Positions 1 through 37,007 of a DNA stretch of 37,007 nt are shown here, one piece after another. The notes below the pieces were generated by a model. That model searched no databases and was not told where the DNA came from. It was given only the letters and a program-made list of their open reading frames with translations. Every line of letters starts with the position of its first letter. The first letter of the stretch is position 1. A program made the position numbers and the translations under genes. Source of the stretch: Pseudomonas sp. GM78 (GTDB lineage Bacteria > Pseudomonadota > Gammaproteobacteria > Pseudomonadales > Pseudomonadaceae); assembly GCF_000282475.1 (NCBI RefSeq), contig NZ_AKJF01000096.1:1-37007 (forward strand). The letters are read 5' to 3'.

Positions 1-971
1 GGCAGGCCGCCGATGTCGATCTGGCTGAAACCTTCCCACAGACGGAACTCTTCGCCCGGGCTGTTACCGTTGACGGCCAGTGCGCATGGCGTGGTGGTGG
101 CGGTGCAGACGCTGTCTTCGTCGTTGTCGTAGTTGTAGAGACTGCCGCCCACGGTCATTTTCAGGTTGTCGGTAATGGCGAAACGCGCACCCAACTGGCC
201 AGCGTACAAGCGCAGGTCGTGCTTGAACTGCACGCCATCGCCGTCGACGTTGTCCTTGAGGGTGTAGTGACCGGCGCTACCGAACAGTTCGGTGTTGCCC
301 AGCGGGTATTTGTAAGTCAGGGCCAGGCCTTCCGGGTTGACGTCGCTATCCCAGATGATGTCGCCCATGCTCACCCATGGCTGCAGCATCTTGCCGCCGA
401 TCACGTGCAGGTTCTTGATGGCGTCGGGGTGGTAATCGACGTAACCCAGGTCCAGCCAGATCTGCTTCTTGTCGAAGTAGTTGTTCAGGTCCTGGTTGGT
501 GGAGCGAGCGTCGTCGCTGCTGCCGGTGGCGATACGGATGCCGGTGTCGACTTGCGGGTTGATTTCGCTGTACGCACCCAGGCGGGCACGAATGCGCTGG
601 CGATCCTGGTCCTTGTTGTTGGAAACGCCATCGTTGTGGACGTTTTCCTGGCGGAAACGCACGTCGCCCTTGAATTGGGTCTTGGCCGCCCACGCCAGTT
701 TCTGGTCGAAGGTGCTCAGCTCGTTGGTTTTCTTCGCGGTGGCCGCGATCTGCTCGTTGGTTTCTTGCTGGGCCTGACGAGCGATTTGCTGGTCTTTCTG
801 ATCCCGTGCCAGCTCGGCTTGCAGTTCGGTGTACTGGGCGTTGGTAATCGAGCCGTTAGCCTTGAGCATGTCGAGCAGTTTGGCGTCGACTGCAGCGCTG
901 GCAGGAACACTCATGGCCAGCAACAGGCCGCCACACAAGGCCGCCGCAGTTTTCGTGGAAGCAAGACGCAT
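1..971 (-). CDS. putative outer-membrane porin (C-terminus cut by window edge)
   Basis: The frame runs leftward from an ATG at 971-969 to the window edge with no stop, giving about 323 residues of an incomplete protein. A GGAG ribosome site lies 6 nt before the ATG. The product starts with a Sec signal peptide (MRLASTKTAAALCGGLLLA, then SVPASA). It continues with a short coiled-coil stretch rich in Gln, Ala and Asn (about residues 30-65), then beta-strand-like sequence with alternating polar and aromatic residues (for example DVRFRQENVHNDG and KQIWLDLGYVDYHPDA). This layout matches the Pseudomonas 'putative porin' family (Porin_5 type): a periplasmic helical N-terminus followed by a beta-barrel. 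Substrate cannot be told. A Cys pair (CTATTTPC) may form a loop disulfide. Family assignment is from memory of the family layout; gene reality is certain. Confidence 0.85.
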   Translation of the reverse strand, partial: MRLASTKTAAALCGGLLLAMSVPASAAVDAKLLDMLKANGSITNAQYTELQAELARDQKDQQIARQAQQETNEQIAATAKKTNELSTFDQKLAWAAKTQFKGDVRFRQENVHNDGVSNNKDQDRQRIRARLGAYSEINPQVDTGIRIATGSSDDARSTNQDLNNYFDKKQIWLDLGYVDYHPDAIKNLHVIGGKMLQPWVSMGDIIWDSDVNPEGLALTYKYPLGNTELFGSAGHYTLKDNVDGDGVQFKHDLRLYAGQLGARFAITDNLKMTVGGSLYNYDNDEDSVCTATTTPCALAVNGNSPGEEFRLWEGFSQIDIGGL

Positions 972-1253
972 ATCAATCTCCGAAGATGAGAGTGGATGGC
1001 TGAACCATCCTGGGCACAACCGACCATGGGGTGGACGGAAAACAGTGGCCGGATATAACCCGGCGCTCTAAAAACAGGCGCCAGTATCGCGATGGTTTAT
1101 TACAGTGCGGTGGCAATGTGATGGCATGTCTGTGACGATGCACAGTCGTTGCGAACTATTGATCTAGAGCGCTGTCGTCGAAATGCCCGTGTGCAAAGCA
1201 CACCGATAGGCGATACTCGCGGGGCTTTCACACCATGAAGAGTGAGGATGGTG

Positions 1254-2378
1254 ATGCCGTTGCAACGCCTGCAAAACCTGTCGGAAATCGACCCGCAAAC
1301 GTGGGACGCGCTGGTACCCGAGAATCAGCCCTTTCTGCGTCACGGGTTTCTCGGTGCGATGGAAGACAGTGGCAGTGTCGGTCCCCATTCCGGCTGGCAA
1401 CCCGAACATTTGTTGCACATCGAAGGCGATCGGCTGATTGCTGCGATGCCCAGCTACCGCAAGTGGCATTCCTACGGCGAGTATGTGTTCGATCACGCCT
1501 GGGCCGACGCCTGCGAGCGCGCTGGCATCGACTACTACCCCAAACTGCTGACTGCCGTACCGTTCAGCCCGGTCAGCGGCCCGCGCTTGCTGGCGGCCAG
1601 GGTCGAAGACGGTTTCGAACTGCTCAAGAGCCTTCCGGGCTACCTGGAGATCGAACAGCTCTCCAGTGCCCATATCAACTTCAGCGACCCGTTCACCGAC
1701 GCCGCACTGGCCGAACAACCGGGTTGGCTGCAGCGCATCGGCTGCCAGTACCACTGGCAAAACCGCGGCTATCGGGACTTCCAGGATTTTCTCGACGTAC
1801 TCAGTTCGCGCAAACGCAAGCAGATGCGCAAGGAACGCGAGCAAGTGGCCGGGCAGGGGATCGAATTCGAATGGCTCGAAGGTCGGCAAATGACCGAGGC
1901 ACAGTGGGATTTTGTCTATGCCTGCTACGCCAACACGTACGCGGTTCGCCGGCAACGACCTTACCTCACGCGAGAGTTTTTCAGCCTGCTGGCCGAGCGC
2001 ATGCCGCATGCGATTCGAGTGGTGTTGGCCAAACAAGGCTCACGCCCGGTGGCGATGGCCTTCAGCCTGGTCGGTGGCGACAGCTTCTACGGTCGTTATT
2101 GGGGCTGCCTGGCGGAGTTCGACCGCCTGCATTTCGAGACCTGTTTCTACCAGGGTATGGACTATGCGATTGCCAACGGTTACCAGCGCTTCGATGCCGG
2201 CGCCCAGGGCGAGCACAAGTTGATTCGCGGGTTTGAACCGGTGATTACCCACTCCTGGCACTACCTGCGCCATCCCGGGTTGAAGGCTGCGGTCAAGGAT
2301 TTCCTGCGTCAGGAACGCCTCGGCGTACTGGCCTACGCCGAGGACGCGAGGACGGCCTTGCCCTATCGCCAAACCTGA
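1254..2378 (+). CDS. FemAB-like / GNAT-fold N-acyltransferase (COG3146, DUF482 type)
   Basis: A protein of about 374 residues. It resembles the 'peptidogalycan biosynthesis' FemAB-like family (PF04339), cytoplasmic acyltransferases with a double GNAT fold whose substrate is unknown. Supporting stretches are NQPFLRHGFLGAMEDSGSV near the start, SRKRKQMRKEREQV in the middle, and GRYWGCLAEFDRLHFETCFY followed by RFDAGAQGEHKLIRGFEP near the end, where the acyl-CoA-binding fold is expected. The ATG at 1254 is chosen because GAGG lies 6 nt upstream; an in-frame GTG at 1242 and ATG at 1248 are alternatives. The gene stands alone, with a divergent porin on its left and a REP pair after the stop. Enzymatic role is inferred from the family only. 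Confidence 0.85.
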   Translation: MPLQRLQNLSEIDPQTWDALVPENQPFLRHGFLGAMEDSGSVGPHSGWQPEHLLHIEGDRLIAAMPSYRKWHSYGEYVFDHAWADACERAGIDYYPKLLTAVPFSPVSGPRLLAARVEDGFELLKSLPGYLEIEQLSSAHINFSDPFTDAALAEQPGWLQRIGCQYHWQNRGYRDFQDFLDVLSSRKRKQMRKEREQVAGQGIEFEWLEGRQMTEAQWDFVYACYANTYAVRRQRPYLTREFFSLLAERMPHAIRVVLAKQGSRPVAMAFSLVGGDSFYGRYWGCLAEFDRLHFETCFYQGMDYAIANGYQRFDAGAQGEHKLIRGFEPVITHSWHYLRHPGLKAAVKDFLRQERLGVLAYAEDARTALPYRQT

Positions 2379-2394
2379 ACATCGCACCGTTTCC

Positions 2395-2484
2395 TGTTGG
2401 AGCGAGCCTGCTCGCGAAGGCGGTCTATCAGCCGACAAATGTGTTGTCTGACACTCCGTCTTCGCGAGCAGGCTCGCTCCCACA
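2395..2484. repeat. REP inverted pair (REPIN), GAGCGAGCCTGCTCGCGAA family
   Basis: The left arm at 2395-2423 and the right arm at 2456-2484 are inverted copies of a roughly 29-nt unit with core GAGCGAGCCTGCTCGCGAA, separated by about 32 nt. Each arm is itself imperfectly palindromic (GAGCCTGCTC). It lies between two convergent genes, the usual place for Pseudomonas REP elements, which are mobilised by RAYT transposases; none is encoded here. It could also slow transcription read-through from both sides. Confidence 0.85.
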
Positions 2485-2500
2485 AAGGTTCCGGTGATGC

Positions 2501-4333
<1,833 letters not shown>

Positions 4334-4374
4334 CGGTTATTCACCCGCGAACGGGCTCTCCTTCAACGGTTTGA

Positions 4375-4390
4375 GCGTTGCCGGCAACGC
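4375..4390. other. perfect 16-nt palindrome between ppiA and the ABC exporter gene
   Basis: GCGTTGCCGGCAACGC reads the same on both strands and is followed on the plus strand by a further CGGCAACGG half copy. It could form a hairpin in the mRNA between ppiA and the exporter gene. There is no T-run on the minus strand, so it is not a standard terminator. A role in attenuation or RNA stability is only a guess. Confidence 0.45.
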
Positions 4391-4425
4391 CGGCAACGGC
4401 TCGGACATCCTTGTCCAGCTTAGTC

Positions 4426-4983
4426 TCAGTCGATGCGCTTGGCCGACTTGATGAACACAGGGTCCGCGGGCACATCCTTCATGCCGCTACGTACGGTGGT
4501 TGGCGAGTTGACGATGATGTCCACCACGTCCATGCCCTTGACCACCTTGCCGAATACCGCGTAGCCATCACCCTGGTCGAGGAAATCGTTGTCCTTGACG
4601 TTGATGAAGAACTGGCTGGTGGCCGAGTCAGGTACCGACGTACGCGCCATGGACAGGGTGCCACGAACGTTGACCAGGCCGTTCTTGTGCTCGTTCTTGA
4701 TCGGCGCCTTGGTTTCCTTTTGCTGCATCTGTTGGGTGAAACCGCCGCCCTGGACCATGAAGCCCGGAATCACGCGGTGGAAAATCGTGTTGTTGTAGAA
4801 GCCGCTGTCAACGTACTCAAGGAAGTTCTTGGTGCTGATCGGGGCCTTGACCGGGTCCAGTTCGATTTCGATCTGGCCATTGGTGGTGTCCAGTAGCACG
4901 TGCGGCGCCTTGGCAGGCGTTGCTGCCATCAGGTTGGCGGCAAACAGAACGGAGCCAGCGGCGAGGGCGATTTTTTTCAGCAT
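4426..4983 (-). CDS. ppiA: periplasmic peptidyl-prolyl cis-trans isomerase A (cyclophilin)
   Basis: A 185-residue cyclophilin that catalyses cis-trans isomerisation of Xaa-Pro bonds during folding of exported proteins. A Sec signal peptide ([20 protein letters not shown], about residues 1-20) places it in the periplasm. The cyclophilin signature [13 protein letters not shown] is at 68-80, with the catalytic Arg70, followed by the conserved SQFFINV and [12 protein letters not shown] blocks. Length fits PpiA (about 185-190 residues). The ATG at 4983 follows the stop of the upstream hydrolase gene by only 3 nt, so the two are almost surely co-transcribed. Confidence 0.95.
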
Positions 4984-4986
4984 GGG

Positions 4987-5790
4987 TCAGTGATCCTGAT
5001 GGGTGGTGTCGACTGCGGTGAGAAACTCGAGCAGCGTCTGGTTGAAGCGTTCGGGCTGGTCCAGCGGGGTGGCGTGACGTGAATCTTCGATCACTGCCAG
5101 CCGCGCATTCGGCAGCAGCCTGACGTAGTTTTCCTTCAGCGCGACCGGCGTGTAGTCGCGGTCGGCGCTGACGATGAGGGTTGGACAGGTGACCTTCGAA
5201 AGTCGTTCCTGAACCCCCCAGCCAACAATGGCATCGAAGCTTGCGAGATAAGCATGTTTGTCGTTTTTTGCCCAGCGTTCGGCCATCTTTTGTCGCAAAT
5301 CGGCCTGCCCGGGTTTGGGGAACAGCTTGGCGCCCAGGGCTTTGCCGATGCTGTGAAGGCTCAGTACACGCATCAGGCTCCAGCGCTTGAACCACTGCCA
5401 GTAATCGTCGCGGCTGCGCAACTTGACCTCGGGCGCGCTATTGACGATGCACAGGCTCTTGAGCAATTGCGGCTGATCCACGCCCAGTTGAAAGCCGATC
5501 ATGCCCCCCATCGACAACCCTACGTAGTGGGCGGGCCCCAGGTTCAGGTGCTCCATCAGCGCCACCAGGTCGGCGCTGAACCCGGCGATGCTGTAGCGCT
5601 CGCGGGGTTTGTCGGAGCGCCCGTGGCCGCGCACATCCGGGACGATCACCCGGTAGCGGGAGGCCAGCGTCGGGATCTGTTCTTCCCAGTCCAGGGTACT
5701 GGAACCCAGGCCGTGGACCAGCAGCAACGGCGTGCCGTGGCCATATTCCTCATAGTGCAGGTTGCAACCTTCGTGTTCGAAATAGGCCAT
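4987..5790 (-). CDS. alpha/beta-fold hydrolase
   Basis: A 267-residue alpha/beta hydrolase, probably cytoplasmic because no signal peptide is seen. An oxyanion-type HG pair lies at 26-27 (LLLVHGLGSS). The nucleophile elbow GLSMGG at 91-96 puts the catalytic Ser at 93. An acid is in the SADRDYTP block (Asp210 or Asp212), and the base is His239 in EDSRHATPLDQP. The order and spacing match esterases and 3-oxoadipate enol-lactonase-like enzymes, but the substrate is unknown. A very strong GGAGGTAA ribosome site lies just before the ATG at 5790. The gene starts 14 nt after the LysR gene and ends 3 nt before ppiA, forming a tight LysR-hydrolase-ppiA unit. Confidence 0.9.
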   Translation of the reverse strand: MAYFEHEGCNLHYEEYGHGTPLLLVHGLGSSTLDWEEQIPTLASRYRVIVPDVRGHGRSDKPRERYSIAGFSADLVALMEHLNLGPAHYVGLSMGGMIGFQLGVDQPQLLKSLCIVNSAPEVKLRSRDDYWQWFKRWSLMRVLSLHSIGKALGAKLFPKPGQADLRQKMAERWAKNDKHAYLASFDAIVGWGVQERLSKVTCPTLIVSADRDYTPVALKENYVRLLPNARLAVIEDSRHATPLDQPERFNQTLLEFLTAVDTTHQDH

Positions 5791-5804
5791 GCATTACCTC
5801 CGTG

Positions 5805-6728
5805 TCAGGCTTGTTCTGGGGCGGCGAACGGTGCGTCCAGTGGTGCAGTGTCGAACGTGCGCAGCAGTTCGACAAGAATCTGCGTCGCCGGGCCGAGCGG
5901 TTTGTCCTTGTTCGAATACAGGTAAAAACTCGGGTTGCGGCTGCCACCCTGGTCCAACGGTAGCAGCTTGAGCGTACCTTCCTTGAGTTCCCGTTCGATC
6001 ATGTGCCTGGGCAACCAGGCGAACCCCAGGCCGCTGCCGACGAAGGTGGCGGCGGTGGCCAGGCTGCCGACGGTCCAGCGTTGTTCGGCACCGAGCCAGC
6101 CGACGTCCCGTGGTTGCTGGCGCCCGGAGTCGCGGATGACCACTTGCAAGTGACTTTCCAGGTCCTGGAAATTCAGTTCGCGATTGAGGCGGTGCAGGGG
6201 GTGTTCCGGATGGGCGACCGCGACGAACTCGACATCGCTCAGTTCCGCGCCCAGGTAACCGGGAATGCTGAAACTGCTGATGGCCAGGTCAGCCACGCCT
6301 TCGAGCAGGACCTCCTCCACACCCGACAGCACCTCTTCACGCAGACGCACGCGACAGCCACGGCTTTGCGGCATGAACGCGGTCAGCGCGCGCACCAGGC
6401 GGGCGCTCGGGTAGGCGGCATCGACCACCAGGCGCACTTCGGCTTCCCAGCCTTGCTCCATGTGATGGGCCAGGTCTTCGAGCTGACTGGCCTGTTTCAC
6501 CAGTTGCCGGGAGCGGCGCAACAACACGCCGCCAGCCTCGGTGAGTACCGCCTTGCGCCCGTCGATGCGCAACAACGGCACGCCGAGCTGGTCTTGCATG
6601 CGCGCCACGGTGTAGCTGACCGACGATTGCGAGCGGTGCAGCGCTTCGGCGGCCTGGGCGAAACCGCCGTGGTCGACCACGGCTTGAAGCGTTCGCCATT
6701 GATCAAGGGTCACGCGGGGCGCTTTCAT
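5805..6728 (-). CDS. LysR-family transcriptional regulator
   Basis: A 307-residue LysR-type regulator. The N-terminal winged helix-turn-helix spans about residues 8-65 (LDQWRTLQAVVDHGGFAQAA, then LHRSQSSVSYTVARMQDQLGV). It is followed by a linker helix and a periplasmic-binding-protein-like effector domain (about 95-295). It is the first gene of a leftward run into the hydrolase and ppiA, 14 nt upstream of the hydrolase, which is unusual because LysR genes more often face their targets divergently. Only 50 nt separate it from the small secreted-protein gene on the other strand, which may share its promoter region. Effector and regulon are unknown. Confidence 0.93.
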   Translation of the reverse strand: MKAPRVTLDQWRTLQAVVDHGGFAQAAEALHRSQSSVSYTVARMQDQLGVPLLRIDGRKAVLTEAGGVLLRRSRQLVKQASQLEDLAHHMEQGWEAEVRLVVDAAYPSARLVRALTAFMPQSRGCRVRLREEVLSGVEEVLLEGVADLAISSFSIPGYLGAELSDVEFVAVAHPEHPLHRLNRELNFQDLESHLQVVIRDSGRQQPRDVGWLGAEQRWTVGSLATAATFVGSGLGFAWLPRHMIERELKEGTLKLLPLDQGGSRNPSFYLYSNKDKPLGPATQILVELLRTFDTAPLDAPFAAPEQA

Positions 6729-6778
6729 GATGGGCTCCTGTTGTCCTAAGCTGCGCAGTTCTTATTGGAGACTGCTGA

Positions 6779-7093
6779 ATGAAAAAAATGTGTTGTGCGT
6801 TACTGGCGATGTTGCCGTTGACTGCGTTTGCTTACCCCATCGACGTCCAGAAAGAGCTCAATGGTTTGAAGATCGACTACACCACCTATGCCTCCGATTA
6901 CGACATGGGCTCGATCACCGTGAACAACTACGGCGACACCGCTGCCGAATGCGCGGTGGTGTTTCGCAACGGTCCCGAATCGCCAAAGACCCGCAGGGTC
7001 AATCTGGACGCGGGTAAAAGCGCGGATCTTTCAGCCAAGTTCAACCGCAAGATCATAAAGCTGTACATCAGCATGACCTGCAAGCCGAAATGA
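6779..7093 (+). CDS. small secreted protein of unknown function
   Basis: A 104-residue protein with a clear Sec signal peptide (MKKMCCALLAMLPLTAFA, cut expected after Ala18). The mature part of about 86 residues begins YPIDVQKELNGLKIDYTTY and is rich in beta-forming residues. It has two cysteines, one in AAECAVVF and one in SMTCKPK at the C-terminus, suggesting a single disulfide in the periplasm. The pattern (VNNYGDTAAECAVVF, then NLDAGKSADLSAKFNRKI) looks like a small immunoglobulin-like domain. The ATG at 6779 has GGAG 8 nt upstream. Similar unnamed proteins are common in Pseudomonas as far as I recall. No function is proposed. Confidence 0.8.
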   Translation: MKKMCCALLAMLPLTAFAYPIDVQKELNGLKIDYTTYASDYDMGSITVNNYGDTAAECAVVFRNGPESPKTRRVNLDAGKSADLSAKFNRKIIKLYISMTCKPK

Positions 7094-7243
7094 CATTCAG
7101 CGGAGCACGCCAATCGCTGATGCTCCGCTTATAAACGAATTTCTTGATCGGTTATAGCAGTTATTTGCGCTTTTTCATCGATATGACTCTGTTTAACCTT
7201 CACTCCATCGACTTACAGCATTCTCAGATGGAGCCTACAACCC

Positions 7244-7843
7244 ATGTCCCGCGTTCTGATCATCGAAAGCAGTGCCCGCCAGCAAGACTCGGTTTCCCGT
7301 CAACTGACCCAGACCTTCATCAGCCAGTGGCAAGCCGCGCACCCGGGCGATCAGATCACCGTGCGTGACCTGGCGGTCAACCCGGTGCCGCACCTGGACA
7401 TCAACTTGTTGGGCGGCTGGATGAAGCCCGCCGATCAGCGCAGCGACATCGAACAACTGTCCCTGGAGCGCTCCAACCAGCTGACCGACGAGTTGCTCGC
7501 CGCCGACGTGCTGGTGATGGCAGCGCCGATGTACAACTTCGCCATCCCGAGCACCCTCAAGGCCTGGCTTGACCATGTGCTGCGTGCCGGCGTGACCTTC
7601 AAGTACACCGAAACCGGTCCGCAGGGTTTGCTCAGTGGCAAGCGCGCTTATGTACTGACTGCTCGCGGCGGCATCTACGCTGGCAGCACCGCGGACCACC
7701 AGGAACCCTACCTGCGCCAGGTCATGGGCTTCATTGGCATCCACGACGTGACGTTCATCCACGCCGAGGGCATGAACCTGGGCGGCGACTTCCAGGAGAA
7801 AGGCCTGAACCAGGCGAACGCCAAGCTTTCCCAGGTGGCCTGA
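7244..7843 (+). CDS. azoR: FMN-dependent NADH-azoreductase
   Basis: A 199-residue flavodoxin-fold quinone/azo reductase of the AzoR family, which uses FMN and NAD(P)H for two-electron reduction of quinones and azo compounds in the cytoplasm. The N-terminal FMN phosphate loop is SSARQQDSVSRQL. The next FMN-contact block is APMYNFAIPSTLKAWLDHVL, and TARGG comes later. The length is exactly that of E. coli AzoR and P. aeruginosa AzoR paralogues (about 200). GGAG lies 9 nt before the ATG. The 150-nt upstream gap presumably holds its promoter. The last residues (QANAKLSQVA) are typical of the family. Confidence 0.93.
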   Translation: MSRVLIIESSARQQDSVSRQLTQTFISQWQAAHPGDQITVRDLAVNPVPHLDINLLGGWMKPADQRSDIEQLSLERSNQLTDELLAADVLVMAAPMYNFAIPSTLKAWLDHVLRAGVTFKYTETGPQGLLSGKRAYVLTARGGIYAGSTADHQEPYLRQVMGFIGIHDVTFIHAEGMNLGGDFQEKGLNQANAKLSQVA

Positions 7844-7953
7844 GCCGTTAATCGCCAGATAATCACCGGATGGTCTAGTGACCTGGCGCGCAACCCTTCA
7901 AGCCTGCACGCGCATCGAACCTCCCTTTGCACTTGTTGCTCCTGAGTGCTCTT

Positions 7954-7991
7954 GCCCGATTGAACGCTTTAGCGAGATCGGGCTTTTTTTT
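7954..7991 (+). terminator. rho-independent terminator with nested loop hairpin
   Basis: GCCCGAT (7954-7960) pairs with ATCGGGC (7977-7983) and is followed by eight T residues (7984-7991). The loop contains its own small hairpin (CGCT TT AGCG). It lies 110 nt after the azoR stop and 80 nt before the next gene, so it may end azoR mRNA or a separate small RNA encoded in between. Confidence 0.85.
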
Positions 7992-8072
7992 GCCTGGGTT
8001 TTTGTATCGTTTGACTGTTCGCGATAACCGGCAAAACCCGTTATCTTCGCCGGCATTCAAAACGAGGCGAGC

Positions 8073-8939
8073 ATGGGCTATCTACTTTTTGTCACGCTGA
8101 TCCAGGCGTTTTCCTTCAGTCTGATCGGCGAGTACCTGGCAGGTCACGTCGACAGTTACTTCGCGGTGCTGATACGCGTGCTGCTGGCAGGGTTGGTGTT
8201 CATCCCACTGACCCGCTGGCGTTCGGTGGAACCGGCGTTCATGCGCGGCATGCTGCTGATCGGCGCACTGCAATTCGGTGTGACCTACGTCTGCCTGTAC
8301 CTGAGCTTTCGCGTGCTGACGGTGCCGGAAGTGCTGCTGTTCACCATCCTCACGCCGCTGCACGTGACCCTGATCGAAGACGCGTTGAACCGCCGCTTCA
8401 ATCCCTGGGCCCTGATCGCGGCACTGGTGGCGGTGGCGGGGGCGGCGGTGATTCGCTTCGACCGGATCAACCCGGACTTCTTCATGGGTTTCCTGCTGTT
8501 GCAGCTGGCCAACTTCACCTACGCCGCCGGCCAGGTGCTGTACAAACATCTGGTCGCACGTCATCCAAGCGATTTGCCGCATTACCGGCGTTTTGGCTAT
8601 TTCTACCTGGGCGCCTTGGCGGTGGCGTTGCCGGCGTTCCTGCTGTTTGGCAAACAGAACTTCCTGCCTGAAGCACCGTTGCAATGGGCTGTGCTGCTGT
8701 TCCTCGGCCTGGTGTCGACCGCGCTGGGGCTGTACTGGTGGAACAAAGGCGCCTGCCTGGTGAATGGCGGGACGCTGGCGGTGATGAACAACCTGCATGT
8801 GCCGGTGGGGCTGCTGATCAATCTGTTGATCTGGAATCAGCATGAGGAATTGGGGCGGTTGTTGCTGGGTGGGTCGGTGATATTGATGGCGGTGTGGATC
8901 AGCCGGTTGGGTGTCCGCCAGCCAGTCATCGCACACTGA
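8073..8939 (+). CDS. EamA/DMT-superfamily transporter
   Basis: A 288-residue inner-membrane protein with ten predicted hydrophobic helices in two repeated EamA halves, typical of drug/metabolite transporters. Key segments are MGYLLFVTLIQAFSFSLIGE at the N-terminus, LLIGALQFGVTYVCLYLSF, and the second-half block FLGLVSTALGLYWWNKGACL. The ending MNNLHVPVGLLINLLIW corresponds to the family's last two helices. GAGG lies 5 nt before the ATG. The transported compound (amino acid or other metabolite) cannot be told from sequence. It appears to be a single-gene unit bounded by a terminator upstream. Confidence 0.9.
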   Translation: MGYLLFVTLIQAFSFSLIGEYLAGHVDSYFAVLIRVLLAGLVFIPLTRWRSVEPAFMRGMLLIGALQFGVTYVCLYLSFRVLTVPEVLLFTILTPLHVTLIEDALNRRFNPWALIAALVAVAGAAVIRFDRINPDFFMGFLLLQLANFTYAAGQVLYKHLVARHPSDLPHYRRFGYFYLGALAVALPAFLLFGKQNFLPEAPLQWAVLLFLGLVSTALGLYWWNKGACLVNGGTLAVMNNLHVPVGLLINLLIWNQHEELGRLLLGGSVILMAVWISRLGVRQPVIAH

Positions 8940-9060
8940 TCCCTCGGCATGCGCCAACGGCCGACTATCATTCTAGCGTGCGCCCTCAAATTGACGGCCT
9001 GCAAAAACAGAACGCTGTTGCATTTTATTTTTTTCCGCCGAGCGTAGGTGAGACAAGAAA

Positions 9061-10704
9061 ATGGCCAAAGCTGCCGATGTGGTTGTGCAATGCCTGGAAA
9101 GTGAAGGTGTCGAGTATGTATTCGGCATCCCCGGCGAGGAAAACCTCGACCTGCTTGAATCCTTGCGCAAGTCGACTATCAAGCTTGTGCTCACGCGTCA
9201 CGAGCAATCCGCCGGCTTCATGGCCGCCACTTACGGCCGCCTCACGGGTAAGACCGGCGTCAGCCTTTCGACCCTCGGCCCGGGTGCAACGAATCTGGTG
9301 ACGGCCAGCGCGTACGCCTATCTGGGCGGCATGCCCATGATGATGATCACAGGCCAGAAGCCGATCAAGAAGTCCAAGCAAGGCCGTTTTCAGATCATTG
9401 ACGTCTGCGGCATGATGGCGCCGATCACCAAGTACACCCACCAGTTCGCCTCGGCAGACAACATCCCGGCGCGGATGCGTGAAGCGTTTCGTCTCGCTGA
9501 AGAGGAGAAGCCCGGAGCCGTCCACCTGGAGTTGCCGGAAGATATCGCCGCCGAGCAAACCGATAGCATGCCGATGCCGCGGAGCCTGCACCGCCGGCCA
9601 TTGGCCGAGCACAAGGCTGTCGAGGCCGCTGTCGAGAAGTTGCAGAACGCGCGCAGTCCAATCCTGGTGATCGGCGCGGGTGCCAACCGCAAGATGACCG
9701 CCAAGGTGTTGAAGCAACTGATCGACGATACCGGCATTCCCTTTATTACCACCCAGATGGGCAAGGGCGTGGTGGATGAGCGTCACCCGCGTTTCCTCGG
9801 CAATGCCGCGCTGTCGTCGGGAGACTTCGTGCACCGCGCCGTCGAGGCCGCCGACCTGATCGTCAATATCGGCCACGATGTGATCGAGAAGCCGCCATTC
9901 TTCATGGTGCGTGGCGGCACTGAAGTCATCCACATCAACTTCCGCTCCGCTGAAGTCGACGCCGTGTATTTCCCGCAGATCGAAGTAATCGGTGATATCG
10001 CCAACGCCGTCTGGCAGATCGGCGAAGCGCTGAGCGATACCAGCCATTGGGATTTCACACGGTTGATGGCGATTCGTGATGCGAACGAAGCCCAGATTAT
10101 CGAGGGGGCGGACGACAACAGGTTCCCGGTTTACCCACAACGTCTGGTTGCCGACATTCGTCGGGTGTTGCCGTCCGAGGGCATCGTTGCCCTGGACAAT
10201 GGCATCTACAAGATCTGGTTTGCCCGCAACTACAAGGCCCACAAGCCCAACACCGTACTGCTGGACAACGCGCTGGCGACCATGGGGGCGGGTCTGCCTT
10301 CCGCGATGGCTGCACATTTGGTGTACCCGGATCGTCCGGTGATCTCCGTGTGCGGGGACGGCGGCTTCATGATGAACAGCCAGGAGCTGGAGACAGCGGT
10401 TCGCCTGAACATGAATTTGACCGTGGTGATCCTGCGGGACGACGGCTACGGCATGATCCGCTGGAAGCAGGCCAATATGGGCTTCACCGACTTCGGCCTG
10501 GATTACAGTAACCCCGATTTCGTGAAGTACGCCGAGGCCTATGGCGCCAATGGCCACCGCGTGGAGAGCGCCGAGGGTTTCCTGCCGCTGCTGGAGCACT
10601 GTGTGAAGACACCCGGTGTGCATGTGATCGACTGTCCTGTCGATTACAGCGAAAACGACCGCATCCTGAACATGGAGTTGCGCCAGCGTAGCGCTGCCAT
10701 TTGA
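9061..10704 (+). CDS. acetolactate synthase large-subunit-like, ThDP-dependent (AlsS-like)
   Basis: A 547-residue thiamine-diphosphate enzyme that should condense two pyruvates to 2-acetolactate plus CO2. The catalytic Glu of ThDP enzymes is Glu48 in LTRHEQSAGFMA. STLGPGATNLVTA follows, and the ThDP/Mg motif GDGGF is near residue 432 with an Asn a few residues on (MMNSQELETAV). The C-terminal region (DFVKYAEAYGANG, then CPVDYSEND) resembles the catabolic FAD-independent AlsS of Bacillus as I recall it. No regulatory small subunit (ilvH) and no acetolactate decarboxylase (alsD) is adjacent, so it is an orphan. Other ThDP decarboxylases of the same fold cannot be fully ruled out. AGGTGAG precedes the ATG. 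Confidence 0.88.
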   Translation: MAKAADVVVQCLESEGVEYVFGIPGEENLDLLESLRKSTIKLVLTRHEQSAGFMAATYGRLTGKTGVSLSTLGPGATNLVTASAYAYLGGMPMMMITGQKPIKKSKQGRFQIIDVCGMMAPITKYTHQFASADNIPARMREAFRLAEEEKPGAVHLELPEDIAAEQTDSMPMPRSLHRRPLAEHKAVEAAVEKLQNARSPILVIGAGANRKMTAKVLKQLIDDTGIPFITTQMGKGVVDERHPRFLGNAALSSGDFVHRAVEAADLIVNIGHDVIEKPPFFMVRGGTEVIHINFRSAEVDAVYFPQIEVIGDIANAVWQIGEALSDTSHWDFTRLMAIRDANEAQIIEGADDNRFPVYPQRLVADIRRVLPSEGIVALDNGIYKIWFARNYKAHKPNTVLLDNALATMGAGLPSAMAAHLVYPDRPVISVCGDGGFMMNSQELETAVRLNMNLTVVILRDDGYGMIRWKQANMGFTDFGLDYSNPDFVKYAEAYGANGHRVESAEGFLPLLEHCVKTPGVHVIDCPVDYSENDRILNMELRQRSAAI

Positions 10705-10784
10705 TCTTGTCGCGAGATTTGTTGACGAGCTCGTATACCTGATCGCGAGCAGGCTGAAGCATTGAAGCTGTCAGGTTCAAGTAC

Positions 10785-10812
10785 AAAAGGGCTCTTCAAG
10801 GGCCCTTTTGTT
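10785..10812. terminator. bidirectional terminator between the acetolactate synthase gene and ycaC
   Basis: AAAAGGGC (10785-10792) pairs perfectly with GCCCTTTT (10802-10809) around a 9-nt loop. The A-run on one side and T-run on the other let it act on both strands, which suits its position between two convergent genes. Confidence 0.8.
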
Positions 10813-10841
10813 GTGTGCGTCTTCTGGATATCAATGACCAA

Positions 10842-11474
10842 TCAAGCTTGGCGCGCTGCCATTGCCGAGTAGCTGTTCATCAGGTTGCGGTAGTTCGGGA
10901 TGCGCTGGGACAGCAGGTTGCCCAGGCCTTCTATGTCGTTGCGCCAGTCGCCCTGCAATTCGCAAGCGACCGAGAACCAGTTCATCATTTGAGCCCCTGC
11001 CTGGGTCATACGGTTCCAGGCAGCCTGTTGTACGGTGGTGTTGAAGGTGCCGGAAGAATCCGTGACCACGAACACTTCAAAGCCTTCTGCGAGGGCGGAC
11101 AATGTCGGGAAGGTCACGCAGACGTCAGTCACCACACCGGCGATGATCAATTGCTTGCGACCGGTCGCCTTGATGGCCTTGACGAAGTCTTCGTTGTCCC
11201 AGGCGTTGATCTGGCCAGGTCGGGCGATGTAAGGCGCGTCCGGGAACATCTCTTTGAGTTCGGGTACCAGTGGGCCGTTGGGGCCTTGTTCAAAGCTGGT
11301 GGTGAGGATGGTTGGCAGCTCGAAGAACGTTGCCACGTCGGCCAGTGCCAGTACGTTGTTCTTGAATTCGTTGGGCGAAAAGTCTTGAACCAGGGAAATC
11401 AGGCCAGTCTGGTGGTCAATCAACAAAACTACGGCGTCGTCTTTGTTCAGGCGGTTGTAGGTAGCGTTGCTCAT
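10842..11474 (-). CDS. ycaC: YcaC-family isochorismatase-like hydrolase
   Basis: A 210-residue cysteine hydrolase of the isochorismatase fold, closely matching E. coli and P. aeruginosa YcaC as I recall them (start MSNATYNRLNKDDA, middle FEQGPNGPLVPELK and IARPGQINAWDNEDF). The acid Asp20 (VLLIDHQ) and nucleophile Cys119 (GVVTDVCVTFP) are visible. YcaC crystallises as an octameric ring; its physiological substrate is unknown. The ATG at 11474 is chosen, rather than the upstream in-frame start at 11522, because AAAGGA lies about 8 nt before it and the protein then begins like its homologues. It lies 137 nt downstream of the mechanosensitive-channel gene and ends at the shared convergent terminator. 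Confidence 0.95.
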   Translation of the reverse strand: MSNATYNRLNKDDAVVLLIDHQTGLISLVQDFSPNEFKNNVLALADVATFFELPTILTTSFEQGPNGPLVPELKEMFPDAPYIARPGQINAWDNEDFVKAIKATGRKQLIIAGVVTDVCVTFPTLSALAEGFEVFVVTDSSGTFNTTVQQAAWNRMTQAGAQMMNWFSVACELQGDWRNDIEGLGNLLSQRIPNYRNLMNSYSAMAARQA

Positions 11475-11611
11475 GATGAATTCCTTTCGAGGTGGGTGAG
11501 TGGCGTCGTTCAACATGAGCACAGATTAGAGTTTGCGATGAGGCAGAAAAAGCCGCTGAAAAGCGTTTAACTGTCAACCTGGAAGAGACAATCTGGATTG
11601 GGTTTGCGCTG

Positions 11612-12910
11612 CTACATGATGTGTTTTTCGGACTCCGGCATATGGCTCGCGCCCAACACCGCCGGCAACAAGCCAGCCCGCAAATCCCCGCCACTCGGCT
11701 GCTGATAAAGGCTCAAGCCAAATTCCGGCAACACCGCCAGCAGGTAATCGAAAATATCCCCCTGGATCCGCTCATAATCGGCCCACGCCGTGGTGCGCGT
11801 AAAACAGTAGATCTCCAGCGGAATACCCTGCGCGGTTGTTTGCATCTGCCGAACCATGCACGTCATGTTCGGCTGAATTTCTGGATGGCTCTTGAGATAG
11901 GCCAGCGCATAGGCGCGAAAAGTGCCGATATTGGTCATGCGCCGGCGGTTGGCCGACATCGCCGCGACATTGCCCTGGGCTTCGTTCCAGGCCTTGAGTT
12001 CGGCCTGTTTACGGCTGATGTAGTCCGTCAGCAGATGCACCTGGGCGAGCTTCATCTCCTCATCATCGCGGATGAATCGCACGCCACTGGCATCAATGAA
12101 CAGGCTGCGCTTGATCCGCCGGCCACCGGACTGCTGCATGCCGCGCCAGTTCTTGAATGACTCGGACATCAGGCGCCAGGTCGGGATCGAAACGATGGTC
12201 TTGTCAAAGTTCTGCACCTTGACCGTATGCAGCGTGATGTCCACCACATCGCCATCGGCACCGACCTGTGGCATCTCGATCCAGTCGCCGACCCGCAGCA
12301 TGTCGTTGCTGGTCAGCTGCACGCTGGCGACGAACGACAGCAGGGTGTCCTTGTAGACCAACAGGATCACCGCCGACATGGCGCCCAGGCCCGACAGCAG
12401 CAACAGCGGCGAACGGTCGATCAAGGTGGCGACGATGACGATCGCGCCAAACACGTACAACACCATTTTCGCCAGTTGCACATAGCCCTTGATCGAGCGG
12501 GTGCGGGCGTGTTCGGTGCGGGCGTAGATGTCCAGCAGGGCATTGAGCAGGGCCGTGATCGACAACAGCAGGAACAGAATGGTGAACGCCAGCGCCACGT
12601 TGCCGAGGAAAACCATCGCGGTTTTACTCAGCTCCGGTACCAGGTGCAGGCCAAACTGGATTACCAGCGACGGTGTGATCTGTGCCAGGCGTTGGAACAC
12701 CTTGTTGTGACGCAAGTCGTTGATCCAGTGCAGCGCCGGCTGGCGGCCCAGTATTTTGCTGGCGTGCAGGATCAGGTAGCGCGCCACTCGTCCGAGGGCC
12801 AGGGCAATGACCAGCAATACCATGAGTGCCAGGCTGGCGTGCACGATAGGGTGCTGGTCAAGGGCACCCCAGAGGTCTTGGGCATTGAGCCAGAGCTGTT
12901 TGATATCCAT
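11612..12910 (-). CDS. mechanosensitive ion channel, MscS family (YbdG-like)
   Basis: A 432-residue inner-membrane channel with about five hydrophobic helices in the first 200 residues (VHASLALMVLLVIALALGRV, MVFLGNVALAFTILFLLLSI, LAKMVLYVFGAIVIVATLI). The MscS pore-lining helix follows (LLSGLGAMSAVILLVYKDTL), then the beta domain (NDMLRVGDWIEMPQVGADGDVVDITLHTVKVQNFD). The long soluble C-terminus with ISRKQAELKAWN and QTTAQGIPLEIYCFT matches E. coli YbdG (415 residues), which responds to mild osmotic stress. The ATG at 12910 is preferred over an in-frame TTG at 12916. Confidence 0.92.
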   Translation of the reverse strand: MDIKQLWLNAQDLWGALDQHPIVHASLALMVLLVIALALGRVARYLILHASKILGRQPALHWINDLRHNKVFQRLAQITPSLVIQFGLHLVPELSKTAMVFLGNVALAFTILFLLLSITALLNALLDIYARTEHARTRSIKGYVQLAKMVLYVFGAIVIVATLIDRSPLLLLSGLGAMSAVILLVYKDTLLSFVASVQLTSNDMLRVGDWIEMPQVGADGDVVDITLHTVKVQNFDKTIVSIPTWRLMSESFKNWRGMQQSGGRRIKRSLFIDASGVRFIRDDEEMKLAQVHLLTDYISRKQAELKAWNEAQGNVAAMSANRRRMTNIGTFRAYALAYLKSHPEIQPNMTCMVRQMQTTAQGIPLEIYCFTRTTAWADYERIQGDIFDYLLAVLPEFGLSLYQQPSGGDLRAGLLPAVLGASHMPESEKHIM

Positions 12911-13025
12911 GGGCAAAAAAGATTTCTTCTAGGGAACATGAGGGACGATTAGAGCATTTAAGACGCTTTGTATTACCGTCGGTGACAAATCGGGCAATAA
13001 AAAAACCACTGTTTACCGCCATTTG

Positions 13026-13031
13026 TATAAA
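13026..13031 (+). promoter_or_regulatory. possible -10 element for the DEAD-box helicase gene
   Basis: TATAAA lies 73 nt before the helicase start, in an AT-rich 190-nt gap between divergent genes. I see no convincing -35 hexamer at 16-18 nt, so this is only a weak call. Confidence 0.25.
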
Positions 13032-13103
13032 GAAACTCGGCCTACGCGCTCGAAACCGGTACCCTATGCAGCTGTTTTTTTGTATTTCTTCGAGGTAGCA
13101 CCC

Positions 13104-14444
13104 GTGTTTTCCGAATTCGCCTTGCACGAACGCCTGCTCAAAGCCGTGGCCGAGCTGAAATTTGTCGAGCCAACGCCTGTGCAAGCAGCGGCTATTCCGC
13201 TGGCGCTCCAAGGGCGTGACCTGCGGGTGACAGCGCAAACCGGTAGCGGCAAGACCGCTGCATTCGTTTTGCCGATCCTCAACCGCCTGATCGGCCCGGC
13301 CAAGATCCGCGTCAGCATCAAGACCCTGATCCTGTTGCCAACCCGCGAGCTGGCCCAGCAGACGTTGAAAGAAGTTGAACGCTTCTCGCAGTTCACCTTC
13401 ATCAAGTCCGGCCTGATCACTGGCGGTGAAGACTTCAAGGTCCAGGCCGCCATGCTGCGCAAAGTGCCGGACATCCTGATCGGTACGCCAGGGCGGATGA
13501 TCGAGCAACTGAACGCCGGTAACCTCGACTTGAAAGAAGTCGAAGTGCTGGTGCTCGACGAAGCCGACCGCATGCTCGACATGGGTTTCGCTGAAGACGT
13601 GCAGCGTCTGGTGGACGAGTGCACCAACCGTCAGCAGACCATGCTGTTCTCCGCCACCACCGGTGGTTCGGGCCTGCGCGAGATGGTCGCCAAGGTGTTG
13701 AACAACCCTGAGCACCTGCAGCTCAACGCGGTCAGCCAGCTGAACGAGACCACCCGTCAGCAAATCATCACCGCTGACCACAACCAGCACAAAGAACAGA
13801 TCGTCAACTGGCTGCTGGCCAACGAGACCTACCAGAAGGCCATCGTCTTCACCAACACCCGCGCCATGGCCGACCGTATCTACGGCCGCCTGGTGGCCCA
13901 GGAATACAAGGCGTTCGTGCTGCACGGCGACAAGGACCAGAAGGATCGCAAACTGGCGATCGACCGTCTGAAGCAGGGCGGGGTGAAAATCCTCGTGGCC
14001 ACCGACGTTGCCGCTCGCGGCCTGGACGTGGACGGCCTGGACCTGGTGATCAACTTCGACATGCCACGCAGCGGCGACGAGTACGTACACCGTATCGGTC
14101 GTACCGGCCGTGCCGGCAACGATGGCCTGGCCATCTCGCTGATCTGCCACGGCGACTGGAACCTGATGTCGAGCATCGAGCGCTACCTCAAGCAGAGCTT
14201 CGAGCGCCGCACCATCAAGGAAGTCAAAGGCGCCTACGGCGGACCGAAAAAGGTCAAGGCCTCTGGCAAGGCTGTCGGCGTGAAGAAGAAAAAGACCGAC
14301 GCCAAGGGTGACAAGAAAAAAGTTGCCGCCAAGACCCCGACCAAGCGCAAGAGCGTCAATCGGCCGAAGAGCGATTCTCTGGTCAGCAAGGACGGCATGG
14401 CCCCGCTCAAACGCCGCAAGCCGGAAGCGCCGGCTGCTGAATAA
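13104..14444 (+). CDS. DEAD-box ATP-dependent RNA helicase
   Basis: A 446-residue RNA helicase. The Q motif is KFVEPTPVQAAAIP (19-32), motif I AQTGSGKT (44-51), Ia PTRELAQQ (79-86), Ib TPGR (128-131), II DEAD (152-155) and III SAT (183-185). In the second RecA domain are HGDKDQKDR, ATDVAARGLD and HRIGRTGRAG. A strongly basic Lys-rich tail follows (about the last 65 residues), typical of RhlE/SrmB-type helicases involved in ribosome assembly or mRNA decay. The start is the GTG at 13104, because GAGG lies 8 nt upstream and the N-terminus then begins at the helicase core; the upstream in-frame ATG at 13023 overlaps the probable promoter. A terminator follows. Exact paralogue not assigned. Confidence 0.93.
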   Translation: MFSEFALHERLLKAVAELKFVEPTPVQAAAIPLALQGRDLRVTAQTGSGKTAAFVLPILNRLIGPAKIRVSIKTLILLPTRELAQQTLKEVERFSQFTFIKSGLITGGEDFKVQAAMLRKVPDILIGTPGRMIEQLNAGNLDLKEVEVLVLDEADRMLDMGFAEDVQRLVDECTNRQQTMLFSATTGGSGLREMVAKVLNNPEHLQLNAVSQLNETTRQQIITADHNQHKEQIVNWLLANETYQKAIVFTNTRAMADRIYGRLVAQEYKAFVLHGDKDQKDRKLAIDRLKQGGVKILVATDVAARGLDVDGLDLVINFDMPRSGDEYVHRIGRTGRAGNDGLAISLICHGDWNLMSSIERYLKQSFERRTIKEVKGAYGGPKKVKASGKAVGVKKKKTDAKGDKKKVAAKTPTKRKSVNRPKSDSLVSKDGMAPLKRRKPEAPAAE

Positions 14445-14466
14445 GCGCTTCGGTTAGCCCAATAAA

Positions 14467-14492
14467 AACCCGGACAGTGTTCGGGTTTTTTT
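14467..14492 (+). terminator. rho-independent terminator of the DEAD-box helicase gene
   Basis: AACCCGGAC (14467-14475) pairs with GTTCGGGTT (14479-14487), with one G-U wobble and a 3-nt loop, followed by a T-run to 14492. It starts 23 nt after the helicase stop codon. Confidence 0.9.
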
Positions 14493-14500
14493 ACGTCAAA

Positions 14501-14569
14501 ATCGCAGCCTTCGGCAGCTCCTACACCGAATCTGGTAGGAGCTGCCGCAGGCTGCGATCTTTTGATCTT
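14501..14569. repeat. REP inverted pair, TAGGAGCTGCCGCAGGCTGCGA family, copy 1
   Basis: Arms at about 14501-14525 and 14534-14559 are inverted copies of a 24-nt unit (core GGAGCTGCCGCAGGCTGC), with the TAGGAG ends facing inward. TTTTGATC, a frequent companion of this family, follows. It lies between a terminator and the stop codon of a convergent gene. Confidence 0.85.
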
Positions 14570-14573
14570 ATCT

Positions 14574-14849
14574 TCAGCTCTCGGCTTTCTTCTCGGCCGT
14601 ACCCAATTCCTTGAGCCGCTGATCGATCAACTGGCACTTGTCCGGCAAATCCTTGGAGGCAGTGCCCAGGTCCATTTTCTGCAGCTCGTCATTGATCTCC
14701 TTGGCCTTGGCCGGATTCTGTTCGGTGAGCTTGGTGACCTCCTTGGCCAGCTGCTCGCGCTTGAGGGTGGCCTCCTCCGGGGTGCAGGCCCAAACGGGCA
14801 GGGCGCAGGCGAGGGTGGCAGCGAGGGTGAGTTTCAGCAGGATTTTCAT
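14574..14849 (-). CDS. small secreted helical protein of unknown function
   Basis: A 91-residue protein. A Sec signal peptide (MKILLKLTLAATLACALPVWA) is followed by CTPEEATLKREQLAKEVTKL. Because Cys follows Ala directly, a lipobox-like reading (VWAC) is possible, although the hydrophobic core ends a little early for a classical lipoprotein. The mature part is highly charged and predicted fully helical (KAKEINDELQKMDLG, then QLIDQRLKELGTAEKKAES). A second Cys in LPDKCQLID could pair with the first. The REP element ends within a few nt of its stop. No function is recognised; it is probably a periplasmic helper or stress protein. Confidence 0.78.
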   Translation of the reverse strand: MKILLKLTLAATLACALPVWACTPEEATLKREQLAKEVTKLTEQNPAKAKEINDELQKMDLGTASKDLPDKCQLIDQRLKELGTAEKKAES

Positions 14850-14937
14850 CTGTCGGGCCTCAGTTCCGGTTAAGGCGGGTTAACCGGTTGAGGGCTTTTG
14901 CTCGGAAAAAGTTCACCGCCATCCTCTCGATTTGGCC

Positions 14938-15672
14938 CTAGCCGCCATGGCAGCAGCTCGTTGTTGCCTTCTCCTCATACCGATCATGGTGCCGCACCCA
15001 ATCCATGATCTCCTCTTCGTTGCGGCCCTTGGGCATCAGGTCGAGGTAGTTGTAAGTACCCACCAGCAGATCCAGCCCCCGGGCATAAGTGGAGTAGGTG
15101 TGGAAAATCTCGCCGGCTTCATTGCGATAAAACACGCTAAGGCCGGGAAGTTCCTCTTCCGAACCGTCGGTTTTTTCGTAGTTGTAGGTGGCCTTTCCGG
15201 CGGCGACGTCTTCGGCGCGGGCCGTTACACCGAAGTCATAGTTGAAGTCGCAACCTTCGGAGGATACCCAGTCGAATTTCCAGCCCATGCGCCGCTTGAA
15301 CGCCTGGAATTGGGCGAACGGTGCGTGGGAGACCGCCACCACCGAGACGTCGTGGTGTGCCAGATGCTGGTTGGCCCCGTCGATGTGGTCGGACAGGAAC
15401 GAACAACCCGGACAGCCTTCATCCCAGCCGTCGGCGAACATGAAATGGTAAATGACCAATTGGCTGCGGCCACTAAACAGGTCGGCGAGTTTCAGTTCAC
15501 CGTCGAGTCCCTGGAAGTGATAGTCCTTGTCGATTTTTACCCAGGGCAGGGCGCGGCGTTCTGCGCTGAGTCTGTCCCGCTCCTTGGTGAAGGCTTTCTC
15601 GTGGACCAGGTGCTGTTTGCGCGCGGCGAGCCATTCTTCCCGCGACACAACGGGGTGGTTCTGAATGTTCAT
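14938..15672 (-). CDS. DUF899 thioredoxin-like family protein
   Basis: A 244-residue protein of the DUF899 family (PF05988), which has a thioredoxin-like fold. The family hallmark FMFADGWDEGCPGCSFLSDHI is split here as FMFADGWDEG then CPGC (87-90), a CxxC redox-type motif. VSVVAVSHAPFAQFQAFKRRMGW and LPGLSVFYRNEAGEIFHTYSTYARG follow, all family blocks. The last residues TTSCCHGG add two adjacent cysteines at the C-terminus. No signal peptide is seen, so it is cytoplasmic. The reaction is unknown; a peroxiredoxin- or disulfide-related role is inferred from the fold only. It is divergent from the 129-residue protein gene to its right. Confidence 0.92.
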   Translation of the reverse strand: MNIQNHPVVSREEWLAARKQHLVHEKAFTKERDRLSAERRALPWVKIDKDYHFQGLDGELKLADLFSGRSQLVIYHFMFADGWDEGCPGCSFLSDHIDGANQHLAHHDVSVVAVSHAPFAQFQAFKRRMGWKFDWVSSEGCDFNYDFGVTARAEDVAAGKATYNYEKTDGSEEELPGLSVFYRNEAGEIFHTYSTYARGLDLLVGTYNYLDLMPKGRNEEEIMDWVRHHDRYEEKATTSCCHGG

Positions 15673-15851
15673 TTGGCTTTCTCCTGCGTGATGCGGGGAG
15701 TTGACTTACACAGCCTAGTCGTTTGACCCGCCGGTAAATCGACATACCGCCGGTCGGTAGCGATAACGAAACGCGAGCTGAACGGCTGCCGTGCGCTTTT
15801 GTCACATCTTATGAAGCCCCTCTCTCTCACGGGCACCGGAGGTGAATCAGG

Positions 15852-16241
15852 ATGACCACTTACAACTGGGATTTGATTGAGCACTTGCTGCACGAAGTGC
15901 AGAACGGTGCGAGCAGCTTCACGCCACGGCCCTATGCCGAGCAGTACGCCGCGCAGAAAGCGGCACAAGGTGAGCAGATTGAAAACCTGGATCACTTGAA
16001 GGCGCTGGCCGGCGAATATGAAAAGTTGCTGCTCCTGCGCGGTTACATCGAACCTCGGCCCGAGGAGCAGGGAGGCACCGGTTCGAATTACATTTTGACG
16101 ATGCGTGGTTCGAGGTTGTTGAGCCTGATCGACAGCAGCATTCCGGGCGATGAGCATCCGCGGCAGGTGCTGGATGACCAGGAGGATGCACTGGACGAAC
16201 TGACGTTTGATGAAGTGGCTTCGAAGGCGCAGATTGCCTGA
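15852..16241 (+). CDS. conserved small protein, possible winged-helix (DUF2513-like)
   Basis: A 129-residue acidic soluble protein. A strong GGAGGTGA ribosome site sits 6 nt before the ATG. The N-terminus (MTTYNWDLIEHLLHEVQNGA), the central helices (NLDHLKALAGEYEKLLLLRGYI) and the beta-hairpin-like segment (GSNYILTMRGSRLLSLI) have the arrangement of a winged-helix domain like DUF2513. Some Pseudomonas relatives are labelled 'transcriptional regulator', as I recall. The acidic C-terminal tail (DDQEDALDELTFDEVASK) is outside the presumed domain. DNA binding has not been shown from sequence, so treat the function as unknown. Confidence 0.8.
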   Translation: MTTYNWDLIEHLLHEVQNGASSFTPRPYAEQYAAQKAAQGEQIENLDHLKALAGEYEKLLLLRGYIEPRPEEQGGTGSNYILTMRGSRLLSLIDSSIPGDEHPRQVLDDQEDALDELTFDEVASKAQIA

Positions 16242-16338
16242 ATCAAAAGATCGTCCGAACGCGGCCCGAGCCTGCGACAGCTCCTACAGAATCACCCGAT
16301 ACCTGTAGGAGCTGCCGCAGGCTGGATCTTTTGATCTT
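16241..16338. repeat. REP inverted pair, TAGGAGCTGCCGCAGGCTGCGA family, copy 2
   Basis: The left arm (16241-16288, starting AATCAAAAGATC and ending CAGCTCCTACA, partly diverged) and the right arm (16304-16338, TGTAGGAGCTGCCGCAGGCTG then GATCTTTTGATC) are inverted, with TAGGAG facing inward as in copy 1. It fills the whole gap between two convergent genes and abuts both stop codons. Confidence 0.82.
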
Positions 16339-17208
16339 TTAACCCTGTTTCCCAGCTTTCAGACACTTCAAATCACTGAAGTCCTTCTTCACGCCCTCGA
16401 TCTTCGTCAACAAGCGCTGACGTTGTTGCGGCGTACTTTGCGCCATCAAATCCACGAACAGCGCCCGTGCCTGGGCTTCGGTTTTGGCGAAGGCCTGGCG
16501 GTAGGCCGGTGTCCATAAGCTTTCGCGGTTGACCAGAAGCGTCTCGATTCGCTGTGGGAATTGTGGCGTCTGGCGCTGCGCCACGGCGGCACTGAACTGT
16601 TTCTGCCAGTGGACGCGGTTGGCGATCCATTGCGTGTTCTGGTCGCCCAAGTCGTTCGACCAGGCCATGACGCGCTGTTGTTGCGAGGCACTGAGTGGCC
16701 CCAGCCATTCATTCAGGCGTTTTTCCATTCGCGCGCCACGCTGCTTGATCTGCTGCTCCAGCGACGGTTTCAGGTATTGCTCCTGGCGCTTGCGCTGGTC
16801 CTTGGCGAAGGCCTCGTTCATTTCCGCGACCTGGTTGTCATCCAGGCCTTGCAGCAATTCGATAGCGGATGGCGTGATTTCCCGGGCCGTCTCGGCAATG
16901 GCGGCTTCCGCTTCTGCCGTGCGCGCTTGCAGCGCGGCATCGGTGACCTGATTGGTCGCGATCATGCTCTGCAAGCGATCCAGCCAGTCGAGATACCCCG
17001 GCATTTGTGTGGTGCAATGCCAGCTCAGGTGTTCCTTCAGACGTTCGTTGAGCCAGCTTTTCTGCTCGCCGTTCATGTCCAGGTAATCGCTGAGCGTCCA
17101 GGGAATGATCACGTCGAGGTTGCGATAAGCCAGGCCCATGCGGCTGCACGCGCCGAGGGCAAGGGTGAACATGAGCACAAAGGCAGTGTGTTTAATCCAG
17201 CGAGACAT
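16339..17208 (-). CDS. DUF6279-type lipoprotein
   Basis: A 289-residue lipoprotein. The signal peptide has the lipobox LGAC at 18-21, so Cys21 is lipidated; the next residue is Ser, which favours outer-membrane sorting. The mature region is all-helical and charged (MNGEQKSWLNERLKEHLSWHC, RMEKRLNEWLGPLSASQQQRVMAWS). These blocks recall heat- or envelope-stress helical proteins such as the Spy/LTXXQ class, and the whole matches the DUF6279 lipoproteins of Pseudomonas as I know them. Function is unknown. Start ATG at 17208; the gene follows the TorF-like gene by 77 nt on the same strand. Confidence 0.85.
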   Translation of the reverse strand: MSRWIKHTAFVLMFTLALGACSRMGLAYRNLDVIIPWTLSDYLDMNGEQKSWLNERLKEHLSWHCTTQMPGYLDWLDRLQSMIATNQVTDAALQARTAEAEAAIAETAREITPSAIELLQGLDDNQVAEMNEAFAKDQRKRQEQYLKPSLEQQIKQRGARMEKRLNEWLGPLSASQQQRVMAWSNDLGDQNTQWIANRVHWQKQFSAAVAQRQTPQFPQRIETLLVNRESLWTPAYRQAFAKTEAQARALFVDLMAQSTPQQRQRLLTKIEGVKKDFSDLKCLKAGKQG

Positions 17209-17285
17209 GGGCGAATCCTTGCGAAAGCCAGGCTTGCGGAGCTGATGCTCATCTGAACGCGCAATGAGCCCGGCAGTTCAGCCCA

Positions 17286-18008
17286 TCAATAGAACGCGCG
17301 TTCGGCCTTGAGGGTGAGGAGAGCGTCGCACTGGCTATTCTGCCCGGTATAGGCTGAACAATAGCTGCCGCTGAGGCTGGAATCGCTGTAGATCAGATCG
17401 AGGTCGATGCCCATGAACGGTCGGGAAAACTTTACCGACCAATCGGTGAAGCTGCCGACATAACCGCCGTCTACCGCGACGGGCGTGTTCAACTGATGGG
17501 TGGTGTATTTCATGCTGACCCCGATGCCGAACGGCTGGTTGCCGCGCAGGTCGGCAAACAACGTGCTGTTCTGTTTGTCTGGATCGTTGCTCAAGGCTGC
17601 GCCAAAACGGCTGCCCAGCAGGGTCAGGCCACCGAACACTTCCTGGCTGTCGAGGGTGTCAACTTCAGGGTAGCTGTAATGGATGACGCCCACTTCGTAG
17701 CCGAGGACCTGGTCGAAGGGGTGCTTGAAGCCCGCGTAGGAGTCGATCTCGAGGTTTTTCCCCGGGCTGATGCCCATGCTTGGCGACCATTGGCCAACGT
17801 AGAAGCCGCTGTCGTGGGTCAGGTCCAGGCCGCCATGGAACGAACCGACGGCCGATGGTTTGACGAGGCCCTGGGCCATGCTGCGGCTGGGACTGGTCCC
17901 GAGCTTGAGGTCGAAATCCCCCAGCTCGCGTTGAAAGATTTGCCCCTGCACTCCCGAACAGACCAGCAGGCCGCCGAGCAGCAAGGATAAACAAGAGGGT
18001 GTGCGCAT
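17286..18008 (-). CDS. TorF-like putative porin (Gcw_chp family)
   Basis: A 240-residue predicted outer-membrane or secreted protein. The signal peptide is MRTPSCLSLLLGGLLVCSGVQG. The mature sequence alternates polar and hydrophobic residues as in a small beta-barrel. It contains typical Gcw_chp/TorF blocks: SRSMAQGLVKPSAVGSFHGG, SGFYVGQWSPS, DSYAGFKHP, YEVGVIHYSYP and a C-terminal DLDLIYSDSSLSG. It ends in Phe-Tyr (AERAFY), an aromatic C-terminus consistent with assembly by the BAM complex. Substrate is unknown. It probably shares a transcript with the downstream DUF6279 lipoprotein gene. Confidence 0.85.
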   Translation of the reverse strand: MRTPSCLSLLLGGLLVCSGVQGQIFQRELGDFDLKLGTSPSRSMAQGLVKPSAVGSFHGGLDLTHDSGFYVGQWSPSMGISPGKNLEIDSYAGFKHPFDQVLGYEVGVIHYSYPEVDTLDSQEVFGGLTLLGSRFGAALSNDPDKQNSTLFADLRGNQPFGIGVSMKYTTHQLNTPVAVDGGYVGSFTDWSVKFSRPFMGIDLDLIYSDSSLSGSYCSAYTGQNSQCDALLTLKAERAFY

Positions 18009-18202
18009 GCGTCACTCCATGAACCGCGCGGGCAGCTTTGAGTCTGCTGAAACGCTTGATCTAGACGCGTGAAAGGATACCGACGAATGACAGGCCGGGT
18101 GGGCCGTTCGTCGATTTCTACAAGATGGGAAGGGTGTTGCGAGGTTCCAGTCCAAGCGCTTCGAAGTTCAAAGCGCTTAGGGACCAGGTGCAGCGCGGGG
18201 TA

Positions 18203-18391
18203 TTACTTCTTGCCCAGGGTGATCTGCTTGGATGGGCCGAACGACTGGCCGCTCACACCTTTGGCAATTTGCTGGATTTCACCGCCGGACTTGAGGAACG
18301 CAGCGATCTGGCTGTTGATCGACTCGCTGGTTTCGACGGCTGGAGCTGGCTTTGCTTTGCTGTTGGATGCTTTTACGCGCATGGCGGCCAT
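18203..18391 (-). CDS. small basic protein with FLxxGGxIQ motif
   Basis: A 62-residue basic protein (MAAMRVKASNSKAKPAPA, then ETSESINSQIAAFLKSGGEI). It has a low-complexity Ala/Pro/Lys N-terminus, a short helix ending FLKSGG, and a C-terminus GVSGQSFGPSKQITLGKK. The 'AFLxxGGxIQxI' segment resembles the C-terminal part of the Pseudomonas RNA-polymerase-binding protein SutA (FLARGGKVQEI, from memory), so a nucleic-acid or polymerase-associated role is conceivable but unproven. Start is uncertain: ATG 18391 has a weak AGG only 3-4 nt away, and ATG 18382 (MRVKAS) is an alternative. No operon partner is seen. Confidence 0.65.
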   Translation of the reverse strand: MAAMRVKASNSKAKPAPAVETSESINSQIAAFLKSGGEIQQIAKGVSGQSFGPSKQITLGKK

Positions 18392-18739
18392 TAACCTGTA
18401 GAAAATTAACTTGGCCAGGCATCGTACAGGATTGACTTGATATTTGCTTGGCAAATATCCGCTGGGCGACATTGAGTGGGGACAGCACAAATTGCAAGTT
18501 ATAATTGAAATATTGCCCTAAGCCGCTGTTTTAACTAAGAACCTGGCGGGGAAAACTGCGTTTCACCCAGGGCAGGCGGCAGGATGAGCCGCGACCCCGG
18601 TCTGACGAGCGGCGGCCAAAAAATGGCAAAACCGGGAAAAATCAGGGCTTTGCGGGGAATTTCTGGCGCCACCGGGCTGACCGGCGAACCTGGCCGCTAA
18701 AAACGGGTAGAATGCCGCCACGCAATGAGGGTATTGGAC
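18392..18739. other. 349-nt intergenic stretch without a recognised gene
   Basis: This gap lies between the divergent starts of the small basic protein gene and cvfB. The left part is AT-rich (tracts such as AAATTGCAAGTTATAATTG near 18489-18508, with a possible TATAAT at 18501-18506). The right part is G/C-rich with poly-A tracts. It should hold both promoters. No open frame with a plausible ribosome site was found. Confidence 0.5.
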
Positions 18740-19576
18740 ATGGCTTTAGTCGGGCGTTACAACAGTTTGCAAGTGGTTAAACACACTAACTTCGGTTTAT
18801 ATCTGGACGGTGGCGCGGATGGCGAAATCCTGTTGCCTAATCGTTATATTCCCAAAGATATTCCCAGCGAAGATGAAGACTGGCTCAATGTTTTTGTTTA
18901 TCTGGACAGCGATGACAAACTCATCGCAACTACTGAAAAACCGAAAGTTCAAGTTGGCGAATTCGCCAGTTTGAAAGTTGTTGAAGTCAACAGCATTGGC
19001 GTGTTCCTGGATTGGGGCCTGCCCAAAGACCTGTTGCTGCCGTATTCGGAAGAAAAGCGCCAGATGCAGGCTGGTGAATACGCCGTGGTGCATGTCTACC
19101 TCGACAAGCATACCCGCCGCATTACCGCGACCGCACGCCTGGACCGGTACCTGGACAAGACGCCCGCCAACTACACCCCGGGGCAGGAAGTTGACCTGCT
19201 GGTGGCCGAAGCCACCGACATGGGTTTCAAGGCCATCATCAACAACAAGCACTGGGGCCTGATTCACAAGAACGAAATCTTCAAGTTCATGCGCGCCGGC
19301 AAGGAAGAGAAAGGCTTCATCAAGGAAGTACGCAGCGACGGCAAGATCAGCCTGAGCCTGCAACCGGTTGGTGTCGAAGCGGCCAGCAGCCTGAACTCGA
19401 AGATCCTCGCCAAGTTACGCGAGAACAACGGCAGCCTGGCGGTCAGCGACAAAAGCGATCCGACCCTGATCAGCAGCATGTTCGGCGTCAGCAAGGGCAA
19501 CTTCAAGAAGGCCATCGGTGCGTTGTACAAGAACGGCCAGATCGTGATTCATGCCGACCGCATTGAATTGAGCTAA
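18740..19576 (+). CDS. CvfB-family S1-domain RNA-binding protein
   Basis: A 278-residue cytoplasmic protein of the CvfB/YitL family: three S1-like OB folds followed by a winged-helix domain. The first S1 (about 1-60) begins MALVGRYNSLQVVKHTNFGL. The second (about 65-130) contains VVEVNSIGVFLDWGLPKDLLLP. The third (about 150-210) contains EATDMGFKAIINNKHWGLIH. The C-terminal winged helix has DPTLISSMFGVSKGNFKKAIG. Staphylococcal CvfB binds RNA and affects virulence gene expression; the Pseudomonas role is unknown. The ATG at 18740 is chosen because GAGG lies 8 nt upstream; the in-frame ATG at 18725 has no such site. Confidence 0.93.
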   Translation: MALVGRYNSLQVVKHTNFGLYLDGGADGEILLPNRYIPKDIPSEDEDWLNVFVYLDSDDKLIATTEKPKVQVGEFASLKVVEVNSIGVFLDWGLPKDLLLPYSEEKRQMQAGEYAVVHVYLDKHTRRITATARLDRYLDKTPANYTPGQEVDLLVAEATDMGFKAIINNKHWGLIHKNEIFKFMRAGKEEKGFIKEVRSDGKISLSLQPVGVEAASSLNSKILAKLRENNGSLAVSDKSDPTLISSMFGVSKGNFKKAIGALYKNGQIVIHADRIELS

Positions 19577-19594
19577 TCCCCCCTGAAATCTCCC

Positions 19595-19671
19595 TGTAGG
19601 AGCTGCCGCAGGCTGCGACCTTTTGATCTTGATCTTTAAAGCAAAGATCGCAGCCTGCGGCAGCTCCTACA
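19595..19671. repeat. REP inverted pair, TAGGAGCTGCCGCAGGCTGCGA family, copy 3
   Basis: The left arm at 19595-19618 (TGTAGGAGCTGCCGCAGGCT, then GCGA) and the right arm at 19648-19671 are near-perfect inverted copies. Here the TAGGAG ends face outward, opposite to copies 1 and 2. The centre carries TTTTGATC and GATCTTTAAAGC. It lies 19 nt after the cvfB stop. Confidence 0.88.
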
Positions 19672-19755
19672 AAATGACGTGCGCAGAGAAGTAAAGGTCT
19701 CTAACAGACGGCAATTTCTGTCCATCTGGTTAATAATCGACAGCATGATATTGAC

Positions 19756-19786
19756 GCCCCGGCATCGTACCGGGGCTTTTGTTTTT
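19756..19786 (+). terminator. rho-independent terminator upstream of the second DMT transporter gene
   Basis: GCCCCGG (19756-19762) pairs with CCGGGGC (19770-19776) around a 7-nt loop, then TTTTGTTTTT. It lies 180 nt beyond the cvfB stop, past a REP pair, and only 44 nt before the next start codon. It may end cvfB mRNA, a short RNA, or a leader of the next gene. Confidence 0.85.
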
Positions 19787-19830
19787 GACTGTCGAGCCAC
19801 TGCCATGTTCTGTGTTGTCGAGGTATCAAG

Positions 19831-20763
19831 GTGAGCGCCACCCGGCGCAGCGCCGATGGATTTGCCCTGCAAGTGATGGTGGGGTTGTGCCTGGTCTGGG
19901 GCATTCAACAGGTGATGATCAAGTGGGCGGCGCCGGATATTGCGCCGGTCATGCAGGCGGCCGGGCGTTCGGGCATGTCGGCGCTGCTGGTGGGATTGTT
20001 GATCTGCTGGAAGGGCGGTTGGGACCAGGTAGGCGCCACCTGGCGCGGCGGCCTGCTGGCCGGGGCTTTGTTTGGCCTGGAGTTCCTGTTCATTTCCGAA
20101 GGCCTGCAACTGACCACGGCCGCGCACATGTCGGTGTTCCTCTACACCGCGCCGATTTTCACGGCGTTGGGCGTGCACTGGTTGCTGCCGAGTGAGCGTT
20201 TGCGGCCTGTGCAGTGGCTGGGCATTTTCCTGGCCTTCGTCGGCATCGGCATTGCGTTTGCCGGGGGGGTGTCCTGGGATAACCTCGATCGCCGCATGTT
20301 GCTGGGCGATGCGTTGGGCGTCCTGGCGGGGGCTTGCTGGGGCGCGACCACCGTAGTGGTGCGCGCTTCGCGCCTGTCGGAGGCGCCGGTGACCCTGACT
20401 TTGTTTTACCAGTTGATCGTCGGTTTCGTCGGCCTGCTGCTGATTGCGTTGCTCAGCGGCCAGATCACTCACGTCAGCTTGACCGGCGTGGCGGTGGCCA
20501 GCGTGCTGTTCCAGGGCATCGTGGTGTCGTTCTTCAGCTACCTGGTCTGGTTCTGGTTGCTGCGCCGTTATCTGGCGGCCAACCTCGCGGTGTTTTCGTT
20601 CATGACGCCCTTGTTTGGCGTCACGTTCGGGGTGGTCCTGCTGGGGGAGGCGCTGAGCCTCAATTTCGTCATCGGTGCGGTGCTGGTGTTGCTGGGGATT
20701 ACATTTGTCAGCGCTGAACAGTGGGTGCGTCGCCGCTTGCGCAGAGTCCTTGGGCAGTCTTGA
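19831..20763 (+). CDS. EamA/DMT-superfamily transporter
   Basis: A 310-residue inner-membrane transporter with ten hydrophobic helices in two EamA repeats. The first half starts LQVMVGLCLVWGIQQVMIKW, with AAHMSVFLYTAPIFTALGVHWLL-type family blocks later. The second half has GVLAGACWGATTVVVRASRL, and NLAVFSFMTPLFGVTFGVVL comes near the end. Start is a GTG at 19831 with GAGG 7 nt upstream. It differs clearly from the DMT protein at 8073-8939, so it is not a local duplicate. Substrate is unknown. A terminator lies just upstream, so it has its own promoter or is attenuated. Confidence 0.92.
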   Translation: MSATRRSADGFALQVMVGLCLVWGIQQVMIKWAAPDIAPVMQAAGRSGMSALLVGLLICWKGGWDQVGATWRGGLLAGALFGLEFLFISEGLQLTTAAHMSVFLYTAPIFTALGVHWLLPSERLRPVQWLGIFLAFVGIGIAFAGGVSWDNLDRRMLLGDALGVLAGACWGATTVVVRASRLSEAPVTLTLFYQLIVGFVGLLLIALLSGQITHVSLTGVAVASVLFQGIVVSFFSYLVWFWLLRRYLAANLAVFSFMTPLFGVTFGVVLLGEALSLNFVIGAVLVLLGITFVSAEQWVRRRLRRVLGQS

Positions 20764-20949
20764 GTGGGCTGCCAGGCATGCCGTCCGCCGTTGGCAATGC
20801 GCCCGGTTGGACTCATGTCGTCGGATTGTGATCCATTCAGTAACAGATCGTTGTCATGTTCGACGAGCATTGCTCGGCACTTCGGACTATTATCAGTGCG
20901 AAGCGACTATTGAATTCCGGTCGCCCGGCACTACCCTGAAGGGGGCATC

Positions 20950-21078
20950 ATGAAAGAGAAAATTCAAAACTGGCTGCACGACCTGGGTGTTGCACTCGGT
21001 TTGATTGAACCGCCTCTGCAACCTGTGCCTATTCGCACCGACGACGAACAGCGCCGACGCCAGCAGCGTCGCCGGTAA
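20950..21078 (+). CDS. 42-residue conserved basic protein
   Basis: A short reading frame with a strong AAGGGGG ribosome site a few nt before the ATG at 20950 and a stop at 21076-21078. The peptide starts MKEKIQNWLHDLGVALGLI, an amphipathic helix, then has a proline-containing turn (EPPLQPVPIRTDDEQ) and ends in an Arg/Gln-rich tail (RRRQQRRR). An identical layout is, as I recall, found in many Pseudomonas genomes as an unnamed protein. The basic tail suggests nucleic-acid or membrane-surface binding, but no function is known. A 10-bp perfect hairpin follows about 20 nt after the stop. Confidence 0.75.
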   Translation: MKEKIQNWLHDLGVALGLIEPPLQPVPIRTDDEQRRRQQRRR

Positions 21079-21096
21079 ACGCGACGTCGTCCCTGC

Positions 21097-21119
21097 AGCA
21101 GCAGCCAAGGGCTGCTGCT
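21097..21119 (+). terminator. strong 10-bp hairpin after the 42-residue protein gene
   Basis: AGCAGCAGCC (21097-21106) pairs perfectly with GGCTGCTGCT (21110-21119) around a 3-nt loop. No T-run follows, so it may protect the mRNA 3' end or act as an imperfect terminator. Confidence 0.45.
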
Positions 21120-21162
21120 CGCTGCTCTATGCGCAATAATGCTTGCAGGGTGATCGGCCCGG

Positions 21163-21414
21163 TCAATGCCGCGCGATCTCCATCAAGAACCGGCTCAAGT
21201 CGTTCGCCGTCCTGGCGGTCTTGAGCATCTGGTCTTCCTCGGCGGTGAATGCCGTCAAGCCGAGTTCGTCTTCGAGATGAAAGATCAGGTCTTCGATATC
21301 CGCTTTATCCAATCCCAATTGCGCCAGGCTGGCGTTGTCGTCGAAGTCATTCCGACCGTCAAGCAGGCGGCTGATGAATTGATGGACAGCGGCACGCACG
21401 GCAGCTCTTTTCAT
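21163..21414 (-). CDS. acyl-carrier-protein-like small protein lacking the phosphopantetheine serine
   Basis: An 83-residue, mostly acidic helical protein whose second helix region reads LAQLGLDKADIEDLIFHLEDELG. This has the layout of an acyl carrier protein (…GxDSLxxxELxxxLExxFG). At the position where ACPs carry the Ser that receives 4'-phosphopantetheine (DSL), this protein has Lys (DKA), so it should not be able to carry an acyl group the normal way. The ATG at 21414 follows GGAAGAG; the reading frame is open further upstream to 21501, but that would overlap the MBL gene end. It lies 65 nt downstream of the MBL-fold hydrolase gene on the same strand and is probably co-transcribed. Function is unknown. 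Confidence 0.7.
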   Translation of the reverse strand: MKRAAVRAAVHQFISRLLDGRNDFDDNASLAQLGLDKADIEDLIFHLEDELGLTAFTAEEDQMLKTARTANDLSRFLMEIARH

Positions 21415-21479
21415 GGCAGCTCTTCCACGGCGTTGTGGTGATCCCTGCTTTTTGTTCCTCAGGTTGAGTACAGCAGGCT

Positions 21480-22205
21480 TCAGGCGTGCGAGCGTTGCCA
21501 CTGGTCAATCATGTCACGCAGATGGGTGCCGGAAAAACTGCCGAAATGCCCACCATGCACCGTACGGATCGGCAGGCCGCGCAAGCGCTGCAGGCTGCGT
21601 GCGTAATCATCGAGGTTGGAGTGGTAGGCGTCTTCGATCAACGGCCCGTCGTAGATGATGTCGCCGCTGAAAAGGGTCTCGGTGGCCGCTTCGTACAGGC
21701 TGATGCCGCCCGGAGAATGCCCTGGCGTGTGCAGTACTTGCAGTACCCGGTTGCCCAGGTCCAGTACATCGCCTTCGTCGATCGTTTTGGTGGCCGGTGC
21801 GGCCTTGACCCGATATTCGGCGTAACACAGTGGGCAATCGGGGTGCGCTTCGAACATGTCGTCGCCGACGAAGGCTTTGCTCAAGTCGTTTTCGCCGTCC
21901 GGTGCGGCCAGGATATCGGCTTCGGCCGGGTGTACCAAGCGCTCGGCAAATTCGTGGTGCCCGGCAATGTGATCAAAATGGCAGTGACTGGCCACCGCCA
22001 CCAGGGGCCGCTCGGTGATCCACGGCAGTTGTTCGCGCAGGCTGACCAGCCCCGAGCCGCTGTCGAGCAACAGGTCTTTGTCGCGGCCTTGAATGTGCCA
22101 GAGGTTGCAGCGATAGAAGGGGCGAATGTAAGGCTCGTGAATCAGGCGGATGCCATCGCTGAGCTGTTTGACTTCGAACCACTGATCGCGGCTGACGATC
22201 TTCAT
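21480..22205 (-). CDS. MBL-fold metallo-hydrolase
   Basis: A 241-residue metallo-beta-lactamase-fold enzyme. The two-metal motif HCHFDH is at 74-79 (His74, His76, Asp78, His79), His163 is in HTPGHSPGG, Asp182 in FSGDIIYDG, and a distal His217 or His220 in VHGGHFGS. No signal peptide, so cytoplasmic. This glyoxalase-II/lactonase-like arrangement fits thioester, lactone or phosphodiester hydrolysis; the substrate is unknown. A Cys pair (HPDCPLCYAE, about 124-127) is an extra feature. The gene lies 85 nt downstream of the SSS symporter gene and upstream of the ACP-like gene, so it may be linked to the guanidinobutyrate cluster or merely adjacent to it. Confidence 0.9.
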   Translation of the reverse strand: MKIVSRDQWFEVKQLSDGIRLIHEPYIRPFYRCNLWHIQGRDKDLLLDSGSGLVSLREQLPWITERPLVAVASHCHFDHIAGHHEFAERLVHPAEADILAAPDGENDLSKAFVGDDMFEAHPDCPLCYAEYRVKAAPATKTIDEGDVLDLGNRVLQVLHTPGHSPGGISLYEAATETLFSGDIIYDGPLIEDAYHSNLDDYARSLQRLRGLPIRTVHGGHFGSFSGTHLRDMIDQWQRSHA

Positions 22206-22290
22206 GGGCGGTTTCCTTCAGGCGAAAAAAAACGAGTGTGACAACCGACGCCACACTCGTCGAAGAAAGCATCAAGTCGTTATGTTCAGC

Positions 22291-23670
22291 TTAGGCGGCG
22301 CTGGCCTGCATCGCCGGGCGTGGGGACAGCAGGCTGACCACCACGAAGCTCACCAGGCCTACGCCGAGGCTGTAGTAGATCGGCGTGTTGGCGTCCAGGC
22401 CGTCCTTGAACATGAACAGCAGCGCGGTAGCGAAGCCCAGGCCCATGCTGGCGATGGCGCCGGCGGTGGTGGCGCGTTTCCAGAAGATCGCGCCGATCAG
22501 CGGAACCAGCATGCCGCCTACCAACAGGTTGTAGGCCAGGGTCAGGGCGCTGATCACGTCGTTCACCACCAGGGCGATACCCAGCACCACGATACCGGTC
22601 AGCATGGTCACCAGGCGGTTCAGGCCCAGGCTCGACTGTTTACCGCCGCGCAGTTTTGGCAGCAGGTCTTCGGTCAGGGTGGTGGCGGCGGCGAGCAGGC
22701 CGGCGCTGGCGGTGGACATCATGGCGGCCAGTGCGGCAGCGATCACCAGGCCACGGATGCCGTCCGGCAGGGACAGTTTGACGATGGCGGCGAACGCGTT
22801 GTTGACGTTGTCCAGATCCGGGATCAGTACGTGGGCAGCCATGCCGATCAGGGCGCAGGCCAGACCGTAGAGGATGCAGTAGACACCGGCGAACGTACCG
22901 GCAACCTGGGCCACTTTGGCGGTCTTGACGGTGAACACCCGTTGCCAGATGTCCTGACCGATCAGGATGCCGAAGAAGTAGATCATGAAGTAGGTGATGA
23001 TGGTGTCCCAGCCGATGGTGGTGAAGCTGAAGCTTGCCGCCGGCAGTTTCAACACCAGTTCATCCCAACCGCCGACGCGGTACAGGCAGATTGGCAACAG
23101 GATGAACATCAGGCCTACGGTCTTGATGACGAACTGGACGATGTCGGTCAGGGTCAGCGACCACATGCCGCCAATGGCCGAGTAAACCACCACGACACCA
23201 CCGCCGAGCAGTACCGAGACCCAGAATGGCAGGCCGAACAGCACTTGCAGCACGGTGCCGATGGCCAGGATCGAAGTCACGCCGATCATCAGTGCGTACG
23301 CCAGCATGATCGCTGCGCTCGCGGAGCGGGCCATCGGGTTGTAGCGTTTTTCCAGCACCTGGGTAACGGTGTAGATCTTCAGTTTCAGCAGTGGCTTGGC
23401 CAGGAACAGGTTCAGCGCGACGATGCCGCAACCCAGTGCGGCGCACAGCCAGAAACCGGAGATGCCATGTACGTAGCCAAGGCGCACGGTGCCCACGGTG
23501 GACGCGCCGCCGAGGACGGTGGCGGCCATGGTGCCCATGTACAGGCTCGGGCCGAGGTTACGACCGGCGACCAAAAAGTCTTCGTTGGTCTTGGCCTTGC
23601 GCATGCCGTAATAGCCGAGTATCAGCATCGCGGCGGCGTAGATGAGTACGACGAATAAATCCAAAGCCAT
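22291..23670 (-). CDS. sodium:solute symporter (SSS family), gbu-linked
   Basis: A 459-residue polytopic inner-membrane protein with about 12-13 helices. The SSS start pattern is present (MALDLFVVLIYAAAMLILGY, then the RKAKTNEDFLVAGRNLG loop). GGASTVGTVRLGYVHGISGF lies around the ion-site helix, and the signature region AAALAAMMSTASAGLLAAAT carries the conserved Ser/Thr pair used for Na+ binding. It corresponds in position to PA1418 next to gbuA in P. aeruginosa (from memory). Because of that neighbourhood it is a candidate uptake system for 4-guanidinobutyrate or a related compound, but the sequence does not prove the substrate. A REP pair separates it from the NCS1 permease gene. Confidence 0.92.
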   Translation of the reverse strand: MALDLFVVLIYAAAMLILGYYGMRKAKTNEDFLVAGRNLGPSLYMGTMAATVLGGASTVGTVRLGYVHGISGFWLCAALGCGIVALNLFLAKPLLKLKIYTVTQVLEKRYNPMARSASAAIMLAYALMIGVTSILAIGTVLQVLFGLPFWVSVLLGGGVVVVYSAIGGMWSLTLTDIVQFVIKTVGLMFILLPICLYRVGGWDELVLKLPAASFSFTTIGWDTIITYFMIYFFGILIGQDIWQRVFTVKTAKVAQVAGTFAGVYCILYGLACALIGMAAHVLIPDLDNVNNAFAAIVKLSLPDGIRGLVIAAALAAMMSTASAGLLAAATTLTEDLLPKLRGGKQSSLGLNRLVTMLTGIVVLGIALVVNDVISALTLAYNLLVGGMLVPLIGAIFWKRATTAGAIASMGLGFATALLFMFKDGLDANTPIYYSLGVGLVSFVVVSLLSPRPAMQASAA

Positions 23671-23738
23671 TGTGGCGTGTCTCCGATTGTCTTTTTTATG
23701 TGAGGCTGAAAATCAAATCCTGTGGAAACATCAATCCC

Positions 23739-23826
23739 TGTGGGAGCGGGCTTGCCCGCGATGGGGGCGTCGCGGTCTGTTAAACAGACTGCGTCATCGT
23801 TCATCGCGGGCAAGCCCGCTCCCACA
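23739..23826. repeat. REP inverted pair, GGGAGCGGGCTTGCCCGCGAT family
   Basis: The left arm starts TGTGGGAGCGGGCTTGCCCG at 23739 and the right arm ends at 23826 as its reverse complement. Between the arms is a short hairpin-like segment (GGTCTGTTAAACAGACTG). This is the classic P. fluorescens-type REP, related to the 2395-2484 element. It lies between two same-strand genes, so it may cause partial termination or mRNA processing. Confidence 0.9.
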
Positions 23827-23857
23827 GGTCATGCGTTAACCACAGGTGATGCGTTTA

Positions 23858-25366
23858 TCAGGCGACTTGTCGCATCGCCGGTTTAACGAGCGAATCCGTG
23901 CTCTTGCTGCGTGAATCATTGGGTCCGAACACCGCGCTCGATTCCGGGAACAGGCTCAGCAGCACCAGGTACACCACCGAGGCCAGGCCCAGGGTGACCG
24001 GCAGGCTGATGTCGATACCGCCGGCCATTTCGCCCAGTGGTCCGACGAATTGCCCCGGCAGGTTCACGAAGCACAGGCCGACGGCCGCGCTCGGGATCCA
24101 GGCGCCCAGGCCACGCCAGTTCCAGCCGTGGGTGAACCAGTAGCGGCCACCTTTCTCGCCGCGGGTGAACACTTGCAGGTCATCCGGGCAGTAGAAGCCG
24201 CGACGCACCAGCAGGCCGATGATCATGATGACCATCCACGGAGTGGTGCAGGTGATGATCAGTACGGCGAAGGTCGACACGCTCTGCACCAGGTTCGCCG
24301 CGAAGCGCCCGATGAAGATGAAGGCAATCGACATCACACCGATCAGCAGCGTGGCCTTGACCCGCGACAGCACCCGTGGGAACACGCTGGACATGTCCAG
24401 GCCGGTGCCGTACAGCGAAGTGGTGCCGGTGGACATGCCGCCGATCACCGCGATCAGGCACACCGGCAGGAAGAACCAGCTCGGCGATACCGCCAGCAGG
24501 CCGCCGACATAGTTGTTGGCCGCGATGTAGTCCGGTGCCTTGACCGCTACGATAGTGGCGGTGACGAGGCCGAACAGGAACGGAATCAGCGTGGCCAGTT
24601 GAGCTGCGATCACCGAAACCATGATCCGGCCTTTCGGCGTTTCACGCGGGATGTAGCGCGACCAGTCGCCGAGGAACGCACCGAAGGAGATCGGGTTGCT
24701 CATGGCGACCAGCGCAGCGCCAATGAAAGCGGCCCAGAAACCGGCCTGGCCCATGGCCACAGTGCCGGCGTACTGGCTGTCGAACGCCGGTGCAAACGCG
24801 AAGATGCCCAGCAGGAACAACAGGCTGGCCGCCCACACCGCGATGCGGTTGACCCACAGCATGAAGCGGAAACCGTAGATGCACACCGTCAACACCAGCA
24901 GCGCGAACAAACCGTAGGCCAGGCCCAGGGTCAGGTCGGTTTCCGGCAGGTCGATCAGGCGCTTGGCGCCGCCTACCAGTGCGTCGCCCGAACTCCAGAC
25001 GGAGAGCGAGAAGAACGCGATGGCGGTCAGCAGCGACAGGAAGGAACCGACGATGCGCCCGTGCACACCGAAGTGCGCGCCGGAAGACACGGCGTTGTTG
25101 GTGCCGTTGATCGGCCCGAACAGGCCCATCGGCGCGAGGATCAATGCACCAAGCACCACACCCAGCACAATCGCCCAGACGCCGGCCTGGAAAGACAGGC
25201 CGAACAGTACCGGGAAACTGCCGAGTACGGCGGTTGCAAAGGTGTTGGCGCCACCGAAGATCAAGCGAAACAGATCGCTGGGTCGAGCGGTGCGCTCATT
25301 GTCCGGGATCTGTTCGACCCCGTTTGTTTCGATGCTAAGGCTGTTTTCGTTGTTTTTGTTATTCAT
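23858..25366 (-). CDS. NCS1-family purine/cytosine permease-like transporter, gbu-linked
   Basis: A 502-residue inner-membrane transporter with about 12 helices. NCS1-type blocks include the N-terminal PSDLFRLIFGGANTFATAVLG, GLFGPINGTNNAVSSGAHFG, and SNPISFGAFLGDWSRYIPRE in the middle (the conserved Asp-Trp-Ser-Arg-Tyr stretch of NCS1 proteins). NCS1 members move nucleobases, hydantoins or thiamine with H+ or Na+. Its place, 55 nt downstream of the NTF2-like gene and in line with gbuA, matches PA1419 and suggests a role in guanidino-compound uptake. Substrate is inferred from context only. Confidence 0.92.
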   Translation of the reverse strand: MNNKNNENSLSIETNGVEQIPDNERTARPSDLFRLIFGGANTFATAVLGSFPVLFGLSFQAGVWAIVLGVVLGALILAPMGLFGPINGTNNAVSSGAHFGVHGRIVGSFLSLLTAIAFFSLSVWSSGDALVGGAKRLIDLPETDLTLGLAYGLFALLVLTVCIYGFRFMLWVNRIAVWAASLLFLLGIFAFAPAFDSQYAGTVAMGQAGFWAAFIGAALVAMSNPISFGAFLGDWSRYIPRETPKGRIMVSVIAAQLATLIPFLFGLVTATIVAVKAPDYIAANNYVGGLLAVSPSWFFLPVCLIAVIGGMSTGTTSLYGTGLDMSSVFPRVLSRVKATLLIGVMSIAFIFIGRFAANLVQSVSTFAVLIITCTTPWMVIMIIGLLVRRGFYCPDDLQVFTRGEKGGRYWFTHGWNWRGLGAWIPSAAVGLCFVNLPGQFVGPLGEMAGGIDISLPVTLGLASVVYLVLLSLFPESSAVFGPNDSRSKSTDSLVKPAMRQVA

Positions 25367-25421
25367 GATCTGCTCCGATCATAAAGGCGCGCTCATCGTG
25401 TGTGAGCGTCACCTGTGTTGG

Positions 25422-25844
25422 CTAAGGGGTTGGCAGCCCTTCCGGCATCGCGGACAAATGTTCGTGGCAGGCCAGCCATAGGCCTTGTTGTTCTTGGCCA
25501 GACGCTTGTTTCTTGAAAACAATCGTCTCGCGCTCCTGGCTGAAGTGTTGCTCCCCTTGCATGCGCAGCTCGGTGGCCACGTCATGGATGAAAATCGCCA
25601 CGTCACCTTGCAGGCTGACGAAAGCGTTGCTCGAAGTGCACGAGAGCACTTCAAAGCCGTCCTCGGCACGCCAGCTGTCCCACAATGCCTGGTAGGCATC
25701 GCGCGACAGCAGGGGCTGTTCGAGGGTGTAGAAGACGAAGCTGGCGTCAAAGCTGAAAGCGTTGAAGTAGGCTTCGCGATCGTTGCGGGCGAAGGCGGAC
25801 ACCAGGTCGGCGGCCGCTTTCAAGACCTGATCGCGTTCATTCAT
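25422..25844 (-). CDS. NTF2-like (SnoaL/DUF4440-type) protein, gbu-linked
   Basis: A 140-residue protein with the cone-shaped NTF2 fold expected from its sequence. The helical start is MNERDQVLKAAADLVSAFAR, followed by NDREAYFNAFSFDASFVFYT. Beta-strand segments then lead to QERETIVFKKQ and LWLACHEHLSAMP at the end. The C-terminal ETIVFKK…LWLACHEHLS block is characteristic of the SnoaL/DUF4440 group. It lies 9 nt downstream of gbuA, so it is translated from the same mRNA, and corresponds to PA1420. It may bind a small ligand, or be an enzyme, in guanidinobutyrate use; this is inference. Confidence 0.85.
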   Translation of the reverse strand: MNERDQVLKAAADLVSAFARNDREAYFNAFSFDASFVFYTLEQPLLSRDAYQALWDSWRAEDGFEVLSCTSSNAFVSLQGDVAIFIHDVATELRMQGEQHFSQERETIVFKKQASGQEQQGLWLACHEHLSAMPEGLPTP

Positions 25845-25853
25845 GACCGATCC

Positions 25854-26804
25854 TCAGCGATGGACTACGCCAGGCAGTACGCAGAGCATTTCGTACAGCA
25901 GGTTGGCGGCCAGCAGCGAGGTGTTGCCGGTGGTGTCGTAAGCGGGCGAGACTTCTACCAGATCGCAACCGACCAGGTCCAGGCCTTGGCAGCCACGCAC
26001 GATCTCGATTGCCTGAATGGTCGTCAGGCCACCGATTTCCGGGGTGCCGGTGCCAGGTGCCCAGGCCGGATCGATACCGTCGATGTCGAAGCTCAGGTAC
26101 ACCGGGCCGCCGCCGACTTTCTCGCGCACTTCGGCCATCAGGGGTGCCAGGGACTTGTGCCAGCACTCTTCGGCCTGAACCACACGGAAGCCCTGGTTGC
26201 GGCTCCAGTTGAAGTCGTCAGCGGTGTAGCCCTGGGCGCGCAGGCCGATCTGGACCACACGGTCCGGGTCGATCAGGCCTTCTTCGACGGCGCGACGGAA
26301 GGTGGTGCCGTGGGCGATTTTCTCGCCGAACATGTGATCGTTCACATCGGCGTGGGCGTCGATGTGCACCAGGCCGACCTTGCCGTGTTTTTTATGGATG
26401 GCACGCAGGATCGGCAGGGTGATGGTGTGGTCGCCACCCAGAGTCAGGGGAATCACATCGTGTTCGAGGATGTTGTCGTAGGATTCTTCGATGATCCGTA
26501 CGGCATCCAGCAGGTTGAAGGTGTTGATCGCCACGTCGCCGATATCGGCAACCGACAACGAGTCAAACGGCGCAGCGCCGGTGGCCATGTTGTACGGGCG
26601 GATCATGACCGATTCAGCGCGGATTTCACGAGGCCCGAAACGGGTGCCAGGGCGCAGGGAAGTACCGATGTCCAGCGGCACGCCGACAAAAGCGGCGTCC
26701 AGACCTGCAGCGGTCGGTACATGGGGGAGTCGCATCATGGTGGCGATGCCGCCGAAGCGCGGCATTTCGTTGCCGCCCAGTGGTTGGTGAAGAATCTTGT
26801 CCAC
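25854..26804 (-). CDS. gbuA: guanidinobutyrase (ureohydrolase family)
   Basis: A 316-residue ureohydrolase that should convert 4-guanidinobutyrate to GABA and urea. The two-Mn site ligands are all present: His126 (GGDHTIT), Asp149, His151 and Asp153 (HIDAHADVND), Asp240 and Asp242 (SFDIDGIDP). The sequence nearly repeats P. aeruginosa GbuA as I remember it (DKILHQPLGGNEMPRFGGI at the start and CDLVEVSPAYDTTGNTS near the end), so it is assigned to GbuA rather than agmatinase SpeB. Start is a GTG at 26804 with GAGG 8 nt upstream. It is the first gene of a leftward operon and divergent from gbuR. In PAO1 it is induced by 4-guanidinobutyrate through GbuR. Confidence 0.95.
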   Translation of the reverse strand: MDKILHQPLGGNEMPRFGGIATMMRLPHVPTAAGLDAAFVGVPLDIGTSLRPGTRFGPREIRAESVMIRPYNMATGAAPFDSLSVADIGDVAINTFNLLDAVRIIEESYDNILEHDVIPLTLGGDHTITLPILRAIHKKHGKVGLVHIDAHADVNDHMFGEKIAHGTTFRRAVEEGLIDPDRVVQIGLRAQGYTADDFNWSRNQGFRVVQAEECWHKSLAPLMAEVREKVGGGPVYLSFDIDGIDPAWAPGTGTPEIGGLTTIQAIEIVRGCQGLDLVGCDLVEVSPAYDTTGNTSLLAANLLYEMLCVLPGVVHR

Positions 26805-26928
26805 GGGTAGGGCCTCATCGTCGTTGTTTTATTTATTGGGTTACACCGTTCACGCAGGGACGGGTACCACGAGTAGGTGCCGATTCTGCGAAATGTAGTG
26901 GCCGGGAAGAATCGCTACGGGCAAATAC

Positions 26929-26952
26929 TTAGTTCAGATTTTTCTAAACTAA
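26929..26952. promoter_or_regulatory. candidate GbuR operator (24-bp dyad with LysR T-N11-A box)
   Basis: The left arm TTAGTTCAGA (26929-26938) and right arm TCTAAACTAA (26943-26952) match as inverted copies at 9 of 10 positions around TTTT. The central T (26934) and A (26946) are 11 nt apart, the classical LysR-box spacing. It lies 45 nt before the gbuR ATG and about 125 nt before gbuA, where a LysR regulator would repress itself and activate the divergent gene. Confidence 0.65.
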
Positions 26953-26997
26953 TGCTGGTCAGGGAGATAGACTTCTCACCGATCTCTGGAGAACCCC

Positions 26998-27891
26998 ATG
27001 GCCAACGCTTTACCCGACCTGAAACTTTTGCGCATTTTCGTCAGCGTGGTGCGGCATCAGGGCTTCGCCAACGCCCAGCAAGAGCTCAACCTCTCGACGT
27101 CGGCCATCAGCACCTACATGAGCCAGCTCGAAGCCGCCCTGGGGCTGGTGTTGTGCCATCGTGGCCGTGGCGGGTTCAGCCTGACCAGCAAGGGTGAGCT
27201 GTTTCATCAGGAAACCCTGCGTCTATTGGGCGAGCTCGAAGGTTTCGAACAATATGCCGCCGCGCTCAAGGGCGAATTGCGCGGCACGCTGAACCTGGGG
27301 GTGATCGATTCCACTGTCAGCGACAAGGCCTTGCCGTTCGCCGAAGCCATCGGCGCCTACAGCCAGGAGCACCCGGCGGTGCACTTGCACCTGTCGGTGA
27401 TGAGCCCCTACGAACTGCAACTGGGCGTGCAGGACAACCGCCTCGACCTGGCCATCGGCGCGTTTTCCACGCGCATGAGCGGTCTGGTATACATGCCGCT
27501 GTACCGCGAACAGCACTGGTTGTATTGCAGCACGCGGCATCCGCTGTTCAACGAGCGGCGCATCCCCGAGCAGGTCATCACCCAGCAACGCATGGTCGGT
27601 CGCGGTTACTGGAGCCAGGCGGAGTTGGCCCGTCACGGCTTCAAGCACAGCGCCGCGACCGTGGAAAGCATGGAGGCGCAGCTGATTCTTGTGCTGTCCG
27701 GCGCCTACATCGGTTACTTGCCGGAACACTACGCCCAGGCCTGGGCGGACAAGGGCGACCTGCGCGTGTTGTTGCCGGCCACCTTTGGTTATCAGGCACC
27801 GTTCTCGATGATCGTGCGCCGTGGGCGTAGCCGTGAGCCGCTGATCCAGACCTTTCGCGATCTGCTCAAAGCCCAACTCAACCAGGCGTGA
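26998..27891 (+). CDS. gbuR: LysR-family regulator of guanidinobutyrate utilisation
   Basis: A 297-residue LysR-type regulator. The N-terminal helix-turn-helix (LRIFVSVVRHQGFANAQQEL, then LNLSTSAISTYMSQLEAALG, about residues 10-50) is followed by a LysR effector domain (about 90-290; FSLTSKGELF, then TFGYQAPFSMIVRRGR). The divergent position next to gbuA matches PA1422 gbuR in P. aeruginosa, where GbuR senses 4-guanidinobutyrate and activates gbuA; the assignment rests on this neighbourhood. GGAGAA lies 5 nt before the ATG. The stop overlaps the GTG start of the DTW-domain gene, so both are on one mRNA and translation is coupled. Confidence 0.9.
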   Translation: MANALPDLKLLRIFVSVVRHQGFANAQQELNLSTSAISTYMSQLEAALGLVLCHRGRGGFSLTSKGELFHQETLRLLGELEGFEQYAAALKGELRGTLNLGVIDSTVSDKALPFAEAIGAYSQEHPAVHLHLSVMSPYELQLGVQDNRLDLAIGAFSTRMSGLVYMPLYREQHWLYCSTRHPLFNERRIPEQVITQQRMVGRGYWSQAELARHGFKHSAATVESMEAQLILVLSGAYIGYLPEHYAQAWADKGDLRVLLPATFGYQAPFSMIVRRGRSREPLIQTFRDLLKAQLNQA

Positions 27892-28493
27892 AGAAGATGC
27901 CGAGAATTCAATGTCCCCGCTGCCTGCGTCCGCAGAGCCATTGCTTGTGCCCGCTGATTCCCAACCTCGACAGCCGCACCCGGGTGTTGCTGTTGCAGCA
28001 TCCCAGCGAAGTGAACCATGCACTGAACACCGCGCGGTTGGCGGCGCTTGGGTTGCGCAATGCCGAGTTGATCGTCGGTGAAGTGTTCGAGGATTTGCCG
28101 ACCCTGTTGAATCAACCGGGGTATCGGGCGCGGTTGTTGTTTCCCGGGGAGGACGCGCAGCCGATGCAGGGGTATGCCGCATCCGATGGGCCGCTATTGC
28201 TGGTGGTCCCGGACGGAACCTGGCGCAAGGCGCGCAAGATGTTGCACTTGAATCCGCTGCTGGCGGCGTTACCCAAGGTGACCCTGGCCGAGGATGGCGT
28301 GTCCCGTTATCGGCTGCGCAAGGCGCCGGGGCCCGGGGCGTTGTCGACGGTGGAGGCGATTGTGCAGGCGCTGGAAACACTTGAGGCGCCGACCTCGTTT
28401 GCGCCGTTGCTCAAGCCGTTCGAGGCGTTGATCGAGGGGCAGATTGCGGCGATGGGGGAGGAGACCTTTCAGCGCAATCATGGGCTGAAGTAG
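27888..28493 (+). CDS. DTW-domain protein, probable tRNA acp3U-modifying enzyme (TapT-like)
   Basis: A 201-residue DTW-domain protein. A Zn-type cysteine cluster (CPRCLRPQSHCLC, residues 9-21) opens the protein. The domain signature PDGTWRKARKM is a DTW variant (here DGTW), and SRYRLRKAPGPGALSTVEA is the family's S-adenosylmethionine-binding region. DTW enzymes such as E. coli TapT (YfiP) transfer the 3-amino-3-carboxypropyl group of SAM to tRNA uridine 47. Start is a GTG at 27888 that overlaps the gbuR stop; an ATG at 27897 (MPRIQCP) is an alternative. Placement after gbuR is probably historical, not functional. Confidence 0.9.
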   Translation: MKKMPRIQCPRCLRPQSHCLCPLIPNLDSRTRVLLLQHPSEVNHALNTARLAALGLRNAELIVGEVFEDLPTLLNQPGYRARLLFPGEDAQPMQGYAASDGPLLLVVPDGTWRKARKMLHLNPLLAALPKVTLAEDGVSRYRLRKAPGPGALSTVEAIVQALETLEAPTSFAPLLKPFEALIEGQIAAMGEETFQRNHGLK

Positions 28494-28549
28494 TCGATGG
28501 CAGTAAGGGTCTCTTCGTCGGAACAATCACCGTAGTTTTCGCAGAATAC

Positions 28550-29914
28550 TTAGCGCTCGCGCATCGCCTCCGTCCGCGCCTTGAGCACCGGTTTAAGCAG
28601 ATAATCCAGCACCGTCTTCTCCCCGGTAATGATATCCACCGTCGCCACCATCCCCGGAATGATCAGCAGTGGTTTTGCGTCCCCGCCGAGGTGGTTTTTA
28701 TCGGTGCGCACCTGGATCAGGTAAAAGCTGTTGCCCTTGTCGTCGGTGATGGTGTCCGCGCCGATCAATTCCAGCTTGGCGCTCAGGCCGCCGTAGATCG
28801 TGTAATCGTAGGCACTGAACTTGACCATGGCTTTCTGGCCCGGATGCAGGAACGCCACGTCCTGTGGCCGCACCTTGGCCTCGATCAGCAGGTTGTCTTC
28901 CAGCGGCACGATTTCCACCATGTCGCTGCCCGGCTGGACCACGCCGCCGATGGTGTTGACCTTCAACAGCTTGATGATGCCCTTGACCGGCGAGGCCACG
29001 GTGGTGCGGGTCACGCGGTCGTCGATGGCAATGCTCGAGGCTGTGATTTTCGACAGGTCGGTGCGTTTCTCATTCAGCTCCTTCGCCGCGTCCGAACGGA
29101 ACGACTGCTCGGACTCGTCGATCTTGCTCCTGATCTCGGCAATCGCCGATTCCGCCCGGGGAATGGCCAGGGTGGTGGCGTTCAGCGAACCACGGATTTC
29201 CACCGCGCTGCGCTTGAGCCGCAGGATCTCAACCGGCGATACGGCACCGGTCTTGACCAGTGGCTCGGACATCGCCATCTCCTGGTTGACCAGCGCCAGG
29301 CTGGAGGCGTATTGCCCGGCTTTCGAGCGAAACTCTGCCAGTTCCTGGGTTTTTTGCCGCAGTTGTTCGGTCAGCGTGCGTTGTTCGCTGGCCAGTCGAC
29401 GTTGCCGCTGTTCGTACAGCGAGCGTTCGTCTTCGGCGACTTGCGGCGCCTTGGCGATCACCTCTTCCGACAGCTTGAACGGCCGGCCTTCGGCTTCTGC
29501 CGACAGGCGTTCGACCTGCGCGGTCAGCGCGTAGCGATCGACTTCGCTTTCGCCCTTGTTCGACAGGTAGCGTGTGTCATCCAGGCGCAGCAAGGTGTCG
29601 CCCTTGTTCACCATTTGCCCTTCGCGCACGAAGATCTCGGTGACGATACCGCCCTCAAGGTTCTGGATCACCTGGACCTTGCTCGACGGAATCGCCTTGC
29701 CTTCGCCCATGGTGACTTCCTGCAGCACCGCGAACTTGGCCCAGACCAAGGCGCTGATCAGCAACGCGGCGGCCAGCCACACGGTGATCCGCGACCAGCG
29801 CGGGGAGTCCTGCAACGCGGCGCCGGCCGTTTCCGGCATGAACTCGGCTTCGGCACTTTTGCCGAAGCTGTCGAAGTAGCCACGTGCTTTCGAAGCATCC
29901 GATGAAGCAGACAT
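28550..29914 (-). CDS. type I secretion periplasmic adaptor (HlyD family, LapC/MapC-type)
   Basis: A 454-residue membrane fusion protein that links the LapB-type ABC transporter to the LapE-type outer-membrane channel. A cytoplasmic N-terminus is followed by a single transmembrane helix (about 43-64, ITVWLAAALLISALVWAKF). A lipoyl-like half lies at 80-112 (VQVIQNLEGGIVTEIFVREG, GDTLLRLDDT). A long alpha-helical hairpin spans about 125-290, and a second lipoyl half and beta-barrel follow (AFASPVKGIIKLLKV-type block at about 305, IVPLEDNLLIEAKVRPQDVAF). It ends with TGEKTVLDYLLKPVLKARTEAM, typical of HlyD-family T1SS proteins. The ATG at 29914 has AGGAG 6 nt upstream. Last gene of the lapE-B-C operon, 9 nt after lapB. 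Confidence 0.93.
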   Translation of the reverse strand: MSASSDASKARGYFDSFGKSAEAEFMPETAGAALQDSPRWSRITVWLAAALLISALVWAKFAVLQEVTMGEGKAIPSSKVQVIQNLEGGIVTEIFVREGQMVNKGDTLLRLDDTRYLSNKGESEVDRYALTAQVERLSAEAEGRPFKLSEEVIAKAPQVAEDERSLYEQRQRRLASEQRTLTEQLRQKTQELAEFRSKAGQYASSLALVNQEMAMSEPLVKTGAVSPVEILRLKRSAVEIRGSLNATTLAIPRAESAIAEIRSKIDESEQSFRSDAAKELNEKRTDLSKITASSIAIDDRVTRTTVASPVKGIIKLLKVNTIGGVVQPGSDMVEIVPLEDNLLIEAKVRPQDVAFLHPGQKAMVKFSAYDYTIYGGLSAKLELIGADTITDDKGNSFYLIQVRTDKNHLGGDAKPLLIIPGMVATVDIITGEKTVLDYLLKPVLKARTEAMRER

Positions 29915-29923
29915 AGGCAACTC

Positions 29924-32083
29924 CTAGACGGCCGCAGAGCCGACACGGCCCTTGCGCAGTGCATCGATGACCGCTTCTTTCGGGCCGTCGGCGACGATCC
30001 GCCCGTTGTCCAGCACCACCAGGCGATCGACCAGACTGAGCATCGAGGTGCGATGGGTCACCAGCAGCAGGGTCTTGCCCTGGACCCAGGTGTGGAGTTT
30101 TTGCCGCAAGGCGTCTTCGCTGCTGTTGTCCATGGCACTGGTGGGTTCGTCGAGCAGCATGATCGGCGGGTCGAGCAACAAGGCGCGGGCCAGCAGCACC
30201 GCTTGGCGTTGACCACCGGACAGCAACTGCCCGCGCTCGCCAACCGGACGGTCGAAGCCTTGCGGGTGTTGTCGGGCCAGTTCGGTGACGCCGGTCAGTT
30301 CGGCCACTTCAAGCATGCGCGAGTCGCTGATGTAGCGCGCGCCCAGGGTCAGGTTGTCACGCAGGCTGCCGGCCAGCAGCGGCAGGTCATGGGCGACGTA
30401 ACCGATTTGGTGTCGCAGGTCGGCGACGTCCAGTTGGCGCAGGTCCAGGCCATCGAGCAGCAATTGGCCTTGCGCCGGTTCGTAGAACCCCATCACCAGG
30501 CGCGCCAGGGTGCTTTTGCCGGAGCCGCTGCGACCGATGATGCCGATCCGTTCGCCGGGCTTCACGCTGAAGCTGACGTTGGCCAGCGCCGGGGCGTTCT
30601 GGCCGTTGTAGTGGAAGGTCACGCCGACCATATCCAGGGCGCCTTGCAGTTGCGTGCGCTCCAGCGGCCGTTGTCTGGCGTCGCGCTCCTGGGGCAGGGA
30701 CATCAGCGCGTCGGTGCTTTTCATGGTCAGTTGCGCTTGCTGGTAGCGGGTGATCAGGCCGGCGATTTGCCCCAGCGGCGCCAGGACCCGGCTGCCGAGC
30801 ATGTAGGTCGCCACCAGCGCGCCGACGCTGAGGTTGCCGGCGATGATGCTGTAGACCCCGGCCACGATGGTCGCCATGCCTGAAAACTGCTGGATGAACA
30901 GCGTGCCATTGGTGGCCAGCGCCGAGAGGTTACGCGCGTGGCTGTCGAGGCGGGTGAGGGCGCCGTGGGTGCTTTCCCATTTGTGCTGGCGCTCGCTTTC
31001 GGCGCTGCAGGCCTTGAGGGTTTCCAGGCCACCAAGGGTTTCGATCAGCAGGGCCTGGCGTTCGGCGCCCAGGCTCAGGCTTTTCTGCACGGTGTCGCGC
31101 AAGCGCGCCTGGATGATCATGGCGAAAATGATCGTGATCGGAAACGCCAGCACTGGAATCACCACCAGCCAGCCGCCCAGCAGGCCGATCACGACCAGCA
31201 TCAACAGGGCAAAGGGCAGGTCGATCAGGCTGGTGAGGGTCACGGCGGTGAGAAACTCGCGCAGGCCCTGGAAATCGTGAATGCTCTGGGCAAAACCACC
31301 GATGGTCGCAGGCTTGGCTTTCATCGCCATGCCGGTGATGCGTTCGAACAGGGTCGCCGAGAGAATCACGTCGGTCTTCTTGCCGGCGGTGTCCAGCAAA
31401 TGCGCGCGCACCACCCGCAGTACCAGTTCGAACCCGGTGCCGATCAGCAGGCCGATGGACAGCACCCACAAGGTCGAGGTGGCCTGGTTCGGCACCACGC
31501 GGTCGTAGGTCTGCATCACGAACAGCGGCACCATCAGCCCCAGCAGGTTGATCAGGAAGCTCGCCAGGATCGCATCGCTGTACAACCATTTCGACAGCTT
31601 CAGGGTGTCGCGAAACCACGCATGCACCCGTGGCACCAGCGGTGATCGAAGGTCTTCGAGTTCATGCCGTGGCCGGGCGAACAACGCCTGGCCACTGTAA
31701 TGCCCGGCAAGCTCCTGGACAGTGGTCCATTGTTCGCCGCCATCGGCTTCGCTGGGCAGGATCAGCACCCGGTCATCCTCGCCAAAGCGGCGCAGCACCG
31801 TGGTACGGCCGTTGTTGAGCAACAGCAGCACCGGCAAGTTCAGCGCAGAGATGTCCTTGAGGTCGCGGCGCAGCAGGCGTGCCTGCAATCCCGCCCGGGC
31901 CGCCGCGCGGGGCAGCAGGTCCAGGCTCAGGCGTTGGTGTGCCATAGGCAGCCCGGCACTGAGGCTGGCGCGACTGACCGTCGCGCCGTGGAGTTTGCAG
32001 AGGATCAACAGACCGTCCAGGAGCGGGTCATCGAAGCTCAGGCGTGGATCGACACCGGTGTTGGCGGTTTCCATGCTGGTCAC
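29924..32083 (-). CDS. type I secretion ABC transporter (LapB/MapB-type)
   Basis: A 719-residue ABC exporter. The N-terminal peptidase-C39-like domain (about 15-145) lacks the catalytic Cys/His and is therefore a docking domain, as in LapB and HlyB. The transmembrane domain (about 165-450; YSDAILASFLINLLGLMVPL, AIISIIAGNLSVGALVATYM-type helices) is followed by the nucleotide-binding domain. That domain has Walker A GRSGSGKST (about 514-522), signature LSGGQ (about 622) and Walker B MLLDEPTSAMD (about 644), followed by LLVTHRTSML with the switch His. It exports large RTX adhesins. The start is a GTG with GGAG 8 nt upstream; an ATG three codons later is possible. It lies 17 nt after the lapE-type gene. 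Confidence 0.93.
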   Translation of the reverse strand: MTSMETANTGVDPRLSFDDPLLDGLLILCKLHGATVSRASLSAGLPMAHQRLSLDLLPRAAARAGLQARLLRRDLKDISALNLPVLLLLNNGRTTVLRRFGEDDRVLILPSEADGGEQWTTVQELAGHYSGQALFARPRHELEDLRSPLVPRVHAWFRDTLKLSKWLYSDAILASFLINLLGLMVPLFVMQTYDRVVPNQATSTLWVLSIGLLIGTGFELVLRVVRAHLLDTAGKKTDVILSATLFERITGMAMKAKPATIGGFAQSIHDFQGLREFLTAVTLTSLIDLPFALLMLVVIGLLGGWLVVIPVLAFPITIIFAMIIQARLRDTVQKSLSLGAERQALLIETLGGLETLKACSAESERQHKWESTHGALTRLDSHARNLSALATNGTLFIQQFSGMATIVAGVYSIIAGNLSVGALVATYMLGSRVLAPLGQIAGLITRYQQAQLTMKSTDALMSLPQERDARQRPLERTQLQGALDMVGVTFHYNGQNAPALANVSFSVKPGERIGIIGRSGSGKSTLARLVMGFYEPAQGQLLLDGLDLRQLDVADLRHQIGYVAHDLPLLAGSLRDNLTLGARYISDSRMLEVAELTGVTELARQHPQGFDRPVGERGQLLSGGQRQAVLLARALLLDPPIMLLDEPTSAMDNSSEDALRQKLHTWVQGKTLLLVTHRTSMLSLVDRLVVLDNGRIVADGPKEAVIDALRKGRVGSAAV

Positions 32084-32100
32084 ATTGATCGCTCCAGGTA

Positions 32101-33459
32101 CTACTTCAGTTCAGGCAGGCGAGCTTCGCTTTTCACTTCGGCCTGGGCGATGGCGTCGGCGGGCAGCACCACGCGTTGCTTGCTCAGCAACTGACCCATG
32201 TTCGCCAGCACCCGGTACATCGAAAATTCCTCGGTGTAGCGTACTTCGGTGTAGCGGCGGTTGGCGTTGTAAAGCTCGTTTTCGCTGTCCAGCAGGTCGA
32301 GCAGGGTCCGTTGGCCGAGGCCGAACTGATCCTGATACGCCACGCGTACGCGTCGGCTGGTTTCGGCGTACTCGCGAGCGGTCGGCGTTTGTTTCTTGGC
32401 GTTGACCATCGCGTTCCAGGCCAGGTGGATGTTTTCGTTGAGCTGGCGCAGGGCGTTGTTGCGGATGTCCATCGCCTGATTGATCTTGTGGGCATCGGAC
32501 TGCAGGCGCGCCTTGTCGCTGCCGCCGCGGAACAGGTTGTAGTTCATCACCACGCCCACCCGCCATTCGTTGTCATGGCCTTCTTCACCGGCGATGTTGT
32601 TGTTTGCGCCCACCGCGGCTTCAGCGTCGAAGCGTGGGTAGAACGGCGACTTGGCGACTTCGTACTGGCTCTCGGCCGATTGCACGTCGGCCTGGGCGGA
32701 TTTCAGGTACGGGTTGTTGTCCACCATGCTTTGCTGGGCATCGGTCAGGGAGGCCGGCAGCTCGCCACGGATCGACGACGGGGCTTCGAGTTCATCAGGC
32801 AGGCGCCCGACGACGGCGGCGAAGTTCGACTCGGCGTCGGCCAGGTCGACTTCGGCGGTGTCGAGGTTGTTCTCCGCCAACGCCCGACGGGCAGTGGACT
32901 GGTCGGCGTCGGCGTTGCTGCCGATCCCACGCTGGGTGCGCAGGCCGATCTGGTCGTTGACCCGCAAGTGCGCTTGCAGGTTGTTTTTGGCCAGCGTCAC
33001 CAGTTCGCGGCGCTTGAGCACTTCGAGGTAGACCTCGATGGTGCGCAGGGCCAGGTCTTGGGCGGTACCCTGGGCGTAATACGCCCGGGAGTTGACGACG
33101 CCCTTGGTGCGCTCGACTTCGTTGGCGGTGTTGAAGCCATCGAAGAGCATCTGCCGCAGGCGCAGTTCTGACTGGGTGTAATTGAGAATTTCGGTATGGT
33201 GATTGCCCAGCGCCCGAGTGTTGGTGTTGTCGCTGTACCCGCGCCCGTACGCGGCATTGAGGTCCACCGATGGATAAAAGCCCCCCTTGGCGACCTTCAC
33301 GTCTTCGTCAGCCGACAGACGGCTGTCCACCCGCGATGCGAGCTCCGGGTGGGTGGCGATGGTGCTCTGGATTGCTTCGGTCAGTGACATGGCATACGCC
33401 TGGGTACTGCAGGCAATTGCCAGCAGAACCGCGCTGCACAGGGGGTTTAAAAGACGCAT
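32101..33459 (-). CDS. type I secretion outer-membrane channel (TolC family, LapE/MapE-type)
   Basis: A 452-residue TolC-family protein. The signal peptide is MRLLNPLCSAVLLAIACSTQAYA. Two repeated outer-membrane factor halves follow (about 30-235 and 240-430), each with TolC blocks such as LTEAIQSTIATHPELASRVD, RQMLFDGFNTANEV, NGFR/MNYNLFRGGSDKARL and RTLLDLLDSENELYNANRRY. It forms the trimeric exit duct for the divergent adhesin and, if retention works as in LapA, also anchors it. It is the first gene of the lapE-B-C operon; the ATG at 33459 has a GGGAGA ribosome site. Promoter region shared with the adhesin gene. Confidence 0.94.
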   Translation of the reverse strand: MRLLNPLCSAVLLAIACSTQAYAMSLTEAIQSTIATHPELASRVDSRLSADEDVKVAKGGFYPSVDLNAAYGRGYSDNTNTRALGNHHTEILNYTQSELRLRQMLFDGFNTANEVERTKGVVNSRAYYAQGTAQDLALRTIEVYLEVLKRRELVTLAKNNLQAHLRVNDQIGLRTQRGIGSNADADQSTARRALAENNLDTAEVDLADAESNFAAVVGRLPDELEAPSSIRGELPASLTDAQQSMVDNNPYLKSAQADVQSAESQYEVAKSPFYPRFDAEAAVGANNNIAGEEGHDNEWRVGVVMNYNLFRGGSDKARLQSDAHKINQAMDIRNNALRQLNENIHLAWNAMVNAKKQTPTAREYAETSRRVRVAYQDQFGLGQRTLLDLLDSENELYNANRRYTEVRYTEEFSMYRVLANMGQLLSKQRVVLPADAIAQAEVKSEARLPELK

Positions 33460-33515
33460 GGTTCATCTCCCTGAATCCTAATGGTGCTTTATGAGTCGCC
33501 AATTATTTGACGACA

Positions 33516-33521
33516 TTTATA
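33516..33521 (-). promoter_or_regulatory. candidate -10 element of the lapE-B-C operon
   Basis: On the minus strand TATAAA lies about 57 nt before the ATG at 33459, with TTACAA 18 nt further upstream as a weak -35. Composition supports a promoter here, but the -35 match is poor. Confidence 0.35.
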
Positions 33522-33952
33522 GGTAAAACCGTTTCATGCTTGTAACATCAGAGCTAAGAACATTTTGAGGCGAACCTAAGAAGTTTTTCTCATAAGGCTT
33601 ATGCCAAAAAAAACTTATGTACTCTGCAAAATCCAGCACATTGTTCACTGCGAAAGCCCTTGATTTCTGCGCCTTATGGCGCTCATCAGAGCTTGAGGAA
33701 AGGTCAAGTCCACTTATCGACAAAGAGCGGAGAAGTGCTGGAGGGGAGGGATGCGGCGCAGACTGAGGTGACGGTTTTTTGTCACCAAGGTGATTCAGGA
33801 CTGTTACGCAACGCTGGCGGATGACGTTGTTCTCGACTGGTAGCCCAATGCCATTGATTGCAAAGGGTTTATCCAGGTCGCGGGCACTAGCCGCAAGCAA
33901 TACGCTGGACGAGATCGACGTCCGGGCAACGGCTTACTTGGGGTAATCCGTG

Positions 33953-33981
33953 TTGACCGGCAGGCGATTTGGCCAGTTAAT
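33953..33981 (+). promoter_or_regulatory. candidate sigma-70 promoter of the adhesin gene
   Basis: TTGACC (33953-33958) is separated by 17 nt from GTTAAT (33976-33981). Transcription would start near 33988, leaving a leader of about 70 nt before the ATG at 34057. The -35 is a 5/6 match; the -10 matches at four positions. Confidence 0.35.
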
Positions 33982-34056
33982 CCGCTTGAGCCCATGGGCA
34001 TGTTCTCCGCATTCAGACAGGGTGCCGACAAAGCGTTGGCAGCGGAGGGAATGCAC

Positions 34057-37007
34057 ATGGCTACGCTCATCGGTATCGTCAGCAAGGTTATCGGTCAGGT
34101 CTTCGCGGTGGCGGGTGACGGCACCCGTCGAGTGCTGATCGAGGGGGACCGGTTGTTTGCCGGCGATCAACTGGTGACCGGGGCCGAAGGCGCGGTGGCG
34201 GTGCATCTGCAAAATGGCCAGGAACTGACGCTGGGGCGCGGCAGTAGCCTGCAAATGACCGCCCAGTTGCTGGCGCAGACGTCGCCCCATGTGGAGACGG
34301 TTGAAGCGACGACTCCGAGCCAGGCGCAGTTGACCGATGTCGAGCAACTGCAAAAAGCCATTGCCGCCGGTGACGACCCGACCCAGACCGCTGAAGCCAC
34401 GGCGGCCGGCCCGGGTTCGACCGGCCCTGCCGAGGGAGCACAGGGTGGGGGCCACAGTTTCGTCTTGCTCGAGGAAGTGGGGGGGCGGGTCGAGCCGACC
34501 ATTGGCTTCCCCACCGCCGGGTTCAACGGCATTCCGGAGTTCCCGCTTGCGCGGCACGAGGGTGATCGAAACCCCGACGACGGTGCGGCTGCACCGCTGA
34601 TTACGCCGCCAGTGGTCACGCTGCCCGAAGTCCCACCACCGGACGGCACTCCGCCTGTTGTCTTGCCGCCTGTCTTGCCTCCTGTAGTCACGCCACCTGA
34701 AGTTTTGCCACCAACAGTCACGCCACCCGAGAACAATCCGGTCACCCTCGATGGGCTGTCGGTGGCGGGCGGTGAGCTGACCGTCAAGGAAGCCAACCTG
34801 CCTGACGGTTCGGCAAGCAATCCCGCCGCGCTGACCCAGAACGGCACCTTCACCGTCACCGCGCTTGACGGGCTGACCAGCCTCACCATCGGCGGGATCA
34901 GCGTGATCAGCGCTGGCGTGGCCAGCGGGTTCCCACAGTCGATCACCACGCCGCTGGGCAGCACCCTGACCATCACCGGGTACAACCCGACCACGGGCGT
35001 GGTGAGTTACAGCTACACCCTCAACGACAACGAAAACCATTCGAGCGGTGACGGCACCCATCTCAGCGAACACTTCACCGTGGTTGCCGGTGACAGCAAC
35101 GGCGACACCGCCACCGGTTCCCTGGACGTCACCATCCTCGACGACATGCCCAAGGCGTACGATGACAGCAACCCCGACACCGCCTCGGAAACCCGGCTCA
35201 CCCTCGAAGGCAACGTCCTGGGCAATGACGTGCAAGGCGCCGACCGTATAACAACCGGTCCTGCAAGTGGCCCGATCACCCCCGGCACCTTCATCGGCAC
35301 CTACGGCACCCTGGTGCTCCATGCCAATGGCACCTACACCTACACCCTCAATCCCGGCGATGCCGACTTCAAGGCCTTGCACGCCGGTGGCAACGGCACC
35401 GAGACGTTCACCTATACCCTGACCGACGCCGACGGCGACAGCAGCACCGCGCACCTGGTGCTGAACGTGTACAACAACGATGACGGGGTGACGATCGGCG
35501 GCCTCGACGTCGAAGGCGGCGAACTCACCGTCTACGAGAAAAACCTCATGTACGGCAGCGACCCTGACGCCCCGGCGCTGACCCAGCACGGGACCTTCAC
35601 CGTCAACGCCCCGGACGGCCTGCAGAGCCTGAGCATTTCCGGCGTCGCGATCATCAGCGGTGGCGTGGTGCAGCCCTTGCCGATCTCCGGCAGTACCTGG
35701 CTGGGCAGCACCCTGACTGTCACCGGCTATGACCCGGCCACCGGCGTGGTGAGCTACAGCTACACCCTGAACTACACCGAGACCCACCCCAACGCCGACG
35801 GCGCCAACAGCATCAGCGAGAACTTCGAAGTCATCGCCATCGATGCCGACGGCAGCGAGGCGCGTGGGGAAATCAACGTCAAGGTCGTCGACGACCTGCC
35901 GACCGCCAAACCCGATGCAACGTCAGTGGTCGAGGGCGGCACCGTCACCGGCAACGTACTGTGGAACGACGTCGGCGGTGCCGATGGTTCCGGCGGCGGC
36001 GTGGTTGGCGTGCGCGCAGGCTCCGACACCTCGACCCCGGTGCATGGCGGCCTGAACAGCCAGATCAACGGCACCTACGGTTACCTGACGCTGGATGCGG
36101 CGGGCAACGCCGTGTACCACAGCTACCCGAACTCGGTGAGTGGCCCGGGCGCGAGCGACGTGTTCACCTATACCCTACGCGACGCCGACGGTGACGAAAG
36201 CACCACCACCGTCACTATCGACGTACATAACAGTTGCTTTGTGGCGACCAGCGACCACGACGTGACCGTCTACGAAAAAGCCCTGGACCTGCACCAGGAC
36301 GGCCAGGACCTGGCCCCCGGCAGCGTGAATGGCAGCCAGCCGTGCAGCCCGGCCGAAACCGCCAGCGGCACCCTGGTCGACGCGGTCCATGGCGGCAGTG
36401 GCGCCATCACCTACAGCCTGCTCAGCAATGCCATCGGCACCTACGGCCAGCTGTTGCTGCACCCTGATGGCAGCTACACCTACACCCTGACTTCGCCGGC
36501 CAGCACGATGCCGCAGGCCAACGATGGCGCCAACACCCTGCACGAAAGCTTCACCTACCAGGCCACCGATGCCCAAGGCAACATAGCCACCAGCACCATC
36601 GTGATCAACATCGTCGATGACGTGCCCACCGCTACCCCTGATATAGCCTCGGTGGGAGAGGGCGGCTACATCGGCGGCAATGTGCTGTGGAACGACAACG
36701 CGGGTGCCGATGGCCAGTTCGCCGGTGGTGGCGTGGTCGGTGTACGCGCCGGCGGCGACACCTCGACCCCTGTGCATGGCGGCTTGAACAGCCAGATCAA
36801 CGGCACCTACGGCTACCTGACGCTGGATGCGGCGGGCAATGCCGTGTACCACAGCTACCCGAACTCGGTTAGCGGCCCGGGTGCGAGCGACGTGTTCACC
36901 TACACCCTGCGCGATGGTGACGGTGACGAAAGCACCACCACCATCACGATCGACGTGCACAACAGCTGCCTGGTCGCGGCCAGCGACGACGTGACCGTCT
37001 ACGAAAA
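34057..37007 (+). CDS. giant LapA/MapA-type RTX adhesin with N-terminal retention module (C-terminus outside window)
   Basis: The first 983 residues of a much larger surface adhesin; the frame is open to the window edge. The start ATG at 34057 has GGAGGG 7 nt upstream; an ATG at 34051 is too close to it. Residues 1-150 form the retention module known from LapA (MATLIGIVSKVIGQVFAVAG, FAGDQLVTGAEGAV, then HSFVLLEEVGGRVEPTIGF). Within it TAAG at 115-118 is the site that LapG-type periplasmic proteases cut between the two Ala. A proline-rich linker (about 189-227) follows, then Ig/VCBS-like extracellular repeats with Asp-Gly-Asp calcium-type turns (TDADGD, RDADGD). Cysteines occur in the repeats (NSC, QPCS), which is unusual. 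LapG and LapD are not in the window. Likely MapA rather than LapA, from gene context. Confidence 0.9.
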   Translation, partial: MATLIGIVSKVIGQVFAVAGDGTRRVLIEGDRLFAGDQLVTGAEGAVAVHLQNGQELTLGRGSSLQMTAQLLAQTSPHVETVEATTPSQAQLTDVEQLQKAIAAGDDPTQTAEATAAGPGSTGPAEGAQGGGHSFVLLEEVGGRVEPTIGFPTAGFNGIPEFPLARHEGDRNPDDGAAAPLITPPVVTLPEVPPPDGTPPVVLPPVLPPVVTPPEVLPPTVTPPENNPVTLDGLSVAGGELTVKEANLPDGSASNPAALTQNGTFTVTALDGLTSLTIGGISVISAGVASGFPQSITTPLGSTLTITGYNPTTGVVSYSYTLNDNENHSSGDGTHLSEHFTVVAGDSNGDTATGSLDVTILDDMPKAYDDSNPDTASETRLTLEGNVLGNDVQGADRITTGPASGPITPGTFIGTYGTLVLHANGTYTYTLNPGDADFKALHAGGNGTETFTYTLTDADGDSSTAHLVLNVYNNDDGVTIGGLDVEGGELTVYEKNLMYGSDPDAPALTQHGTFTVNAPDGLQSLSISGVAIISGGVVQPLPISGSTWLGSTLTVTGYDPATGVVSYSYTLNYTETHPNADGANSISENFEVIAIDADGSEARGEINVKVVDDLPTAKPDATSVVEGGTVTGNVLWNDVGGADGSGGGVVGVRAGSDTSTPVHGGLNSQINGTYGYLTLDAAGNAVYHSYPNSVSGPGASDVFTYTLRDADGDESTTTVTIDVHNSCFVATSDHDVTVYEKALDLHQDGQDLAPGSVNGSQPCSPAETASGTLVDAVHGGSGAITYSLLSNAIGTYGQLLLHPDGSYTYTLTSPASTMPQANDGANTLHESFTYQATDAQGNIATSTIVINIVDDVPTATPDIASVGEGGYIGGNVLWNDNAGADGQFAGGGVVGVRAGGDTSTPVHGGLNSQINGTYGYLTLDAAGNAVYHSYPNSVSGPGASDVFTYTLRDGDGDESTTTITIDVHNSCLVAASDDVTVYE
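34741..35145 (+). repeat. adhesin repeat type A, copy 1
   Basis: In-frame unit of about 135 residues (VTLDGLSVAGGELTVKEANL … TILDD). It matches copy 2 at 35488 with a 747-nt offset; the copies share LTQ-GTFTV, DGL-SL-I, GSTLT-TGY-P-TGVVSYSYTLN. They are diverged at the DNA level, suggesting an older duplication. Confidence 0.75.
35488..35895 (+). repeat. adhesin repeat type A, copy 2
   Basis: Second copy of the 135-residue unit (VTIGGLDVEGGELTVYEKNL … KVVDD), in the same frame as copy 1. Confidence 0.75.
35926..36279 (+). repeat. adhesin repeat type B, copy 1
   Basis: In-frame unit of about 118 residues (VVEGGTVTGNVLWNDVGG … DVTVYE). It is nearly identical in DNA to copy 2 over its second half, for example from CAGATCAACGGCACCTACGG onward, with a 726-732 nt offset. 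Confidence 0.85.
36652..37007 (+). repeat. adhesin repeat type B, copy 2 (cut by window edge)
   Basis: Second copy of the type B unit (VGEGGYIGGNVLWNDNAG … DVTVYE). It has an insertion of two codons near AGQFAGGG relative to copy 1. More copies probably follow beyond the window. Confidence 0.85.

Follow-up and report, generated by a model that had tools for sequence, protein, structure and literature searches.

The window, which is the whole stretch of DNA analysed here, is contig C96 in its entirety (37,007 bases) of a draft Pseudomonas genome that comprises 7.29 Mb in 235 contigs. Its right-hand part contains an exporter operon and, divergent from it, the beginning of an adhesin gene, with the following features:

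28550..29920, minus strand: mapC-type HlyD-family periplasmic adaptor (TIGR01843, 421 bits, cut-off 209)
29924..32083, minus strand: mapB-type T1SS ABC transporter, LssB type (TIGR03375, 941 bits, cut-off 693)
32101..33459, minus strand: mapE-type TolC-family outer-membrane protein (TIGR01844, 293 bits, cut-off 225)
33460..34056, no strand: divergent region, mapE to mapA (from its place between the divergent genes)
34057..37007, plus strand: MapA-type adhesin, N-terminal part (no stop before the contig end; frame open from ATG 33994)
34069..34524, plus strand: LapA-type retention module (NF033682 retention_LapA, residues 26-177, 145 bits, cut-off 50)
34399..34410, plus strand: predicted LapG cleavage motif TAAG after a DP motif (published motif and LapA site)
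34741..37007, plus strand: Ig/cadherin-like repeats (family scan)

The original prediction of a TolC/ABC/HlyD operon that faces an adhesin with a LapA-type retention module was confirmed by these curated family cut-offs and by the 145-bit match to NF033682. Within the operon, 3 bases separate the adaptor and ABC transporter genes and 17 bases separate the ABC transporter and TolC genes, and the ABC transporter features an N-terminal C39-like domain at residues 25-140 (PF03412, 25.3 bits against a cut-off of 22). Beside the exporter lie an agmatinase-type arginase-family gene (25854-26804), previously called gbu and named agmatinase in NCBIfam, and a permease of the NCS1/cytosine-purine type (23858-25366); a 95% identical piece of the agmatinase-type gene is also found near mapC in the relative L111. 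Elsewhere, positions 9061-10704 encode a PRK08322-type acetolactate synthase large subunit (926 bits, cut-off 509).

The adhesin frame is open from 33994 to 37005 on the plus strand, and its likely start is the ATG at 34057, which has GGAGG immediately 5' of it. Residues 23-140 of the retention module match the solved chain 5ix9, titled 'Antifreeze protein'. Family scans placed T1SS-143, VCBS, Big_9 and cadherin-like repeats after the module, and the BapA/Bap/LapF model NF045619 scored 174 bits, just below its cut-off of 180. The LapG cleavage consensus is given as [T/A/P]AAG following a DP motif (PMC13090378), and P. fluorescens LapA is cut between alanines 108 and 109 (PMC3032545). Among MapA-type retention modules, TAAG was present in 46 of 47 rows, some of which represent the same strain twice, and PAAG was present in the remaining one (L139). 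In P. putida ASAD, the closest relative found, the unbroken MapA is 89.5% identical to the window adhesin over 984 positions and spans 1,903 residues from stop to stop. The term 'giant' previously applied to the adhesin was therefore overstated, and judged from the ASAD homologue the window-type MapA is a medium-sized adhesin.

A search of the same genome with the retention module returned two places only at E<=0.001, the window and contig C90, whose modules are 53% identical. C90 encodes a second complete TolC/ABC/HlyD set that faces an adhesin start, and contig C176 contains lapG, lapD and an adhesin 3' end. PF20579 LapA domains are present in both of these adhesin pieces, with vWA and RTX regions added on C176, and we take the pieces to be the two ends of lapA, unjoined in the assembly. 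Between the window exporter and the C90 set, identity is only 60% for the adaptor, 59% for the ABC transporter and 51% for the TolC protein. LapG (PF06035) and LapD (PF16448) were each found in two places in the genome, C176 and a further contig, C32. Compared with the solved P. fluorescens LapG 4u65, the C176 protein scored 394.8 bits and the C32 protein 280.1 bits. The idea that the window adhesin is lapA itself draws on a like gene set, the divergent layout and a lapD-lapG pair downstream, but it is the other locus that has the PF20579 repeats and the LapG nearer to 4u65, and with that second locus in hand the idea is refuted to the point of being scarcely tenable. Because the separate lapA locus has its own exporter, lapD and lapG, the window adhesin is, as far as sequence comparison goes, a second, MapA-type adhesin besides LapA; here the MapA of strain Pf0-1, which we take to be Pfl01_1463, was compared by description only. 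The original prediction of a MapA-like second adhesin with a private exporter thus holds, as the exporters are 51-60% identical and the search for other lapA, lapD and lapG genes located a separate PF20579 LapA locus on C90 and C176 together with lapD and lapG. Further RTX- or repeat-type frames, at 34-50% identity, occur on contigs C35 (open frame of 3478 aa), C199, C206, C56 and C37, and none of them contains a match to the retention module at E<=0.001.

On C32, the gene order is recQ, lapG2, lapD2 and then, convergent with these, the 3' end of an RTX adhesin gene truncated by the contig boundary. The encoded proteins are 56% (LapD2) and 62% (LapG2) identical to those of the first pair. The last repeat of the window adhesin recurs on C32 beside lapD2-lapG2 with 88% amino acid identity, and outside C96 and C32 this repeat was found only on C37, with 39% identity. 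In P. putida ASAD (NZ_MNAH01000003.1, locus L021), recQ-lapG2-lapD2-mapA-mapE-mapB lie unbroken on one contig, with identities to our genome of 97% for recQ, 89% for lapG2, 93% for lapD2, 98% for mapE and 95% for the start of mapB, the remainder of which lies beyond the fetched sequence. Overall the ASAD locus is 82-98% identical, with shifted alignments of the repeats at 58-91%. C32 is collinear with the ASAD locus over 9.8 kb, the window aligns from the opposite side, and approximately 1.07 kb of the ASAD mapA lies in the gap between them. We assigned the names recQ, tauD and ats-type from the sequence itself.

The join between C96 and C32 is drawn from this synteny with ASAD; no read or overlap joins the contigs, and no exact match of at least 15 bases links the ends of C96, C32, C90 and C176. 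One could argue that C32 carries the end of some third adhesin and that the link between the two contigs is an accident of repeats, as the contig ends lack a direct overlap and the genome has further RTX-type frames. However, the genome contains only two retention modules at E<=0.001, two LapG genes and two LapD genes, and C96 and C32 are both collinear to one unbroken locus, which makes a third adhesin very improbable. We conclude that the C32 adhesin end is very probably the 3' end of the window adhesin and that this second adhesin very probably comes with a release switch of its own, made up of a protease and a sensor, although mapA is incompletely assembled and the missing part could hold a lesion. 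The expectation of a retention switch run from another locus is not supported, since a second lapD-lapG pair lies on C32 directly beyond the very probable 3' end of the same gene. The original prediction had also stated that the adhesin would be lapA if lapD and lapG lay directly downstream and the genome had no other LapA-like gene; the first of these is probably the case, and the second is not, as the lapA locus exists. The assembled MapA pieces on C96 and C32, from which approximately 1.1 kb of the gene is missing, contain neither a vWA domain nor PF20579 LapA repeats. Among ten complete MapA proteins of relatives, vWA was present in six and absent in four (L021, which is ASAD, L054, L134 and L129).

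LapD2 comprises LapD_MoxY_N, HAMP and GGDEF/EAL domains, with KVL replacing the EAL motif and with a GWxQ loop. It retains D72, GWxQ with W125, I187, F222, S229, E262, KVL, R450, F566 and A602, and the roles of the residues checked are described in PMC3032553 and PMC4359373. Across all 100 aligned LapG rows (PF06035, BTLCP), the catalytic C column and the columns that we assign to H and D do not vary. From these conserved residues, the second LapD/LapG switch looks functional. Our main reading, to which we assign a probability of about 0.82, is that the right end of the window carries the 5' half of a second Lap system of MapA type, that the other half of the locus lies on C32 and that the switch operates by homology to Lap; insulation from LapD1/LapG1 lies outside this figure. 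From the genes, their order on each contig, the domains, the conserved residues, the synteny with the relative and the paralogue clades, all of which were observed directly, we infer the join of C96 to C32, the export and cleavage of the adhesin, its control by c-di-GMP and the pairing of each protease with its adhesin. The locus would consist of divergent mapEBC and mapA in the window and, on C32, of the mapA RTX 3' end, convergent lapD2, lapG2 and then recQ. By homology to Lap, MapA would be exported through MapB-MapC-MapE, and the retention module would anchor it in MapE. At low c-di-GMP, LapG2 would cut at TAAG and MapA would be released. At high c-di-GMP, the ligand would be bound by LapD2 via its KVL-type degenerate EAL domain, and c-di-GMP-bound LapD2 would sequester LapG2 via the GWxQ loop, such that MapA would remain on the surface.

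We also investigated how the pair is distributed across 149 genomes of the genus, our own included. A MapC-type adaptor was called at 700 bits or more and 74% identity or more, a cut set at a visible step in the scores, and a LapG2-type protease was called when the alignment reached the last query residue with at least 300 bits; the match lists for both extend below these threshold bands. The adaptor was present in 97 of the 149 genomes and LapG2 in 42, with both in 41, which leaves 56 genomes with the adaptor and without LapG2 and a single genome (G075, 87% complete) with LapG2 and without the adaptor. Of these 41 genomes, 25 carry the two genes on a single contig in the expected order, separated by 13-34 kb; four carry them on a single contig in a different arrangement, and in 12, our own genome among them, they are on different contigs. 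The last two groups count against linkage. LapG2 is the sole LapG at E<=1e-20 in 11 of its 42 genomes, and seven of these 11 have it linked to mapC (one of the seven at 9% contamination and another at 88% completeness). When 80 lapG loci were compared, 36 matched LapG2 better than LapG1 and 44 matched LapG1. The fetched stretches of the LapG2 loci contained recQ in 34 of 36 cases and a MapA-type 3' end in 25 of 36, and neither was found in any of the 44 LapG1 loci. Nine named LapG1 genomes had a MapA-type module in seven cases (73-81%) and LapG2 in none, and genomes with LapG2 include ASAD, P. chlororaphis PCL1601 and Stutzerimonas stutzeri 24a75.

These distributions bear on whether MapA is ruled by no other LapD/LapG than that of the lapA locus, as described for Pf0-1 and as first proposed for this DNA, with lapD2-lapG2 serving something else. 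That 56 of the 97 sampled MapC genomes are without LapG2 indicates that a MapA system can exist without it. In our genome, however, such control is very unlikely, as lapD2-lapG2 abuts mapA in the closest relative ASAD, 25 of the 41 genomes with both genes have them in linked order and the functional residues are kept.

Several relatives depart from the common arrangement. In L022, L023, L024 and L046 (from 12.7 kb onward), lapD2 is followed by genes other than mapA, which counts against a fixed association, and a MapA-type module is located elsewhere in the genome. The possibility that MapA had been lost from these and other lapG2 strains without an adjoining mapA proved wrong, as a MapA-type module was found in 10 of 10 genomes searched, namely eight such strains together with L021 and L054. 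Three of these ten, G151 (L024), G152 (L046) and G157 (L021, ASAD), have a MapA-type retention module only, with no LapA-type module found; ASAD nevertheless encodes LapG1. At least three LapG2-bearing relatives have no complete MapA frame in the fetched stretch, which also counts against the association. The longest frame is only 748-1208 aa in L121 (G131), L123 (G058), L029 (AL03) and L122 (G046), and in L122 the MapA 3' end is absent from the fetched stretch; the adhesin in these four may be broken or misassembled. L115 has, beyond the main one, a second fragment at 2170-2445 that resembles the MapA 3' end (61%).

Phylogenetically, LapG2 (55 rows) and LapG1 (45 rows) form the two sides of one branch, with a support of 98 by a quick method. 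In a MapB tree of 20 loci with the pair and 20 without it, presence of the pair changes at least four times, two of which are forced by well-supported branches. When this tree was rooted on our own LapB, the earliest-branching lineages, Stutzerimonas among them, were found to carry lapD2-lapG2, a pattern that favours an early origin of the pair followed by repeated loss; the root is one distant outgroup row, and the count of changes does not separate gain from loss. Neither lapG2 nor lapD2 was found in the 20 fetched loci without LapG2. The adhesin 3' end was present in 19 of these 20, the exception being L108, which was omitted as its contig ends inside mapA. In nine of the 19, recQ lies within 1.2-4.1 kb after the adhesin, and in the other ten it lies beyond the stretch. 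No relics of lapD or lapG were detected in the 19 gaps after mapA, where three tblastn matches with E values of 0.32-0.77 were taken as chance. Small frames between our own pair and recQ, one beginning MSFAEQLTRLQ and one of 131 residues, recur in the gaps without LapG2, which indicates that the difference between the loci is the pair itself. Across 20 sets, Mantel correlations were 0.94 for MapB with LapG2 and 0.96 for MapB with LapD2, with 0 of 5000 permutations as high; this result shows co-inheritance, which shared species history would give likewise. In L051 and L065 (P. chlororaphis PCL1601 and Pseudomonas sp. NFIX28), LapG2 sits on a long branch of 0.55 and LapD2 is 73-75% identical to our own, and the open frame of the PCL1601 MapA-type module is only 937 aa; selection on these two is possibly relaxed or shifted.

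We next considered whether the two pairs form one circuit or two, using P. fluorescens numbering for LapG (own LapG1 + 20) and defining a clade-separating position as one at least 85% conserved within each clade. By this definition, 10 positions in LapG and 51 in LapD separate the clades. The two pairs may act as one shared pool, in which each LapG cuts both adhesins and each LapD binds both LapGs, such that the second pair adds dose and not a channel. Consistent with this possibility, none of the 10 LapG positions is among the four that cross-link to LapD (PMC4359373): Y176, V205 and Y206 are invariant, and A169 is kept in 44 of the 45 LapG1 rows and 52 of the 55 LapG2 rows. The surroundings of TAAG in MapA are alike whether or not the locus has LapG2, and no altered cleavage motif was seen where MapA is accompanied by a LapG of its own, which is evidence against tuned cleavage; nothing shows LapG2 tuned to MapA. 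The literature also favours a shared pool, in that LapD and LapG are stated to govern both adhesins, LapA and MapA, in P. fluorescens (PMC13090378) and partners from P. fluorescens and L. pneumophila form mixed LapD-LapG complexes (PMC4359373). Against it, LapG divides into two clades with the near-fixed changes Y108F, E110D and D113R (47 of 55) in or beside the calcium loop, R168Q and S188N differ beside interface or catalytic positions, the former next to a cross-link site, and 41 of the 42 LapG2 genomes have a MapC-type adaptor. Differences in calcium binding near the active site may tune substrate specificity, as suggested for the LapG proteins of P. fluorescens and L. pneumophila (PMC4359373). 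Weighing both sides, we give the shared pool slightly less than even odds and judge a separate channel to be no more likely than a shared or partly shared pool. More tentatively, and at odds nearer one in three, the cell could run two complete, partly separate release circuits, LapD1-LapG1-LapA and LapD2-LapG2-MapA, in which the calcium-loop changes would set LapG2 apart in substrate choice or calcium response and the old second switch would have been lost repeatedly, with MapA then under LapD1/LapG1, as described for P. fluorescens. Where a cell also has a second-clade LapG that often sits at mapA, as do 41 of the 97 sampled genomes with the MapC-type adaptor, release of MapA and LapA could differ in the level of c-di-GMP or calcium. 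If true, the presence or absence of lapD2-lapG2 at a conserved locus would be a natural experiment on the evolution of protease-receptor specificity.

In the available accounts, MapA is presented as a second adhesin that shares the LapD/LapG of LapA (PMC13090378). In the available text of PMC7716237, PMC10850567, PMC6890996, PMC4359373, PMC3032545, PMC3032553, PMC13090378 and PMC9180339, a LapD-LapG pair belonging to MapA is undescribed. The original MapA paper, which is outside this scope, may already mention one, and any novelty of MapA having its own switch is correspondingly a modest claim. Like the window adhesin with its probable C32 end, MapA of P. fluorescens Pf0-1 and P. ogarae F113 is an additional RTX adhesin that has a retention module, Ig/cadherin-like repeats and a private T1SS. 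The Map and Lap proteins of F113 are 45.8-61% identical (PMC7716237), comparable with the 51-60% of the exporters here. In contrast, lapD-lapG very probably lies directly downstream here, whereas the main text of the F113 paper names lapDG in the lap cluster only (PMC7716237), and the only dedicated part that the available text of PMC13090378 assigns to MapA is its secretion system; Pf0-1 and F113 were compared by description. F113 MapA is said to have a vWA domain (PMC7716237), and none is present in the assembled parts of MapA here or in that of ASAD. With the Lap system of P. fluorescens, the locus shares the same six-gene logic, the cleavage motif and the receptor residues; unlike it, the window-type locus is paralogous, lies next to recQ, is 51-62% identical and has no PF20579 repeats in its assembled parts. 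In Vibrio cholerae, too, one cell has two large adhesins, FrhA and CraA, that answer to LapD/LapG and c-di-GMP; a single LapD/LapG is responsible for both of them (PMC6890996), whereas the genome described here encodes two pairs.
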